Positions 1 to 63,530 of a stretch of 63,530 bases of DNA are shown here, in pieces. Source of the DNA: Acidobacteriota bacterium (lineage in GTDB: Bacteria; Acidobacteriota; Vicinamibacteria; Vicinamibacterales; CAVVIG01); the NCBI GenBank assembly GCA_003222535.1, contig QHWJ01000331.1, forward strand, positions 1-63,530. The letters are read 5' to 3'. Within the stretch, counting starts at the first letter, position 1. The number at the start of each line of letters is the position of its first letter. The position numbers were made by a program, and so were the translations under genes. The notes below the pieces were generated by a model. That model searched no databases, was not told the origin of the DNA, and worked only from the letters and a program-made list of their open reading frames with translations.

Positions 1-80
1 GGAGAGCCGGATGCGGGAGAACCGCCTGTCCGGTTCGGAGGGAGGGGGAAGCAAACTCAATTGTTTCTCCCTACCCCTAT
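1..80 (+). mobile_element. Group II intron, 3' end (domains V and VI), cut by the window edge
   Basis: Positions 4-48 read like a group II intron domain V: a GAGCCGG strand carrying the AGC triad, a hairpin closed by GGGAGAACC, then the returning CCGGTTCGGAGGGAGG. The next stretch (about 45-70) folds as a second hairpin, compatible with domain VI, and ends in a CTACCCCTAT-like 3' boundary near 80. The reverse transcriptase and domains I-IV would lie upstream, outside the window. The domain V match is direct; the exact 3' end and the intron class are inferred. Confidence 0.75.
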
Positions 81-87
81 TCGAACC

Positions 88-172
88 GCTCTTCTCCGTT
101 CGTCTCCGCTGCTCCGTTTCTCCGTGTGAAACCGTTTCCTCCGCGGTCTCCGCGTCCTCTGGCCATTCACGG
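88..172. repeat. CTCCGT-rich imperfect tandem repeat
   Basis: Short imperfect units of the CTCCGT/CTCCGC type (such as CTCCGTTCGTCTCCGCTGCTCCG) run between the intron end and the first gene. They look like one strand of the dispersed repeats that form large stem-loops near 53.3 and 58.5 kb. No coding potential is evident. Confidence 0.4.
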
Positions 173-199
173 TCGGCATCAGAGTCTATGAGACAGCTC

Positions 200-1570
200 C
201 TAGTTCAACGGCTCCAGCTTGATGATCGACGCGCCGTGGTTGCTGCCGACCCAGAACGTGACCGGCTTCGTCGAATTGTCGACGAACACGCGACGGATGT
301 TCGTCGGCTTCGGCAGCAGGTACTCGGTGAATTGGCCGCTCCTTGGATCGAGGCGAAGCACGCGATCGGTGAACTCCCCTCCCGCCCACACGTCGCCGTT
401 GGCGTCCGCCGTCACGTCGTACGGCCAGGACTCCGGCGTAGGCACCACCCATTCCTGGAAGCGCTCGGTCCGCGTGTCGAACATCCCGATCCGGTCGCCG
501 TGGTTCTCGCCGAACCACAACCGATCCTGCGAGTCCATCATCCCGCGGCGTGGTCCCGAACGGGGCGTCGGCGTCGGATGGATCGTGATCCTGCCGGTCT
601 TCGCGTCGATCCGTCCGAGGTCGCCGCGCCCGAAAACGGTGAAGTAGCCGTTGTTCTGAGAGTCCGGAATCACATCGTAGATGTTTGGACGTGGAATGCG
701 AAACGGCTCGAAGGTCTCGAACTTGCCGGACGCCACGTCCAGACGCAAGACCGTGTAGGTCCCCGCGTCCTGCAGCCACACCTTCCCGTCCACGTCGCGC
801 CGGCCAGGGCCAACCTGATTCACCTGAACGTGATCGCCGTTCAGCTCCGGCGGAAGACTCCACGTCTCAAATCTCTCGGTGTGTCTGTCGAATTTCGCGA
901 CGCCTCCCTGGAACTGGAGGCCGAGCCACAGATCTCCCGCTTTGTCGGACCGCAGGCCGAGGATCCCGGTCGGAGAACGAGGCTTGAGCACCGGCACGTC
1001 GTACTCCTGGACCTTCCCCGTTCTGGGATCGAGCTTGCCCAGGATCTGCTCGCCGAAGCTCGCGTACCACGCCATGCCGTCCGCATCGAGAATCACGTCG
1101 TGCGGTTGCCTCGTGCGCTTCGGCAGATCGTATTCCGTATAGACGACCGCCGTGGCGCTGCCTCTGGGCCGAGGAAGTGTCTTGAGCTCATATCCCCATC
1201 GCGGAGCCGAGCTCAGATTCAGGCTGCTCAAGTAATCCGCCTGCCGGCGGCGGGCGTCCTGACGTCCCTCGAGCGGGTCCTCGCCGCCGCCGATCCGACG
1301 CGCAAGCAGCTTCTGTGGCATCAGCGGAAACGACAGCGGCGGATAGTCTGACATTCGCGCCAGCACCGGCACGAACCCGGCCGCATCGTGCGTCGACCGG
1401 GTGACGAGCGCCAGGGTGTGGCAGTGCGTACAGTTTCGGACCGAGGCCTTTTGTTCATTCGTTCCGGGGAAGCTCGCAAGCCATTCCGCATTCGTGAGCT
1501 GGGATGCGAGATCGGTTGTCCTGCGGAGCTTCACGTCCGCCGTGGCGGTCTGGTGCGGCGTGATTTCCAC
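200..1570 (-). CDS. Beta-propeller (Vgb-like) protein with a c-type heme motif, N-terminus lost
   Basis: The product has a CxxCH heme-binding motif (CTHCH, about residue 48) in a short cytochrome-like segment. A six-bladed-propeller type repeat region follows (about 110-456), with recurring blocks such as DANGDVW and DSQDRLWFGENHGDRIG typical of virginiamycin B lyase-like (Vgb/SMP-30) folds. In the same frame, upstream of the GTG at 1570 to about 1700, the bases still encode the end of a carboxypeptidase-regulatory (Ig-like) domain, including SDERGRYRFPRARLEPGQY. The signal peptide and the first strands of that domain are missing and the frame runs into the neighbouring ModA-like gene. A periplasmic redox or binding role is likely; the substrate is unknown. 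It is probably a pseudogene unless translation initiates internally. Confidence 0.7.
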   Translation of the reverse strand: MEITPHQTATADVKLRRTTDLASQLTNAEWLASFPGTNEQKASVRNCTHCHTLALVTRSTHDAAGFVPVLARMSDYPPLSFPLMPQKLLARRIGGGEDPLEGRQDARRRQADYLSSLNLSSAPRWGYELKTLPRPRGSATAVVYTEYDLPKRTRQPHDVILDADGMAWYASFGEQILGKLDPRTGKVQEYDVPVLKPRSPTGILGLRSDKAGDLWLGLQFQGGVAKFDRHTERFETWSLPPELNGDHVQVNQVGPGRRDVDGKVWLQDAGTYTVLRLDVASGKFETFEPFRIPRPNIYDVIPDSQNNGYFTVFGRGDLGRIDAKTGRITIHPTPTPRSGPRRGMMDSQDRLWFGENHGDRIGMFDTRTERFQEWVVPTPESWPYDVTADANGDVWAGGEFTDRVLRLDPRSGQFTEYLLPKPTNIRRVFVDNSTKPVTFWVGSNHGASIIKLEPLN

Positions 1571-2457
1571 CGCGCCGGGGCCGTCCAGGTCGTATCCGAC
1601 CGCCCGGATGCGAAACGTGTACTGGCCCGGCTCCAGCCTCGCTCGAGGAAAGCGATATCGACCGCGCTCGTCACTGACGACCGTGACCGTGATGGTCGCT
1701 CCATTCCCTTTTTCTTGATCACAGGAAGAGCGGCCGGCGCGGTCATGAATCGAAGCAGATCGTTGGCGGCGCTGCTCTCCTTCGCGCCCGCGGCGACGCC
1801 GCCTACCATCTCCGCATACCCTTGAACATCGGCCGGGAAGGTCCCGAGGACTTCAACGCCGCGAATCGCGAGGATTTCACTGATCGGGAGAATGCCGATC
1901 TCGGCCTCGCCGCCGGCGACCGCTTCGCCGACCAGCAGTCCGCTGGCGGTCACTCTGCTCTTGGGCTTCACGACGTCCGCGAGGCCGAGCCGCTGGACGA
2001 GCGCGGTGAAGTACACACCGGCGGCTCCCTCGCCCGCATAGACGATGGATTTCGCGTCCACCAGCGTCCGCTTCAGCGCGCCGGTCGTGCTGATGTCCGG
2101 TTTGCGCGCGCCGGGACGGATGGCCATGGCCATTCCCGATCGGGCGATTGGCGTCCGCGTGCTCGCGGCGACCTTGCCCTGCGCGATCACCTCGTCCATC
2201 ACCGTGGGGGTCAGCACCGCGAGGTCGAACGGCTCACCGCTCTCGATTTTCCGCTTCAGCGACGCGGCCGTGCCGTATTGGATCACGACCGTGTGCCGCG
2301 TTGTACGCTCGAACTGGGGCACGAGCTCTTCCAGGACCCCCTTCAAGGCCGTGGAAGACAACACGCGGACCTCGGTCGTCTGGGCGCCTCCGGTTTGAGC
2401 AAGGGCCGGCAGGAGCGCAAGTCGCAGGATCGCGGCGCCGAGGCGATGGTTTCTCAT
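1531..2457 (-). CDS. ModA-like periplasmic substrate-binding protein, out-of-frame 3' end
   Basis: The start at 2457 is chosen because a GGGAGG Shine-Dalgarno lies just upstream and residues 1-27 form a signal peptide (basic start, hydrophobic core, AQTGGAQ). The mature part resembles molybdate/tungstate-type binding proteins (PBP-like type II fold: VRVLSSTALKGVLEELVPQFE, then FDLAVLTPTVMDEVI, then EIGILPISEI). Homologues end a few residues after the KKKGME seen here. In this copy the frame then enters the next gene in the wrong phase and adds about 60 arginine/serine-rich residues to 1531. The fold is therefore essentially complete but the C-terminus is foreign. No permease or ATPase partner is nearby. 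Confidence 0.7.
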   Translation of the reverse strand: MRNHRLGAAILRLALLPALAQTGGAQTTEVRVLSSTALKGVLEELVPQFERTTRHTVVIQYGTAASLKRKIESGEPFDLAVLTPTVMDEVIAQGKVAASTRTPIARSGMAMAIRPGARKPDISTTGALKRTLVDAKSIVYAGEGAAGVYFTALVQRLGLADVVKPKSRVTASGLLVGEAVAGGEAEIGILPISEILAIRGVEVLGTFPADVQGYAEMVGGVAAGAKESSAANDLLRFMTAPAALPVIKKKGMERPSRSRSSVTSAVDIAFLERGWSRASTRFASGRSDTTWTAPARWKSRRTRPPRRT

Positions 2458-2620
2458 GACGTCCTCCCGGCCTGTTGGGCTGCCGGCATCCACGTTGGAA
2501 CAGAGGAAGTATAATCCGCCACCTGCAACCTGAAGCTGTTTCACGTCGCGCAGCGGCAGGTGCAGTTTTGGCGAGAGCTGAAGTTCTGAACGGCGATCGT
2601 CTGGCGCTGGCCAGCCCGGA

Positions 2621-2728
2621 ATGGGAAGCACACTGACTGGCCGAACGCTCGCCCACTACGAGGTTGTTCGACCGCTCGGCTCGGGAGGCATGGGTGACGT
2701 GTACCTCGCCCGTGATACCGTTCTGAGC
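2621..2728 (+). pseudogene. Stub of a eukaryote-like Ser/Thr protein kinase (first ~35 codons)
   Basis: The first codons encode GRTLAHYEVVRPLGSGGMGDVYLARDT, the start of a Pkn/Hanks-type kinase: the leading strand plus the glycine-rich ATP loop (GSGGMGDVY). The similarity stops after DTVL, where the lysine-bearing strand and the rest of the kinase should follow. The same frame continues through non-kinase sequence into the secreted glycosidase-like gene at 2774. This is the 5' remnant left by a deletion, divergently placed from the ModA-like gene. Confidence 0.7.
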
Positions 2729-2773
2729 CGTTACAGAAGAGCGTGTTCCTTGCTATCCTCGTCTAACAGAGAT

Positions 2774-4186
2774 ATGCAGATCACCAGAGGCCCGCGCGGC
2801 CGTTTCGCACAACGTCTTGTCGTTCTGATTGGCCTCTCTCTCTCCGTGACCGAGGCTCAGGCGCAAAAGCTCTCCATTCAAGGCGATCGCTTCGCCATCG
2901 ACGGGACGCCCAGGTTTTTGACGTTCATGACGTACTTCGGTGCGATGGGCGCTCCCAACGTGATTGCCGACCTCCACCTGATTCGAAACCTCGGCTTCGA
3001 CGGTATACGGATCTGGCCGAACCTGGACACCGGTCCACAGCTCATGAACAGCGACGGGACGCTCCGTCCGGATGAGTTGACACGACTTCGGTCGATTCTG
3101 GACCAGGCTCGCCACGAGCGCCTCGTCGTCGATGTCAGCTTTACGTACGAGCACATCCGTGGAATGGATGCCGCCAGGGCCCGGCTGGGCATCATTGCAG
3201 CAACCGACGCTCTGCGCTCGTACGAGAATCTGCTTTTCGACATCCAGAACGAACGCAACGTCGGTGACCGCAGGTTCATGAGTGTCGCCAATGTGGCGAG
3301 TATTCTGGCCGCCATCAGGGCGACTGATCCGGCGCGGATCGTGACGTGCTCCAACAGCCCCGTGGACGACGCTCAATACGCTGCGGATTTCACCCGGCAA
3401 CTCGGTCTCGACGTCACGGCGTATCATGAGCCGCGTAGCTCGACCTGGTACACGCTCGCCAGTTATCAGTCTGTGGTCGGCAGAATGAAATCGAACGGCC
3501 GGCCGGCGTACCTGCAGGAGGCGATGCCGACGCGAGACGACCTTTTCTTCTATCCCTCGCACGACCGGGCCGAATATTTTCTGCAGGGGATCGCCCACGC
3601 GAAACTGGCTGGAGCCGCGGCGTGGTGCTTTCACACCGACGTCGGAGTGGACTTCCGCGCCGGACCTCCATTCGTCGAGGATCGCCTTCGGTCCTACCCG
3701 GAGCCGGAATGGGCGTTCGTCAACTCGCTCAATGCTCGCGTCATTCTCCAGGCGAGCAACGGGGTCAACTACGTGGTGGCTGAGGGCGGCGGCGGCGGCG
3801 GCGTGCGTGCCGATCGGACGGCCGGCGGCCCAGGTTCCTGGGAAGTCCTGGGCGTTTCGGCTCTGTCAGGCGGACCGCTGCTTTCTGGCGATCGCGTGGC
3901 GTTCACAAGCGCTGACGGGATTCACTATCTGCAGGCGGCTGGTGGCGGCGGAACGTCGTTGCGTGCCGCAGGACCGGGCATTGGTGGATGGGAAACCTTC
4001 GTCATCGAAAAACCCGGAGGTGGCGTCATCCGGCACGGAGACTCAATCACGCTGCGCGCCAACGACACGCAGTGGTACATCGTGGCGGATGGAGGCGGCG
4101 GAGGAAACGTCTCCGTGAACAGCACCTCTCAAGGTCCGTGGGAAACATTCAAGATTCTGTTCGTTACTCCGCACAGCTCCGGATGA
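2774..4186 (+). CDS. Secreted TIM-barrel glycosidase-like protein with a C-terminal beta-trefoil-like domain
   Basis: The start at 2774 gives a signal peptide (basic RGPRGRFAQR, hydrophobic VVLIGLSLSV, cleavage near AQA). About residues 32-330 look like a cellulase-superfamily barrel: LIRNLGFDGIRIWPNL, a candidate acid/base glutamate in FDIQNERN, and a candidate nucleophile in YLQEAMP. The C-terminal 130 residues hold three similar blocks, each with a glycine-rich AEGGGGG, AAGGGG or ADGGGGG turn followed by W-E-(V/T)-F, a fascin- or ricin-like beta-trefoil pattern suggesting carbohydrate binding. The glycoside-hydrolase family and substrate are not assignable by eye. The kinase stub runs into it in the same frame, but its own signal peptide marks the true start. 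Confidence 0.6.
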   Translation: MQITRGPRGRFAQRLVVLIGLSLSVTEAQAQKLSIQGDRFAIDGTPRFLTFMTYFGAMGAPNVIADLHLIRNLGFDGIRIWPNLDTGPQLMNSDGTLRPDELTRLRSILDQARHERLVVDVSFTYEHIRGMDAARARLGIIAATDALRSYENLLFDIQNERNVGDRRFMSVANVASILAAIRATDPARIVTCSNSPVDDAQYAADFTRQLGLDVTAYHEPRSSTWYTLASYQSVVGRMKSNGRPAYLQEAMPTRDDLFFYPSHDRAEYFLQGIAHAKLAGAAAWCFHTDVGVDFRAGPPFVEDRLRSYPEPEWAFVNSLNARVILQASNGVNYVVAEGGGGGGVRADRTAGGPGSWEVLGVSALSGGPLLSGDRVAFTSADGIHYLQAAGGGGTSLRAAGPGIGGWETFVIEKPGGGVIRHGDSITLRANDTQWYIVADGGGGGNVSVNSTSQGPWETFKILFVTPHSSG

Positions 4187-4235
4187 ACGCGTCGCGCAGC
4201 CAGGCCAAGGCGTTCAACAGGCCATAGCGTGGAAC

Positions 4236-4748
4236 GTGGATCTGAAGGCCGCGACTTGCATTCTTGCCAGGACAACGACGGCACTGTTGGTAGCCGCGTG
4301 TCAATCAAGCTCGACGTCGCCGACGACGCAACCGCCGTCGCCCCCTGCCGCCGTTCCGAACACTTCCTCGGTCGTCGTGACCTTCAGCGAGAACCCCGTA
4401 CCGTTCAGAGGCACCGGGTGCAATGCTTCTATTCCGCAGGGGTGGTACACCGCGGCGCGTCTTCAGGAGACCAATGGCGTGACCTTTACACCCAGCAGTC
4501 TGACTCAAAAACTCGATGGGAACGTTGCCAGCATTCTCGTGGAATCGTTCGACTCTCGATTCGGAGCATGCGCCGGCAGCACAGTCCCTCAAGGCGTGAT
4601 CCCCGGTAATGGCGCAGTCTGCGGTGTCGTAGGCGCTTGCACCCCGAGCACATTCAGCACCTATCAATTCGAAATAAGCGGTACCGACGCAAATGGTCAC
4701 GCGCTGACGTTCATCAGCCCGCTGCTTCAATTTGGTACTCGCCCATAA
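4236..4748 (+). CDS. Small putative lipoprotein, function unknown
   Basis: The gene has a GTG start and encodes 170 residues. The N-terminus has a lipobox-like LLVAACQ followed by a Ser/Thr/Pro-rich linker (SSSTSPTTQPPSPP), the usual build of an exported lipoprotein. The remaining ~125 residues look like a single beta-rich domain with several cysteines and a final HALTFISPLLQFG strand. The family is not recognised. It lies 49 bp after the glycosidase-like gene on the same strand, so co-transcription is possible. Confidence 0.5.
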   Translation: MDLKAATCILARTTTALLVAACQSSSTSPTTQPPSPPAAVPNTSSVVVTFSENPVPFRGTGCNASIPQGWYTAARLQETNGVTFTPSSLTQKLDGNVASILVESFDSRFGACAGSTVPQGVIPGNGAVCGVVGACTPSTFSTYQFEISGTDANGHALTFISPLLQFGTRP

Positions 4749-5823
4749 CACCTCGCCTGTAACACGCGGAAGCCTGCACATCAACAGGACTCCGCGGGCC
4801 GCAGACTCGCCGAATGACCTCCGCCGGCCCGACGCGAGAGCCGGTGAAACCCTTGCTCATGGCTCCGCGCGGTTGCTGCCGACGCGTCACGCAGTGGACC
4901 GGATGCTTGAGGGGCGCTTGTCCCACGCGCGCTTCATCAATCACGCGGTCACCGGGAAGGCCGGCAGCCACAACGAGGTGCGTATTTCGTCCGACGTGAC
5001 GAACGGCGACGGCACACACACCGTAACACTCAGCGGCGACGTGGCGGTCGATTCGAAGCCCACGCTCTCCGGCTACCGCGTGCCGCAGCCGAGCCGGCTC
5101 GCGGAGATCGTCTTCGCGGAAGCGCTGCACGAGCGCGGCATCGTCGCGACGGCGCGCCTGGTCGAGGATAAAGCTGACATCGCGGCGCTCTCTTCCGGAT
5201 ACACCGCAGACCACGCGATCGCCGAGCACGTGTCGCCGCCGTATGCCGAAGAAGTGAAGATCACGCTGAAGGTCGGCCAGAATCTCCACGCGAGCGCGAC
5301 GCCGTTTCTGCTGGGCGCTCTCGTCGGCCACAAGGGCGACGCGGCGACCGGCTTCGAGCAGATCAAGAGGTTCCTGGAGACGACCGGCGCTGACGTAACC
5401 GGCGCGTCGCAGAGCGACGGCGCGGGAGCCGACGCGCACTTCACGCCCCACTTCATGGTGCATTACCTCGCGTACATGGCGAAACAGCCGGCGGCGACGA
5501 TCTTCCACGACGCGCTGCCAATCCTCGGCACAGACGGCACGCTCTGGAATACTCAGGTGAAGTCACGGGCGGCTGGTCACGTGCATGCCAAAACCGGCAC
5601 GTTCTCCAACGGCGATCTGCTCAATAAAGGCGCCATCGTCAACGGCAAAGAGCTGGCCGGATACATGACGACCGCAGATGGCCGGCATCTCGCCTTTGCG
5701 ATCTACGCGAACAACGTGCCCGTGAAAGACGGCAGCGTGATCACGGCGCTCGTCGGCGAGGCGCTCGGAGAGATCGCCGCGGCTGGCTACGACACGAAAA
5801 CCGACCGCCGCGGCAAGTCGTGA
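4732..5823 (+). pseudogene. D-alanyl-D-alanine carboxypeptidase (PBP4/S13 type), N-terminal half missing
   Basis: From about 4900 onward the product reads as the C-terminal part of a PBP4-like peptidase. It has SPPYAEEVKITLKVGQNLHA, then SDGAGADAHFTP (where these enzymes carry DGSG), and the third penicillin-binding motif KTG within HVHAKTGTFSNGD. The signal peptide, the catalytic SxxK serine and the usual SxN region before residue 100 are absent. The first ~60 residues resemble nothing and overlap the end of the lipoprotein gene. With no nucleophile it cannot be an active DD-peptidase, so it is called a 5'-truncated relic. Confidence 0.7.
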
Positions 5824-5867
5824 CGCTCGAATCAACAATCTGCAATCTGAAGCGGTAGCTTAGTCGA

Positions 5868-6070
5868 ACGGGCGCCGCCCCGCGCCTGCGCTTCGACCGT
5901 GGCCGTCGGGAATCACGCCGACGTCCCACATCAGCGTGCCTCTTGGATGCGCGACGAGAAAGCACGGCATCGGCATCCGCGTCTCCCCGACTTCCGCCGG
6001 CGTCACATGATAGCGCGCAACCCCCTCAGGTGAGATGTTGAGCAGCCCGCAGTCGAAGACGTACAGCCTT
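5868..6070 (-). pseudogene. Relic A of an MBL-fold lactonase gene (N-terminal segment)
   Basis: About 200 bases match, at roughly nine in ten positions, the segment 17406-17610 of the intact metallo-beta-lactamase-fold gene at 16831-17745. In the correct phase it encodes LYVFDCGLLNISP, RYHVTPAEVGE and LMWDVGVIPD. It is cut at both ends: on its 5' side it abuts the trypsin-like stub out of frame, and on its 3' side it ends before the HxHxDH metal motif. It is non-functional. Confidence 0.8.
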
Positions 6071-6385
6071 GTTGGCTCTCACGCTAATCCGCCCATAGTG
6101 GCGAATCATCCGGACCGTGTTCCGAAGTCCACCGCTGGGATCAGGTACCATGAATGACAGGAACAGTTGTGACGAGGGAAAGCCCAGGCGCGCTTGCTCA
6201 TCGCCAAGCGCTTCTATCACGTGACGGTTGGTGATGATCGTAGTACCGCGAACCAAGAAACCCGTGCCCATGACCTGGAGGAACGGGGACTGTGTGTTGC
6301 GCTGGTAATCAGCAAGAGGGACACGCAGGTACCCGACCGCGCAGACTCCGCTCCCTACTCTGGCCAGGATCTGTGGGTCAATCAT
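6026..6385 (-). pseudogene. Trypsin-like serine protease stub (N-terminal ~100 residues)
   Basis: From an ATG at 6385 the product runs MIDPQILARVGSGVCAVGYL, then MGTGFLVRGTTIITNRHVIEAL. This is the strand-loop carrying the catalytic histidine (TNRHV) of a trypsin-2/chymotrypsin-like peptidase. Similarity ends near 6071, before the aspartate and serine motifs, where relic A of the lactonase gene begins in another phase. The last ~15 codons to 6026 are therefore out-of-frame noise. It is a truncated peptidase with no nucleophile. Confidence 0.65.
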
Positions 6386-6489
6386 CCGAGTTGGTCCCGT
6401 CCAAAGTGCCGTCTGAGGCCCGCCCGCAACTGGGTCGCGGCGTGAATGCTGACGGCCGACCGCTCCAGTTGCTGTCAACCTGACTCCAA

Positions 6490-6612
6490 TCAGCCATGAG
6501 ACCATCGGGCCAGGTGGCCGAGGCATCGGCGGTCCGGGAGCAATTGCTCCATCTCGAAGGGATGCCACCATTCCGGCTCGGCCTCGTGAATTGTCTCAAT
6601 CGCAAGTCTCAA
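6490..6612 (-). CDS. Possible 40-residue ORF or gene fragment
   Basis: A TTG-started reading gives a protein-like sequence with IHEAEPEWWHPFEMEQLLPD and RCLGHLARWSHG, then a stop. The composition (Trp, Glu, His) looks selected rather than random. It sits between the trypsin-like stub and the lipoprotein gene, all on the minus strand. It could be the 3' scrap of a larger gene or a small ORF. No family is recognised and no good ribosome-binding site is visible. Confidence 0.25.
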   Translation of the reverse strand: MRLAIETIHEAEPEWWHPFEMEQLLPDRRCLGHLARWSHG

Positions 6613-6622
6613 GGCACTTGGT

Positions 6623-7099
6623 CTATACGTTAAATGTCACGAGCAGTGGTTGCTTTACTTCACTTGGCGGGTACAACCATCCTCTTCTTGGTGATTCCCC
6701 AGCCATATTTTTTTCAAGTTCTGGGTCGCCGATGACACCACGAACTATTCCGGCAGGCTGGTTAACCTCGAATGGATACCCCGCGATCTCACCATTGCGC
6801 TCGTACGTAAACTCCACAAGGACAGTTCCGTCCAAGTCCCAGAATTGCGACGTCCATCCGACAATCTTTCGGTCACCCTTGATTCGGCTCATGTCCTCAC
6901 GAATGTAGTCTTCATTCCTGGCCGCTGGATCGAGGGTCCTCGCATCCTTCGCCAACTGAACTGCTTTGTCGACGATCGCACCGCGAGCGTCGAGCTTCGC
7001 CTTCGCGCTCTCCAATGCTGGATTCGAACCCTTCCCGCATCCGAACACGAAGAGAGCTGCTACTGAAACCTTGCCTAGCCGTTTCATGCGAACCTTCAT
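6623..7099 (-). CDS. Putative lipoprotein, function unknown
   Basis: It encodes 158 residues beginning MKVRMKRLGKVSVAALFVFGCGKGS, a lipoprotein signal peptide with the modified cysteine at FGCG. The remainder is soluble with a helical N-terminal half (ALESAKAKLDARGAIVDKAV) and a beta-rich C-terminal half (FWDLDGTVLVEFTYERNGEIAGYPFEV). The start could also be the ATG at 7087. Base composition is visibly less GC-rich than neighbouring genes, which may indicate transfer. It looks intact. Confidence 0.6.
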   Translation of the reverse strand: MKVRMKRLGKVSVAALFVFGCGKGSNPALESAKAKLDARGAIVDKAVQLAKDARTLDPAARNEDYIREDMSRIKGDRKIVGWTSQFWDLDGTVLVEFTYERNGEIAGYPFEVNQPAGIVRGVIGDPELEKNMAGESPRRGWLYPPSEVKQPLLVTFNV

Positions 7100-7351
7100 C
7101 TCGATCTGACCTCAACTGCTCGATATCCAACGTCCCGGCTCACGGTCGGTGGTCCGTCTGGCTAACCTTCGCGATGAGCCGCGGCGCGCTCCATCGCATC
7201 GGCGCCGACGGCTCCATCGCGGTGTTGGGCAGCTCGCCGACAGGAACTGCGCATCGAGACCTGCTCCGTTATCTGACCGACCTTCGGAAGTCCAAAGGGC
7301 CGTAGCGCTGCCGCTACTCTCGAGTCTGAAGAACGTTCCGACACGTCGCCC

Positions 7352-7570
7352 CTACGCAGGAGCCTTGTCCACGGCTTTGACGATCGCCTGCGCCATCTCC
7401 ATGTACTCGCCCCTCCACATCGCAGATCGCTTGTAGTCCGGGCTGTCGACAAGGTTGCGGAACTCGACCAACTGCTTCTTGCTCGGAAACCCGGAAACCA
7501 CATAGCCCGAGACCTTGCCTTGCTTCTCGACGGGCTGAACGCTAAACGTGACGCCGCTGTACTTTGGCAT
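7352..7570 (-). CDS. Small hypothetical protein (72 residues)
   Basis: The start at 7570 follows an AGGAGA ribosome-binding site 7 bases upstream. The product MPKYSGVTFSVQPVEKQGKV ends in EYMEMAQAIVKAVDKAPA. It is a compact soluble alpha/beta protein with no signal peptide or cysteines. I do not recognise the family. The intact start, spacing and codon pattern favour a real gene among the surrounding fragments. Confidence 0.5.
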   Translation of the reverse strand: MPKYSGVTFSVQPVEKQGKVSGYVVSGFPSKKQLVEFRNLVDSPDYKRSAMWRGEYMEMAQAIVKAVDKAPA

Positions 7571-7825
7571 GTCGCTCTCCTGAGGGGCTGGGCTGAAGAT
7601 GGAAGAGGGTACGAGAACAGACGTGAACCGGACCGCGGACACCCCTCCAGCGCTGACGGGCGTCACTGCGCGGACGCGTGCGCGGCTCGCTGCTGGGCGA
7701 CACGATGCTCTTCAAACGGAGGCAGGTCGGGACTTTGCCGTTAATCCGGACTATCGTCTCCCGCAGTCGATGACGAAACCGCGGCGCGAGCTGCTCGAAT
7801 TCCTGTATAAAACCGCTTAATCATA

Positions 7826-7910
7826 TTACAGGGGAGATTTCTTCAGCTTCGCGTTGGCGCCAAAACCGTGCTCGATCCAGACGGGGCTTCCGGCGATGGC
7901 GGGCATTGTA
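7826..7910 (-). pseudogene. Relic B of the MBL-fold lactonase gene (5' leader fused to C-terminal end)
   Basis: On the minus strand the first ~18 bases match the region just upstream of the intact gene's start (17765-17784), including ATGC-CGCCATCGCCGGA. They are followed at once by the last ~18 codons of the same gene, IEHGFGANAKLKKSP. All the coding sequence between has been lost. Flanking bases such as ATCCGGACTATCGTCT (7745 and 16806) also match. This is a deletion remnant of a second gene copy. Confidence 0.75.
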
Positions 7911-8175
7911 GAGGAAAGCCGACCGACGCCGCGTTCGGGCCGGAGGCCGGCACCTGGAAACGGAGCGAGGGACTTTGAGTCGAGCGAGTCTCGGCTGACA
8001 GCCTCGCGCACCGACGCGGGATTCCAGACTCGAAACTCGACGCGGCTGGGGGACGGCCCAGCGGTTGACAGCCAGCCGGTCTCGCGTGAAGATCTCGCCG
8101 GCTCTCACATTCTCTCGAGACAGCTCACGCAAGGTGTCGGCTGACCACATGCGGCCGACTGCGTACCGGTCGACC

Positions 8176-9273
8176 ATGCTCTACGCCATCAAGCGCCTGG
8201 CTCTCGGGATTCTGCTGATCACGCTCGCGTCGGCGATCCTGCTCTTCGCGGACCGCGGTCACCGCACGGCGTCCGGGCGCAAAGTGCCGCGCGTGGCGAT
8301 CCTGCAGCACGCGAACAACGTGGTCCTCGACGAGGGGATCCGCGGCGTGATCGACGGGCTGGCGGCGCGAGGCTTTCGGGACGGCGACCGGATCACGATC
8401 GACCGCTTGAACGCGCAGGGCGACATGCCCACCGGGATCGCGATCGCCCGGCAGGTGACGTCAGGCGACTACGACCTCGTGATCACCTCGAGCACGCCGT
8501 CCATGCAGGCGGTCGCGAACAACAACCGTGACGGGAAGGTGCGTCACGTCTTCACGCTCGTCGCCGACCCGTTCGCGTCAGGCGTCGGTCTGGATCGGGC
8601 GGACCCGCTCAAACATCCGCCGCACATGGTGGGGCAGGGCTCTTTTCCCCCGGTCGACAAGGCGTTCCAAATCGCACGCCGCATGCTGCCGGGCCTCCAG
8701 CGCGTCGGCGTCGCCTGGAACCCCGCCGAAACGAACTCGCTCGTGTTCGTCGAGAAAGCGCGCGAGGTGACGGCCGCGATGAACCTCACGCTCGTCGAGG
8801 CGAACGCCGACAACACATCGGCCGTGACCGACGCGATCAACTCGCTCATCGGCAGGGACGCACAGGCGATCTGGATCGGTGGCGACAGCACGGTGATCGC
8901 GGGTGTGAATTCGGTGATCGCCATCTGCCGGCGGATGGGCGTTCCCGTCTTCACGATCCTCCCGGGCGCTCCGGAACGCGGCACGCTGTTCGACGCGGGC
9001 CCCGACTTCTACCTGGTCGGCCGCGAGGGCGGCGTCGTGGCCGCCGATGTCCTCGAGGGCGCCGACATGACCCGCATCCCCGTGCGCGACGTGCTGGATG
9101 TCGTCCCGCCCTATCTCTCGGTCAACACGACCGTGCTCCAGGGTCTCAAGGCACCGTGGCGTGTGCCGGACGACGTCTTGCGCGAGGCGAACGTCGTCGT
9201 CGACGAGACGGGCGTTCGGCGTAAAGCGGCGGACGCCCGCACGACGTCGCAGGGTGCGCGCCAGGGCCGATGA
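8176..9273 (+). CDS. ABC transporter substrate-binding protein (TrpX-like, ABC_sub_bind family)
   Basis: The start at 8176 gives an N-terminal membrane anchor or signal (LALGILLITLASAILLFA) and then VPRVAILQHANNVVLDEGIRGVIDGLAARGF. That is the first Rossmann-like lobe of the periplasmic-binding-protein type I family used by tryptophan/tyrosine-type importers. Further family features are QGDMPTGIAIARQVTSGDYDLVITSSTPSMQAV and RVGVAWNPAETNS. No lipobox is seen, so the protein is probably released or membrane-tethered. It heads a co-directional unit with a STAS protein, permease, ATPase and RsbW-like kinase. The ligand is likely a small amino-acid-like molecule but this is unproven. Confidence 0.85.
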   Translation: MLYAIKRLALGILLITLASAILLFADRGHRTASGRKVPRVAILQHANNVVLDEGIRGVIDGLAARGFRDGDRITIDRLNAQGDMPTGIAIARQVTSGDYDLVITSSTPSMQAVANNNRDGKVRHVFTLVADPFASGVGLDRADPLKHPPHMVGQGSFPPVDKAFQIARRMLPGLQRVGVAWNPAETNSLVFVEKAREVTAAMNLTLVEANADNTSAVTDAINSLIGRDAQAIWIGGDSTVIAGVNSVIAICRRMGVPVFTILPGAPERGTLFDAGPDFYLVGREGGVVAADVLEGADMTRIPVRDVLDVVPPYLSVNTTVLQGLKAPWRVPDDVLREANVVVDETGVRRKAADARTTSQGARQGR

Positions 9274-9291
9274 GGTGATTGGACCGTCCCC

Positions 9292-10527
9292 ATGGAGATC
9301 ACGCGCAGTGTCAACGACGGCATCGTCGAACTCGTCGTGGTGGGACGTCTCGACGGATACTGGGCCGATCATCTGGACGCCGCTCTCACCGACGCGATCC
9401 GCGAGGGACATCATCGGCTGAGGCTCGATTGCTCCCAGGTGAGCTTCCTGAGCTCGGCCGGGATCGGCGTGCTCGTCAAGTTCCACAAGGAGCTCGCCCG
9501 CATCAACGGCAGCTTCTCGGTCGTCAACCCGTCGAAGCCCGTGAGCACCGCGCTGCGGATCACGCGACTGATCGACGTGCTCGTCGGGCCGGCCCGCGCC
9601 GACGACGCGGTCGCCGCGCTCGAGCGTCCCGCCCGTCGCATCGAGCGGGACGGCGCCGGCTTCGACGTCTACGACCTCGCCGCGCGCACGCCGCTGACCT
9701 GCCGCACGGTGGGCAGCGCTGCGCCGCTCTCGACCGGCGCGTTCGCCGACGAGCACTGCGTCACGCTCGAATCGCTCTCGCCGGCGTTTGCGATCGGTGT
9801 CGGCGCGTTCGGCGACAGCTTCGCAGACTGCCGGACGCGGTTCGGCGAGCTGTTGTCGGTAGCAGGCGCGACGGCGTACCAGCCCGCCGACGGTACGAAT
9901 GTGCCCGATTACCTGCTTGGCACCGGCGCGCTGGCGTCCGACGTTCGCGTGCTGTATTGCCTCGCGTGCGACGGGCCGTTCTCGCACCTGATCCGATTCG
10001 AGACGCTGCAGCCCGGCGCCACCATTGGCCTCGCGCGGCTGTTGGCGGCATGCCTCGAAGCCGCCAACGCCCGGTCCGTCGGTATCGTCGTCGTCGCGGA
10101 AGCCGCGTGGCTCGTCGGCGCCTCTCTCCGCCGCTCGCCGGCGGAACGGCTCGAGGACGCCGACTTCTTCGCGCATCCCGGCATCCGTACGCGCCTCACG
10201 TTCACCGCCGAGCCCGCGTTCGCGCGCACCGTAGCGCTCGCCGCCGGCGTCGTCACGCGGCCGGCCGCAGGCGAGAACACCGCTGCGCAGCTTCGACCGA
10301 TTGGCGCCGACTGTCTCGGGCACTTGCACGCCGCCGCGTTCCGTTTCCGTCCCATCAGGAAGGGGCCCATCGATTTCGCGCAGACGGTGTCCGGTCTTTT
10401 CGAAGCGGATCAACTGCTGGGCGTGCTGCACCTGCTGCACGATGAGCGTGGCGCGGCAGGCGCCGGCGAGAGCGAGCTCGTCAGGGGCGCCTGCTGGGTC
10501 GGTCCGATTGCCGAGTTGACGTCTTAG
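9292..10527 (+). CDS. STAS-domain (anti-anti-sigma-like) protein with a large uncharacterised C-terminal domain
   Basis: Residues 1-~100 form a STAS domain of the RsbV/SpoIIAA type: MEITRSVNDGIVELVVVGRLDG, then LDCSQVSFLSSAGIGVLVKFHKEL, where the FLSSAG serine aligns with the phosphorylated serine of anti-sigma antagonists. Residues ~130-411 are a separate globular domain (with AIGVGAFGDSF, HLIRFETLQPGATIGLARLL and LHLLHDERG) that I cannot assign. It starts 18 bp after the binding-protein gene and is followed by the permease, ATPase and a HATPase kinase, the expected partner of a STAS protein. It probably acts in the cytoplasm by partner switching, perhaps coupled to the transporter. Confidence 0.75.
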   Translation: MEITRSVNDGIVELVVVGRLDGYWADHLDAALTDAIREGHHRLRLDCSQVSFLSSAGIGVLVKFHKELARINGSFSVVNPSKPVSTALRITRLIDVLVGPARADDAVAALERPARRIERDGAGFDVYDLAARTPLTCRTVGSAAPLSTGAFADEHCVTLESLSPAFAIGVGAFGDSFADCRTRFGELLSVAGATAYQPADGTNVPDYLLGTGALASDVRVLYCLACDGPFSHLIRFETLQPGATIGLARLLAACLEAANARSVGIVVVAEAAWLVGASLRRSPAERLEDADFFAHPGIRTRLTFTAEPAFARTVALAAGVVTRPAAGENTAAQLRPIGADCLGHLHAAAFRFRPIRKGPIDFAQTVSGLFEADQLLGVLHLLHDERGAAGAGESELVRGACWVGPIAELTS

Positions 10528-10554
10528 CGCAAGTCTCCGGAGCCTATGAAGAAA

Positions 10555-10690
10555 CCGCTATGGTGTCCGCCTTCAGGCGGACATGTCTCGGTCCGGCTGA
10601 AGCCGGACGCCATGGGCGGCGCGATTTTCGCAGGTCTCCAGACCTGCCCGCGCCGCGGCTGGCGGGACTGGAGTCCCGCGCGACGTGCTC
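10555..10690. repeat. REP-like hairpins (GTCCGCC-TTCAG-GCGGAC type)
   Basis: Two consecutive hairpins, GTCCGCCTTCAGGCGGAC (10567-10584) and TCCGGCTGAAGCCGGA (about 10591-10606), are followed by further dyads (CAGGTCTCCAGACCTG, about 10638-10653; GGGACTGGAGTCCC, about 10664-10677). They fill the gap between the STAS gene and the permease. The same hairpin type recurs near 32.79, 41.34, 53.2, 53.5 and 54.4 kb and inside rnpB. Confidence 0.7.
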
Positions 10691-10720
10691 GTGAAATCGG
10701 CGTTATAGAGAGACGGACGC

Positions 10721-11669
10721 ATGCTCCTGTTGATCGGCGCGCTCACCATCGGGCTCATCCTGTCGCTGCTGGCGCTCGGCGTCTTCATCAGCTTCCGGAT
10801 CTTTTCCTTTCCCGACATCACCGCGGACGGGTCGATCACGCTCGGAGGTGCCGTGGTCGCGGTGCTGATCGTCGCGCACGTGCACCCGATGATCGCCTCG
10901 GCGGCGGCGTTCGTCGCGGGCGCGATCGCGGGAATGGCGACGGGCACCCTGCACACGCGTTTCAGGATCAACGGGCTGCTCGCCGGCATCCTCGTGATGA
11001 CCGCGCTCTATTCCGTGAACCTGCACGTGATGGGGAAAAGCAACCTGCCGCTCCTGTCGGAGCGGACGCTGGCGTCGATGGCCGAGTCGGCGGCGCTCTC
11101 CGTGCTCGGGAAGAGCGTCGTGCATCCGCTCGGATGGGAGGTTGGCACGCGCGACGGGGCGGTGCTCGCCGTCGCGCTCGCAATTGCCGTGATCGCCGGC
11201 GCGTCCCTGTATCTCTTCTTCAGGACCAATCTTGGGACCGCCATGCAGGCTGCCGGCGACAACCCGCAGATGATCCGCGCCCTCGGCGTCAACGTGGACA
11301 ACATGATCGTCCTCGGCCCTCGCTCTGTCGAATGGCCTGATCGCGCTGGCGGGCGGACTGCTCACCCAGTATCAGGGCTTCGCCGACGTGCAGATGGGAA
11401 TCGGCATGGTGGTGTGGGGTCTTGCGAGCATCATCATCGGCGAGGCGCTGGTCGGCGTCCGCGATCTCGGGTTCGTCATCACCGGCGCCGTGATGGGCTC
11501 CGTGCTGTTCCGGCTGATCGTCGCGCTTGCGCTGCGAGGGGGCCTCAACCCGAATGATCTGAAGCTGATTACGGCGCTGTTCGTGTTCGTGGCGCTCGTC
11601 CTCCCCTCGCTGCTGAAGCGCGTGCAGCAGACGAGACGCGGCGTGCAACACACAAAGTGGGTCGGGTAG
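10721..11669 (+). CDS. ABC transporter permease (TrpY/LivH-like), with a one-base frameshift
   Basis: It is a polytopic membrane protein of the branched-chain/tryptophan-type permease family (BPD_transp_2): LGVFISFRIFSFPDITADGSITLGGA, then NGLLAGILVMTALYSVNLHVMG and LGTAMQAAGDNPQMIRALGV. The reading frame breaks in GGCCCTCGCTCTG at 11317-11319. Removing one C restores GLALSNGLIALAGGLLTQYQGF and the last helices to a stop at 11669. The intact gene would encode about 315 residues, normal for the family. A homopolymer sequencing error is the simplest explanation, otherwise a recent null mutation. It pairs with the ATPase at 11969 and the binding protein at 8176. Confidence 0.8.
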
Positions 11670-11716
11670 GTCGGGGAGTGTCGGCACGTTGAGGAATCCG
11701 AGGCTGGACGCCTGAC

Positions 11717-11881
<165 letters not shown>

Positions 11882-11882
<1 letters not shown>

Positions 11883-11931
11883 GCCTCCCGCAAGGGCTTC
11901 GGCGGTCCGCCGTAGCTTCAGCGAAGGCGGA
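11882..11931. repeat. Dispersed repeat, copy 1 (second copy at 44403-44451)
   Basis: The 31 bases from 11901 (GGCGGTCCGCCGTAGCTTCA onward) match 44421-44451 with two differences. The preceding ~20 bases (AGCCTC and a CAAGG core) are also similar. It contains a GCTTCAGC loop sequence of the REP-like type and lies directly next to the MITE-like element. Confidence 0.6.
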
Positions 11932-11968
11932 AAGCCTCGCGCCAGTTGCGGGCGCTGGAGAAAAAACG

Positions 11969-12781
11969 TTGCTCGAGATTCGACGCGCTTACAAAACATT
12001 CAACGGCGGCACGCCGAACGAAGTCCGGGCGCTTCGGGGCGTCGATCTCACCGTGGATGACGGCTCGTTCGTCATCGTCATCGGCACGAACGGCTCAGGG
12101 AAATCCACGCTGCTGAACGCCGTGGCCGGCGGGTTCGCGCTCGATACCGGGGGCATCAACCTCGACGGCGCCGACATCACCGCGTGGGCCGAACATCGGC
12201 GCGCGGCCATGATCGGCCGCGTCTTTCAGAACCCGTTCAGCGGAACGGCTCCGTCGATGTCGATCGCGGAGAACCTGGCGCTGGCGGCCCGCCGCGGCCG
12301 GCGCCGCGGCCTCGGGTGGGCGCTCGGGCGATCGATGCGAGAAGAGCTCCGCGATCGTGTGCGGCGCCTCAACATGCGTCTCGAGGAGCGGCTGGACAAT
12401 CCGATCGGCAGCCTGTCGGGAGGGCAGCGCCAGGCGCTCACGCTGCTGATGGCATCGTGGCTCAAGCCGAAGCTGCTGCTGCTCGACGAGCACACCGCCG
12501 CGCTCGATCCCAAGAGTGCCGATCAGGTGATCCAGTTGAGCGGGGAAATCGTCGCGCGCGATCGCCTGACGACGCTGATGGTCACGCACTCGATGCAGCA
12601 GGCGGCGCACCTCGGCGATCGGCTCGTGATGATGCACCGGGGCGAGGTGATCCACGATTTCCGGGGCGCGGAGAAGCAGCGGCTGCGCGCCAGCGACCTC
12701 TTGAGCCGCTTCGAGGAGGTCCGGCGCGCCGAGCAACTCGACGAATCCGCAGCGGACATGCTGCGCCGGCTCTATGTTTAG
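11969..12781 (+). CDS. ABC transporter ATP-binding protein (TrpZ/LivG-like)
   Basis: A TTG start at 11969 follows a GGAG site. The order of motifs is complete: Walker A GTNGSGKST (39-47), Q-loop FQNPF, signature LSGGQRQ, Walker B LLLLDEH, D-loop AALDPKS and switch histidine VTHSM. Length (270) is normal for importer ATPases. It should energise uptake with the permease at 10721 and the binding protein at 8176. It ends 2 bp before the RsbW-like kinase gene, so the two are probably translationally linked. Confidence 0.9.
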   Translation: MLEIRRAYKTFNGGTPNEVRALRGVDLTVDDGSFVIVIGTNGSGKSTLLNAVAGGFALDTGGINLDGADITAWAEHRRAAMIGRVFQNPFSGTAPSMSIAENLALAARRGRRRGLGWALGRSMREELRDRVRRLNMRLEERLDNPIGSLSGGQRQALTLLMASWLKPKLLLLDEHTAALDPKSADQVIQLSGEIVARDRLTTLMVTHSMQQAAHLGDRLVMMHRGEVIHDFRGAEKQRLRASDLLSRFEEVRRAEQLDESAADMLRRLYV

Positions 12782-12783
12782 AG

Positions 12784-13218
12784 ATGCAGGTTCGCCACCT
12801 CTCGGTCGTCGTTGTCAATCAGCGGAGCGAGATCGGGCGGCTCAGCGAGGCCGTCGATCGATTCGGCGAAGAGCATCACCTGTCCGCGGACGATATCGCC
12901 GCCGTCAACCTCGCGCTGGACGAGATCGTCATCAACATCATCGCGCACGGCTACGACGACGAGCGCGAGCACCAGATCCACGTGAGCCTGGCGCTCGAGG
13001 GCGAGATCCTGACGATTCAGGTCGAAGACGACGGGAAGCCCTTCGACCCGCTCGAGGCGCCTCCGCCGAACCTCGATCTCCCGATCGAGGATCGGCCGAT
13101 CGGCGGACTCGGCATTTACATCGTCCGATCGACCGTGAACGAGATCGAGCACCGGCGCGAAGGCGGCCGGAACATCCTGACGATGCAAAAGACGATGGCC
13201 GGGCGGGCGGGACAATGA
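12784..13218 (+). CDS. RsbW/SpoIIAB-like anti-sigma kinase (HATPase_c_2)
   Basis: It encodes 144 residues of a GHKL ATPase fold. The N-box is VNLALDEIVINIIAHGY, the G1 box is VEDDGKPFDP, and the G2-like glycine segment is IGGLGIYIVRSTVNEIEHRREGG. Such stand-alone kinases bind ATP, phosphorylate a STAS partner and sequester a sigma factor or other target. Starting 2 bp after the ABC ATPase stop places it in the transporter unit whose second gene encodes a STAS protein, its probable substrate. No sigma factor or PP2C phosphatase is seen nearby. Confidence 0.85.
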   Translation: MQVRHLSVVVVNQRSEIGRLSEAVDRFGEEHHLSADDIAAVNLALDEIVINIIAHGYDDEREHQIHVSLALEGEILTIQVEDDGKPFDPLEAPPPNLDLPIEDRPIGGLGIYIVRSTVNEIEHRREGGRNILTMQKTMAGRAGQ

Positions 13219-13225
13219 GAACGAG

Positions 13226-14365
13226 TCACCACCACCGGTGCGCCCAGACGACCGACACGCCCACTTGATCCGTCCACGTGGACTCCCCGAAAGACTTGCG
13301 GGTGTAGTAACTCCCGCGGAGCGTCACGTCCGGCGAGACGCGGAAGCCGGCGGTCGCTTCGAACGCGGCGAGCCCGGTCCGTGATCCGACGATGATGCCG
13401 GCGACGAGCGGCGGGGCCGACGTGCCCTCGCGCCGCGCGGCCACGAACCAGCGCGGCGAAAGCGTGTGCGTCCCCTGGACGAACCACTCGGTCGCGATCG
13501 CCCGGTCCGCCATCGTTTCGAACGACGTTCGCAGGATCTCGCCGCCGACTTTCGTCCCGCCGAACGCCCACTCACCCTCGCCGCCGGCCATCGTCATCAG
13601 GCGGCCGCGCGATGCCGGCGTCGTGATCTCGTCGGGCGTGGCGTACGCGCCATGCCCCACCGACACGCCCACGCGGAGGCCGGTTGCCGGCGTCACGCCG
13701 GCGCCGGCGACGAACACCGGCGTCTGGCGCGGATTGGTGACCGCGCCGAGGACGTACCTCTGCGTCGGCGCCGAGTTGATCACGGCGGCGCGCGCATCCC
13801 ACATCGTGGTCGACATGCTGACCTCTGCGCCCAGCGGATACGTGGCGGACACGGCGGACACCTGCGGGCCGGTCGGGTCGAACACCGGCATCGGGCTGTG
13901 GTAGCTGATGTGCCGCACGATCGTGGGGTTCACGCCGGGCCGCGTGTCGAAGACGCCGAGACCGATCGGCGACAGCATGTAGCCGAGGTCGATCCGCGTC
14001 GAGAGATTGCCGTGGCGCTCGTATTCCAGGCCCGCCTGGTAGATTTCCTTGTCCCAGTCCGGCGCCGGGGCCGTCGGGGTCGACGGACCTTGCAGGCGGA
14101 ACCACGGCCGGACGAACGCCTGCCAGCGGTCGCCGATGCGGATCGCCATGGACACGTCGACGACGACCTCGGGCCGGTGCGACGCACTCTCGCCGCCGAA
14201 CTCATCGACCGCGACGACGCTCTCGATCGAGAACCGCGCGACGGACTGCGCGGACGCCTGCGCAGGAACAACGGCGAACGCGAAGGCCGCGAAGACCGCA
14301 ACGCAAGGAACGAGAAGCGATTCTTTGGGGGCTTCGCGCGCTCCCGGTTCAACCGGCTTATACAT
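13226..14365 (-). CDS. Outer-membrane beta-barrel protein, unknown function
   Basis: An N-terminal signal peptide (VPCVAVFAAFAFAVVPAQASAQ) is followed by ~340 residues rich in alternating polar and aromatic strands with turns such as DRWQAFVRPWFRLQG and FVAARREG. The protein ends VGVSVVWAHRWW, with the terminal aromatic residue expected by the Bam assembly machinery. The length (379) suits a porin-like barrel. It converges on the RsbW-like gene and lies just downstream of, and slightly overlapping, the HD-GYP gene, with which it may be co-transcribed. The transported substrate is unknown. Confidence 0.65.
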   Translation of the reverse strand: MYKPVEPGAREAPKESLLVPCVAVFAAFAFAVVPAQASAQSVARFSIESVVAVDEFGGESASHRPEVVVDVSMAIRIGDRWQAFVRPWFRLQGPSTPTAPAPDWDKEIYQAGLEYERHGNLSTRIDLGYMLSPIGLGVFDTRPGVNPTIVRHISYHSPMPVFDPTGPQVSAVSATYPLGAEVSMSTTMWDARAAVINSAPTQRYVLGAVTNPRQTPVFVAGAGVTPATGLRVGVSVGHGAYATPDEITTPASRGRLMTMAGGEGEWAFGGTKVGGEILRTSFETMADRAIATEWFVQGTHTLSPRWFVAARREGTSAPPLVAGIIVGSRTGLAAFEATAGFRVSPDVTLRGSYYTRKSFGESTWTDQVGVSVVWAHRWW

Positions 14366-15983
14366 GCTGCGGCACGTCCGCGGCGTCCGACGTCACGCCG
14401 GGCAGCGCGGTCGCCAGCGCGGCGACGATTTCCGCGTGAAACTCGCTGCCGGCGCAGCGCCACAACTCCCGCAGCGCGTCGCCGGGCGGGCGCGCGGCGC
14501 GGTAGGCGCGGGCGCTCGTCATCGCGTCGTACGCGTCGGCCACGTGCACGATGCGCGCGGGACGCGGGATCTCGTCGCCGCGCAGGCCGTCCGGATACCC
14601 GCGGCCGTCGGGACGCTCGTGGTGCAGCTCGACGATCGGAATGTGCTTCGCGAGAAACGGGACCGACTGCAGGATCCGGGCACCGAGGACCGGATGCTGC
14701 TTGATGATGTCGAACTCCTCGGGGGTCAGCGCGCCCGGCTTGCGCAGCACGTCGTCGGGCACACCAATCTTGCCGATGTCGTGCAGCAGCGCGCCGAGGC
14801 GGAGGACCTCCAGGTCGTCAGGTGGCAGCGAGAGCCCGCGGCCGATTGCGACCGACAACACGCTGACGCGATCCGAGTGGCCGGCGGTATACGGGTCGCG
14901 CGCGTCGAGCGCCGCCGCGAGCGCCCGGATGGCGCCTGTGTACGCCGCTTCCGTGTGCGCCTCGGCCTCGGCGACCGAGGCGATGAGCGCGTTGAAGGTG
15001 TCGGTGAGCGCATCGAGCTCGCGGCTCGAGCGACTGGGCGGGATTCGCGACCGCACGTCGCGCGACGCCGCCATCGCGGCGAGCGACGATGACAGCCGGC
15101 CGATCGGCTCGGCCAGCAGTCGCGCCAGCGTCACGCTGCCGAAGAGCGCCAGGGCGACGGCGCCGACCGCGATGAACGCCAGGCTGCTCATTGCCTGCCG
15201 CGTGGCGCCGCGTGACGATTCGTCGATCGATCTGAGGGCGTAGAACACCGTATCGCCGACCGCCTCGAGCCGGCGAAATGCGTACGACTCGCCGTCGAGC
15301 GATATGGTGTCGGCCGACGGTTTGGCCAAGGCCACGGCCGCTTCGAACTCGCGCGCCGTGTTCGGCGAGAGCGTGCTCACCAGCAGCAGACCGTCGCTGA
15401 GGATGGCCGTCGGCGTGCCGGCCAGCCGCTCCAGTTCTTTGGCGTACTCCGCGTCGAGGACGGGGACGAGGTGGAACGTCTTCCCGTTCCGGCGCGCGAT
15501 GAAGTCGACGGTGTTGCCGTCGTTGATGGTCGAGAGCGCAATGGGCCCGCCGCGCGGCCAGGAATCGCTCAGCCTGCCGGCGGCGGCCAGCGTGTTCTGG
15601 TGCATGTCGGCCAGCACGATGGCATCGGACTCGATGCGCGCGGCCACTTTCTCGAGCTCGCCGTCGATGGTCGCGAGCAGTTGCTCCTTCACCACGCGGC
15701 TGGCGGTCTGCGCCTCCGCCTGATACGTGTCGAGCGCCGCCTTCAACGTCGGGTTCTCGGCGAGCGTCCCGGCCTGCCCCACCAGCTCGCCCCGGCGCCG
15801 CGTCTCGAGCTTCGCGAACATGCGCTGGCTCGATTCGAGGCTGGTGGTGACCGACTGCCGGACCTGATCGCGCACGCTGACGGTGACGACCACGAACACC
15901 ACGAGGAGCAGCAGGAACACCATGAGGAAGGTCACCGCGAGCATCTTGACCACCAGGCGCGGCGGCTGGCGGTCCAGCGTCAT
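14358..15983 (-). CDS. Membrane sensor with HD-GYP cyclic-di-GMP phosphodiesterase domain
   Basis: The start at 15983 is supported by an ATGA overlap with the upstream gene. A first transmembrane helix (MLAVTFLMVFLLLLVVFVVVTV) is followed by a ~250-residue extracytoplasmic sensor, a second helix (AFIAVGAVALALFGSVTLA), a HAMP-like linker and a C-terminal HD-GYP domain. That domain has HDIGKIGVPDDVL, HHERPDGRGYPDGL and VADAYDAMTSARAYR. The metal-binding HD and GYP residues are intact, so hydrolysis of cyclic-di-GMP is likely. The signal sensed is unknown. Confidence 0.85.
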   Translation of the reverse strand: MTLDRQPPRLVVKMLAVTFLMVFLLLLVVFVVVTVSVRDQVRQSVTTSLESSQRMFAKLETRRRGELVGQAGTLAENPTLKAALDTYQAEAQTASRVVKEQLLATIDGELEKVAARIESDAIVLADMHQNTLAAAGRLSDSWPRGGPIALSTINDGNTVDFIARRNGKTFHLVPVLDAEYAKELERLAGTPTAILSDGLLLVSTLSPNTAREFEAAVALAKPSADTISLDGESYAFRRLEAVGDTVFYALRSIDESSRGATRQAMSSLAFIAVGAVALALFGSVTLARLLAEPIGRLSSSLAAMAASRDVRSRIPPSRSSRELDALTDTFNALIASVAEAEAHTEAAYTGAIRALAAALDARDPYTAGHSDRVSVLSVAIGRGLSLPPDDLEVLRLGALLHDIGKIGVPDDVLRKPGALTPEEFDIIKQHPVLGARILQSVPFLAKHIPIVELHHERPDGRGYPDGLRGDEIPRPARIVHVADAYDAMTSARAYRAARPPGDALRELWRCAGSEFHAEIVAALATALPGVTSDAADVPQHV

Positions 15984-16595
15984 TGCGGGTCCTCGACCGG
16001 CAGCGAGAGATCGACGGTGGCCGCCTTGCCGCGTTCTACGCGCACACGCGCGCGCTGCTCGCCGACGCGCTCGTGCCAGCCGACGACCGTGTACTCGCCG
16101 GGCGGGACGTTCGATATGCGAGTGGATGTGGCAGTACACCTTCACGATGCCGGGTTTTGGAAACACGTGGCTGCGGCTCTGGCCGCGAGGGTATCGCCTG
16201 AGGTCGAACGACGCCGCGCTCGAGAGGGAAAAGACGTTGTGGAAGATCGGATCGTCGTTGGGGAACTCGACGGTCGACCCCCGCGTGATCGGGAGCACGT
16301 GCGGCACGAACGTTTCCTGCTCCTGGCGGAGCTCGGCTTTCGCCGCGGGCAGCGGCCCGTGAAACGCGACGCCCTTCAGGTACACGACGACGTTCCTGAT
16401 TTGGGGCATCGCGTGCGTGTCGGAGCCGCCGACGGCGCGCGTCGGGTACGCGGTGGATGGCAGGGCCGAGCCCTTGATCCGTGTGGTCAGCTTGACGCGC
16501 CCGACCACACTACCGGTGTCCGCTGACTGGCCGCCGGCCGCAGCCACGATCAAGGAGGTGAGCAACGCGGCGATCGCAAGTACGGAGCGGCGCAT
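15980..16595 (-). pseudogene. Exported cupredoxin-like (plastocyanin/methylamine-utilisation type) protein, internally deleted
   Basis: A signal peptide precedes GSVVGRVKL, QIRNVVVYLKGVAF and FVPHVLPITRGSTVEFPNDDPIFHNVFSLSSA. The protein then reaches KVYCHIHSH, the copper-site region (His, Cys, His) of such domains. Immediately after HSH the frame is wrong. In another phase the 3' part reads NVPPGEYTVVGWHERVGEQR to VEDPQ-stop. About 30 expected codons between CHIHSH and NVPPGEY are missing near 16110, and the loss changes the frame. The stop at 15980 overlaps the HD-GYP start (ATGA). It was probably a periplasmic copper or surface protein before damage. Confidence 0.65.
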
Positions 16596-16830
16596 GGCCC
16601 TGTGTCATTGTACGTCGCTCGGCGGGCCGTTCCGCGGCAGCGCGACCCCGGGCACTTCCTCGAGGGTTTTCGCCGGCACGAAGCGCACGTCTCCCGGACT
16701 TCGGGAGGGATCTCGTCGAGGTCGGCCTCATTGCGCCGGGAGAATGAACGTCTTCTTTGACGGACGACCTGATGGGCCGACCGCCGCGCGCGCCGACTCT
16801 TCCATATCCGGACTATCGTCTTGGAACCGC

Positions 16831-17745
16831 TCAGTCGTAGTACGCGGGAGATTTCTTCAGCTTCGCATTGGCGCCAAAATCGTGCTCGATCCAGATCGTG
16901 GTCTTCGTCTTCCGCAGGTACTCTTCGATCATCGCGCGCGAGGCCGCCGACTGCTTCACATTGAACTCGTTGTCGGGCGGCGCGCGGCGGAACATCCGTT
17001 CCGGCGGGTAGTGATAAAGGTCGCCGGCGACCATGATCCGTCCCAATGAGGCAAGCCGAAGGATCAGCACCTGATGTCCAGGGGTATGGCCCGGCGCCGA
17101 TTTGATGACCGCGAGGCCGTCACCGAAGACGTCGTACTCGTCCTTGTCGAGCGCGATCGACTTGCTCGTCTTGAGTTTCGTGTAGAAGGACGGGTCGACG
17201 CGTTCGTTGTGCTCTTTCCACATGAACTCGCGCTCGGCCGGCCGCGCCAGCCACGTCGACGAGGCGAACTCGTCGAGGTTAGCGGAATGATCTTTGTGCG
17301 CGTGCGAGATGGCGACATACGTGATGTCGGCCGGGCTGTAGCCGATTTGCGCAAGCTGGCTCTTGAGCGTGCGCGTGACGACGGCGGCCGACGTCGGGTT
17401 GACGTTCGAACGGGCGCCGCCCTGCGCCTGCGCTTCGACGCTGGCGTCGGGAATCACGCCGACGTCCCACATCAGCGTGCCTTTTGGATGCGCGACGAGA
17501 AAGCACGGCACCGGCATCCGCGCCTCGCCGACTTCCGCCGGCGTCACGTGATAGCGCGCAACACCGTCGGGTGAGATGTTGAGCAGCCCGCAGTCGAAGA
17601 CGTACAGCCTCATCGCTTTTGGCGCCTGGGCTCTTGTCGCGGCGGGCGCCCGGGCGGATCCGCCGGCGACACCGAATGTGCCGACGAGCAGCGCGAACAG
17701 CGCTGCGACGTTCCGACGACGTGGGGTGATCGGTCGCCCCGACAT
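16831..17745 (-). CDS. MBL-fold N-acyl-homoserine-lactonase-like hydrolase, exported
   Basis: The start at 17745 is preferred because GAGGGAGGTG lies just upstream and residues 1-~45 form a signal peptide (VAALFALLVGTFGVAGGSA). The metallo-beta-lactamase fold shows the metal motif SHAHKDHSAN, then GHTPGHQ, GDLYHYPPE and a C-terminal WIEHDF. The cap sequence LYVFDCGLLN is typical of the lactonase (AiiA/AttM) branch. A quorum-quenching or other lactone hydrolase role in the periplasm is likely. Two broken relics of the same gene lie at 5868-6070 and 7826-7910. Confidence 0.8.
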   Translation of the reverse strand: MSGRPITPRRRNVAALFALLVGTFGVAGGSARAPAATRAQAPKAMRLYVFDCGLLNISPDGVARYHVTPAEVGEARMPVPCFLVAHPKGTLMWDVGVIPDASVEAQAQGGARSNVNPTSAAVVTRTLKSQLAQIGYSPADITYVAISHAHKDHSANLDEFASSTWLARPAEREFMWKEHNERVDPSFYTKLKTSKSIALDKDEYDVFGDGLAVIKSAPGHTPGHQVLILRLASLGRIMVAGDLYHYPPERMFRRAPPDNEFNVKQSAASRAMIEEYLRKTKTTIWIEHDFGANAKLKKSPAYYD

Positions 17746-17813
17746 GGCTTCACCTCCCTCAGGAACTCCGGCGATGGCGAGCATGGCAGCCCGCCCGGCC
17801 CTCAGACCTTGGA

Positions 17814-20800
17814 TCAGAACCCGAGTCTGAGACCGAGTTGTGCCTGACGCGGGAATCCCGTGGTCGCAACCAGCGTGCTCAGCCTGAGGAAGTCCGCAGT
17901 ATTTCGACGGTCCCCGCTGGGATTCGTAAAATTCGCGTGATTCGTCACGTTGAATACTTCGCCGAAGACATCCAGCGACCGACGTGAACCCAGCTTTGCG
18001 CGATAGCCGAGCCGCATGTCGAGCTCCATGAAGCCAGGGCCGCGCGCGCCGTTCCGGCCGCCTTTGTTCTCCACGTTCTGCAGGGAGTCGGCCGAGGTGC
18101 CGCTGTAGGTGCCGGCGGGCAGCGGATCGAAGAGGACGCCGTTCCGGTCGGGATCGACGTTGGTGTCTTGAATCGTAAACGGCGTTCCGCTCAACATTCT
18201 CAGCGCGCCGCTCAGGGTCACTCCGCGCGTCTTCGGGATTTCCGTCCGGCCGCTGATGACGGCGGTGTGCCGGCGGTCCACGTTGGCGGGCGCGTAGTAC
18301 TGGTCGAGCTTGAGATCCGTACCGACCTGAAGCTGCGGCGTATCGGTCTGGCCGGCGGTGATCCCCCGCGAGTACCCAAGCGAGTAGGCTCCTCGGAGGC
18401 TCCAGTTGCGCGAGTACCGTTTTTCCACCGACAGGTTCAGCGCGTCGTAGTTGCTATGCCCATACTTCGTGGTCAGCAGGCGCACCACGCCCGAGTATTG
18501 CTCTTCACCCGGCGCCAGACTCGGGTTCAGGATGCCATAGGGATCCGTGAAGGTCACCGTGCCGGTGCGCGTCGTGTTGACGCGAGTTCCGATATTCAGG
18601 TTCGGGTTGAAGAACTGGTCCCGCCCCAGCATCCGCACATAGTCCGCCGACACCGACACTCCTGGTAACACCTCGCGCTCGTACCCGACCGTCAGTTGAT
18701 GAAAGTAGGGCTGGGTGCGCTCGGGGTCGTCCCAGGTGACCGTGCCGGTGTTCCGACGAACGGTCCCCGCCGGGAAGAGTGCATTGAGGTAGGCGCGGAC
18801 CGCCGGAGTGAGCTGGCTGACGGTGGGTGTGTTCAGCACGAACTCGCTGGGGAGCCTGCCGCTCGAGGGCCCGGGATCGGCAGCGGTTTGTGGGAAGATC
18901 GCCGTGAACGACCGGGAGAACTTGGTATCGAAGAGGAAATTGTCAACGGTGCCCAACAGGGTTCTATCGTAGAAAACCCCGTAGCCGCCGCGCACGACCG
19001 ACTTTCCTTTGCCGTCCGGGTTCCACACGACACCCAGCCGTGGCGCTACGTTGTTCTTGTCGACTGGATACTTGTCGGGATCGGTGAAGAGCGGGTTCGA
19101 CTCTTCCTTGATCGGAATGATCTCCAGATCGTAGCGGACGCCCAGGCTCAGGGTGAGGCCGTTCTTGATCTGCCACTTGTCCTGTGCGTACAACTCCCAG
19201 ACGCGCGAGGTCAGCTCGTAGTCCAGCGCCCCCGGCACGCGGATGCTGAACCGCTCCGGATACGTGCTCGCGTCGGCGGCGTTGAACGCACGATCGGAGG
19301 CGAAGCTGTACGTGCCGTTGCCGTTGCTGTTGTTCGGGTTGCTGATCCAGGCGTACGAGAACCTGGCGCCAAACTTGGTGTCGTGGCGTCCCAGCTTGTC
19401 GGGGATGAACCAGGAGAACGTCTCGTCGAGCGCGTAGGAGTCGTCCAGAGAGAAATCCATCGTGTCGTCGGCCTGCGCGTTGAAGCTCAGATAGGCCAGA
19501 ATCGGCGGTAGCAGAGACTGGTCCTGGATCATCCGGCGCGGACAGACGGTGCAGGTCGCGTACGCGGGATCCAGCGCGCGCAATCGCTCGTTGGCGTGTG
19601 TCGTGTGTTCTTTCGTGAGACTGAGCCGGACGGTATTGACCTTGGTATTCGAGACCACTGAAGTCAGCGTCCCGACCAGCGTCTGGTCGAGGTCGGTTTC
19701 GTCGTCGTTGCTCTGGACGGTGTCTCGGGCGCCGTCCAGGACGTTGAACTGCGGCGCGCTCTCGCGCAGCCACCGGAACGCCCAGGTGTTGTTCGCGCTG
19801 ATCTGGTGATCGATGCGCCACAGGGTGTTCCAGGCCGACACATCGTCGTTGGTCGAGAAGCTGAATTCAGGACGGTTGGGATACGTCTTCGACTGGTTTC
19901 TGTTCTGGACCAACCGCTCGACGCTTGCGAAGAAGTGGAGCTTGTTCCGGACGATCGGTCCACCGACCGTGCCGCCCCACTCCTGTTTGCTGACCTGAGG
20001 CTTGTCGAGATCGTTCACTCTTGCAAAGTAGTCCTTCGCGGTGACCGCCCGCCCGGTGAAGAAGTCGAACGCGGAGCCTCTGAACTGGTTCGTCCCTGAT
20101 TTCGTCACCGCGTTGATCACGGCGCCGGACGCGCGCCCGAACTCCGCTTCGTACTGATTGGTCAGCACCTGGACTTCCTGGATCGATTCGTTGGCCGTGC
20201 GTGCCTGGCCGCCCACATTCGATCCGCGCAGGTCATCGATATTGCCGGCGCCGTCGAACACCACGTTGTTGGCCGCCGCCGGCTGCCCGTTGGCGAGCAT
20301 GGTGTCGTTGAGGAAGCCGGTGGTGGGCACGAACTGCGCCCCCGGCACGCTCCCGACAAACGCCATGTAGCTTCGATTGGCCGCCGGCAGCTCGGCCAGC
20401 TCCGCGCCTGAGATGTGGCGCCCCACCTCGGCCGACGTCAGGTCGACCAACGGTGTTTCGGCCGTGACCGTGACGGTTTCGGCGACCGCGCCGACGTCCA
20501 GCGTCAGGTCGAGCGTGACGGTGCCTCCAACGGAGACAGAGATGCCGCGCCGATCGAGGCCCCTGAATCCCGCCAGCTGCGCCGAAATCCTGTAGCGCCC
20601 CGGAACAATGTGGGCGGTGCTGTAGCTCCCGTCCGGACCGGTTACGACCTCGCGATAGACACCGGTCTCTTCATTGGTGACAACGATGGCCACTCCTGGC
20701 AGGACGGCACCCTGTGTATCCGTGACCCTGCCGACGATTTCCGCGGTCCCCTGTTGGGCGAGTGACGGTGCCGCTGCGCACAGAATCACGCCCACGGCCA

Positions 20801-20822
20801 AGCCGAGCGCCAGTCTACACAT
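17814..20822 (-). CDS. TonB-dependent receptor of the Oar type
   Basis: The 1002-residue protein has a signal peptide (LALGLAVGVILCAAAPSLAQ), then a carboxypeptidase-regulatory Ig-like domain (GTAEIVGRVTDTQGAVLPGV, ~25-110). A plug domain (LPAANRSYMAFVGSVPGAQF, GGQARTANESIQEVQVLTNQ, GRASGAVINAVTKSGTNQFRG) and a large beta-barrel follow, ending in LGLRLGF with a terminal phenylalanine. It appears full length. These receptors import large or scarce nutrients across the outer membrane, and they are strongly amplified in Acidobacteriota and Bacteroidota. The substrate cannot be told from sequence. Confidence 0.9.
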   Translation of the reverse strand: MCRLALGLAVGVILCAAAPSLAQQGTAEIVGRVTDTQGAVLPGVAIVVTNEETGVYREVVTGPDGSYSTAHIVPGRYRISAQLAGFRGLDRRGISVSVGGTVTLDLTLDVGAVAETVTVTAETPLVDLTSAEVGRHISGAELAELPAANRSYMAFVGSVPGAQFVPTTGFLNDTMLANGQPAAANNVVFDGAGNIDDLRGSNVGGQARTANESIQEVQVLTNQYEAEFGRASGAVINAVTKSGTNQFRGSAFDFFTGRAVTAKDYFARVNDLDKPQVSKQEWGGTVGGPIVRNKLHFFASVERLVQNRNQSKTYPNRPEFSFSTNDDVSAWNTLWRIDHQISANNTWAFRWLRESAPQFNVLDGARDTVQSNDDETDLDQTLVGTLTSVVSNTKVNTVRLSLTKEHTTHANERLRALDPAYATCTVCPRRMIQDQSLLPPILAYLSFNAQADDTMDFSLDDSYALDETFSWFIPDKLGRHDTKFGARFSYAWISNPNNSNGNGTYSFASDRAFNAADASTYPERFSIRVPGALDYELTSRVWELYAQDKWQIKNGLTLSLGVRYDLEIIPIKEESNPLFTDPDKYPVDKNNVAPRLGVVWNPDGKGKSVVRGGYGVFYDRTLLGTVDNFLFDTKFSRSFTAIFPQTAADPGPSSGRLPSEFVLNTPTVSQLTPAVRAYLNALFPAGTVRRNTGTVTWDDPERTQPYFHQLTVGYEREVLPGVSVSADYVRMLGRDQFFNPNLNIGTRVNTTRTGTVTFTDPYGILNPSLAPGEEQYSGVVRLLTTKYGHSNYDALNLSVEKRYSRNWSLRGAYSLGYSRGITAGQTDTPQLQVGTDLKLDQYYAPANVDRRHTAVISGRTEIPKTRGVTLSGALRMLSGTPFTIQDTNVDPDRNGVLFDPLPAGTYSGTSADSLQNVENKGGRNGARGPGFMELDMRLGYRAKLGSRRSLDVFGEVFNVTNHANFTNPSGDRRNTADFLRLSTLVATTGFPRQAQLGLRLGF

Positions 20823-20978
20823 CAGCCCCTCCTCTAGACATCTTCCGAGCCGATGTCCCGAATGAAGCGGGCTTCGGCTCGAGACGCTGTCTTACTCGCG
20901 ACCGCCGCATGAGTACCGCTATGATGCGCCGCGCTCACCGGTTGTCAACAGGCAAACGTAGCAGGGTAGAGTTACCGG

Positions 20979-21683
20979 ATGTCGATCGACATCCTCGTGT
21001 TCGGCCCACACCCGGACGACATCGAAATCGGACTGGGCGGCACGGTCGCGCGTCACGCGGCGGCCGGCCATCAGGTCGGCCTCTGCGATCTCACGCGGGG
21101 CGAGCTCTCGAGCAACGGCACGCCAGAGCGACGACAGTCGGAAGCCGCGGAGGCGGCCCGGGTGCTTGGCGCGGCCTGGCGCGAGAACCTCGGCTGGCCC
21201 GATGGAGGTATCGCGGCGACGCCGCCGATGATCCGATCGGCCGTCGATGTGATCCGCCGCCATCGGCCCCGCACCATCGCAATCCCGTACTGGGACGATC
21301 GGCACCCGGACCACGTCGCCGCCAGCTTTGTGCTGCGCAACGCGGCGTTCACGAGCGCCCTTCGGCGCTACCTCACCGATCTTGATCCGTGGCGGCCCGA
21401 CTGGGTCTGCTACTACTTCATCAACGACGGCGCGGCTGCATCGTTCGTGGTGGACGTGTCGGCGCATTACCAGCGCAAACGTGATGCGCTCGACTGTTAC
21501 CGCAGCCAGTTTGCTCCCGGCGGGGACGAAGCGGTGGCGACGCGCCTGACCGCCGCGACGTTCCGGCCGCTCATCGAGAGCCGCGATGCGCAGTTTGGCG
21601 CGCTGGCCGGCGTCGCGTTTGCGGAGGGCATCGTCGTTCGCGAGCCCGTCTCGCGCCCGGGGCTGCTGAAGCACGCGCCATGA
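20979..21683 (+). CDS. bshB1: Bacillithiol biosynthesis deacetylase BshB1
   Basis: This is a LmbE/PIG-L family zinc deacetylase of 234 residues. The metal motif GPHPDDIEIG is at 9-18 and the second ligand set is DRHPDHVAA. Family-specific segments are CDLTRGELSSNGTPERR and ENLGWPDGGI. It removes the acetyl group from GlcNAc-malate in bacillithiol synthesis. It overlaps bshA by four bases (ATGA), which confirms the pathway assignment. bshC, the cysteine-adding enzyme, is not in this window. Confidence 0.93.
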   Translation: MSIDILVFGPHPDDIEIGLGGTVARHAAAGHQVGLCDLTRGELSSNGTPERRQSEAAEAARVLGAAWRENLGWPDGGIAATPPMIRSAVDVIRRHRPRTIAIPYWDDRHPDHVAASFVLRNAAFTSALRRYLTDLDPWRPDWVCYYFINDGAAASFVVDVSAHYQRKRDALDCYRSQFAPGGDEAVATRLTAATFRPLIESRDAQFGALAGVAFAEGIVVREPVSRPGLLKHAP

Positions 21684-22819
21684 ACATCGGGATGGTGTGC
21701 TACGCGTCGGTCGGAGGGAGCGGAGTCGTCGCGACCGAGCTGGCGCACGCGCTCGCGGTTCGCGGCCACCGCGTTCATCTCATCAGCAGCGAGCCGCCCT
21801 TTCGGTGGCGGTCCGGCGTCCCGGGGCTCTCGTTCGTGCCGGTCGCCGTCCCGCCGTACCCGCTTTTTCGGGAGCCGCAGTACCTGCTCGCGCTCTCGAA
21901 CACGATCGCGCGCGTCGCCGAGGAGCGGCGGCTCGACATCGTTCACGCCCACTACGCCGTGCCGCACGCGACGGCGGCGTACCTGGCGGATCAGCTCCTC
22001 GCGTCGACCGCGGCCGTGGTGACGCCGCGCACCGTCACCACACTGCACGGAACGGACATCACGCTCGTCGGAAGCGATCCCTCGTATGCGCGCGTCGTCG
22101 CCTTTTCGATCGAGCGGTCGCATGGCGTGACCGCCGTGTCCCGCAGCCTGAAGGCCGACACGATTGCCGCCCTCGGCATCCGGCACGAGATTCGTGTCAT
22201 CCCGAATTTTCTCGATTGCGCCGAGTACCGGCGGCAGCCCGATCCTGAGCTGCGCGCGCGGCTGTGTCCTGATGATCTGTGCGACGCCCTCGTCGTGCAC
22301 GTGTCGAACTTCCGCCCGGTCAAGCGTGTCGACGTGGTGCTCGACGTCTTTCGCCTGATCCGACGCAGCGTCCGCGCCCGGCTGATCCTCGTCGGCGACG
22401 GCCCGGACCGCGCCGGCCTCGAACGGCGCGTGGTGGACGAGAGACTCACCGATGCGGTGTCCTTCGTGGGAGAGCAGCAGAACCTCGTTCCGTGGCTCTC
22501 GGTCGCGGACCTGTTCCTGCTGCCTTCCGCCCAGGAAAGCTTCGGGCTCGCCGCGCTCGAAGCGATGGCGTGCGAGGTGCCGGTCGTGGCGTCGAGTGTC
22601 GGCGGCCTCCCTGAGATCATCGAGGATGGCGTCACCGGTTTCGTCTGTCATCCGGACGCCGTGGAAACGATGGCCGGGCGGGGGGTCGCGCTGCTCACCG
22701 ATCCGGCTCTCCGCGCGCGAACGACCCGCGCTGCAACGGAAGTCGTTCGAAACCGATACTGCACGCCGCTCGTGGTGCCGCTCTACGAAGCTGCGTATCG
22801 CGACGTCCTCGCGTCTTGA
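21680..22819 (+). CDS. bshA: N-acetyl-alpha-D-glucosaminyl L-malate synthase BshA
   Basis: This is a GT4 (GT-B fold) glycosyltransferase of 379 residues. It begins MNIGMVCYASVGGSGVVATE, the BshA acceptor-side loop, with HAHYAVPHA, TTLHGTDITLVG and NFRPVKRVDVVLDVF, and the nucleotide-sugar EX7E region QESFGLAALEAMA. It couples malate to GlcNAc from UDP-GlcNAc as the first step of bacillithiol synthesis. The four-base overlap with bshB1 implies translational coupling in a two-gene operon. Confidence 0.93.
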   Translation: MNIGMVCYASVGGSGVVATELAHALAVRGHRVHLISSEPPFRWRSGVPGLSFVPVAVPPYPLFREPQYLLALSNTIARVAEERRLDIVHAHYAVPHATAAYLADQLLASTAAVVTPRTVTTLHGTDITLVGSDPSYARVVAFSIERSHGVTAVSRSLKADTIAALGIRHEIRVIPNFLDCAEYRRQPDPELRARLCPDDLCDALVVHVSNFRPVKRVDVVLDVFRLIRRSVRARLILVGDGPDRAGLERRVVDERLTDAVSFVGEQQNLVPWLSVADLFLLPSAQESFGLAALEAMACEVPVVASSVGGLPEIIEDGVTGFVCHPDAVETMAGRGVALLTDPALRARTTRAATEVVRNRYCTPLVVPLYEAAYRDVLAS

Positions 22820-22827
22820 GCGGGACG

Positions 22828-22862
22828 CTCATCCTTCGACAGGCTCAGGATGAGCGGTGAGT
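22828..22862. repeat. REP-like repeat (CCTTCGACAGGCTCAGGATGAG type)
   Basis: A copy of the common dispersed motif CCTTCGACAGGCTCAGGATG lies in the 51-bp gap between convergent bshA and the serine hydrolase gene. Related copies are at 26259-26347 and 52625-52705. It forms a weak dyad and may help end transcription from both sides. Confidence 0.6.
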
Positions 22863-22870
22863 CGTAGGTC

Positions 22871-24328
22871 CTACTCGGTCCGGCGGGCAATCCTTCCCGT
22901 GACGCGGACCCACTGCACCGTGCCATCGACGCGCCGCACGAACTCGATCGAGGCGCCTTCTTCGGGACCGGAGGTGACGACGGCGAGATCGGGACCGAAA
23001 AACGCCACCGGCATGTCCGGCTCGGGGTTGCCGCTGTTCGGGCGCACCTGCAGAACGAGCTGTCCATTCTCCGCGCGCGCGACGACGGCATTCATCGGGC
23101 GCACGTAGCGTCCGACGTACGGCGTCACGTCCGGTTGCCTGGCCAGCGCGTCTACCGCCGGCAGCGTCTCGTTCAGCCCGCGGTGCGCGATCGCCTGATT
23201 CATCCGAAACGTCGCGCCTTCGTACGACTGCAGCGCGGCTCGCTCCACGTCCTGAATCAGCCGCCAGCCATTTCCCGCGTTGGTGAGAATCGCGAGGGCG
23301 AAGTTCTTATCGGGGACGAGCTCGACGAGGAGAATGTGGCCGGCAAAGGTGCCGCCGTGCGCGGCCGTTCCCAGATGGCCGACCGTCCGCAGGTGCCACC
23401 CGATCCCCATGTCGTCGTCGGTCGCCTGCTTTCGAAGCTGCGGCGTGCGCATCTCGTCGAGCGTGGCGCGTGTGAGCACGCGCGCGCCGGTCGCGGTCGT
23501 TCCGTCGCCCAGGTGGAAGCGCGCGTACGCCAGCAGATCGTTCATCGACATCGCCACGCCGCCCGCCGGAGTCGTCGATCCGAGCGTAAACGGCCGCACG
23601 GCTGTCGCGTCCCCTTCCGCGCTGACGCGGTGACCGAGCGCAAAGCGATAGGTCACGATGTCGCCCACGCGTGTGAAGGCGCGAGCGAGCCCGAGCGGTT
23701 TGAACACGAGGTCGTTGAACGCATCGCCGATCGTCGTGCCGGTGACCGCTTCGATCACCCTGCCGGCGACGCCGAATCCCGCGTTGTTGTAGCTCCAGGC
23801 CGCGCCGGGTGGCGCGAGCTGCATGTTCGTCGAAAGGCCGGCGACGAACCGCGCCAGCGTCTCATCGCCGCGATCGACCGCACTCAGCTGGCCTTCCCAC
23901 CCGCTCGTGTGCGTCAGCAGGTGCCAGATCGTGACGTCGCGGCTCACCGCTTCGTCCTGGGTGCGGAACTCCGGCAAGTACTTGCGGACCGGCGCGTGCA
24001 GGTCGACCCGGCCCTGTTCGATCAGCCGCATCATGGTCGTCGCGGTAACGGTCTTGGAGATGGACGCGAGCGGAAAGGTCGTCTCGGGTGTGACCGGCAG
24101 CGGGTCGTCGACGCTCGTCACGCCGAACCCTCGAACCGTTGCGTGGCCGGCGCGCAGCACGCCAAACGCGACGCCAGGCACGTGATACTGGCGCATCTTC
24201 GCCGTGACGAGCGCCGCCAGTGTCTCGTAGACCGGATCCACCGGTGCCTGGGCGCGCGGAACCGGAGGACGGACGACGACGAAACAGGCACAAAGCGAGG
24301 TGAGTGCGACGAGTCGAGCGGTCCGCAT
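22871..24328 (-). CDS. Class C beta-lactamase-like serine hydrolase, exported
   Basis: It encodes 485 residues with a signal peptide (LVALTSLCACFVVV). The SxxK nucleophile motif is SISK (89-92), the YxN motif is YNN within WSYNNAGFG, and an HGG appears in AAHGGTFAGH near the third motif position. The C-terminal ~100 residues form an extra beta domain often seen in these ester- or peptide-hydrolases. The S12 family includes class C beta-lactamases, DD-peptidases and esterases. Resistance activity cannot be inferred from sequence alone. Confidence 0.85.
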   Translation of the reverse strand: MRTARLVALTSLCACFVVVRPPVPRAQAPVDPVYETLAALVTAKMRQYHVPGVAFGVLRAGHATVRGFGVTSVDDPLPVTPETTFPLASISKTVTATTMMRLIEQGRVDLHAPVRKYLPEFRTQDEAVSRDVTIWHLLTHTSGWEGQLSAVDRGDETLARFVAGLSTNMQLAPPGAAWSYNNAGFGVAGRVIEAVTGTTIGDAFNDLVFKPLGLARAFTRVGDIVTYRFALGHRVSAEGDATAVRPFTLGSTTPAGGVAMSMNDLLAYARFHLGDGTTATGARVLTRATLDEMRTPQLRKQATDDDMGIGWHLRTVGHLGTAAHGGTFAGHILLVELVPDKNFALAILTNAGNGWRLIQDVERAALQSYEGATFRMNQAIAHRGLNETLPAVDALARQPDVTPYVGRYVRPMNAVVARAENGQLVLQVRPNSGNPEPDMPVAFFGPDLAVVTSGPEEGASIEFVRRVDGTVQWVRVTGRIARRTE

Positions 24329-24356
24329 CGGGGCCCATCATACGCGACTGCCCCGG

Positions 24357-24438
24357 GAGAAGTCTGAAGTCTGAAGTCTGAACGCCGCAGACTACTGACA
24401 CGTCAGACTTCAGACTTCAGACTTCAGACTTCGAACTT
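24357..24438. repeat. Tandem GAAGTCT heptamer array with inverted arm
   Basis: Units of GAAGTCT(GA) occur three times in direct order (24360-24381). After ~25 bases the complement AGACTTC(AG) occurs four or five times (24406-24438). The two arms can pair into one long stem. The same heptamer recurs at 27504-27548 upstream of the amidohydrolase gene. Confidence 0.75.
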
Positions 24439-24451
24439 TCAGATCCTCTCC

Positions 24452-25012
24452 CTATTCCGCGCGTCGTGCGCGGGCGCTCCCCTCCGCCTTGGGCGCCGCC
24501 GTCTTTTGCGGGCTCACCGGAATGCGGTCGCGCTCCAGGGATCCGATCAGCTCGCTCAAGTACTCCAGCGCTTCGAGCCGCTCGCTTCCGACCACGTAGA
24601 TCTCGTACACGATCGCCTTGACCGTGGCAATCAACGCCGTGAGGGCGTCGGCCTCCAGCGGTTCGTCGCCCGTTCCGAGCAGGTCCAACACCGTGAACAG
24701 CGTCGGCGCGATGCCCGCGTGCTTTTCACGCAGTGAGAGCAGACTTGCAGAATAGTCGTCCGTCAGCACGCTTTCGGTGGCCATGACGACCCGCATCGCC
24801 CGGCGCGCGCAGGCGGTGCCACCGGTCGTGAACGTCAGGTTCATGCATCCATCCGCCTCGTCCAGGACCTGGCGGATCGGCGACGGCACGCGGCTGTCGA
24901 CCACGAGAAACCGGTGCGGCGGGCTCTCATCATTATCTACGACGGCGGACGGCTTCGGCGTCAAGTGAATGGCCTTCTCTCGCTCTTGCGTCTGGACGCC
25001 AGACTGCGTCAT
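24452..25012 (-). CDS. Hypothetical protein, helical
   Basis: It encodes 186 residues with no signal peptide. The middle (about 75-165) is predicted helical: TESVLTDDYSASLLSLREKHAGIAP, then LTALIATVKAIVYEIYVVGSE and LEYLSELIGSLERD. A charged Ala/Lys/Arg tail follows. I do not recognise the family; a small four-helix regulatory protein is possible. It stands alone between a serine hydrolase and an epimerase gene. Confidence 0.55.
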   Translation of the reverse strand: MTQSGVQTQEREKAIHLTPKPSAVVDNDESPPHRFLVVDSRVPSPIRQVLDEADGCMNLTFTTGGTACARRAMRVVMATESVLTDDYSASLLSLREKHAGIAPTLFTVLDLLGTGDEPLEADALTALIATVKAIVYEIYVVGSERLEALEYLSELIGSLERDRIPVSPQKTAAPKAEGSARARRAE

Positions 25013-25222
25013 GGCAAATGAGCTTCAAGAATCGCGCCCGGTGACTCGGCGTCACCCTGCGGAAGTTCCGGAGAGAATCCCGGATCGATTGACGCCGCCG
25101 AATCTCAAAATGGTCGTGCGACAGCCAAAAGCGTGAGTGGAGAAAACGGTCTTCTTTGTGTACCTTCGAGCTCGTCGCGACGTCGTTGAAGAGACGGGCC
25201 GGTCGCTGCCGCAACGGGATGA

Positions 25223-26173
25223 TCAGCGGCGGGCGGCGGCGCCGTGCTCGCTGCGGCACCATTCGAGGGTGTGCCGCAGGCCTTCTTCGAACGGAACGAT
25301 CGGCGTGTAGCCGAGCAGCGTCCGGGCTTTCGTGATGTCGGCCTGCGAATCCTTCACGTCGCCCTGACGTGGCTCCTTGTAGATCGGCTGGAGGTGCGTG
25401 CCGACGATGCGGTTCAGGATGCGGAGGAGCTCGTTGAGCGACACGCGCCCGTTGGTGGCGACGTTGATGACCTCGCCGGCCGCCTTCGGCGCCTCGCACG
25501 CGCGCAGCACGCCGTCCACGACGTTGGCCACGTAGGTGAAGTCGCGCGTCTGCTCGCCGTCGCCGTAGATGATCGGCTGGCGCCCCTCGAGCAGCGCCGT
25601 CGCGAAGAGCGAGATGACGCCCGAGTACGGCGACCCCGGATCCTGCCGCGGCCCGAAGACGTTGAAGTAGCGGATGCTCACCGTCTCGAAGCCGTACAGC
25701 TGCGTGAACATCCTGCAGTACTGCCCGCCCACCGCCTTCTGCAGCGCGTAGGGCGAGAGCGGGTTGAGCGGCATGTCCTCGCGCTTGGGCAGCTCGGGCG
25801 TGTTGCCGTACTCCGACGAGGAGCCCGCGAATATCAGGCGCTTCACGCCCGCGTCGCGCGCTGCCACCAGCATGTTGAGCGTGGCGACGACGTTCGCGTT
25901 GTTCGAGGCGATGGGGTCTTTCACCGACCGCGGCACAGAAGGAATGGCCGCCTGGTGCAGCACGTAGTCCATGCCCGCGACGGCTCGCGTTGCGGCCGCC
26001 AGGTCGGCAAGGTCGCCTTCGAGAAACTCCACCGACGGGAGGTGTTCGAGGTTGCGGCGCTTGCCGGTAATCAGGCTGTCGGCGACGCGGACGGTATGGC
26101 CGCGACGGACGAGCTCTTCCGCCAGGTGCGATCCGATGAATCCCGCGCCGCCGGTGACCAGGTAAGAAGCCAT
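25223..26173 (-). CDS. NAD-dependent sugar-nucleotide epimerase/dehydratase (extended SDR)
   Basis: The start at 26173 puts the Rossmann motif at the N-terminus: YLVTGGAGFIGSHL (GxxGxxG). Other family features are DSLITGKRRNL, the catalytic Ser region FAGSSSEYG and YxxxK (YALQK), then RYFNVFGPRQDP and DGEQTRDFTYVANVVDGV. It resembles UDP-glucose or UDP-GlcNAc 4-epimerases (GalE/WbpP branch). It provides sugar nucleotides for envelope glycans. The precise sugar is undetermined. Confidence 0.85.
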   Translation of the reverse strand: MASYLVTGGAGFIGSHLAEELVRRGHTVRVADSLITGKRRNLEHLPSVEFLEGDLADLAAATRAVAGMDYVLHQAAIPSVPRSVKDPIASNNANVVATLNMLVAARDAGVKRLIFAGSSSEYGNTPELPKREDMPLNPLSPYALQKAVGGQYCRMFTQLYGFETVSIRYFNVFGPRQDPGSPYSGVISLFATALLEGRQPIIYGDGEQTRDFTYVANVVDGVLRACEAPKAAGEVINVATNGRVSLNELLRILNRIVGTHLQPIYKEPRQGDVKDSQADITKARTLLGYTPIVPFEEGLRHTLEWCRSEHGAAARR

Positions 26174-26258
26174 AGTGTTGACTACATCCTCATGTGTGCG
26201 CGCGACATGCCTGCACACGCTCGTGGTGAGCCCGCCGAACCATGAGCCATCCGGGCCG

Positions 26259-26347
26259 CTCGTCCTTCGACACGCCTGTCCTGAGCGGGACGCTCATCCT
26301 TCGTGAGAATCAGGATGACGCGAGTCGAAGGGCTCAGGACGAGCGAT
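26259..26347. repeat. REP-like inverted repeat (CTCGTCCTTCGAC / CAGGACGAGCG)
   Basis: GCTCGTCCTTCGAC and a CTCATCCTTCG copy are mirrored by AGGATGACGCGAGTCGAAGG and GGACGAGC, giving a large hairpin between the epimerase and amidohydrolase genes. It belongs to the same family as 22828-22862 and 52625-52705. Confidence 0.6.
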
Positions 26348-26363
26348 GTCCAGGCTCACGAGA

Positions 26364-27503
26364 CTAGTTCGTGAAACCCGTGTGCGAGAGCCCCGGCGTC
26401 AACTGCAGCGCGTTCGCGTAGTAGAGCTTCTTCAGCACCGGATCGGGCAGGCCGATGCCGTAGAGCTTCCAGAACGCGTGATAGTCCCGGTAATAGTCGA
26501 AATACTCGTCGTTGGTCTCGAACACCCGCCAGTAATACGGATACTCGTCGGGCTGATAGCTGTCCTTCCCGAACAGAATCCGATCCTGATACTTGATGAA
26601 GAACTCGTGCGCGGCCCTGGGCTGGCGGCCGAAGTCGTACAGGACCGCCGCCACGTCGTAATAGACATTCGGGTTCTGATCGAGCAGCTTGCCGGCCCGC
26701 GCCAGATCGTTCGCATGCCAGCCGAAATGCGCGAGGATGAACTTCGTAGTCGGATGCTTCCGGATCATGTTGTTGCGCTCGGTCATGAGCTGCTCGAAGC
26801 GCACGCCTTCCTGATGCCGGCGATCCTGATAGAGCGACAGCTCGAGCCATCGCTCGTTCCTGTAATCGAGCGGCTCGAAGAAAGCCGCCGGCTCGCCGAC
26901 GTGGATGAGGACGGGTACGTTCAGCCGCGCGCACGTCTCCCAGATCGGATCCAGCTCGGCGTCGTCGACCGGCAGACGGCTGCCGTTCGCCTTTCTCACG
27001 AACATCCCGAGATCCTTGAAGATCTTCAACCCCATCGCGCCGGCCTTGATGTCCTGCTCGAGCTGCCTGGCCGCCTGCGCGCCAAATCCCGGACCGACGT
27101 CCCGGAAGCTGACGTTGGCGAAGAGCACCATCCGGTCCTTGTACTTGCTGGCGCGGAGCGCGTCGATGCCCTGCCGAAGGCGGTCGGCGGACGAGCCGCT
27201 CAAGTTGACGAGGATCTGAAGATTGTTCGCCTGCATCCCTTTCATCACGCGGTCGTACTCGGCCGGGGAGATCGGGGTCGGCTGATGGCTGTGAATATCG
27301 ATCACCGGAAACCTGGCGCGCGGCACCTGGTGCTCCGGCACGATGAGCTGCGATTTGGGCTTGTACTCGCGAATCGTCGGCGGCTTGAATTCCGGCTGCC
27401 GTCCTTCAGCTGGCCGCGGATGAATCTGACCAGGCGGCTGCCGGGCGACCAGAAGCGGTACTGCAAGGCTGGCGATAAGCAGCGTGAAGAGGCGTCGTTT
27501 CAT
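26364..27503 (-). CDS. Exported amidohydrolase (amidohydrolase_2/ACMSD-like)
   Basis: The start at 27503 gives a short signal peptide (MKRRLFTLLIASLAVPLLVA). The metal-binding start of the barrel is PVIDIHSHQP. Further family features are LIHVGEPAAFFEP, KFILAHFGWHANDLARAGKLL and a late KDSY aspartate in FGKDSYQPDE. It is a TIM-barrel metal hydrolase or decarboxylase of the PF04909 type. The substrate is unknown and a periplasmic location is inferred from the signal. Confidence 0.75.
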   Translation of the reverse strand: MKRRLFTLLIASLAVPLLVARQPPGQIHPRPAEGRQPEFKPPTIREYKPKSQLIVPEHQVPRARFPVIDIHSHQPTPISPAEYDRVMKGMQANNLQILVNLSGSSADRLRQGIDALRASKYKDRMVLFANVSFRDVGPGFGAQAARQLEQDIKAGAMGLKIFKDLGMFVRKANGSRLPVDDAELDPIWETCARLNVPVLIHVGEPAAFFEPLDYRNERWLELSLYQDRRHQEGVRFEQLMTERNNMIRKHPTTKFILAHFGWHANDLARAGKLLDQNPNVYYDVAAVLYDFGRQPRAAHEFFIKYQDRILFGKDSYQPDEYPYYWRVFETNDEYFDYYRDYHAFWKLYGIGLPDPVLKKLYYANALQLTPGLSHTGFTN

Positions 27504-27548
27504 AGAAGTCTGAAGTCTGAAGTCTGAAGTCTGAGAAATGAAGTCTGA
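27504..27548. repeat. Tandem GAAGTCT heptamer array
   Basis: Four direct copies of GAAGTCTGA-type units, then a fifth after a short gap, lie between the amidohydrolase start and the 3' end of RNase P RNA. They are the same units as the inverted array at 24357-24438, here without the inverted arm. Confidence 0.75.
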
Positions 27549-27556
27549 AAAAAGAT

Positions 27557-28044
27557 CGCAGCGAGCCGTAAGCCGAATTCTGTGCCCGCCTTCGCCCTTT
27601 CGGGCTACGGCGGCTGACGACCATTCCTCTAGCCTGGCCATTGCTGGCGAGATCAAGCGACCTACCCGGAGACTTGGACGGGCCGTCCAACCAGCGGTGA
27701 GCCGCTGGGCGCCTCCCTATTTGGTCTTGCTCCGTGCGGGGTTTTGCCTGCCACCCGTGTTACCACGAGCGCGGTGCGCTCTTACCGCACCTTTTCACCC
27801 TTACCTCAACCGGCACGGCTGAAGCCGTGCCCTACGTACGGAGGGCGGCCCTTTACGGCTGCCGTCGGAGTACGTAGGGCGGCCCTTTAGGGCTGCCGTC
27901 TGAGGCGGTATATTTTCTGTGCCACTGTCCTTCAGGTTGCCCTGACCGGGCGTTAGCCGGCGCACTGCCCTGCGGAGTTCGGACTTTCCTCCCCGCCTTC
28001 GCGCCTTGCGGCGCTACGGCGCGGCGGCCGTCTGGCTCACTGCG
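27557..28044 (-). ncRNA. rnpB: RNase P RNA, bacterial class A, with an enlarged P12 region
   Basis: Diagnostic segments are present in order on the minus strand: 5' CGCAGUGAGCC pairing with 3' GGCUCGCUGCG (P1), GAGGAAAGUCCG, CAGUG-CACAGA, GGUAAGGGUGAAA, GCGGUAAGAGCGCACCGC, GGUAACACGGGUGGCA, CGGAGCAAGACCAAAUAGGG, and the terminal GAAUUCGGCUUACGG. It is the catalytic RNA that removes tRNA 5' leaders. The region between ACCGCC and GGUAAGGGUG (27814-27905, P12) holds tandem REP-like units instead of the usual short hairpin, making the RNA about 488 nt. Confidence 0.95.
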
Positions 28045-28059
28045 AAGTAATGATTGTAC

Positions 28060-28294
28060 ACGCTCGGCTAAAGCCTTCGCGCTCCACAGAGTCTTCGCGC
28101 TCCGCGCAGCCTGCGCACTCCGCACCACGAGCCTTCGCCCTCCGTACCAGTTTTCGCGCTCCGTACCAGCCGTTCGCGACGCACCAGCCTCGCCCTCAGC
28201 ACCAGCCCCACCCGATCAACTGCCCACTTGCCTACCCGACCTATCCGACCTATCCGACCCTACCGACCCACCTGCCCTACCCGACCCACCCGTC
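28060..28294. repeat. Low-complexity imperfect tandem repeats (TTCGCGCTCCG and CTATCCGACC types)
   Basis: Between rnpB and the response regulator, 28069-28190 consists of degenerate CTTCGCGCTCCGYA units. 28225-28294 consists of CCTATCCGACC/CCTACCCGACC/CACCCGTCC units. Similar TAGGTCGG and CCTGACCCAC strings occur at 11655-11678 and 45275-45310. No gene is visible here. Confidence 0.65.
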
Positions 28295-29683
28295 CTACCC
28301 GTCCGTTTCCTGACTGATCTGGTACTGCTCCAGCTTCTTGTACAAGTTGCTGCGGGGCGTGCCGATCACTTCGGCGGTCTTCGAGATGTTCCAGCCGTTT
28401 TCGCGGAGCTTGCCGACCAGAAACATGCGCTCCGCGTTCTCCTTGAACTCGCGCAGCGTCCCCAGTTTCGCCGCGTCGCCGTCGCCGGCCGCCGCCGTGC
28501 TCCTCCCGCCGCCCGAGGGCGACCGCACGCTGTCGGGCAGATCCGGCAGATCGATCGTGTCGGCGCCGGTCATGATGATCAGCCGCTCGACGGTGTTGCG
28601 AAGCTCGCGGATGTTGCCCTTCCACCGGTAGCGGCCGAGCGCGTCGAGCGCCGCCTGCGTAATCCGCTTCGGCCGCACGTTGTTCTCGCGGCTGAACGAA
28701 TCGACGTAATGGCGGACCAGCTGCGCGATGTCCTCGGGGCGCTCGCGCAGCGGCGGCACCTGAATCGGGATCACGGCGAGCCGGAAATACAGATCCTCGC
28801 GGAAATGCCCTTTCTCGATCTCTTCCTCGAGGTTCTTGTTCGTCGCGGCGATCACCCGCACATCCACCTTGATCGTGCGCGCCGATCCCAGGCGCTCGAC
28901 CTCGCCTTCCTGGAGCACGCGCAGCACCTTGGCCTGCGTCTTCGCGCTCATGTCGCCGACTTCGTCGAGGAAGATGGTGCCGCGATCGGCCTGCTCGAAC
29001 TTGCCGACCTGCTTCTCGGTGGCGCCCGTGAACGATCCCTTCTCGTGCCCGAACAGCTCGGACTCGATCAGCTCCTCGGGGATGGCGGCGCAGTTCACTT
29101 GCACGAACCGCTCGCGGCTGCGCAGGCTGTTGCGATGGATGGTCCGCGCGACGAGCTCCTTGCCGACGCCGCTCTCTCCCTGAATCAGCACGGTCGCGTT
29201 GGTCGGCGCGGCGCGCGCGACCGCCGCCATCACCTGCCTGAGCCCGGCGCTCTCCCCGATCATCTGGTGCCGGACTTCGACCGCCTTTTTCAGCGTCCTG
29301 TTCTCGTCTCGGAGCTGACGCGAGTCGAGCGCGTTGCGGAGGCTGACGAGCACGCGCTCGCTCGCGAACGGCTTCTCGATGAAGTCGAACGCGCCTTTCT
29401 TGGTCGCCTCGACCGCCGTGCTGATGGTGCCGTGGCCGGACACGACCACGACCGGTAGCGACTCGTTCATGTTCCGCAGGCGCTCGAGCACCTCGATGCC
29501 GTCCATGCCGGGCATCTTCACGTCGAGCAGCACCAGGTCGGGCGCCTCGCGCTCGGCCAGCGTGAGCCCTTCCTGGCCCGTGGCCGCGCCGATGAACTCG
29601 TAGCCCTCGTATTCGAGGGTCATCCGCAGCGAGTCGCGAATGGCCGACTCGTCGTCTATGACCAAGATGCGTGACTTGGGCAT
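28295..29683 (-). CDS. Sigma-54-dependent response regulator (NtrC family)
   Basis: The start at 29683 begins the receiver domain directly: ILVIDDESAIRDSLR, phospho-acceptor Asp54 in LVLLDVKMPG and the KPF lysine. The central AAA+ domain has Walker A GESGVGKE, the sigma-54 contact GAFTGA-type loop (GSFTGAT), GTIFLDEVGDMS, and the arginine region HFREDLYFRLAVIPI. The C-terminus has a Fis-like HTH (NISKTAEVIGTPRSNLYKKL). It activates sigma-54 promoters when phosphorylated. The cognate kinase is not adjacent. Confidence 0.93.
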   Translation of the reverse strand: MPKSRILVIDDESAIRDSLRMTLEYEGYEFIGAATGQEGLTLAEREAPDLVLLDVKMPGMDGIEVLERLRNMNESLPVVVVSGHGTISTAVEATKKGAFDFIEKPFASERVLVSLRNALDSRQLRDENRTLKKAVEVRHQMIGESAGLRQVMAAVARAAPTNATVLIQGESGVGKELVARTIHRNSLRSRERFVQVNCAAIPEELIESELFGHEKGSFTGATEKQVGKFEQADRGTIFLDEVGDMSAKTQAKVLRVLQEGEVERLGSARTIKVDVRVIAATNKNLEEEIEKGHFREDLYFRLAVIPIQVPPLRERPEDIAQLVRHYVDSFSRENNVRPKRITQAALDALGRYRWKGNIRELRNTVERLIIMTGADTIDLPDLPDSVRSPSGGGRSTAAAGDGDAAKLGTLREFKENAERMFLVGKLRENGWNISKTAEVIGTPRSNLYKKLEQYQISQETDG

Positions 29684-29724
29684 TAGAAGCGATCTCATCC
29701 AGCCGATGTGAGGCGAGGTCCCGG

Positions 29725-29880
29725 GTCCCGGGTTCCTGGTGCCTGGTCCGTTCCTGGTCCGCAGTCCGTGGTCCGTCCCTGGTCCCCGTCCGTGGTCGAC
29801 GCACGAAGAACCGCGGACCTTGGACGGACTGAGAACTGAGGGCGGACCGGGCACAAAGGACGAAGGATCAAGGACACTAG
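29725..29880. repeat. Degenerate GGTCC-rich repeats (CTGGTCCGT type)
   Basis: The gap between the response regulator and the HtrA gene is packed with CCTGGTCC, CAGTCCGTGGTCC and CCGTGGTCGACG-type units and a partly complementary CGGACCTTGGACGGACTG stretch, which could fold back. No protein-like reading and no RNA family is recognised. Confidence 0.5.
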
Positions 29881-31403
29881 CGGCCCTCGACCCGGATCGT
29901 TTTCAACTGACGCTGGTCGAGGTCCGGGGTGTAGAGGAAGAGCGTGAGGATGTCGCCGGGGCGCACCGCGCGGGCGATGCGGCGGTACTCGGCCACGGAT
30001 TCGACGCGCTGACGGTTGATCTCGATGAGCACCGTGCCGCGCTCGATGCCTCCGTCGAACGACGAGCTCATGGGCTCGACGCGGGTGATGAGCACGCCCT
30101 TGATGCCCCGGGGCACCTCGAGGCGTTCGGCGGTCTGCCGATCGAGATCGCGCACGTTGAGCCCCAGCACGAGGGTGTCTGGACCGCTCTTCCCCCGCTC
30201 GGGCGTCTGCGGCGCCGGGTCGCCCGTGTCCTGGCGATCGCGCGCGGGCCGCTCGGCCAGCTTGACGGTGACCGTCTGGTCGTGGCCGTCGCGGACCAGC
30301 CGGAGGCGCGCCGCCGATCCGGGCGCCCGCGCGGAGATCTCGCGGATGAGCTGGTCGTCGCTGGCAATCGCCCGGTCGTCGAGCGACGTGATGATGTCGT
30401 ACGGCCGCAGGCCGGCGCGGTCTGCCGGCGACCCCGCGGTGATGTCCTGCACGAGCGCGCCGTGATCGACGGTCAGTTTCAGCGAGCGCTCGAGATCCGC
30501 GTCCACGTCGCGCAGGCCGACGCCCATGTAGCCGCGGCTCACGCGCCCGCGCGCCCGCAGCTGCGGCAGCGCCGAACTGGCGCCGTTGATCGGCACCGCA
30601 AAGCCGATGCTGCTCGCGCGCGAGCTGATCGCGGCGTTGATGCCGATCACCTCGCCGCGCGAATTGATCAACGGTCCGCCGCTGTTGCCGAAGTTGATCG
30701 CGGCGTCGGTCTGAATGTAGTTGTCGAGGCTCTTGTCGAACAGCTTCCGTCCCAGGAAGCTGATGACGCCGACGGTGACCGAGTGCTCGTAGCCCAGCGG
30801 GTTGCCGATCGCGCAGACCCACTCGCCCATCCGCAGCGTCGACGAGTCGCCGAGCGGCGCCACCGGCAGGCCATTCTCGCCGTCCACCTTGATCAGCGCG
30901 ATGTCGGTGTCCGCGTCCGAGCCGACCAGTCGTGCGCGCACCGTGCGGCCGTCCGAGAGCTTCACCGTGATGCGCTCGGCGCGATCGACGACGTGGTGGT
31001 TCGTGAGGATGCTGCCGTCGGCGTCGATGATGAAGCCGCTGCCGGCGCCGCGGCGCGGCGCGTCGCGGTCGCGAGGCGCGCCGAAGTCGAACGGCCCGTC
31101 GAACGGATCCGGCGAATCGGGCGCGGCCGTCCGGCCCCGGCGCCTCCGCGCGTCCCGTCCCCTCGACGTCGTATCGATGTTGACGACGGCCGGGTTGATG
31201 CGTTCGACGACATCGGCGAAGTTGACGAGCGTGGCCGCCCCTGGTGCGACGGCCCCGCGTGAACCGGGCCGGCCCCGAGCGGCCTTTGCCGGCGCGCCGG
31301 CCGTGACCGCGGAACGGGCCACGCCGCCGGCAAGGATGGCGCCGACGAGGAAGGCGACGATCACGGCCAGCGAGACGGTGACGAGCGTGAAGCGCTTGGA
31401 CAT
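29877..31403 (-). CDS. HtrA/DegQ-type periplasmic serine protease with two PDZ domains
   Basis: It encodes 508 residues with an N-terminal membrane anchor (FTLVTVSLAVIVAFLVGAILAGGVA). The catalytic triad is visible as His137 (TNHHVV), Asp167 (DTDIAL) and Ser241 (FGNSGGPL). PDZ1 is about 275-365 (SRGYMGVGLRDVD, DITAGSPADRAGLRPYDIITSLD) and PDZ2 about 400-500 (VLITRVEPMSSSFDGGIERGTVLIEINRQRV). A basic linker (RGRDARRRRGR) and Asp/Pro-rich loop precede the protease domain. It degrades or refolds damaged envelope proteins. Confidence 0.93.
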   Translation of the reverse strand: MSKRFTLVTVSLAVIVAFLVGAILAGGVARSAVTAGAPAKAARGRPGSRGAVAPGAATLVNFADVVERINPAVVNIDTTSRGRDARRRRGRTAAPDSPDPFDGPFDFGAPRDRDAPRRGAGSGFIIDADGSILTNHHVVDRAERITVKLSDGRTVRARLVGSDADTDIALIKVDGENGLPVAPLGDSSTLRMGEWVCAIGNPLGYEHSVTVGVISFLGRKLFDKSLDNYIQTDAAINFGNSGGPLINSRGEVIGINAAISSRASSIGFAVPINGASSALPQLRARGRVSRGYMGVGLRDVDADLERSLKLTVDHGALVQDITAGSPADRAGLRPYDIITSLDDRAIASDDQLIREISARAPGSAARLRLVRDGHDQTVTVKLAERPARDRQDTGDPAPQTPERGKSGPDTLVLGLNVRDLDRQTAERLEVPRGIKGVLITRVEPMSSSFDGGIERGTVLIEINRQRVESVAEYRRIARAVRPGDILTLFLYTPDLDQRQLKTIRVEGR

Positions 31404-31430
31404 AGCGTCAGGCAGACGTGAAGGTGTCCG

Positions 31431-33604
<2,174 letters not shown>

Positions 33605-34144
33605 CTACCTCGGCCCGCCGAGCAGCTCGCCGGCGACCCTGGCGAACGCGCGGTACGCAGGCTGGCCGAACAGGACGAGCCGGACGCGACAAAGCGACGC
33701 GCAGGAAGGCGCCTTGACACGGATGGCTTCGATCATGATGCGCGCGCACTCGTCGAGCGGGAAGCCACCCACGCCGGTGCCGAGCGCGGGGAACGCGATC
33801 GACGTGAGCTGATGGGCCTCCGCGATCTCCAGCGCGCCGCGGGTCGCGCGGTCGATGACCGCCGCAGACGTCCGCAGATCCTGGCCCATGACGGCCGCGT
33901 GGATCACATGCCGCGCCGGCAGCCGGCCGCCCGGCGTGATGACGCACCCGCCCGGCTCGACCGGCCCCTGCGCCATCGCGTCCGCTTCGATCTGCTGGCC
34001 GCCGCGGGCCTTGAGCGCGCCGGCGACTCCCGATCCCATCCAGAACACGCTGTTGGCGGCGTTGACAACGGCGTCCAGGGGTTCGGCGGCGATGTCGCCG
34101 TCGGCGATTTCAAGCGTGAGCGGCGGGAGGCCGAACGAGATCAT
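33605..34144 (-). CDS. Macrodomain protein (ADP-ribose binding / O-acetyl-ADP-ribose deacetylase type)
   Basis: It encodes 179 residues forming a single macrodomain: LEIADGDIAAEPLDAVVNAANS, then GSGVAGALKARGG (the loop around the distal ribose) and FPALGTGVGGFPLDECARIM (phosphate-binding loop). Such proteins hydrolyse O-acetyl-ADP-ribose or remove ADP-ribose from proteins and nucleic acids. No ADP-ribosyltransferase is in the neighbourhood. It is separated from the polyprenyl synthase by a repeat array. Confidence 0.85.
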   Translation of the reverse strand: MISFGLPPLTLEIADGDIAAEPLDAVVNAANSVFWMGSGVAGALKARGGQQIEADAMAQGPVEPGGCVITPGGRLPARHVIHAAVMGQDLRTSAAVIDRATRGALEIAEAHQLTSIAFPALGTGVGGFPLDECARIMIEAIRVKAPSCASLCRVRLVLFGQPAYRAFARVAGELLGGPR

Positions 34145-34149
34145 GAGAG

Positions 34150-34262
34150 TGCTGATTGCAAATTGCTGATTGCAGATTGGATTTCAGATTGGCGGGATTT
34201 CAGATTGCCGCAATGAACCAATCAATCTGCCATCTGAAATCAGCAATCTGAAATCTCAGCGC
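34150..34262. repeat. CAATCTG/CAGATTG heptamer array with inverted arm
   Basis: TTGCAGATTGGATTTCAGAT and further CAGATT units (34153-34210) are mirrored by CAATCTGCCATCTG, AATCAGCAATCTGAAATCT units (34224-34257). It has the same design as the GAAGTCT array but a different heptamer. A single CAATCTGCAATCTGAAG copy is also at 5837-5853. Confidence 0.7.
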
Positions 34263-34269
34263 GGAGCGT

Positions 34270-35262
34270 CTACCGGTCACGCGACAGCACGTAATCGGGC
34301 AGCGCGAGCAGAGCGTCGCGCTCCGAGCCGGGCGGAAACGCGTAGAGCGGTTTCTTCGAGCGCTCGGCGAAGTCGACCGCGCGGCGGTACGCGTAATCGA
34401 TCGACGCATGTTCCTTGAGACATCGCAGGAGATCGTGCCACTGCTCGGGCGTCACGCTGCGCGACGAGATGATGTCGCGCACGATCTGCGGACCGGCGCC
34501 GCCGCTCGAATGCTGTTGCAGGTGGATGAGCGGCAGCGTCACCTTGCCTTCGCGCAGGTCGCTGCCGATCGGCTTGCCCACCGCCACGGCGTCGCCGGTG
34601 AAGTCGAGCAGGTCGTCGACGATCTGGAACGCCATGCCGAGGTTGAACCCGTACTCGCGCAGCGCCTGCTCCTGCTCGTTCGAGACCGTGCCGAGCATGC
34701 CGCCGATCTGCGCGCAACCCCCGAAGAGATACGCCGTCTTCCGGCGCATGATGTCGAAGTGCTCATCCTCGGTGATGTCCGCGTCGCCGTTCTTGGTGAG
34801 CTGATAGAGCTCGCCTTCGATCATCCGCAGCGTGACATCGCACAGCAGCCGGATGATCTCCAGCTCGTCGTGCGTCAGCGCCAGCGCCATCGACTTGATA
34901 TACAGGTAGTCGCCGAGGAGCACGGTGATGTCGTTGCCCCAGCGCGAGTGCACGGCGAGCCGGCCGCGGCGCAGGTGCGAGTCGTCGATGATGTCGTCGT
35001 GAACGAGCGTGGCGGTATGGATGAACTCGACGACGGCCGCGTAGAGGATCGAGCGGTCGCCCTCGTAGCCTGCCAGACGGGAGGCCATCAGCAGCACGGC
35101 GGGACGAATCCGCTTGCCGCCGCTCGTCTGGATGTATTGCCCGATCTTGGGGATGAGCTCCACCTGCGACTGGACGTGGCGGACGAACTCGCGGTCCACC
35201 TTCTCGAGGTCGGCGCGGATCGGCTCGAAGATCTGCGACAGGGCGAGCGACGATTTTTCCAC
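34270..35262 (-). CDS. Polyprenyl diphosphate synthase (trans-isoprenyl)
   Basis: It encodes 330 residues with both Asp-rich motifs: HDDIIDDS (88-95) and VDDLLDFTGD. GGKRIRP binds the isopentenyl diphosphate. Overall it resembles the octaprenyl/heptaprenyl synthases (IspB/HepT) that make quinone side chains. The product chain length cannot be read reliably. It is followed on the same strand by the macrodomain gene and preceded, 21 bp away, by tatD. Confidence 0.9.
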   Translation of the reverse strand: MEKSSLALSQIFEPIRADLEKVDREFVRHVQSQVELIPKIGQYIQTSGGKRIRPAVLLMASRLAGYEGDRSILYAAVVEFIHTATLVHDDIIDDSHLRRGRLAVHSRWGNDITVLLGDYLYIKSMALALTHDELEIIRLLCDVTLRMIEGELYQLTKNGDADITEDEHFDIMRRKTAYLFGGCAQIGGMLGTVSNEQEQALREYGFNLGMAFQIVDDLLDFTGDAVAVGKPIGSDLREGKVTLPLIHLQQHSSGGAGPQIVRDIISSRSVTPEQWHDLLRCLKEHASIDYAYRRAVDFAERSKKPLYAFPPGSERDALLALPDYVLSRDR

Positions 35263-35283
35263 AGCCTTCGGCTCGAAACTTTA

Positions 35284-36063
35284 TCACGGCCGGAACAGGG
35301 TGTGAAAGTTCGACGTCGTGCGCTCGGCCAGGTCGCTGTCCGGCATCTGGTGGATGTCGGCGAGGGCCGCGACCACGCGCGCGACGTACGCCGGCTCGTT
35401 CCGCTTGCCGCGGTAGGGGACCGGTGCAAGAAACGGGCTGTCGGTCTCAGTCAGCAGACGATCCAGCGGCACGCGGCGGGCGGTCTGCCGCAACGGCGCC
35501 GCTTTCGGAAAGGTAATAATCCCGGCCAGCGAGACGAAGAAGCCGAGGGCCAGGCCCGCGTCCGCCAGGGCATCATTTCCCGTGAAACAGTGCAGGACGC
35601 CTCGCACCTCTCCTCCGCCCTCGTCGCGCAGGATCGCGATCGTGTCCTCGTCGGCCTCGCGGGTGTGGATGACGACGGGCCGCTGCAGTTCCCGGGCGAG
35701 CCGGATCTGCGCGCGGAAGACCGCCTGCTGGACGTCGCGCGGGGAGAAGTCGTAGTGGTAGTCGAGGCCGATCTCACCCACGGCGCGGGCGGAGGACGTC
35801 ACCGTATATTGCTCGCGCACGATCGTGGCGGCGCGCTGCGGATCGTCCGCGAACTCGTGGGCCTGGTGCGGATGTACGCCAATGGCAAACCGAACGTCCG
35901 GCCACAGCGCTTGGACTTTCACGGCTTGCGCCGCCTCTTTCGGGTTCCCCGCCTCGAGGATGATCAGCGCGCGCTCGAGGTCTGCCTCCCTCGCGCGGTC
36001 GACCACCTGCTCGAGATCGCTCGCAAACGTTTCATCGGCGAGGTGGCAGTGACTATCGATCAC
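35284..36063 (-). CDS. tatD: TatD family metal-dependent hydrolase (DNase)
   Basis: It encodes 259 residues. The TatD start MIDSHCHLADETF carries HxH, with FAIGVHPHQAHEF, VGEIGLDYHYD, VIHTREADEDT, VLHCFTGN and a final TETDSPFLAPVP with the catalytic aspartate. The family members are 3'-5' exonucleases or deoxyribonucleases in DNA repair; YcfH-type assignment is equally possible. It is divergent from the sialidase-fold gene. Confidence 0.9.
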   Translation of the reverse strand: MIDSHCHLADETFASDLEQVVDRAREADLERALIILEAGNPKEAAQAVKVQALWPDVRFAIGVHPHQAHEFADDPQRAATIVREQYTVTSSARAVGEIGLDYHYDFSPRDVQQAVFRAQIRLARELQRPVVIHTREADEDTIAILRDEGGGEVRGVLHCFTGNDALADAGLALGFFVSLAGIITFPKAAPLRQTARRVPLDRLLTETDSPFLAPVPYRGKRNEPAYVARVVAALADIHQMPDSDLAERTTSNFHTLFRP

Positions 36064-36087
36064 ATCGCCATGGTAGCATCCGCACCG

Positions 36088-37440
36088 ATGCGACTCTTCC
36101 TGGCGCTGCTCGGGTCGTTCGCCGCGGCCAGTCTGGCCGGCGCGCAGACGGTCCGCATCGCGCCGCCCACCGAAGTGGCGCGCGAGACCGAGCCGCGCCG
36201 CTTTTCAGAGCCACATCTCGCCGTTCATCCCGGCAATCCGAATCACCTGCTTGCCGCCGCGTTCGTCCTGCCCGTCAGCGGAACATTGGACGAGATGAGG
36301 GCCGCCCAGCGCTGTGCGACCTTCGTATCCAGCGATGGCGGACACACCTGGAGGCGCCAGCTGTTTCCGTTCGTCGATTGCGCCGACCCGCAGGTCGCAG
36401 TTTTTCCGGACGGTCAGGCGGTGTTTCTGGCGCTCGCCGAGGTGCCCGGCGTGCTGCCGAAGCGCAGCAACTGGCTGTTCGCGGTCCACTCACCCGACGG
36501 CGGCGTCATGTGGGATGACGCGCCGACGGTCGTGGGCCGGCCCCACGACCACCCGGCGATCGCCGTCGATCTCACGTCGCCGGCACGGAAAGGCGTGCTG
36601 TACGTCACCACGCATCACGAGCCGCGCGATGAAAACGGCGAGCTCGTGACCAGCGTGTTCGTAGCGCGTTCGCGCGACAGCGGCAAGTCGTTCGACGATC
36701 CGACCACCCTGATTCCGAACAACCTGCACAACTTCGGCGAAATGCCGGCCGTGCTCACCGACGGCACCGTCGTCGCGTCGTTCGTTGACGATGCGACGGG
36801 CCGGCCGTATTTTCCGCGGCGGCGCGCCTGGGTCGTGCGCTCGTCCGACGGTGCGACGACTTTTTCGCCGCCGCTGTTCGTGAACGACGTCTGCGGCTCG
36901 CCTCCGAGCTTTCAGCTATCGGCGCTCGTCGCCGACACATCGGATGGCCCCTTCCGCGACCGTCTGTATTTCGCGTGCCGGCAAAGCGGCGGCGGATCAG
37001 TCGTCGTCACCGCGTCCGGCGATCGCGGCGACACCTGGAATCGGCCGGGCGTTGCCGTCGGCACGAGCCCGGTCAACGCCGATGCTCGCCGCGTCATGAC
37101 GATGGCCGTGAACAACAAGGGTGTCCTCGGCGTCCTCGTAGTCGAGCGTCGGGCGAAGACCGGCGACCAATGCCTGTCCGCCGACTTCTACGCTTCGCTC
37201 GACGGAGGGGCGAGCTTCACGCCGCCCGCGGAGGTATCGGCATCGTCGTGCGGCACATCTCCCGTGGACGCGATCGCGGAGCGCATGTTCCCCACCTATG
37301 GCGACTACTTCGGTCTGGTCACGAGTCCGGACGGCCGCTTCCGCGCGATGTGGCCGGAGATGCGCGACGGCCACTCGGTGCTGCTGACGACGGTCATCGA
37401 CGTGGACGGACGGGCGACAGCGCCTGCCGCGAAACACTGA
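36088..37440 (+). CDS. Exported sialidase-fold (BNR-repeat) protein
   Basis: The start at 36088 yields a signal peptide (MRLFLALLGSFAAASLAGAQ). Repeated Asp-box-like blocks (SSDGGHTW, SPDGGVMWDD, SRDSGKSF, SSDGATTFS, SGDRGDTW, SLDGGASF) mark a six-bladed propeller of the sialidase/exo-hydrolase superfamily. The catalytic Arg triad and Tyr/Glu pair of true sialidases are not obvious, so enzymatic activity is uncertain. Its 3' end overlaps the convergent adenosine deaminase-like gene by 47 bp. Confidence 0.7.
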   Translation: MRLFLALLGSFAAASLAGAQTVRIAPPTEVARETEPRRFSEPHLAVHPGNPNHLLAAAFVLPVSGTLDEMRAAQRCATFVSSDGGHTWRRQLFPFVDCADPQVAVFPDGQAVFLALAEVPGVLPKRSNWLFAVHSPDGGVMWDDAPTVVGRPHDHPAIAVDLTSPARKGVLYVTTHHEPRDENGELVTSVFVARSRDSGKSFDDPTTLIPNNLHNFGEMPAVLTDGTVVASFVDDATGRPYFPRRRAWVVRSSDGATTFSPPLFVNDVCGSPPSFQLSALVADTSDGPFRDRLYFACRQSGGGSVVVTASGDRGDTWNRPGVAVGTSPVNADARRVMTMAVNNKGVLGVLVVERRAKTGDQCLSADFYASLDGGASFTPPAEVSASSCGTSPVDAIAERMFPTYGDYFGLVTSPDGRFRAMWPEMRDGHSVLLTTVIDVDGRATAPAAKH

Positions 37441-38755
37441 GCTCAAACGATCGATACGCCGCGTCGAGCCCGGCGCGCAGGCTCGCCCTTGTCCCGTCGT
37501 CCGCGAAGGCGTGGTCGAGCGAGTTGCGCGCCATTCGCTTGAGCGTGCTGTAGTCGAGGCCATGTTCTTCGACGGCCGTTCCCTTGATGCCGAGGATCAG
37601 GTCGTTGCTGGTGAGGGCAACCTCAACCAGCACGCGCCTGGCCGCCATCTCTCGCAGCAGCCCAAGCGGGTCGTCTTCATACATCACGCCGCCACCGTGC
37701 CCGATGCGCCTCGCATGCCCGGTGCGCACCGACTCGCGAATGTGGAACCGAAGCGCCTCCGGCGGGACGAGCCCCTCGACGAGCTCGCCCGCGTGAAGAG
37801 CGATCTGGACGCCGGGGTACTTGGCATGCAGAAAGTCGAGCATTGCCATCTGCTGCGAGAAATCGCGAAGCGCCGTCGGATCATCTTCGGGCTGCACGAG
37901 ATTGAGCCCGACGAAGCGAGGGTCCTCGGTCGCGATCTCGAAACCGGCGAGCATCTGCGCGAACACCTGCTCGGGGACGCCTGCCCTGCCTACCTGCGAG
38001 ATGTAACGCACGACGATGCGACAGCCAGGATCGGAATCGCTCGCGCCGCAGCGGAGCAACGCGCGCTGTCGAGACTCGGCGACGTCGAGGCGCCGCCGGG
38101 CTTCAGCAACGACGTCCTGGAAGCCGCCCGCGAGCAGGCGATCGCGCTGCCGGCCGAAATCCGGATCCCAGCCGGCCGCACGCCCGCGCTGCGCCGCCGC
38201 GCCGCCGTCGGGGGTCAGCATCAGCTCGAGGTAGCTGATCCGCTCGGCGGCCGCGCGCGCGACGACCTCGGCGATCATGTCCCCCGTCTTGTCGGACGGC
38301 GGGCCGAACTTTCCAAACGTCGCAAAGAAGTGATCGTGGCCGTTGAGCGCGGGGTTCCAATGCCGCATCGACATCGCGTCGATGGCCTGATTGAACAGTG
38401 TCGCGTTGCGCAAGACGGCGGTGACGGGTGGCTGACCGGCGGCCGCGTCACAAGTGGCCGCGACCAGCGTCATCGTCGTCGTGGCGAGACAGAGGCCGTC
38501 CTCGGCGGCCCAGCGCAGGTAGCTCTCGGCGTAGACCGCGCCCGTCAGGTGGTTGTGCAGGTCGCCGCCCTTGGGCATCTCGGCGAGAAACGCGAGCAGC
38601 AGCAAAGGCTGGTTGCGGATCGACGCGAAGTATCGCGCCGTGGCGGCTTCGCTGGAGGCGGCCGGTTGCAGCCGCGATCCGGCAGTCGCAACGAACAGCG
38701 ACGTCCACGCCGTTATCACGACCAGTGGATGGCGCTGAAGATGTCGGGCTGTCAT
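37394..38755 (-). CDS. Adenosine deaminase-like metal hydrolase, exported
   Basis: It encodes 453 residues with an N-terminal hydrophobic signal (LVVITAWTSLFVATAGS). The deaminase barrel motifs are PKGGDLHNHLTGA (HxH at 67-69), IALHAGEL (catalytic Glu and His), TGHARRIGHG and a final ALTSNDLI where many family members have the metal-binding SND aspartate. It has the longer ADGF-type architecture with a ~100-residue helical insert. Periplasmic nucleoside deamination is likely. It sits convergent with the sialidase-fold gene. Confidence 0.8.
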   Translation of the reverse strand: MTARHLQRHPLVVITAWTSLFVATAGSRLQPAASSEAATARYFASIRNQPLLLLAFLAEMPKGGDLHNHLTGAVYAESYLRWAAEDGLCLATTTMTLVAATCDAAAGQPPVTAVLRNATLFNQAIDAMSMRHWNPALNGHDHFFATFGKFGPPSDKTGDMIAEVVARAAAERISYLELMLTPDGGAAAQRGRAAGWDPDFGRQRDRLLAGGFQDVVAEARRRLDVAESRQRALLRCGASDSDPGCRIVVRYISQVGRAGVPEQVFAQMLAGFEIATEDPRFVGLNLVQPEDDPTALRDFSQQMAMLDFLHAKYPGVQIALHAGELVEGLVPPEALRFHIRESVRTGHARRIGHGGGVMYEDDPLGLLREMAARRVLVEVALTSNDLILGIKGTAVEEHGLDYSTLKRMARNSLDHAFADDGTRASLRAGLDAAYRSFELSVSRQALSPVRPRR

Positions 38756-38864
38756 GGCGCTGGTGGCGTGCCGGGCACCATCACCTGTCGCAGGGTCGAT
38801 TGTCGGTCATCAGTTCATTGGCCTGCTCCAGCGGCGCGATCCGTTGCAACGGCATCGTACTGCG

Positions 38865-39371
38865 TCACCGGACTCTGGTCCCTGGCGGCGGAGGCTCATC
38901 GAACGATACGACGGTGGGCTTGCCGCCGTCGGGACTGGCGGCGAGCACCATCCCGTTCGATTCGATCCCCATCAGCTTCGCCGGCTTCAGGTTGAACACG
39001 ATGACGACCGTGCGGCCGACGAGGGCTTCGGGCTCGTACGCTTCGGCGATTCCTGCAACGAGCGTGCGCTGCTCGGTGCCGACGTCCACGCTGAGCTTCA
39101 GCAGCTTGTTCGACTTCGGCACACGCTCGGCCGTGAGGACCTTCGCAGTACGCAGCTCGACTTTCATGAAGTCTTCGATGGCGATTCGCTCGCTACCGCT
39201 CTCACCGTGTGCGGGACCCGCCTGCTGCGACGGTGCGGAAGGTGCCGGTGCGATCGGGCTCGCAGTCGCCGCCGTCGGGTCGGGCGATGCCTGAGGAGCC
39301 GAGGGCACGAGCGCCGGAGCGCCAGCCGTCGTCGGTGGTACCGCGGTCGGTTTCGTCTCGTTGTCAGTCAC
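38865..39371 (-). CDS. tRNA-binding (EMAP-II/Trbp111) domain, C-terminal part of MetG in another frame
   Basis: A GTG at 39371 with AAAGGAG nine bases upstream starts 168 residues: a Pro/Ala-rich linker, then ERIAIEDFMKVELRTAKVLTAERVPKSNKLLKLSVDVGTE and the OB-fold typical of the MetG C-terminal tRNA-binding domain. In the same frame, upstream of the GTG, the bases encode GPLWPR, the end of a MetG body. The domain therefore belongs to metG but is out of frame with 39407-40849. It might be translated on its own as a Trbp111-like protein. Confidence 0.8.
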   Translation of the reverse strand: MTDNETKPTAVPPTTAGAPALVPSAPQASPDPTAATASPIAPAPSAPSQQAGPAHGESGSERIAIEDFMKVELRTAKVLTAERVPKSNKLLKLSVDVGTEQRTLVAGIAEAYEPEALVGRTVVIVFNLKPAKLMGIESNGMVLAASPDGGKPTVVSFDEPPPPGTRVR

Positions 39372-39406
39372 GGTCTTGGGCTCCTTTGCGTTGCCTGAGC
39401 CGACAC

Positions 39407-40849
39407 TCACGTCGGCGCGTGCCGTCGCGTCCCGGCGCGGCCAGAGGGGTCCAGGATTTCTCGACCGGACGATGGGATGATCGGCAGCAGCAGCACGGCG
39501 GAGAGCCTGATGGCCTCCGCCGCGTCGAACAGCACCTGCGTCAGGCGATCGGCGGACGCCGCATCCTTCGCCAGCGCCCACGGCGAAGTCGCCGCGATGA
39601 ACTCGTTGGTCGCGTCGATCAGCCGGAAGGCCGCCGCCGCGCCTTCGTGCAGCGCGAAGCCGTCCATCGCGCGACGGTAGTCGGCGATCACCCGCTCGCC
39701 GAGACGCGCCAGCTGATCGGAGCCGGCGCCGGTCGGCGCCAGCCGGCCCTGCCGATAGCGGACCGCCATCGTGGTCACGCGGCTCACCAGGTTCCCGAGG
39801 TTGTTCGCGAGATCGACGTTGTAGCGCTCGTCGTACCGTTCCCAGGAGAAGTCGCCGTCGCCGCCGAACGCGACCTCCTTCACCAGATACAGCCGCAGCG
39901 TGTCGGTGCCGAGCCGGCCGGCCGCGTCGCCCGGATCGATGAGGTTGCCGAGCGTCTTGCTCATGCGCTGGCCGTTCAACGTCATGAAGCCGTGGCCGAA
40001 GATCTGGCGCGGCACGGGCAGCTGTGCGGCCATCAGCATGGCCGGCCAGATCACGGCATGGAACCGGGTGATGTCTTTGCCGATCACGTGCAAATCCGCC
40101 GGCCACCAGCGCGCGAACATCTGCGGGTCGTGGCCGAGGCCCACCGCCGACGCGTAGTTGATCAACGCGTCGAACCAGACGTAGACGACGCTCCCCGGAT
40201 CCCATGGCAGCGGGATGCCCCACGACTGCCCGGCCCGGCTGACGGACACGTCAATCAGGCCGCTCTCAATCAGCCGCAGGATTTCGTTGCGGCGCATGTC
40301 CGGCTGCATGAACTCGGGATGCGCGGCGAAGTGATCGAGCAACGGCTGCTGGTACTTCGACAGCCGGAAAAAGTAGTTCTTCTCGCGGATCCACTCGGGC
40401 TTGAGCGTCGGGTGCAGCGGGCAGTTGCCGTCGGCGAGATCCTTCTCCTGCTTGAACTCCTCGCAGCTGACGCAGTACCAGCCTTCGTAGACGCCCTCGT
40501 AGATGTCGCCGGCGTCGTAGATGCGCTTCACGAGATCGGTGACCCCCGCCTTGTGCCGCGGCTCCGTGGTGCGGATGAAATCGTCGAACGAAACGTCGAG
40601 CCGCCGCCACGCCGTGCGGAACACATCCTCCATCCGGTCGCAGTACGCCAGCGGATCCAGCCCTTCCTCGCTCGCCTTCTTGAACACGTTCTGCGAATGT
40701 TCGTCGTTCCCCATCAGGAACAGCGTATCGAAGCCGCAGAGCCGCTTGTACCGCGCGATGACGTCGGCGCAGATCTTCTCGTACGACGTGCCGAGATGCG
40801 GCTGGCTGTTCACGTAGTCGATGGCGGTGGTCAGAAAGAAGCGGGTCAT
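39407..40849 (-). CDS. metG: Methionyl-tRNA synthetase, catalytic and anticodon-binding part
   Basis: It encodes 480 residues of a class I synthetase. The HIGH-equivalent is PHLGTSYEKI; the KMSKS equivalent is RMSKTLG. Others are FLMGNDEHSQNVFK, YCVSCEEF and NYFFRLSKYQQPLL, and the anticodon domain begins SRVTTMAVRYRQGRL. Near LLPIIPSSGREIL about 30 codons found in homologues are missing and the frame changes, so the linker and tRNA-binding domain (38865-39371) are read in another phase. The catalytic core is complete. It charges methionine tRNA. Confidence 0.93.
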   Translation of the reverse strand: MTRFFLTTAIDYVNSQPHLGTSYEKICADVIARYKRLCGFDTLFLMGNDEHSQNVFKKASEEGLDPLAYCDRMEDVFRTAWRRLDVSFDDFIRTTEPRHKAGVTDLVKRIYDAGDIYEGVYEGWYCVSCEEFKQEKDLADGNCPLHPTLKPEWIREKNYFFRLSKYQQPLLDHFAAHPEFMQPDMRRNEILRLIESGLIDVSVSRAGQSWGIPLPWDPGSVVYVWFDALINYASAVGLGHDPQMFARWWPADLHVIGKDITRFHAVIWPAMLMAAQLPVPRQIFGHGFMTLNGQRMSKTLGNLIDPGDAAGRLGTDTLRLYLVKEVAFGGDGDFSWERYDERYNVDLANNLGNLVSRVTTMAVRYRQGRLAPTGAGSDQLARLGERVIADYRRAMDGFALHEGAAAAFRLIDATNEFIAATSPWALAKDAASADRLTQVLFDAAEAIRLSAVLLLPIIPSSGREILDPSGRAGTRRHAPT

Positions 40850-42249
40850 GTCCGTCCCGCGGCGGGTCCGGAACCGCCGGCCCCACGCCCGCCATAGGCA
40901 TTCAGCGCGATCGCCTGCACCTCTTTGACCGGCAGGCCGCTGGCCGCCGCCAGCTTCGCGCAGTCCTCGAACTCGGGGACGGCGTTCATCACCCGGCCGT
41001 CACGCCGCGAGACCTTGAATCGCACGGCACCGATCGGGGTCTCGACGGTGACGATCTCACGCTGCAGGCACTCGCGATCCACATCGTAGTGCCGCAGCCC
41101 GATCGTCGTCGTCTCGCGGAAGATGACGTCGGCCATTTGCGCGCGGTGATCGGGCCGCGCCACGACCGTCAGCAGCGTGCCGGGGCGGTTCTTCTTCATC
41201 TGCACCGGGATGTAGAACACCTCGAGTGCGCCCGCGGCGTAGAGCCGGTCCATCACGACGCCGAAGATCTGCGGGTTCATGTCGTCGATCTCGCACTCGA
41301 TGACGGTGACGCGCGCCGCTTCGGTTGTGGCACCCCTGAAGGGGTACCCTGCGTTGGTCGGGAAGGGGTGCCCTGCGTCCGCGGCGGCTACATTCTCCCT
41401 CACGCTCACCTCGGTCCCGATCAGCACGCGCAGCACGTTCGGCGTCTTCGGATCGTCGCGGTCGCCCGCGCCGTACCCGACGCGCTCGATCGACATGGCC
41501 GGAGTCGGCCCGAACGACGAGGCGTACGACGTCGCAATCAGCGCGCCGGTCGGCGTCACCAGTTCTTTCTGGACGGCGCCGCTGTAGACCGGGGCGTCGC
41601 CAAGCAGCTTCACGGTCGCCGGTGCCGGCACCGGGAACACCCCGTGCGCCGATTGCACCATGCCGCCCCCCACGTTGAGCGGCGAGCACACGATCCGGTC
41701 CGGGGCGGCCCATTCCATCGCGAACACGACGCCGATGATGTCGATGATCGAGTCGAGGGCGCCGACCTCGTGCAGGTGCACCTCCTCGACAGGCATCTGA
41801 TGGATCGACGCTTCGGCCTCCGCCAGGCGCTGAAACATCGCCTTCGCGCGATCGCGTCCGCCCGACGACAACGCCGACGTGTCGATCAGCGCGAAGATTT
41901 CCGGAAGGCTTCGGTGATCGCGATGGTGATGAAGAGATCCTGTAGGGTGCTCAATGGATCCGCCAGGGTGCTGGGTGGATCCCGCAGAGTGCTGGGCGGA
42001 TTCTGCAGGGTGCCCGGCGTGAGCGTGCGAGTGCTCGGAGGATCCTCCAGAGTGCTCGTGGACGATGAACTTCGTGGCCGACACGTTGGCGCGCAGGACA
42101 CGCTCGGCGTGGAGGTGACAGCCCGACACCGTCAGGCTGCCGAGGGCGCGCCTCAGCTCCTCGAGCGGCAGACCGGCATCGAGCATCGCGCCAAGCGCCA
42201 TGTCCCCCGAAATCCCGGAGAAGCAGTCGAAATAGAGCACCCGGCTCAC
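40846..42249 (-). CDS. larC: Nickel-pincer cofactor biosynthesis protein LarC
   Basis: It encodes 467 residues of the LarC (DUF111) family: YFDCFSGISGDMALGAMLDAG, then VEEVHLHEVGALDSIIDIIG, NVGGGMVQSAHGVFPVPAPAT and CEIDDMNPQIFG. LarC inserts nickel into the pyridinium bis-thiocarboxylate cofactor of lactate racemase-like enzymes. Residues ~64-112 are a His-rich insert with repeated QH-GGS / EH-TGS units that could bind nickel. A second insert, GHPFPTNAGYPFRGA, is encoded by a REP-like hairpin. Four-base overlaps join it to radC and metG. larB and larE are not in the window. Confidence 0.92.
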   Translation of the reverse strand: MSRVLYFDCFSGISGDMALGAMLDAGLPLEELRRALGSLTVSGCHLHAERVLRANVSATKFIVHEHSGGSSEHSHAHAGHPAESAQHSAGSTQHPGGSIEHPTGSLHHHRDHRSLPEIFALIDTSALSSGGRDRAKAMFQRLAEAEASIHQMPVEEVHLHEVGALDSIIDIIGVVFAMEWAAPDRIVCSPLNVGGGMVQSAHGVFPVPAPATVKLLGDAPVYSGAVQKELVTPTGALIATSYASSFGPTPAMSIERVGYGAGDRDDPKTPNVLRVLIGTEVSVRENVAAADAGHPFPTNAGYPFRGATTEAARVTVIECEIDDMNPQIFGVVMDRLYAAGALEVFYIPVQMKKNRPGTLLTVVARPDHRAQMADVIFRETTTIGLRHYDVDRECLQREIVTVETPIGAVRFKVSRRDGRVMNAVPEFEDCAKLAAASGLPVKEVQAIALNAYGGRGAGGSGPAAGRT

Positions 42250-42914
42250 AGCTGCGCCGTCTCCTTGAAGCTGAAGTATCGCAAATCGCCCAGAATCACG
42301 TGATCGATCACATCGATGCCAATCAGCACCCCCGCGGCCGCCAGCCGCCGCGTCAGATCCACATCCTCAGGACTGGGGTTGGGATCGCCCGAGGGATGGT
42401 TATGGAAAATCACGATCGCGGCCGCGCCGCCGATCGCCGCCTCCCGAAACACCTCGCGCGGCTGAACGATCGAGCTGTTGAGCGTGCCGATCGCCAGCAC
42501 GGCCGTCCGCAGGACGCGGTGCTTCGAGTCGAGCAGCACGATCCCGAACTGCTCGACGCCCCGCGCGCCGAACCGGGGCATCAGGTACGCGGCGGCTTCC
42601 CGCGGTCCGAGAATCTGGATCCGCTCGCCTGGCGAATGCGTCAGCGTCCGGCGGCCCAGTTCGAGCGCCGCCACGATTTGCGACGCGCGCGCGAATCCGA
42701 TGCCCACGATTCGAACGAAATCGTCGGCGGTGCACCGCGTCAGCCCGTGCAGCCCGCCGTGCGCCGCGAGCAATGCGTTCGCGACGCTCAGCGCGTCGCC
42801 GCGCCGGGAGCCGTTGCCTATCACCAGCGCGACGAGCTCGTTGTCGCCGAGCGCCGCCGCGCCATGATGCCGCAGCTTCTCGCGCGGCCGGTCGCCGGGC
42901 AACAGGTCTTTCAT
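42246..42914 (-). CDS. radC: RadC family JAMM/MPN+ protein
   Basis: It encodes 222 residues with an N-terminal helix-hairpin-helix (RIVGIGFARASQIVAALELGRR) and a C-terminal JAMM metal site: HNHPSGDPNPSPED plus an upstream glutamate in PREVFREA. RadC proteins are widespread; a repair role is uncertain. It overlaps larC by four bases and is divergent from the lipoprotein at 42929. Confidence 0.9.
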   Translation of the reverse strand: MKDLLPGDRPREKLRHHGAAALGDNELVALVIGNGSRRGDALSVANALLAAHGGLHGLTRCTADDFVRIVGIGFARASQIVAALELGRRTLTHSPGERIQILGPREAAAYLMPRFGARGVEQFGIVLLDSKHRVLRTAVLAIGTLNSSIVQPREVFREAAIGGAAAIVIFHNHPSGDPNPSPEDVDLTRRLAAAGVLIGIDVIDHVILGDLRYFSFKETAQL

Positions 42915-42928
42915 CTTATACTGAACGC

Positions 42929-43513
42929 ATGTCGTCGGTCCGTCGCCTGCCGTTGTCGCTCGCCATGCTCGCGGCGATGGCGGGTGCGGCGTGCGGCAAT
43001 CCTCCCGACAAGGAAATGCAGCAGGCGCAGGGCGCGATCGACGCCGCGCGCGCAGCCGGCGCCGATCAATACGCCCGCGACGAGTTCGCCGCCGCCGAAG
43101 ACGCCCTCAAGCGCGCCCGCGAAGCCGTTGTCCAGCGCGACTATCGCCAGGCGCTCAACAACGCGCTCGACGCGCGCGAGCGCGCCCAGACCGCCGCCAA
43201 GGAAGCGGCCGATCTGAAGACCGCCGCTCACCTGGCCGCCGAGCGCGCGCTCGCCGAGGCCACCAGGGCGCTGAACGAGTCCCGCGCGAAGCTCAAAGCC
43301 GCCGACACGGCGCACGCGCCGGCGAGAGTGCTCAGCGCCGGGCGGCGCGCGATTGGCGACGCCGAGATCACCGTGCAAAAAGCGCGCACAGCGTTCGGAC
43401 GCGGCGACTACCCCGCCTGCGTCGACGCGGCGGGCGACGCCGCGACACACCTGCGTGCCGCGACGCGTGATCTCGACGCCGGGATGCTCGCCGGCAGCCG
43501 CCGCCGGCATTGA
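42929..43513 (+). CDS. DUF4398-like lipoprotein, coiled-coil
   Basis: The start at 42929 begins a lipoprotein signal (LPLSLAMLAAMAGAACG, with the lipidated cysteine in AACG). The mature ~170 residues are almost entirely helical and Ala-rich: AIDAARAAGADQYARDEFAA, then ALNNALDARERAQTAAKEAA and ALNESRAKLKAADTA. This matches the DUF4398 pattern of paired helices. It is probably an outer-membrane-anchored periplasmic protein; the function is unknown. Confidence 0.65.
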   Translation: MSSVRRLPLSLAMLAAMAGAACGNPPDKEMQQAQGAIDAARAAGADQYARDEFAAAEDALKRAREAVVQRDYRQALNNALDARERAQTAAKEAADLKTAAHLAAERALAEATRALNESRAKLKAADTAHAPARVLSAGRRAIGDAEITVQKARTAFGRGDYPACVDAAGDAATHLRAATRDLDAGMLAGSRRRH

Positions 43514-43561
43514 TTACCATCGAAAAAACTGATCGGGATCGGGCAGGCGAGTACGAAGGAT

Positions 43562-44347
43562 TTACCGCAGCCAATTGCCCTCGAAGAGGACTTCGGCCCA
43601 GCCGGTGAGATAGACGCTGTCGTCGCGCCACTGGACCCTCTGCCGGCCACCCGGGGCGACGACGTCGGCGTCCCGCGCCGCCCCGCCGAACCGGGCGGCC
43701 GCAATCAGCGCCGCGCACGAACCGGTTCCCGACGACATCGTCGGTCCCACCCCGCGCTCCCAGATCAGGATCCGCACCGTATCCGGCGCTTCGACGTGCG
43801 CGAACTCGACGTTCGATCGTTCCGGGAAGATCGGATGGCGCTCCAGCGCAGGTCCGAGGCGGCGGAACTGATCCTCGTCGGGCAGCGGTCCCAGGCTCAC
43901 GCACTGCGGGTTGCCGAAGTTCATCACGGCCAGCTGGAGCGACTCGCCGGCGGCCGTGACCGTCACCTGCCGGAGATCGACCGGCAGCCCCATCGCGGCG
44001 CGGAAGGTCTGCCGCGACGCGGTGCGCCCGGTGCGCACCAGCGGCTTCGCTCCACCCTCGCTGTGGATCGTGATGGCGACATCGTCGCGATCGTCGTCGC
44101 GCAGCAGGATGGCCGCCAGCCCTCTCACGCCGTTGCCGGACACCTCGGAGCGGCTGCCGTCCGCGTTGAGCAGGCGCATCGACGCGCCGTCCGGCGTCGG
44201 CTCATAGACGATCAACCCGTCGCCGCCGATGCCGGTATGGCGGTCGCAGAGCTCGCGTGCGAGCGGACCGGGGTCGCGGCCGTCGATGTCTGCGGCCAGG
44301 ACGTAGAGGAAGTCGTTCCCGTAGGCGTGCGCTTTCGAGAATCTCAT
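43562..44347 (-). CDS. dapF: Diaminopimelate epimerase-like protein with both catalytic cysteines replaced by serine
   Basis: The start at 44347 gives 261 residues with the DapF twofold fold: MRFSKAHAYGNDFLYV, RHTGIGGDGLI and NFGNPQCV. In DapF the two catalytic cysteines lie in CGNGxR and ACGTG. Here the first site reads EVSGNGVRGLA (Ser70) and the second GPTMSSGTGSCAA (Ser206), both confirmed at codon level (TCC and TCG). DapF normally epimerises LL- to meso-diaminopimelate for peptidoglycan and lysine. With two serines that activity is doubtful, so a changed reaction or a lineage-specific variant is possible. The family assignment is firm. Confidence 0.8.
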   Translation of the reverse strand: MRFSKAHAYGNDFLYVLAADIDGRDPGPLARELCDRHTGIGGDGLIVYEPTPDGASMRLLNADGSRSEVSGNGVRGLAAILLRDDDRDDVAITIHSEGGAKPLVRTGRTASRQTFRAAMGLPVDLRQVTVTAAGESLQLAVMNFGNPQCVSLGPLPDEDQFRRLGPALERHPIFPERSNVEFAHVEAPDTVRILIWERGVGPTMSSGTGSCAALIAAARFGGAARDADVVAPGGRQRVQWRDDSVYLTGWAEVLFEGNWLR

Positions 44348-44362
44348 TTTTCCCGCCTCCAC

Positions 44363-44475
44363 TCGCTGGGATTCTAGCGAGCTTCGGCGAGGCTCGCCGA
44401 CCAGCCTCGGCCAAGGCTATGGCGGTCCGCCGAAGCTTCAGCGGAGGCGGAAGCGCCGGCGGCGCGAAGGCGGCA
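44363..44475. repeat. Dispersed repeat, copy 2, and REP-like GCTTCAGC hairpins
   Basis: 44421-44451 matches 11901-11931 with two differences (GGCGGTCCGCCGAAGCTTCA onward). The preceding GAGGCTCGCC, AGCCTCGGCCAAGGCT segment also has dyad character. It occupies the gap between the DapF-like gene and the methyltransferase gene. Confidence 0.6.
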
Positions 44476-44484
44476 GGGTCGCCG

Positions 44485-45243
44485 TTATTTTCTGCAGAAC
44501 GCGAGCAGATGCCAGCCGAACCGGCGCACCAGTGCGCGAGGCACCGCGTTGAACGCGCCGACGAACAGGCCGTTGTAGACTGCGCCCTTCCAGCCACCGT
44601 GCAGCCGCGACTTCACGGGAAAGCGCTCGGGCACTATTTTCGCCTCGCGGAAACCGTCGAGAAGCCGCCGGAACTCGCCGATGCTGAACTTCTGAAGCAC
44701 CGGTGCATCGTCGTGCTCGAGGCCGACCTGCATCAGCTTGGACAGCGCGTTCAGCCAGGAAATCCGGTTGTAGACCTGAAACACCGCCTCGCCGCCCGGC
44801 TTGAGAACGCGGCGGCACTCCTCCACCAATCGGCGGGGATCCACGGTGTACTGGACAACCCCGTGGGCATAAACCAAGTCAAACGAGTTGGCGGGAAACG
44901 GCAGGCGCTCGCCATCCGCGATCTCGAATCGGCCATCGAGGCCCTGCTGCTCGAAGTTGGCGCGGGCGAGGTCGATGGCGGAGGCGGCCAGATCGACGCC
45001 CGCGACGGTCGCGCCACCCCTGGCGAACCTTGCCAGGTCGACGCCCGCACCACAGCCGACTTCCAGAACCATTCGGCCGCGATAGCCGTCAAACGCCACG
45101 AGCCGGAGCAGATGATGGAGCTTCTCGAAATGGTACTGGTCGAGGTCGTCGAAAAACCCGCGGGAACCAACCGGATGCCGGGTGATGTCGAGATCGTGAA
45201 TATGCCGGTTCCAGTACTCGCGGACGTCGTCTATCGTCGGCAC
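44485..45243 (-). CDS. Class I SAM-dependent methyltransferase (UbiE/SmtA-like)
   Basis: A GTG at 45243 gives 252 residues starting VPTIDDVREYWNRHIHD; an upstream ATG at 45312 is possible but adds non-conserved residues. Motif I is MVLEVGCGAGVDLARFA, motif II GVDLAASAIDLA, motif III GERLPFPANSFDLVYAHGVV, and the post-motif RVLKPGGEAVFQVYN. The C-terminal ~90 residues (GWKGAVYNGLFVGAF) may form the acceptor site. The substrate is unknown. Confidence 0.8.
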   Translation of the reverse strand: MPTIDDVREYWNRHIHDLDITRHPVGSRGFFDDLDQYHFEKLHHLLRLVAFDGYRGRMVLEVGCGAGVDLARFARGGATVAGVDLAASAIDLARANFEQQGLDGRFEIADGERLPFPANSFDLVYAHGVVQYTVDPRRLVEECRRVLKPGGEAVFQVYNRISWLNALSKLMQVGLEHDDAPVLQKFSIGEFRRLLDGFREAKIVPERFPVKSRLHGGWKGAVYNGLFVGAFNAVPRALVRRFGWHLLAFCRK

Positions 45244-45329
45244 CGCAAACACTATACCTGCAGGTGCCCGGTCCCTGACCCACCCCACCTGCCTGACCCA
45301 CGCGACCGACACGACCTCGTAAGCTAAGG

Positions 45330-47003
45330 ATGTCCAGCATGACGCGCGATCTCGACGCCCTCACCGGCGGCACCTTCGACGTGCTCGTCGTCGGCGGCGG
45401 CATCTATGGGCTGACGATCGCGCTTGACGCGGCGCAGCGAGGTCTGTCGGTCGCGCTCGTCGAGCGGGACGACTTCGGCAGCGGCGCGTCGTTCAACCAT
45501 CTGCGCACGATTCACGGGGGGCTGCGCTATCTGCAGTCGCTGGATGTCGGGCGCGCGCGCGAGTCGGTCCGCGAGCGGCGGACGGTGGCGCGGATCGCGC
45601 CGCAGTCGGTTCGTCCGCTGCCCTTCGCGGTACCGCTGTACCGGTCGCTCCTGCGCGGGAAGCTGGCGATGCGCGCCGGGTTTGCGCTCGATCGCGTCGT
45701 CTCTGCGAGTCGCAATCGCGGCGTCCCCACGTCTCATCGTCTGCCGGCCGGGCGCGTGGTCTCGCGCAGCCACGCGATCCAGCGCTTCCCGGGCCTCCGC
45801 CGACAGGGCCTCACCGGCGCGGCGGTCTTCTACGATTACGTCACGACGGAGCCGGACCGATTCACCTTCTCGTTCGCCGTGGCGGCGACCGGACACGGCG
45901 CGGTGCTGGCGAACCACGTCGAGGCCGTCGCACCGCTGGTCGACCCTGCCGGCGGGCGCCGCGTAATCGGCGTCAGCGCGCGCGACATGCTCGGGACCGG
46001 CACGCTCGACATTGCCGCCCGCGTCGTCGTCAATGCGACCGGTGCCGGCGTCGATCGGCTGCTGAAGCCGCTGAACACCTCGACCGGCATCAAGATGCTG
46101 AAGGCGATGAACCTCGTCACCAGGCGCGATGCAGGCGACGAAGCGCTGGGCGGCCGTTCCTCGACGGGCCGCAATCTGTTTCTCGTGCCGTGGCGAGAGC
46201 GCGCGGTGTTCGGCACATGGGAGTCCGAGCGGGTCTGTGATCCGGAAGACGCGGCGGTGGAGGAGCGCGACGTCGCGGCCTTGATCGCCGAGCTGAATCA
46301 GGCGTTCCCGGCGCTCGATTTGACGCTCTCCGACATCACGCTCGTGCATCGCGGCATGGTCCCGGCCGTCGTTCACGGGGACCGCGCGGCTCTCGATGGG
46401 CACGAGCAGGTCCGTGATCACGCGAGGGAGGGGATCGAAGGCATCGTAAGCGTGGCCGGCGCCAAGTTCACGACAGCGCGCGCCGTCGCCGAGCGAATCA
46501 CCGACACGCTGCTGTCGAAGCTCGGGCACGCGCCGGTGCCGTGCCGGACCGCGACGACGCCGCTGCCCGGCGGCAGCGTGCGCGATATCGGCCTCGCGAT
46601 TGCCGACGCCAGGCGCGAGTACGACGAAGGCCTTCCAACCGACACGATTCCGCATCTCATCGCCGCGTACGGATCGCGCTATCTGGACGTGATGGGGATC
46701 GCGGCCGGCCGGCCGGAGTGGCGCACGCGGATCGCGTCGGACTCGCCCGTGATCGGCGCCGAGCTGATTCTGGCGGCGCGGAAGGAGATGGCGCCGACGC
46801 TGGCGGACATCGTCATCCGGCGCACGCCGCTCGGTGCGCTCGGTCATCCCGGAGACGCCGCGCTCGCTCGCGCGGCCGCGATCGTCGGCGCCGAGTACAA
46901 GTGGTCCGACGAGAGACGCCGCGAGGAGATCGCCGCGGTCGAGAGGTTTTATCGAGGGATGAGCGCCAGCGCCCGCTCCAGCACTTCGTCGACGCCGGCC
47001 TGA
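45330..47003 (+). CDS. glpD: Glycerol-3-phosphate dehydrogenase (FAD-dependent, GlpD)
   Basis: It encodes 557 residues with an N-terminal FAD-binding motif FDVLVVGGGIYGLTIALDAA, then GSGASFNHLRTIHGGLRYLQ, the substrate and FAD region of GlpD. It also has YDYVTTEPDRFTFS, VVNATGAGVD, SVAGAKFTTARAVAE and a C-terminal helical domain. The enzyme oxidises glycerol-3-phosphate to dihydroxyacetone phosphate at the inner membrane and passes electrons to quinone. No glycerol kinase or facilitator gene is adjacent. Confidence 0.88.
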   Translation: MSSMTRDLDALTGGTFDVLVVGGGIYGLTIALDAAQRGLSVALVERDDFGSGASFNHLRTIHGGLRYLQSLDVGRARESVRERRTVARIAPQSVRPLPFAVPLYRSLLRGKLAMRAGFALDRVVSASRNRGVPTSHRLPAGRVVSRSHAIQRFPGLRRQGLTGAAVFYDYVTTEPDRFTFSFAVAATGHGAVLANHVEAVAPLVDPAGGRRVIGVSARDMLGTGTLDIAARVVVNATGAGVDRLLKPLNTSTGIKMLKAMNLVTRRDAGDEALGGRSSTGRNLFLVPWRERAVFGTWESERVCDPEDAAVEERDVAALIAELNQAFPALDLTLSDITLVHRGMVPAVVHGDRAALDGHEQVRDHAREGIEGIVSVAGAKFTTARAVAERITDTLLSKLGHAPVPCRTATTPLPGGSVRDIGLAIADARREYDEGLPTDTIPHLIAAYGSRYLDVMGIAAGRPEWRTRIASDSPVIGAELILAARKEMAPTLADIVIRRTPLGALGHPGDAALARAAAIVGAEYKWSDERRREEIAAVERFYRGMSASARSSTSSTPA

Positions 47004-47006
47004 ATA

Positions 47007-47204
47007 TTAGAACTCGAAGTCCACCGAAAACTGGATGTGACGCGCCGAAGCGGCCTCGATGGGGCGGCCGAAGCTCGCAAGCGGTACCGCGCCGAACCCG
47101 TACACGGCATTCAACTGGGTGACATTCATGCGGTTCAGGAGGTTGAACGCCTCAACGACCACGTCAAGTTTTCCGTGAGGCTTGATCCTGAAGAATTTCC
47201 ACAC
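47007..47204 (-). pseudogene. C-terminal scrap of a TonB-dependent receptor
   Basis: The 65 residues KFFRIKPHGKLDVVVEAFNL, then LNRMNVTQLNAVYG and HIQFSVDFEF, are the last strands of an Oar-like TonB receptor barrel, ending in the expected terminal phenylalanine. The rest of the receptor is absent: just upstream (47221) lies the 3' end of an unrelated gene. It is a deletion remnant. Confidence 0.75.
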
Positions 47205-47220
47205 CCCAAAGGGGATCTGG

Positions 47221-48540
47221 TCAGCGATGCGCCGGATGGTCGACCATCGGTTGCGACATTCGCAGGTTCCACAGGCGTCCCATGCCGCCGGCCGAAGGGC
47301 GAAGCCGGAAAAACACCTGAAACGAAACCGGGCGCTCGCCGTGCGTCACTTTCAACGGCTCTGGAACGGCGTAGACGGTCATTCCAGCTCCGACACCGCC
47401 TTCGAATCCATGCCACCGCACGACGTCACGCACGCCGCCGATCGTGAGGGCGCCGACGGCCTCTTTCTGAGCCGCGGCCTCGTGCGTCGACGGGATCGCA
47501 AAGGTCAGCAGCAAATTGGTCTCGACCTGCAGCATCTCGACCCGTCCGAACACCGAATTCAACCCCACATGTCGTGTGGCTTCTCCAAACACGGCGTGAC
47601 GGCTCGCGTCAGCTGTCACGTTCACGCCATACGCGACAGTCACCGCCATGAAATCAGTCCCTTCGCGCTTGAACCACGATGCCGACGTCGTCGTGCGCTG
47701 GGTATTCCCGGGCCTCAGTTCTTCAGGATGCCGGAGATGACCCGTCGACGCTTGGAACTCCCATCGGTCTGTCGGGCGATACCACACACGACCAGAAACG
47801 GAATCGAGCGCGGCGAAATCGACGTCCCATCGGACTTCATCGGGCTCCCGACCATTGAAGATGGACGCTTCGACGACCCACGGCCCGTGGTCGAGCGCAG
47901 CCGTGATCACGCCGTAAGCGATGTCGGTCGAATCGAACGTGTGGTACGACAGCGTGGCAAAAGGATATTCCGCGGCAGACGCGCGGTGGGTGAACGCGAC
48001 GGGACCGAGGGCCGGCTCGCCCGCCGCCGCGCTTGCAATCGTCAGGCCCGTCTTGCTCGTGACCGGTGTGCGCCAAATCGCGGCGAGTTGCATGACCAAA
48101 TCGTGCGGGTGCTGCCGGTCGATCAGCGGCCGTCCGTCCAGCGCCACGGCTTCGCCCACTTGAAAGATCTGGCCGTATCCAAGCTGGCCCGCCGTCACCA
48201 GATCGAGACTGAACATCCCGTTGAGCGTGAGCCGCGACGACCCGACGCGTCGGGTCAGCACGCCCATCCACCAATTCGGCACTGTGAACTCATCGACGCC
48301 GCGAGGACCGCCTTGATGGTTGAACAGGCCGAACGCGACGCCGTCCTGCACGAACTGCCAACCCGTTGGCTCCGTCGTCGTTTGACTGCGCTGTGCATCT
48401 TGGTGATTCGACGACTGAGTCTGTGCCGCTGCATCTCCGGCCATTCCGGTCCGTTCGGCGACCCCTTGGGTGATCGCTGGCGACGAGACGCCTACGAGTA
48501 AGGCCGAAGCAATCCGGACGCGAAGAAATCGCGCGTGCAT
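47221..48540 (-). CDS. Outer-membrane beta-barrel protein, unknown function
   Basis: The start at 48540 gives a signal peptide (FLRVRIASALLVGVSSPAITQG) and 439 residues. Segments such as VPNWWMGVLTRRV, LIDRQHPHDLVMQLAAIW, GPVAFTHRAS, HTFDSTDIAYGVITAAL and FNGREPDEVRWDVDF look like barrel strands and loops. The HPHD motif is shared, as far as I recall, with unannotated outer-membrane proteins near metal-response genes. A CusRS-like system lies 1 kb upstream on the same strand. No defined function can be given. The 3' end may be truncated, since it lacks a terminal aromatic residue and abuts a receptor scrap. Confidence 0.55.
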   Translation of the reverse strand: MHARFLRVRIASALLVGVSSPAITQGVAERTGMAGDAAAQTQSSNHQDAQRSQTTTEPTGWQFVQDGVAFGLFNHQGGPRGVDEFTVPNWWMGVLTRRVGSSRLTLNGMFSLDLVTAGQLGYGQIFQVGEAVALDGRPLIDRQHPHDLVMQLAAIWRTPVTSKTGLTIASAAAGEPALGPVAFTHRASAAEYPFATLSYHTFDSTDIAYGVITAALDHGPWVVEASIFNGREPDEVRWDVDFAALDSVSGRVWYRPTDRWEFQASTGHLRHPEELRPGNTQRTTTSASWFKREGTDFMAVTVAYGVNVTADASRHAVFGEATRHVGLNSVFGRVEMLQVETNLLLTFAIPSTHEAAAQKEAVGALTIGGVRDVVRWHGFEGGVGAGMTVYAVPEPLKVTHGERPVSFQVFFRLRPSAGGMGRLWNLRMSQPMVDHPAHR

Positions 48541-48583
48541 GGCTTCGCATTCTCCCAATACGGAGACGAATCTCGATCCTGAC

Positions 48584-49504
48584 TTAATGCCAGAATTCGG
48601 CCATCGCGCTCGTGAAACCCGTCTGCCCGAGCGGCGCGAGATTCCAGGCATCTTCGATGGTGCGCACGAGAGCGTAGTGGCTGTGCGGAATCGCTGACTG
48701 AATCCCGTGCACGCCCGGCGCGACGACGATCGCGGGAACATGCCCGCCCCCGCCTTGATTACTGTTGCCTTCATCCCACACGACGAAGAGCACCCAGTCT
48801 GAAGAACCCATCGACGCGATCAACGACGGCACAACGCCAGCCAACCAGGCGTCGCCCTCTGCAACACTGCAGTCGTGCATGTTGTGGCAATTGTTCGGAG
48901 TAATCCACAGGTAATCGGGTAACCCTCCTGTTTGCAGATCCGCCGCCAACTGCGTCAGCGGAACCACTGACGCTTCGCAGCGGATTCGATTTGCGAGGAT
49001 GTCGGTGTAGTGCAAGAAGGGGTTGTGATCGACATTGTAGATCCCCGCATTGTTGGCGCTACACGGTGCCGGCATGTCCTCGAGGTACGCCCGCCAACGG
49101 CGTCCCGACGCTTCCAGCTCGTCGACGATGTTGACCGCGTTAATGGTGCAGCTCGAACAGTCGCTGACAAAGGCGGCGACTCCCCCGGTGAGAGCCATGT
49201 AGTTGGGCTGGCTTGGGTGCGCGACGGCTGTGTAGTTGACCGCCAATCCGTATGTGGTCGCAAGGCTGTTGATGTACGGGGCGGAAGGAGCACCGATGAT
49301 TCTGTCGAACTCTTTGTTCTCCATCACGAGAACGACGACGTGCGAGAACGCGGGGATGCGTGAGGCCTGAATGAGCGTCGTCGACAGATCTGGTGCGATC
49401 GGGTTATGACGGGCACACGCAATCGAGACGGTCAAGCCGATGATACACGCCTGCCCGCCACGTCGCTGGAGTGTGACAAGAGCCGGCAGCCGTCGCATCA
49501 CCAT
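48584..49504 (-). CDS. Phosphoesterase family (acid phosphatase/phospholipase C superfamily) lipoprotein
   Basis: It encodes 306 residues with a lipoprotein-like signal (IIGLTVSIACARH). The alkaline-phosphatase-type metal and nucleophile region is HVVVLVMENKEFDRIIG. It also has AVAHPSQPNYMALTGG, DYLWITPNNCHNMHD and VLFVVWDEGNSNQGGGGHVPAIVV, the conserved Asp-Glu-Gly and His motifs of PF04185. It likely hydrolyses phosphate esters outside the cytoplasm. It shares direction and close spacing with the barrel gene and the two-component genes, so co-regulation is plausible. Confidence 0.75.
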   Translation of the reverse strand: MVMRRLPALVTLQRRGGQACIIGLTVSIACARHNPIAPDLSTTLIQASRIPAFSHVVVLVMENKEFDRIIGAPSAPYINSLATTYGLAVNYTAVAHPSQPNYMALTGGVAAFVSDCSSCTINAVNIVDELEASGRRWRAYLEDMPAPCSANNAGIYNVDHNPFLHYTDILANRIRCEASVVPLTQLAADLQTGGLPDYLWITPNNCHNMHDCSVAEGDAWLAGVVPSLIASMGSSDWVLFVVWDEGNSNQGGGGHVPAIVVAPGVHGIQSAIPHSHYALVRTIEDAWNLAPLGQTGFTSAMAEFWH

Positions 49505-49566
49505 CGCTCCTTCTTTACCGCCGAACAGCGAGGCGCTAAGAATAGAGGGGCGAGATGAACGTACGG

Positions 49567-51042
49567 TTACACGGAGATTACGGGGCCGTCATCTTGACGA
49601 ACGACAGATTCTTCATACGGTCGAGCGGCGGGCTGGTTCAGAGGCAGCCGAAGGGTGACCTGCGTGCCTCGATCCGCTTCGCTGGCAATCTCGACGGATC
49701 CGCCGTGCAAAGCCACGATGCTTTTGACCAGCGCAAGGCCCAATCCGAGTCGTCCCGATCGGGTGGATCGAGAGGGTTCAACGCGATGGAAGCGATCGAA
49801 CACGTGCGCGACGTGTTCCGGCGGGATCCCACAGCCGGTGTCCGACACCTGAACACAGAGCGTATCGCCGTCGCGGGATGCCTTCACCGTTGCGTGCCCT
49901 CCTGGCGGCGTGTGATCGACGGCGTTCTCAATCAGGTTGCCGATGGCGCGCTGCCAGAGCGTCCGATCCAGGTTCGCGACCAGGTCGTCTGCGGCTTCGA
50001 CCGTCAATACGATGCCCGCGTCAACAGCCAACGCATCGTAGAACTCGCGAACGAGATGAAGCTCTCGCGCAATGTCGAGCGCCTCTCGCGAAATCTGGGT
50101 CTCCGGGCTCTCGGCCCTGGCCACGAACAGCAAGCTGTCAATCATCCGAGACAGCCGCACGGATTCTTCCAGCAGCGATTCGACGATGGATCGGTACTCG
50201 TCGGTCGTCCGGACCTGTCGCAGCGCGACTTCGGCCTCGCCGCGGAGATTATTGACGGGCGTCCGCAGCTCGTGAGCGATGTCCGCCGAAAACCGGGAGA
50301 GCCTCGCGAACGAGTCTTCCAACCCGGCCAGCATGGCGTTGAACGTCTCGGCGAGCCAGGCAATCTCCGTTGGGAGATCCGCCGTGTGGATGCGCCGATC
50401 GAGCGTGCTCGAACGGATGTGCCCGGCCGTCTCGGTGATCGCCGCCAATGGGCGCACGCCACGTTTGGCGATGCCGTACCCGACGATCGAACAGACGAGC
50501 AGCGCCAGACTGAGGACCCACCAGAGACGCCTTCGGTATTCCGCCAGCAGCGCTTCTTCGTGCGCCTGGCCAAGCGCGACCTGGATGACGCCCGATTCGC
50601 GGTCCGTGCCGCCAACTCCCGCCAACGCCGAGATGGCGATGAACCGACCGCCTTCGGCCAGGGCGAGTTCAATTCCAGGCCCTGGAGACTGGTCGGTACC
50701 AACAGGCGTTGGAAACACGGTTGACGAAAGCGTCGCCGGCATCCCTGCGGTTTCGGCGATCAAGTGACCGCGTGGATCGAGCACGCGGACAAAGATCTGA
50801 GCGTATCGACGCCCCGACCACTCGCGGTCAATCGTCTGCTGCAACCCACGTGTGTCCAGCGGCCGGTCTCTGAGATGACCGCGTACAATGTCAACGATGT
50901 CGGCGGTAAATTCCTGATCCTCCCGATCGAGGTTGTTGACCAGCGCTCGGTACAGCGCAATCGTCGAAATCAGAATCAGGACAAAGGCCGAACACGCGTA
51001 CCAAATCGTCAGCCGCCCAAGGATGGAGCGCGGCATCCTCAT
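49567..51042 (-). CDS. Sensor histidine kinase, heavy-metal sensor (CusS-like)
   Basis: It encodes 491 residues. A first transmembrane helix ([17 protein letters not shown]) and a second ([19 protein letters not shown]) flank a ~140-residue periplasmic sensor. HAMP follows, then the H-box [17 protein letters not shown]-box [16 protein letters not shown], and G boxes [10 protein letters not shown] and [16 protein letters not shown]. The architecture is that of CusS/CzcS metal-responsive kinases. The gene overlaps its regulator by four bases. The ligand is inferred from family only. Confidence 0.88.
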
Positions 51043-51713
51043 CGGGACTCCTCAAGGACGTATCCCATGCCTCGCACCGTATGAATCAGCTTTACGTCAA
51101 AGGGATCGTCGAGCTTCGCTCGCAGGCGCCTGATATGAACGTCGACCACATTCGATTCGCTATCGAAGTTCATGTCCCAGACGTGTTCAGCGATGAACGT
51201 ACGGGACAGCACTTCACCCGTCCGTCGGCCGAAGAGTGACAAGAGCGCGAATTCTCGCGGCGTGAGATCAAGTCTGCGACCCGCACGAGACGCTCGCATG
51301 CGGGCGATATTGATCTCCAGATCCGCGATCTTGAGGATGTCGGGTTGACGTGCGGGTCCTCGACGCAACACCGTACGGACCCGCGCGAGTAACTCGGAGA
51401 ACGCAAACGGCTTGACCAGATAGTCGTCGGCCCCCAGCTCGAGCCCGCGCACACGGTCCTGGACCTGGTCGCGCGCGGTCAACATGAGGACCGGCGTCTC
51501 GTCACCGCCGGCTCGCATCCCCGACACGATGGCCCAGCCGTCGAGCCCTGGCAGCATCACGTCCAGGATGATCAGGTCGTGATGGCTGTCCGCGATCACC
51601 TGGAACGCATCCTCGCCGCGTTCGACTGCATCGACCGTGAACCCTGCTTCTTCGAACCCTTTTCGCAGGTAGGCGCGAGTCTTTTGCTCGTCCTCGACGA
51701 TCAGAATTTTCAT
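51039..51713 (-). CDS. OmpR-family response regulator (CusR-like)
   Basis: It encodes 224 residues. The receiver has the acidic pair VEDEQ and phospho-acceptor Asp51 in [14 protein letters not shown], a Thr in MLTARD and the Lys in VKPFAF. The C-terminal winged helix has [20 protein letters not shown], then [14 protein letters not shown] and [11 protein letters not shown]. It is the partner of the adjacent sensor kinase. The likely targets are the outer-membrane and phosphoesterase genes around it, though no operator is recognised. Confidence 0.92.
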
Positions 51714-51740
51714 CGCCTGATTCTTACTCCATCCTGATCG

Positions 51741-52589
51741 TCAAGGCATTGTGAAGGCGTTGAAGACGTAGGTGAAGCCCGTCGAGAACCCGACGGTCGG
51801 GTCGATGGTCGTCATGCCGAAGAACACGCCGGCGTCGAACCGAATCGGCCCGTACGTATAGCGCCCGCCCAGCTTCAGCAGCCCCCGGCTCTCCGTTCCC
51901 GGAAAGGGATCTCCGCCACGCGTCGACACACGCCCGTTCAACTCGCCCACGAGCTCGGCCTGCTGCGTCATCGCGCGCGCGAACGACAGGCCGTACGCGA
52001 GGACATCGTTCTGCCGGTGCCCCTGGGTGGGATCGGCCAGAATGCCGACGCCGATGTTGCCAACGACGCGAATGGACTGGACGGTTTTTGCGCCGAGGAT
52101 CGTGGCGTAGAAATCGGTCGTGTCGAGCCCGAGGCCGCTTTCGTTCGACGCGTTGGGCAGCTTCGTGGCGAAACGGATCCCCAGCGCCGGCCGGCCCATC
52201 GTCTCGGACACGACGCGAATCTTGGTGGCGACGACGACGTCCGAGACGTCGTGCGTGCTGGCGCCGGCCGCCGTCACCTCGGAGGCCAGCGGCGCCTTCA
52301 GGTTGCGATCGGTGATGTTCAGGCGATCGTAGAAGCCGCCGTCGATCTGCACCTCGGCGATTGAGCTGACGCCGACGCTGATTCCGATCGTCGGCACCCG
52401 CAGGAGGTTGCCCTTCAGGCCCGACACCGGGTACTGCTGATCGTGGGCGAGGTCGAGCCCGCCTTCCAGGAGCACGCGGCCGGCGCCGATCGGCTCGGGA
52501 TCTTCGGTGACAAGCGGCCGCTGCTGCGCGCGCGCGGAGCCGGCGGACGCGAACAACGCGAGCACAGTGCACAAGAGTCGACGTCGCAT
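51741..52589 (-). CDS. Outer-membrane channel-like protein (phenol-degradation MetA/porin type)
   Basis: The start at 52589 gives a signal peptide (LLCTVLALFASAGSARAQ) and 282 residues of beta-strand pattern: ITEVQ-like VSSIAEVQIDGGFYDRL, KIRVVSETMGRPALGIRFATKLP, DFYATILGAKTV, LAYGLSFARAMTQQAELVGELNG and the C-terminal FSTGFTYVFNAF. This matches the transporter-like barrels annotated as meta-pathway of phenol degradation. The substrate is unknown. It lies immediately upstream of the two-component regulator. Confidence 0.6.
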   Translation of the reverse strand: MRRRLLCTVLALFASAGSARAQQRPLVTEDPEPIGAGRVLLEGGLDLAHDQQYPVSGLKGNLLRVPTIGISVGVSSIAEVQIDGGFYDRLNITDRNLKAPLASEVTAAGASTHDVSDVVVATKIRVVSETMGRPALGIRFATKLPNASNESGLGLDTTDFYATILGAKTVQSIRVVGNIGVGILADPTQGHRQNDVLAYGLSFARAMTQQAELVGELNGRVSTRGGDPFPGTESRGLLKLGGRYTYGPIRFDAGVFFGMTTIDPTVGFSTGFTYVFNAFTMP

Positions 52590-52624
52590 CAGCTCCTCGT
52601 AGTCCACGTTCAACCGCGGAGCGC

Positions 52625-52705
52625 GCATCCTTCGACAAGCTCAGGATGAGCGCTCATGGTGAGCCTGTCGATGAGCGCTCATGGTGAGCCTGTCGAACCA
52701 TGCGG
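52625..52705. repeat. REP-like repeat with a tandem duplication
   Basis: CATCCTTCGACAAGCTCAGG begins the block. GAGCGCTCATGGTGAGCCTG followed by TCGA then occurs twice in tandem. It belongs to the same dispersed family as 22828-22862 and 26259-26347. It sits between the barrel gene and dtd. Confidence 0.75.
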
Positions 52706-52725
52706 CCTCTGGGGTCAATCGGGCG

Positions 52726-53175
52726 TCAAAACCGTTTTCTGCTATCGAGCAGCAAGGTGATCGGGCCGTCGTTGACGAGCGACACCTGCATCATTGCCTT
52801 GAATTCACCCGTCTCGATCGGCAGCCCCTTGGCCTTCAGCTTGCGAATGACGTCCTCGTAGAGCGGCTCCGCTGTGACAGGCGCCGCGGCTGCGTCGAAC
52901 GAGGGGCGCCGGCCCTTACGGCAGTCGCCTGCAAGCGTGAACTGCGGGACGACCAGCACCGACCCACTCACGTCCCCCACTGATCGATTCATGTGATGCG
53001 TGTCGTCCTCGAAGATGCGGAGGCCGCCGATCTTGTCCGCGATGTATTGGACGTCGGCGGGACCGTCTTCGTTTTCGACGCCGAGAAGGACGAGGAGGCC
53101 GTGATTGATTCGGCCGACGGTTCGATCACCGACGGCCACCGAGGCGGAGGAAACCCGTTGGACGACGGCGCGCAT
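52726..53175 (-). CDS. dtd: D-aminoacyl-tRNA deacylase
   Basis: It encodes 149 residues, the standard length. It begins MRAVVQRVSSASVAVGDRTV, has the active-site segment VVPQFTLAGDCRKGRRPSF (the SQFTL-type threonine loop) and ends with the cross-subunit Gly-cisPro region NDGPITLLLDS. It hydrolyses D-amino acids wrongly attached to tRNA. It is upstream of nothing obvious and stands alone between repeats. Confidence 0.95.
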   Translation of the reverse strand: MRAVVQRVSSASVAVGDRTVGRINHGLLVLLGVENEDGPADVQYIADKIGGLRIFEDDTHHMNRSVGDVSGSVLVVPQFTLAGDCRKGRRPSFDAAAAPVTAEPLYEDVIRKLKAKGLPIETGEFKAMMQVSLVNDGPITLLLDSRKRF

Positions 53176-53189
53176 GCAGGGAGTGAGCG

Positions 53190-53280
53190 GCCCCGCTAAA
53201 GCGGCGCCCTGCGCACGGCCGGAGCCACGTCGCTGCTCGTGTCGTAGGTAGGGCCCCGCTTCAGCGGGGCCTCGTGGGCG
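53190..53280. repeat. REP-like hairpins (GCCCCGC-TTCAG-GCGGGGC type)
   Basis: CGGCCCCGCTAAAGCGGCGCC and GGCCCCGCTTCAGCGGGGCC are two hairpins separated by about 35 bases, between dtd and ttcA. They carry the same CTTCAG/CTAAAG loop as the other copies in the window. Confidence 0.65.
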
Positions 53281-53300
53281 GTGGCGTCCGCCTTAGATCG

Positions 53301-53400
53301 TGTGAAGAAATCACGTGCAACGCAGAAACCGCCGAACCCGCAGAGAAAAACGTTGAGGGTTTTTCTGCGATTTCTGCGTTCAACGTCGTGTTTCTTCACA
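53301..53400. repeat. 100-bp imperfect inverted repeat (CGCAGAAA type)
   Basis: The left arm begins TGTGAAGAAATCACG and contains CAACGCAGAAACCGC and CGCAGAGAAAAAC. The right arm is its near complement (TTTTTCTGCGATTTCTGCGT, CGTCGTGTTTCTTCACA). The arms meet around a short GTTGAGGG loop. It could be a strong bidirectional terminator for the convergent side of ttcA or simply a dispersed repeat. Confidence 0.75.
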
Positions 53401-53406
53401 AGCCTT

Positions 53407-54309
53407 TCAGGCCTCATACGTGGCGTCGGCCTTTGGGTGGTCGTACTTGGCGTCCGCCTTTAGGCGGAGAGTCGTATCGGTAGTGTCCGCCTTCAGGCGG
53501 ACCGCCGTGTCGGTATTCTCCGGCTTCAGCCCGGCGGTCGCGCGCAACTCGCCAGGCGGGTTGAGCCGCGTGTCGAGCAGGTGCCGCGGCGCGACGTTGC
53601 CGAGCGCCTTCAGCATCGATTGTTTGACGCCGGGATGCTCGCGCTCGAGCTCCATCAGCAGGCGCTTGGTGCGCTGGCGCTGCAGTCCCAGATCGCCGCA
53701 CGCCGGACAACAGCAGCCGATGATCGGCAGCCCGCACTCCTTCGCATATGCCCGCGCTTCCTCTTCGCCCACGTACACCAGCGGCCGGATCACCACATGC
53801 GCGCCGTCGTCGGACACCAGCTTGGGCGGCATCGCCTTCAGGGAGCCGGCGAAGAAGAGGTTCAGCAGCAGCGTCTCGATGAAGTCGTCCGCATGGTGAC
53901 CGAGCGCTATCTTGGTTGCGCCCGTCTCTTTCGCGACGCGATACAGCACGCCGCGGCGCAGCCGCGCGCACAGCGAGCACGGCGTCGCGCCGTCGTCGAG
54001 GATGTCGTCGATCGTCTGCCCGATCCCCGTGTGCTCGATGCGGCACTCCCACTCGCGCGCCGTGCACGTGCCGGCGATCAGGTCGTGCTTGTATTCCTTG
54101 TAGCCGGAGTCGACATTGACCGCGATGAGCGAGAACCTGATCGGCGCGCGCTGGCGGAGCACGTCGAGCGCCTGCAGCAGCGCCCAGCTGTCCTTGCCGC
54201 CAGAGAGCCCGACCATGACGCGGTCGCCGTCCTCGAGCATGTCGTAGTCGACAATCGCCCTGGTGGTCTTCCTGGCGACACGCGCCTCGAGCTCGCTGCG
54301 GTATGCCAT
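53407..54309 (-). CDS. ttcA: tRNA 2-thiocytidine-type thiolase (TtcA/TilS-like) with a repeat-derived C-terminal tail
   Basis: It encodes 300 residues. The PP-loop is GLSGGKDS (35-41), with NVDSGYKEYKHDL, the catalytic CxxC at PCSLCARLRRG (111-114), and GHHADDFIETLLLNLFF. CCCPACG provides further cysteines for a likely Fe-S site. The core ends near PRHLLDTRL (~249). The last ~42 residues repeat an 11-residue unit (GLKPENTDTAV, RLKADTTDTTL, RLKADAKYD, KADATYEA) and are encoded by tandem REP-like hairpins. It thiolates a tRNA base. Confidence 0.85.
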   Translation of the reverse strand: MAYRSELEARVARKTTRAIVDYDMLEDGDRVMVGLSGGKDSWALLQALDVLRQRAPIRFSLIAVNVDSGYKEYKHDLIAGTCTAREWECRIEHTGIGQTIDDILDDGATPCSLCARLRRGVLYRVAKETGATKIALGHHADDFIETLLLNLFFAGSLKAMPPKLVSDDGAHVVIRPLVYVGEEEARAYAKECGLPIIGCCCPACGDLGLQRQRTKRLLMELEREHPGVKQSMLKALGNVAPRHLLDTRLNPPGELRATAGLKPENTDTAVRLKADTTDTTLRLKADAKYDHPKADATYEA

Positions 54310-54419
54310 GAGAATCGATTGTAGCGGCGAACCAGTTCCGACGCTAACGGACCACCTCGGGCGACCACGGCGTCGAGACGACCAGCAGCCGTCTTTGTAG
54401 CGAACGACAGGAGTGTCAA

Positions 54420-54540
54420 CAGCCCCCCGGCGTCGACGGTCCGCCTGCAGGCGGACGCCACGACGGTCGTTGCGAGCCTCGCGGCCACGTCGTACGTGCG
54501 TCCGCCGTCAGGCGGACACCACGCTGAGAGGCGTGAGCGG
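54420..54540. repeat. REP-like hairpins (GTCCGCC-TGCAG-GCGGAC type)
   Basis: GTCCGCCTGCAGGCGGAC and GTCCGCCGTCAGGCGGAC, about 60 bases apart, lie in the gap between ttcA and the MoaD-like gene. The rest of 54310-54543 shows no protein-like reading. Confidence 0.65.
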
Positions 54541-54543
54541 TGA

Positions 54544-54786
54544 TTACCCTCCCGCAATCCGCGGAACGAGGTGGACGTCGCTGTCGGCGCGAAGGAGCTG
54601 ATAGCCTGGATCCTGGTAGATCTCACCGTCGATGGCGACGGCCATCTCGCCGAGTTGCTCCGCGATCTGTGGAAAGCGATGTCCGAGCGCGGCGATGAGC
54701 TCGGGCACGCGCGCGGCGTCGATGTCTATCGTCTCGACGCCGCCGGTGTACTGCGTGAGACCGCTCGGCAGATGAACGGTGGCCAT
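54544..54786 (-). CDS. MoaD/ThiS-family sulfur-carrier protein
   Basis: It encodes 80 residues of ubiquitin-like fold ending in the required di-glycine (HLVPRIAGG). VELPSGL-type start (MATVHLPSGLTQYTGG) and MAVAIDGEIYQD are characteristic. The C-terminal thiocarboxylate donates sulfur for molybdopterin or thiazole synthesis. It starts 14 bp after the molybdenum hydroxylase large-subunit stop, so a molybdopterin-related role for that enzyme is likely. Confidence 0.8.
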   Translation of the reverse strand: MATVHLPSGLTQYTGGVETIDIDAARVPELIAALGHRFPQIAEQLGEMAVAIDGEIYQDPGYQLLRADSDVHLVPRIAGG

Positions 54787-54800
54787 GCCAACAAGGCTCC

Positions 54801-57080
54801 TCAGGCCCCGACAGAAACGGCGCTCGCCGCTTCAATCGCCTCGAGAACCCGAGGCGGCGACAGCGGCAGCTCGGTGAAGCGGATGCCCGTCGCGTCGCGC
54901 ATCGCGTTGGCGACGGCGGCGAGCGGCGGCACGATCGGTACTTCACCGACGCCGCGGACGCCGTACGGGTGCAGCGGATTCGGCACCTCGATGATCACCG
55001 TGTCGATCATCGGCAGATCCGACGCGACGGGCATCCGGTAGTCGAGGAAGCCGGCGTTTTCCATCACGCCGTCCGCGTCGTAAATGTATTCCTCGTTCAA
55101 CGCCCACCCGATGCCTTGTGCGGCGCCACCCTGCATCTGCCCTTCGACGTAGCCTGGATGCACCGCCCTGCCGACGTCCTGGAACACGGTGTAGCGGACG
55201 ACCTTGCTCTGCCCCGTCTCGGAGTCGACCTCGAGATCGCAGATGTGCGCGCCGAACGCGGGTCCGGCCATCGGCGCGTACAGCGACGCGCGGCCGACAA
55301 TCGGTCCGCCCGTGTGCGCCATCTTCGCGGCCAGCCCGGCGACCGTCATCGCTTCTGCTTTCTCCGTCCCCGCCGGTGGAATCGCTCGACCGTTTTCCCA
55401 CCCTACGGCGTCCACGGCGACATTCCAGATTTGCGCGGCGCGAGCCTTCAACTGATCGCGGACGTCTTCGGCTGCGCGGATGACCGCCATGCCCGTCGCG
55501 TAGCACACCCGACTGCCGCCGGTCAGGTCGGTGTAGCCGCTGCCGTCGGTGTCGCCAACACCAGGCCGCACACGTTCGACAGGGATTCCGAGCTCCTCGG
55601 CCACCATGATCGCCTGCGCCGCGCGCGTGCCGCCGATATCCGGATTCCCGGTGACGACCGCGGCGCTGCCATCGGTGTCGAGGATCACCGTGGCGCTCGA
55701 ATTCATGCCGGCGTTGAACCAGAAGCCGACCGCAATCCCGCGTCCCTGATTCGCCGCGAGCGGCGACGTCCAATGCGGGTGGTTGCGCGCGGCCTCGAGA
55801 ATCTGCTTCAAGCCGATCGGACCGTACTTCGGTCCGTACGGCGCCTTGTCCCCTTCCGCATTCGCGTTCTTGAGACGGAGCTCGATCGGATCCATCTTCA
55901 GCTCGCGTGCGATCTCGTCGACGACCGACTCGACGGCGAACGCCGCAATCGGCGAGCCCGGCGCGCGATACGCGGCCACCTTCGGCTTGTTGACGACGAC
56001 GTCGTGCGCCTCGATGAAGAAGCTCGGGATCTTATACGCCGCGAGCGCGCACATCGCGCCGGCGCCGACCGGAGACCCACGGTACGCGCCCGCCTCGTAC
56101 CACAGCGAGGCCGTCGCCGCGACGAGCGTCCCATCGCGCTTCGCGCCGAGCTTCACGCGAACCCTCGATCCCGACGTCGGCCCGGTGGCGCGGAAGACCT
56201 CGTCGCGTCCCATCACCATCTTCACCGGCCGCTGCGCCTTACGGGAGAGCGCGATGGCCATCGGCTCGAGATAGACGACGATCTTGCCGCCGAAGCCGCC
56301 GCCGATTTCACTCGGGATGACTTTGACGTGCGCCGGATCGAGGCCGGCGATCGCCGCACAGGCGTCGCGCACGACGAACGGCCCCTGCGTGGTGCACCAC
56401 ACGACCGCGCGCCCGTCCTCCCCGCATCGTGCGATGCAGGCGTGCGGCTCGATGTAGCCCTGGTGGACCATCGGCGTCCGGAACTCGCGCTCGACGACGA
56501 CGTCCGCTTCCGCGAATGCCGCGTCGACGTCGCCGCGCTTGAACTCGAGTCGCGACGCGATGTTGGTCGGTCCGGCGGCGCCTGGTGACGCCGCCCCCTT
56601 CGTCCTGAGCGCCGGGTGCAGGATCGGCGCGTCGGCGGCGATCGCGCGATCGATGCCTGTCACCGGTTCGAGTACCTCGTACACGACCTGAATCTTCTCT
56701 GCCGCCTCCCGCGCGATATCGATCGTCGTCGCTGCGACGGCCGCGACGGCGTGACCGTGGTACAGGACCTTCGTCCGCGCGAGCATGTTGTCGCCGACGT
56801 CGCGCAGATCGATCGCGGCTTCGCCCAGCGCGATCGTCGCGGTCGTCTCGGGCAGATCCTTGCCGGTGAGTACGGCCTTGACGCCCGGCGTGGCTTCAGC
56901 GGCTCTCGTATCGATCGAGACGATGCGCGCGTGAGCGTGCGGGCTCCGCAAGACGAAGCCGTGCAGCATGCCGGGCCAGACAACGTCGGCGCCGTAGCTG
57001 GCGCGGCCCGTCACCTTGTCGACGCCGTCGTGGCGGATCGGCCGCGTGCCGACGTACTTGAACTCGCGCGGTGTGGTCAT
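54801..57080 (-). CDS. Molybdenum hydroxylase large subunit (xanthine dehydrogenase/CoxL family)
   Basis: The start at 57080 (ATG overlapping the Fe-S subunit stop) gives 759 residues. The N-terminal ald_Xan_dh domain (VGTRPIRHDGVDKVTGRASY) is followed by the molybdopterin-binding domain: TQGPFVVRDACAAIAG, IGGGFGGKIVVYLEP, AYRAPGSPIAAFAVES, QGRGIAVGFWF and the C-terminal GVRGVGEVPIVPPLAAVANA with the catalytic glutamate. AYRAPG rather than AYRCSFR argues against aerobic CO dehydrogenase form I. It hydroxylates a heterocycle or aldehyde; the substrate is unknown. Confidence 0.9.
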   Translation of the reverse strand: MTTPREFKYVGTRPIRHDGVDKVTGRASYGADVVWPGMLHGFVLRSPHAHARIVSIDTRAAEATPGVKAVLTGKDLPETTATIALGEAAIDLRDVGDNMLARTKVLYHGHAVAAVAATTIDIAREAAEKIQVVYEVLEPVTGIDRAIAADAPILHPALRTKGAASPGAAGPTNIASRLEFKRGDVDAAFAEADVVVEREFRTPMVHQGYIEPHACIARCGEDGRAVVWCTTQGPFVVRDACAAIAGLDPAHVKVIPSEIGGGFGGKIVVYLEPMAIALSRKAQRPVKMVMGRDEVFRATGPTSGSRVRVKLGAKRDGTLVAATASLWYEAGAYRGSPVGAGAMCALAAYKIPSFFIEAHDVVVNKPKVAAYRAPGSPIAAFAVESVVDEIARELKMDPIELRLKNANAEGDKAPYGPKYGPIGLKQILEAARNHPHWTSPLAANQGRGIAVGFWFNAGMNSSATVILDTDGSAAVVTGNPDIGGTRAAQAIMVAEELGIPVERVRPGVGDTDGSGYTDLTGGSRVCYATGMAVIRAAEDVRDQLKARAAQIWNVAVDAVGWENGRAIPPAGTEKAEAMTVAGLAAKMAHTGGPIVGRASLYAPMAGPAFGAHICDLEVDSETGQSKVVRYTVFQDVGRAVHPGYVEGQMQGGAAQGIGWALNEEYIYDADGVMENAGFLDYRMPVASDLPMIDTVIIEVPNPLHPYGVRGVGEVPIVPPLAAVANAMRDATGIRFTELPLSPPRVLEAIEAASAVSVGA

Positions 57081-57565
57081 ATGGCGGACTCTTTCATCTC
57101 CGACGCGGCGTCGAGCACCGCACGAATGATCTTGTCGTAACCAGTGCACCGGCACAGATTGCCGGCGAGCCAGTACCGCGTCTCGTCCTCGCTCGGATTC
57201 GGCTTCGCATCGAGCAGCGCCTTGGCCGCGACGATGAACCCCGGTGTGCACACGCCGCATTGCAGCGCGGCATGCTCCAGGAATTTCTGCTGCAGCGGAT
57301 GCAGCGCGTCGCCGCTCGACAGCCCCTCGATCGTCGTCACGGCGCGTCCCTGTGCTTCCGGCGCGAGCACCAGGCACGCCGGCACCAGCCGGCCGTCGAG
57401 CAGGATCGAGCAGGCACCGCAATCACCGGTGGCGCAGCCCTCTTTCGTCCCGGTGAGACCGAGCCCGTTGCGAAGCGCGGAGAGCAGCGTCTCGTGCGAA
57501 TCGCACAGGAACTCTCGCGGCTCGCCGTTGATGGTCGTCTCGATATGAAGCTTCGTCACGGTCAC
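57077..57565 (-). CDS. Molybdenum hydroxylase iron-sulfur subunit
   Basis: It encodes 162 residues with two [2Fe-2S] domains. The N-terminal ferredoxin has CATGDCGACSILLDG and a later Cys (VPAC). The C-terminal helical domain has CGVCTPGF and LCRCTGY. It carries electrons from the molybdenum site to FAD. Four-base overlaps on both sides with the FAD and Mo subunits show tight operon organisation. Confidence 0.95.
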   Translation of the reverse strand: MTVTKLHIETTINGEPREFLCDSHETLLSALRNGLGLTGTKEGCATGDCGACSILLDGRLVPACLVLAPEAQGRAVTTIEGLSSGDALHPLQQKFLEHAALQCGVCTPGFIVAAKALLDAKPNPSEDETRYWLAGNLCRCTGYDKIIRAVLDAASEMKESAI

Positions 57566-58437
57566 TTCCGCCTGGCCCGCCCGGCCGCGATCGCCGCAGC
57601 GCGGCGGGTCAACACTCCGGCCACGGTCCGCCGATACCCGGCCGTGCCACGTTTATCGCCGATCGGCCGCGCCGCCGTACTGGCCGCCTCCGCCGCCCGC
57701 TTCAGCGATGCGGCGTCGAGCGATGATCCGACGAGCGCCTTCGCCGCTTCCGGCACGAGCAGCGCCGTCGGCGCCACCGCGCCGATCGCCACGCGGGCGC
57801 TCCTGCAGACACCGTTCGCATCGAGCGTCACGCTCACTGCGGCGCCAACCACCGCGATGTCCATCTCGCTGCGCGGAATGAGACGCAGGTACGCGTCCGA
57901 TGTGCGCGCCGCCGGACGCGGCAGGCGGAGCGCGATGAGCAGCTCTCCTCGCTGGAGAACCGTGCGCCCGGGCGCGATGCAGAACTCTTCCACCGGTACC
58001 GTGCGTTCTCCGCCCGGTCCGGCGATGACGCAGTCGGCGCGGTTCACGATGAGCGCGCACGTCGTGTCGGCGGCCGGCGACGCGTTGCACAGGTTGCCGC
58101 CGACGCTGCCGCGCCCTTGAATCTGCGTCGATCCGATCAGCTGCACGGCTTCGACGAGACCGGGCCACAGCGTGCGGAGCTCGACGTGTTCCCCGATCAC
58201 CGCGGCGGCGGTTGCCGCACCAAGGCGCAGTCCCTGGCCGTCGATGGTGATCGACATCAGCTCGGGAATGCGTTTGACGTCGACGAAGGCCGACGGCTGG
58301 CGCACACCGGCCCGGAACTGAACAAGAAGATCGGTGCCGCCGGCGAGCACGCGGGCGTCGGGATCGGCGGCCATCAGACGCACCGCTTCTCCGACCGACT
58401 GCGGCGTTTCGTAGCGAATCGCGAGCATGCCGTTCAT
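57562..58437 (-). CDS. Molybdenum hydroxylase FAD-binding subunit
   Basis: The start at 58437 (or the ATG nine bases later) gives about 291 residues. FAD-binding motifs are ARVLAGGTDLLVQFRAGV and the pyrophosphate loop SVGGNLCNASPAAD, with ELLIALRLPR and a CO-dehydrogenase-flavoprotein C-terminal domain. It is the first gene of the FAD/Fe-S/Mo/MoaD unit and passes electrons from the Fe-S clusters to an acceptor. Confidence 0.93.
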   Translation of the reverse strand: MNGMLAIRYETPQSVGEAVRLMAADPDARVLAGGTDLLVQFRAGVRQPSAFVDVKRIPELMSITIDGQGLRLGAATAAAVIGEHVELRTLWPGLVEAVQLIGSTQIQGRGSVGGNLCNASPAADTTCALIVNRADCVIAGPGGERTVPVEEFCIAPGRTVLQRGELLIALRLPRPAARTSDAYLRLIPRSEMDIAVVGAAVSVTLDANGVCRSARVAIGAVAPTALLVPEAAKALVGSSLDAASLKRAAEAASTAARPIGDKRGTAGYRRTVAGVLTRRAAAIAAGRARRK

Positions 58438-58524
58438 TGTAATCGCTGGCACACATCTCACAAATACACAAATACCTGAGAAGGATCACCTTCGAAGGGC
58501 GCCGGCGTCGCGGACCGTCACACT

Positions 58525-58850
58525 GTAGAGAAAGAGCCTTACCACGAAGATCACGAAACACACGAAGCACACGAAAAAGAACGTTGAACCGCCGAGACCG
58601 CAAAGCACGCAGCGATCGGGGCGTGCGACCTGCGGCCGGCACCGCCGGCCGCTTGACGAGACGAAAAGAGCGTCGCAAACACAAACGACTCGCATGCCGC
58701 ACCGTTTGTGTTTGCGGCGCTCTTTTTCGTCTCGCTGCCCGCTTCGCGGGCGGTCGCACGCTCAGTCTTTTTCGTGCCCTTCGTGTCTTTCGTGTCCTTC
58801 GTGTTTTCGTGGTCAAGGATTCGTCTCTGCGTGCTCTGCGGTTGAACCTG
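58525..58850. repeat. Very large nested inverted repeat (CACGAA / CGCAGAG type)
   Basis: The outer arms ACCACGAAGATCACGAAACA onward (58540-58583) and TTTTTCGTGCCCTTCGTGTC to TTTTCGTGGT (58766-58813) are complementary repeats of CACGAA. Inner arms GACGAAAAGAGCGTCGCAAA (58657 on) and TTTGCGGCGCTCTTTTTCGT (58711 on) pair around GGCCGGCACCGCCGGCC and a short loop. GTTGAACCGC with GCAAAGCACGCAG on the left mirrors CTGCGTGCTCTGCGGTTGAA on the right. It fills the 430-bp gap between the FAD subunit and acyltransferase genes. No gene is seen in it. Confidence 0.8.
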
Positions 58851-58891
58851 GGCACGAATGCAGCCTGACAGGAGGGCAGCGGGTCAGCTTG

Positions 58892-59698
58892 TCAAGATGT
58901 CGTCGATCGCGAGCCCACTACGCGCGCCGGGATGCCGACGGCAATCGCCCGGGCCGCGACGTTCTCGCGGACGACTGCGCCGGCCCCAAGCACCGCGCCG
59001 TCACCGATCGTGACGCCGTCGAGGATCTTCGCGCCGGCGCCCATCCAGACGCCGTCGCCGATCGTGACGCCGGCCGACGTCCTCGTCTGCTCGATCACGG
59101 GCGTCGACGGATCGGAGAAATCGTGCCCGCCGCCGATCACGTAGCCATACGCGGCCATCAGCACGCTCTTGCCGATGGTGACTCGGCTGGCCGAGAACAC
59201 TTCGCAGTTGAAGCCGATGTTCGCGCCGTCGGCCAGCTCGATGTCGCCGTTCTTGCACGACAGGATCGTGTTGCGCCCGATGAACACGCCGTCGCCGATT
59301 CGAATTCCGCGGTTGGTCTCGCCCTTGGCGTCGATCAGGCAGTTGTCGTCGACGACGACGTTGCTCCCGATGTGGATCTTGTGCGGATGGCGCAACACGA
59401 CGTTTTGTCCGAAGACGACGTTGCGCCCGCACGAACCCAGCAGCAGCGGATACAGCCGCTTGCGCAGCACGAGCCCGAGCGCGCCCGCTCGCGGCTGCGC
59501 GGTCGTCATGATGAGCTCGTACTTCAGCAGCGACCCGAGCCCCGGACGGCCGACGACCAGCGCAGCGTACTTCGCGGAGGCGGAGCGCCCGGAATCGAAG
59601 AGCTGCTCCTGCGCTTTCGCGATCGAAGGCACATCTGGCAATCGGCGATCGGCGATCGGCGATCGCCGATGGTCGTTCTCAGATCCAGCCATGTTCAC
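58892..59698 (-). CDS. Left-handed beta-helix (hexapeptide) acyltransferase
   Basis: The C-terminal ~170 residues are hexapeptide repeats (IGSNVVVDDNCLIDAKG, IRIGDGVFIGRNTILSCKNG, VTIGDGVWMGAGAKILDG, VTIGDGAVLGAGAVVREN), with the trimeric active-site histidine plausible in GGGHDFSD. It resembles maltose/galactoside O-acetyltransferases and WbbJ-type sugar acyltransferases. The first ~25 residues (HRRSPIADRRLPD) are encoded by CGATCGG tandem repeats, so the true start may be later, such as the Met at MTTAQPRAG. It overlaps the epimerase gene by 20 bases. Confidence 0.8.
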   Translation of the reverse strand: MNMAGSENDHRRSPIADRRLPDVPSIAKAQEQLFDSGRSASAKYAALVVGRPGLGSLLKYELIMTTAQPRAGALGLVLRKRLYPLLLGSCGRNVVFGQNVVLRHPHKIHIGSNVVVDDNCLIDAKGETNRGIRIGDGVFIGRNTILSCKNGDIELADGANIGFNCEVFSASRVTIGKSVLMAAYGYVIGGGHDFSDPSTPVIEQTRTSAGVTIGDGVWMGAGAKILDGVTIGDGAVLGAGAVVRENVAARAIAVGIPARVVGSRSTTS

Positions 59699-60662
59699 GG
59701 TACCAGTCCAGGGTCCGGCGGATGCCTTCGCGCAATCCGACGCGCGGCGCGTACCCGATTTCCAGCCGCGCGCGCGTGATGTCGAACGCGCGGCTCTTCG
59801 TGAAAAAATCGACGCGCCGACGATGGAGCGGCGGCTCCATGCCCAACGGCCCGCAGACGGCCTCGCATACGGCGCCGGCCGCCCGGAACGGCCAGACCGG
59901 CAGGTGCCATGTCGGCGGCGGGACGCCGGCCCCCTCGGCCACCAGCGTCACAAGCGCGTTCAGCGTCGTCACTTCCCCACCCGCGAGGATGTAGGTGCGG
60001 TTGGCCGCCGTGGGATGCACGCCGCACAGACGAAAGCCTTCGACCAGGTCGTCGATGAACGTCAGATGGTAATAGATTTCGCCCCGGCCGAGCGTCATCC
60101 AGCGCCGGCGCGCCACGCCTCGAAAGAGCCTGAGCAACCGGCGGTCGCCGGGGCCGTAAATGCCCGACGGCCGTACGATCGTCACGTCGACACCGAGGCG
60201 CACGCCCGCTTCCCGCGCGAGGTGTTCCCCTTCGAGCTTCGTGATCTGGTAGACATCGCCGGGCTTGAGCGGCGCCTCTTCGTTCGCGGGGGGATGCTCG
60301 ACGTCGCCGTGGACGCCGACCGTGCTGCAGTGCACGACCCGCTTCACGCCGCCACGCGCGGCAGCCTCGACGATCCGCTGCACGGCGGTCGCATTCACGG
60401 CTCGATACGTCTCGCTCGACAGGCCGGCCTGCCGGTAGATTGCCGCGATGTGGTAGACGACGTCCACGCCCGCCGTGGCGGCGGTGAGCGCGGCCGGATC
60501 GCGCACGTCTCCAACAGTCAGCGCCACGCCCGAGCGGGCAAGGGCGGCGGTGCCGGGACCTTCCGACCGCACGAGCGCGGACACGCTGTCGCCCGCCGCC
60601 GCCAGCGTACGGGCAAGATGCCCCCCGGTGAAACCGGTCGCGCCGGTTATGAGGACGCGCAC
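59679..60662 (-). CDS. NAD-dependent epimerase/dehydratase (extended SDR, HpnA-like)
   Basis: A GTG at 60662 starts MRVLITGATGFTGGHLARTL with the Rossmann GxxGxxG at the N-terminus; 327 residues. HCSTVGVHG and YxxxK (YQITKLEGE) are the catalytic residues, then RPSGIYGPGDRR. It resembles 3-beta-HSD-like and hopanoid-associated sugar epimerases. It overlaps the methyltransferase gene by 16 bases and the acyltransferase by 20, so it is part of a tightly packed envelope-lipid or glycan cluster. Confidence 0.8.
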   Translation of the reverse strand: MRVLITGATGFTGGHLARTLAAAGDSVSALVRSEGPGTAALARSGVALTVGDVRDPAALTAATAGVDVVYHIAAIYRQAGLSSETYRAVNATAVQRIVEAAARGGVKRVVHCSTVGVHGDVEHPPANEEAPLKPGDVYQITKLEGEHLAREAGVRLGVDVTIVRPSGIYGPGDRRLLRLFRGVARRRWMTLGRGEIYYHLTFIDDLVEGFRLCGVHPTAANRTYILAGGEVTTLNALVTLVAEGAGVPPPTWHLPVWPFRAAGAVCEAVCGPLGMEPPLHRRRVDFFTKSRAFDITRARLEIGYAPRVGLREGIRRTLDWYREHGWI

Positions 60663-61405
60663 CGCTCGGCCACGACCGTAACCGGCGAGCCGAAGACGCG
60701 AAGCGCCCCGGCGCGTGCGAGGAGGTCCTCGGAGAACATCGTGAAGCGGCGCGAGCCGATCGCGCGATGGAGCAGCATGGGCATCACGAACTGACGATGG
60801 ATCGACCGGACGCGGAACCCCGACCGGCCGAGCGCGCGCCTGATCCTGCGGTCCGTGAACACGCGATACGCTTCCGTCCGCCCGCCGGCAACCTGTATCG
60901 CGCGACGCGCCAGCGACTGCAGGAGCGCCGCGCTGGTCGCCGAGGGATAGTCGAAAATGACGAGCCGCTCGGCCACGCGGCACAGCTCGGCGAGGCAGCG
61001 GCGCCAATCCGGCGTGTGCATCAACACGCGCAGGCAGACGACAACGTCGAATTCGTCATCGCGAAAATCGAGTGCGTGCGCATCCCCTCGAAGAAAGCGC
61101 ACCTTGACGCCGTCCTCGACGGCCCGGCGGCGGGCGACGGCCAGCATCGCCTCGGAGGCGTCAACGGCGGTCACCTGCGCCCCCCCGCGCGCCAGGAACA
61201 GGGCCGCGCGCCCGGCACCGGTGCCGACGTCGAGAATCGAGCGTCCCTGAATCCGGCCGACCATATTCGCCAGGACCCGCGCCTGTGTTCCCGCCACGAG
61301 CTCGCCGATCGGACCGCCGAAGCGGCGGTCCTCGAAAGTGCGCGCCATTGCCGGATCGGCGTACGTGGAGTAGCTGTAGTGATCCCGCGACCGGGCTTTC
61401 GTCAC
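60647..61405 (-). CDS. Class I SAM-dependent methyltransferase
   Basis: It encodes 252 residues. Motif I SILDVGTGAGRAALFLARGG, motif II VDASEAMLAVARRRA, motif III GDAHALDFRDDEFDVVVC, and the later RLVIFDYPSATS match UbiE/COQ5-like methyltransferases. The C-terminal part (RRALGRSGFRVRSIHRQFVMP) resembles that of lipid or quinone methyltransferases. It overlaps the glycosyltransferase gene by four bases. The substrate is unknown but probably a lipid or sugar, from context. Confidence 0.82.
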   Translation of the reverse strand: MTKARSRDHYSYSTYADPAMARTFEDRRFGGPIGELVAGTQARVLANMVGRIQGRSILDVGTGAGRAALFLARGGAQVTAVDASEAMLAVARRRAVEDGVKVRFLRGDAHALDFRDDEFDVVVCLRVLMHTPDWRRCLAELCRVAERLVIFDYPSATSAALLQSLARRAIQVAGGRTEAYRVFTDRRIRRALGRSGFRVRSIHRQFVMPMLLHRAIGSRRFTMFSEDLLARAGALRVFGSPVTVVAERCASS

Positions 61406-62607
61406 GCCACATCCTTGACGGCCGCGACGGGGGTCGGCGGCGGCATCAGCGCCGCGCAGGCCTGCCGCGTGCGCTCGAGGTAGGCTTCGTAGCTGTACTT
61501 CGTCTCGGCGAGCTCGCGCGCGGCGAGACCGACAGCCGCGGCGCGCGCCCGATCGTTCAGGCCCGCGAGGATGCCGTCGGCGAATTCCCGCGGGGCCACG
61601 CCCGTCAGAATCGCGGTCTGGTCGCTCAGCACCTGCGTGTGCGTGAGCAGGCGTGTCGCGACGATGGGCTTCCCCGACCGCATGTACTGGTAGATCTTCA
61701 GCGGTGTGTTCGTACCGCGAGACCGCGGCGAGACCAGGACGTCTGCCGCGAGCAGATACGCCGGAATCTCCCGCGCCTGGCGCTCGCCGGCAAAGAGCGT
61801 GATCTCATCGATGCCGACAGCCCGCGCCAGGTCTCGCGCGCGCGTCACCTGCTCGGGTCTGCCGCCCGCCAGCACCAGCCGCGCGTCGGGCCGCGCGCGG
61901 CCGACGATCGCCATCGCTTCGAACAGCAGGTCGAGTCCCTGGTACGCCTCGAACGTGCCCGTGTAGAGCACGACGGGCGACGCGGGCGCAAGTCCCAGCG
62001 ATCGCCGAACCAGAGCCGCCTCCTCCGGCGTGGCCGCCTCATCGGCCGGGCCCGGCGCGTTCTCGATCAGCACCGTTCGCGCGCGTGGATCAATCGCCCG
62101 CACCGTCTCTTCGAGCGAGGGACAGATGACGATGACCACCCGCGAGCGGCGAATCATGAGGCGCTCGATCGCCTGAACCGCAACCCTCACGAGGCGCGAC
62201 CGGGTCACCGCGAAATTCGTGAGCTGCTCGGGCAGGCTCGAGTGCATGTCGTAGAGATGCGGCACACGCAGCAGCGCCGCGAGGACGACGCCGATGAGCC
62301 CGCCCTCCTCGTGCGAATGGATCGCGTCGTAGCGGCCGACGAGCACGCGCCGGATCGCGCTCAGCGTCAGCAGCGCGTCGAGCGGTATTTTCGCCAGCGA
62401 CGGTCCGATCTTCACATGACGGATGAACGGCGGCCTCGGGCTCCGAAAGACACGCAGCCCCGGCATCGACACACTCTGGCCGAATGGATAGGTGACGAGA
62501 TCGATCTGGTGGCCGAGCGCGCTGAGCGCGCGGATGCGGTGAAATTCGCTGAACGGCGTGCCGCGCGGCTCGAGGAACGGCTCGGGCGCGATCATCAGAA
62601 TGCGCAC
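61402..62607 (-). CDS. GT4 family glycosyltransferase
   Basis: It encodes 401 residues of GT-B fold. The N-terminal acceptor domain starts MRILMIAPEPFLEPRGTPFSEFHR and has VPHLYDMHSSLPEQL. The C-terminal donor domain has VLYTGTFEAYQGLDLLFEAM, RLVLAGGRPEQV and the EX7E-like region PRSRGTNTPLKIYQYMRSGKPIVAT. It probably transfers a sugar from a nucleotide donor to a lipid-linked acceptor. It is the first gene of the minus-strand GT/methyltransferase/epimerase/acyltransferase set. Confidence 0.88.
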   Translation of the reverse strand: MRILMIAPEPFLEPRGTPFSEFHRIRALSALGHQIDLVTYPFGQSVSMPGLRVFRSPRPPFIRHVKIGPSLAKIPLDALLTLSAIRRVLVGRYDAIHSHEEGGLIGVVLAALLRVPHLYDMHSSLPEQLTNFAVTRSRLVRVAVQAIERLMIRRSRVVIVICPSLEETVRAIDPRARTVLIENAPGPADEAATPEEAALVRRSLGLAPASPVVLYTGTFEAYQGLDLLFEAMAIVGRARPDARLVLAGGRPEQVTRARDLARAVGIDEITLFAGERQAREIPAYLLAADVLVSPRSRGTNTPLKIYQYMRSGKPIVATRLLTHTQVLSDQTAILTGVAPREFADGILAGLNDRARAAAVGLAARELAETKYSYEAYLERTRQACAALMPPPTPVAAVKDVA

Positions 62608-62665
62608 GGGTCCGGTGATTTTCGCACGGAATCATAGTACAGTGGCGCGTCCCCCTTTTGCAGAA

Positions 62666-63530
62666 TGTCCGCGGAACAGTCCGAATCGTCCCCTGCGCGC
62701 CGCTACCTCCTGCTGGCGGCGAAGCTCACCGTCAGCGTCGGCCTCCTGCTCCTGCTCTTCTCGCGGATCGATGTCGGGCGCTTGTGGGAGACGGCGCGCC
62801 TCGCGTCCGTGCCCTGGCTGTCCGTGGCGCTGCTGATCTTCGCCGTCAACGTCTGCGCGGCGACGTGGCGGTGGCACCTGTTGCTCGATGCGCAGCGCGT
62901 GCCCGTGGCCGTCCGCTCGCTGCTCGGGTCGTATTTGATCGCGAATTTCTTCAACAATTTTCTGCCGAGCAACATCGGTGGCGACGTCATGCGCATTTCC
63001 GATACCGCGCGCCCGGCTGGATCGAAGACGCTGGCCACGACCATCGTGGTGGTCGATCGGGTCGTGGGGCTCATGGCGCTGGTGCTCGTGGCGGCGCTCG
63101 GCGCAACGGCGGCCGGCCGCGTGCACCGGGCCGCGGCACCGATCTGGCCGGTGTGGCTCTGGGCCGGATTCCTCGCGGGTGCCGCCGCGTCTGCGCCGGC
63201 GCTTTTTGCGCCGGATGGCGTCGGGCGGCTGCTTCGGCCGCTCATCGTATTCCACCCGGAGTGGGTCGGTGCCCGGATCGAAACGCTCACCGAGACGCTG
63301 GCGCGCTTCCGGGACCAGCCGAGCGCGATGGCCGGCTGCTTCGCAGGCGCCCTCTTCGTGCAGGTGACGATGGTGGTGTTCTACATGGCCGTCGCGGACT
63401 CGTTGCACTTGAACGTCGCCTTCGCGGACCTCGCCGTCGTCGTGCCCGTCTCGTTCGTCGTCCAGATGCTGCCCGTGTCCCTGAACGGCTTCGGCGTGCG
63501 CGAGGCGACCTTTTCGTTCTACTTCACGCG
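62666..63530 (+). CDS. Flippase-like / lysylphosphatidylglycerol synthase transmembrane family protein, 3' end outside window
   Basis: An ATG at 62666 opens a frame that runs off the end (288 codons seen). It shows seven or more hydrophobic helices (LLLAAKLTVSVGLLLLLFSR, WLSVALLIFAVNVCAATWRW, LATTIVVVDRVVGLMALVLV) and the family blocks YLIANFFNNFLPSNIGGDVMR and VPVSFVVQMLPVSLNGFGVREA, as in UPF0104/AglD/MprF-N proteins. These are membrane proteins in lipid or glycolipid translocation. It is divergent from the glycosyltransferase gene, 58 bp away. Confidence 0.85.

Follow-up and report, generated by a model that had tools for sequence, protein, structure and literature searches.

Diaminopimelate (DAP) epimerase, DapF, is the standard example of a thiolate–thiol pair that takes a very weakly acidic proton. 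In the known enzymes of this family, a thiolate removes the alpha proton of the substrate and a proton is returned by the thiol on the other side, and aziridine inhibitors react with this same pair. To our knowledge, meso-DAP dehydrogenase (Ddh) is the only bypass of the step, and a Ser/Ser pair serving stereoinversion in the DapF/proline-racemase fold would be the first one known. No natural Ser/Ser DapF came up in searches of an open-access library, which covers few subscription papers and preprints. According to the accessible portion of PMC12039745, known DapFs have their catalytic cysteines at helix starts, and in the accessible portion of PMC5296763 a shut-off of Corynebacterium glutamicum DapF by a disulfide between its two cysteines is proposed.

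The gene considered here lies in a window of 63,530 nucleotides, by which we mean the whole stretch of DNA that was analysed. It is a dapF-like gene at 43562..44347 on the minus strand, with the ATG at 44347 and the stop codon ending at 43562, and encodes 261 amino acids plus the stop. The initial annotation gave these coordinates correctly and omitted the strand. A likely ribosome-binding site, GGAGG, can be read in the sequence at 44356..44360 (minus strand), 8 bases upstream of the ATG. It had been claimed that both cysteines of DapF are replaced by serine at codon level and that the frame has no defects, and both statements agree with what was found. The TCC codon of Ser70 (44138..44140, minus strand; motif EVSGNGVRG) replaces the first catalytic cysteine and the TCG codon of Ser206 (43730..43732, minus strand; motif GPTMSSGTG, in which the latter serine of the pair is the equivalent) replaces the second one, these being Cys73 and Cys217 in E. 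coli numbering; the frame contains no internal stop. Cysteines stand opposite both serines in three alignments to solved DapF structures. In the window, its immediate neighbours are RadC and a methyltransferase-like gene, and LarC and MetG lie farther out. The LarC-type nickel pincer cofactor gene (40849-42249, minus strand) adjoins RadC and exceeds the cut-offs of both the LarC1 and LarC2 models. MetG (38865-40849, minus strand) seems to be split over two frames: a frame of 480 amino acids matches the family model over its first three quarters or so and no further, and the apparent tail lies in an overlapping frame that ends at 38865.

By family and predicted fold, the window protein belongs with DapF. 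With the DapF model TIGR00652 it scores 168.9 bits (cut-off 114.65), almost all of its length being covered, and it scores 122.2 bits with PF01678, DAP_epimerase (cut-off 34.7), which is the sole Pfam family matched; TIGR00652 accepts the Ser/Ser protein without flagging the changed catalytic pair. An AlphaFold2 model built from the window protein and 46 relatives (mean pLDDT 97.1) predicts helices starting at 71 and 207, immediately after Ser70 and Ser206, and AlphaFold2 together with Foldseek places the active site between two like domains, as in DapF. The top Foldseek match is Anabaena DapF 9mro (TM 0.89), and two of the first 26 chains belong to O-ureidoserine racemase (7vdy), the others all being DapF. 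Among the 50 matches listed, the folds of PhzF, HisR and proline racemase come after DapF, with 11–18% identity. The PhzF or proline racemase family was considered as the closest kin and rejected, since in this listing DapF structures outrank both, which reach 11–16% identity, and DAP_epimerase alone is matched in Pfam. The two catalytic cysteines by which a DapF is recognised are absent, and because Ser70 and Ser206 replace them, the protein was filed as DapF-like and as probably working like DapF.

All the residues that hold both ends of DAP are present in the window protein. They were taken from the DapF enzymes of C. glutamicum (PMC5296763) and Anabaena (PMC12039745), as described in the accessible text of these papers, and comprise, in H. 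influenzae/E. coli numbers, Asn11, Asn64, Asn75, Asn157, Asn190, Glu208, Arg209 and Thr/Ser219. Conservation was counted over 166 Ser/Ser rows, namely the window protein, 110 loci and 55 phylum genomes, with near-copies kept in. Asn11, Gly71, Asn179, Glu197 and Arg198 are kept in all 166 rows, and Asn61, Asn72, Asn146 and Gly207 each in 165. At position 208, 148 rows have Thr and 18 have Ser. The equivalents of eight of these ten positions were tested in C. glutamicum DapF and found to be needed, according to the part of PMC5296763 that could be consulted. The Asn146 position, equivalent to Asn157, is Val in 30 of the 39 Cys/Cys proteins of the phylum, so that the Ser/Ser protein, judged by its contacts with DAP, is the more usual DapF of the two, and the substrate of the Cys/Cys DapF-like proteins with Val at this position may deserve a check. 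Position 68 is Glu in 156/166 Ser/Ser rows and seems to match the Glu that, in the DapF of plants and cyanobacteria, is salt-bridged to the key Arg. Among the conserved positions, none stood out as a new base specific to the Ser/Ser clade.

The pair of serines is not confined to one organism. Both were found in 110 of 110 related loci, corresponding to 88 distinct proteins, a result far beyond chance; of these loci, 30 come from the window's family and order, where 36 genomes have a match, and 80 are the best of 99 relatives among named records, the two sets overlapping in part. The set of 99 relatives is labelled mostly as Acidobacteria, Vicinamibacteria. A few of its members labelled Bifidobacterium, Acidimicrobiia, Woeseiaceae and Cyanobacteria look like misnamed bins. 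All four TCN codons are used at both serine positions in the 110 loci, which means that the DNA has drifted while the residue stayed fixed. No DapF match was obtained in 4 of 40 relatives of the window's family and order, and one of these four (G004) has LysA.

A DapF match is present in 241 of 247 genomes of the phylum, Acidobacteriota to judge by the names of the relatives, and missing from 6. The phylum-wide comparison of DapF-like proteins that had been proposed in the initial annotation covered 99 of these genomes with one locus each (30 best matches, 40 picked to cover families and 29 lower-scoring). Of these loci, 55 are Ser/Ser, 39 are Cys/Cys, 4 are Cys/Ser and one is incomplete. When the phylum loci are combined with 30 relatives and counted by family codes, Ser/Ser is found in 41 of 73, Cys/Cys in 28, Cys/Ser in 4 and an incomplete protein in 1, family code f35 being counted in two groups. 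The Ser/Ser protein is thus a real and widespread variant of DapF. The suggestion that a matched double change reflects selection is supported by these counts (110/110 relatives, 41/73 family codes). The idea of a lineage-specific active site holds in that Ser/Ser is kept among relatives; it is too narrow if one small lineage was meant. The Cys/Cys proteins of the phylum carry an ERGVE or ERGIE loop in 37 of 39 cases, against 1 of the 166 Ser/Ser rows (L187). Ser/Ser proteins usually have the loop WERGVGxTxSSGTG, which is as long as its counterpart in E. coli and Bacteroides. Outside the phylum, 8 of 9 DapF proteins are Cys/Cys and 1 is Cys/Ser; these are the E. coli protein and eight plasmid-borne genes from other phyla, hand-picked among 40 matches listed of 108. 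The Cys/Ser case is a DapF-like protein on a Burkholderia stagnalis plasmid (L230), with GSA instead of GNG after the first cysteine, and is probably a paralogue. No relative was found in two scans of viral contigs.

The origin of the pair was considered on a tree of 124 rows, from which the two catalytic columns were removed before building. On it, 68 Ser/Ser rows form one clade free of other states (SH-aLRT 89), and three more lie close to this clade. The Ser/Ser label requires three changes on the tree, two of them forced by well-supported branches. L187 (genome G040) groups with the Cys/Cys ERGVE proteins and is the only Ser/Ser row with the loop of that group and the only one without Asn146, having Val instead, like most members of that group. 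A single clade of all Ser/Ser rows is not rejected (AU p 0.069), and the Ser/Ser rows minus L187 are compatible with one clade (AU p 0.70). The tree therefore suggests one main origin of Ser/Ser, and a second one in L187 is likely but not proven. Four phylum proteins (L149, L161, L188 and L193) have Cys at the first position and Ser at the second one, and the reverse order, Ser/Cys, was not met among the loci read in 99 phylum genomes. The four may represent in-between forms, and this asymmetry hints at the order in which the two residues changed.

The genomes appear to need the reaction. In the 95.5% complete assembly of the window's own genome one DapF was recognised, and the second DapF with Cys/Cys that the initial annotation advised looking for was not found. 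On another contig of this genome, asd, lysC, dapB, dapA, dapD and an M20 deacylase form one run, an arrangement that suggests the succinylase pathway as the source of LL-DAP. The M20 deacylase of this run scores below every DapE cut-off, and the aminotransferase step is without a clear candidate. DapB is present in 11 of 13 genomes, in 10 of them above the cut-off, the own genome included. LysA occurs in the own genome, is above the cut-off in 12 of 13 genomes and was recognised in 43 of the 55 Ser/Ser genomes (35 above the cut-off), being absent or below the limit in 12. Six of seven genomes, including the own one, have a recognisable MurE, and all six proteins have the motif DNPR, which we take to mark a MurE that adds meso-DAP; the genes beside murE (murD, ftsW, murG, murC, ftsA and ftsZ) are ordinary. 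Concerning the cell-wall chemistry of the class, nothing was found in the open-access literature.

Two ways around an LL-DAP epimerase were examined and rejected. Ddh does not exceed its cut-off in any of 26 genomes, the own genome included, or in any of the 55 Ser/Ser genomes, and the controls of this search, Bacteroides ihuae and C. glutamicum, were both above it; weak matches in 14 of the 26 genomes, the own not among them, reach E 9.5e-6 at best. Plant-type DapL is above its cut-off in 0 of 13 genomes, and the own genome has the dapD of the succinylase route. Judged by its genes, this genome makes LL-DAP and uses meso-DAP without a Ddh above the cut-off, its DapE and aminotransferase not being pinned down, and since neither a second DapF nor Ddh was found, its meso-DAP has no other recognised source.

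In our opinion, the product of this gene is probably a functional DAP epimerase whose Ser/Ser pair is natural. The enzyme would convert LL-DAP to meso-DAP for lysine and peptidoglycan using Ser/Ser instead of Cys/Cys as the acid–base pair. One serine hydroxyl would remove the alpha proton of LL-DAP, the amine of the substrate being protonated, and the serine on the opposite face would return a proton. The base serine could be helped by the helix dipole or helix start and by backbone NH groups. Turnover may be slower than with cysteine, yet enough for these cells. A low rate may suffice: according to the accessible part of PMC6254735, E. coli carrying two DapF variants with impaired kinetics showed wild-type growth when no drug was present. 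A Ser/Ser pair would also be immune to disulfide shut-off, and oxidation resistance is a possible gain.

The main argument against a working Ser/Ser epimerase comes, by analogy, from mutants of PddB, whose single Cys-to-Ser forms keep <0.1% activity, as stated in the consulted sections of PMC8225329. Faint residual activity of Cys-to-Ser mutants of M. tuberculosis DapF is cited in the same sections, and the activity of HisR is greatly reduced by both C67S and C209S in the excerpted text of PMC11602996. Also counting against it are the lack of a new conserved base specific to the clade, the Ser/Ser genomes in which LysA is absent or below the limit, the three with further DapF matches, the genomes with no DapF match, the MurI result for the own genome and the gaps at DapE and the aminotransferase. 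With regard to the broader proposal of a natural cofactor-free epimerase distributed across much of the phylum, in which two serine hydroxyls do both proton transfers, we consider the chances to be about even.

Among other explanations, the one that survives best is a different reaction, as was suggested in the initial annotation. The protein would act on DAP or a similar amino acid by racemization, dehydration or isomerization, and meso-DAP would come from an unrecognised enzyme. In particular, it might be a racemase with D-glutamate as its main product or as an additional one. In the accessible part of PMC5885031, Chlamydia DapF can make D-glutamate, and in that of PMC4113996 a protein with Ser90/Thr256 in the sister proline racemase family is a dehydratase, an instance of changed catalytic residues accompanying a changed reaction. 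The glutamate racemase MurI (TIGR00067) was recognised in only two of 13 genomes, neither of them the own one, so that another racemase duty is possible for the Ser/Ser protein. However, both MurI-positive genomes (G008, locus L020, and G025, locus L017) carry the same Ser/Ser protein, and the window protein scores only 46.3 bits with the model of bifunctional DapF/glutamate racemases, NF038284, whose cut-off is 350. The own genome has MurD and MurE, although no MurI was found in it.

The gene neighbourhoods were also inspected with regard to a different reaction. In 15 phylum loci scanned, a specialised gene cluster around Ser/Ser dapF was looked for and not seen, and the neighbours vary. An HtrA-type protease lies beside dapF in 5 of the 15; in L114, L136, L137, L142 and L204, belonging to four family codes, a protease of HtrA/DegP type directly precedes the Ser/Ser gene. 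The other neighbours are RecG, TyrS, PyrF, weak sugar-kinase matches, an M20 hydrolase (in L128, below every DapE cut-off shown) or nothing that could be named, and a weak match to muramoyltetrapeptide carboxypeptidase is found in L189. No lysine genes were recognised among the scanned neighbours. Such variable surroundings without lysine genes are neutral on a role in DAP metabolism, and the lack of a dedicated pathway cluster in these loci argues against a different reaction.

A single DapF match is found in 52 of the 55 Ser/Ser genomes, with further matches in G093, G174 and G259. In two of these three, the f35 genomes G259 and G093, a divergent group of Ser/Ser genes (L138/L240 and L165/L241) lies near ThiC and a PLP enzyme of Cys/Met metabolism; this group is possibly a paralogue with another job, and there the Ser/Ser protein may have a side role. 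These two genomes favour a different reaction. For the window protein, the kept DAP contacts, the presence of DAP-pathway genes and the failure to find Ddh or a second DapF speak against it, and on the whole we regard a different reaction as rather unlikely.

A less probable explanation, which we would give only a small chance, is a DAP epimerase in which the proton is transferred by other groups, such as a non-catalytic cysteine, water or the substrate itself, and the serines only position the substrate. Serine is a poor base on paper, and three cysteines attract attention: Cys34, kept in 165/166 Ser/Ser rows, and Cys149 and Cys211, each kept in 132/166 and missing from all 39 of the phylum's Cys/Cys proteins. 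Nevertheless, Cys34 is equally common in these Cys/Cys proteins (36/39) and is Ala in E. coli, whereas Cys149 and Cys211 are each absent from 34 of the 166 rows and occur in ordinary Cys/Cys DapFs, Cys211 in those of E. coli and Bacteroides and Cys149 in that of Anabaena. A migrated catalytic cysteine was accordingly rejected, as no cysteine is both near-invariant in the Ser/Ser group and particular to it. The invariance of Ser70 and Ser206 in the 68-row clade also argues against a purely positioning role.

It is very improbable that the protein is catalytically dead and retained as a DAP binder or as a partner of another enzyme. Both catalytic residues are indeed changed, and the complex of E. 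coli DapF with RppH (structures 6d13 and 6vck, of which part of the record was available) indicates that the DapF fold can hold a second job. In a dead protein, however, loss of the serines and of the DAP contacts would be expected, and both are kept; moreover, with a sole DapF match in 52/55 genomes, Ddh in 0/55 and LysA in 43/55, meso-DAP would be left without a known source. A sequencing or assembly error, a pseudogene or a decaying gene can practically be dismissed, because no point in its favour was found, the Ser/Ser loci agree in 110 of 110 cases over many assemblies and the frame is open.

If dozens of families do run this step on two serines, as the reading of the protein as a working Ser/Ser epimerase implies, a thiol would not be required for DAP epimerization, and natural sequences could show which adaptations enable serine to take its place. 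In these bacteria, the synthesis of meso-DAP would be thiol-independent and proof against oxidation and thiol reagents, and DapF inhibitors directed at thiols should fail on them. If the protein does something else, these bacteria would be without a recognised source of meso-DAP, which is an equally large gap.

Summarizing the comparison with known systems, the closest are the DapF enzymes themselves (TIGR00652; structures 9mro of Anabaena, 3ejx of Arabidopsis, 4ijz of E. coli and 1bwz of H. influenzae). The window protein is like them in family score, two-domain fold, DAP contacts, predicted placement of the catalytic residues at helix starts and pathway setting, and unlike them in having serine for both catalytic cysteines. 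The DapF mutants C73S (2q9h) and C217S (2q9j), as far as their records were available, have the same fold and serine at one of the same places; they are single laboratory mutants, whereas the window protein has a natural double serine held across families. The Cys/Cys DapF-like proteins of the phylum, each being the DapF match read in its own genome, differ from it in keeping both cysteines and, for the most part, in having Val for the DAP-contact Asn (30/39), and are mostly one residue longer before the second cysteine.

More distant likenesses are found in the proline racemase superfamily. In the accessible part of PMC4113996, hydroxyproline 2-epimerase is an active two-base epimerase with Ser93 opposite a Cys (numbered 255 in the text and 236 in a legend), and trans-3-hydroxyproline dehydratase has Ser opposite Thr. 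The consulted part of the review PMC8142540 names an aspartate/glutamate racemase in which Thr replaces one Cys. The hydroxyproline enzymes, as described there in PMC4113996, share with the window protein a natural serine at the first position and a related fold, and differ from it in family, in substrates and in having no Ser/Ser pair. The Ser/Cys hydroxyproline epimerase may thus be regarded, by analogy, as a partial precedent for a Ser/Ser DapF.
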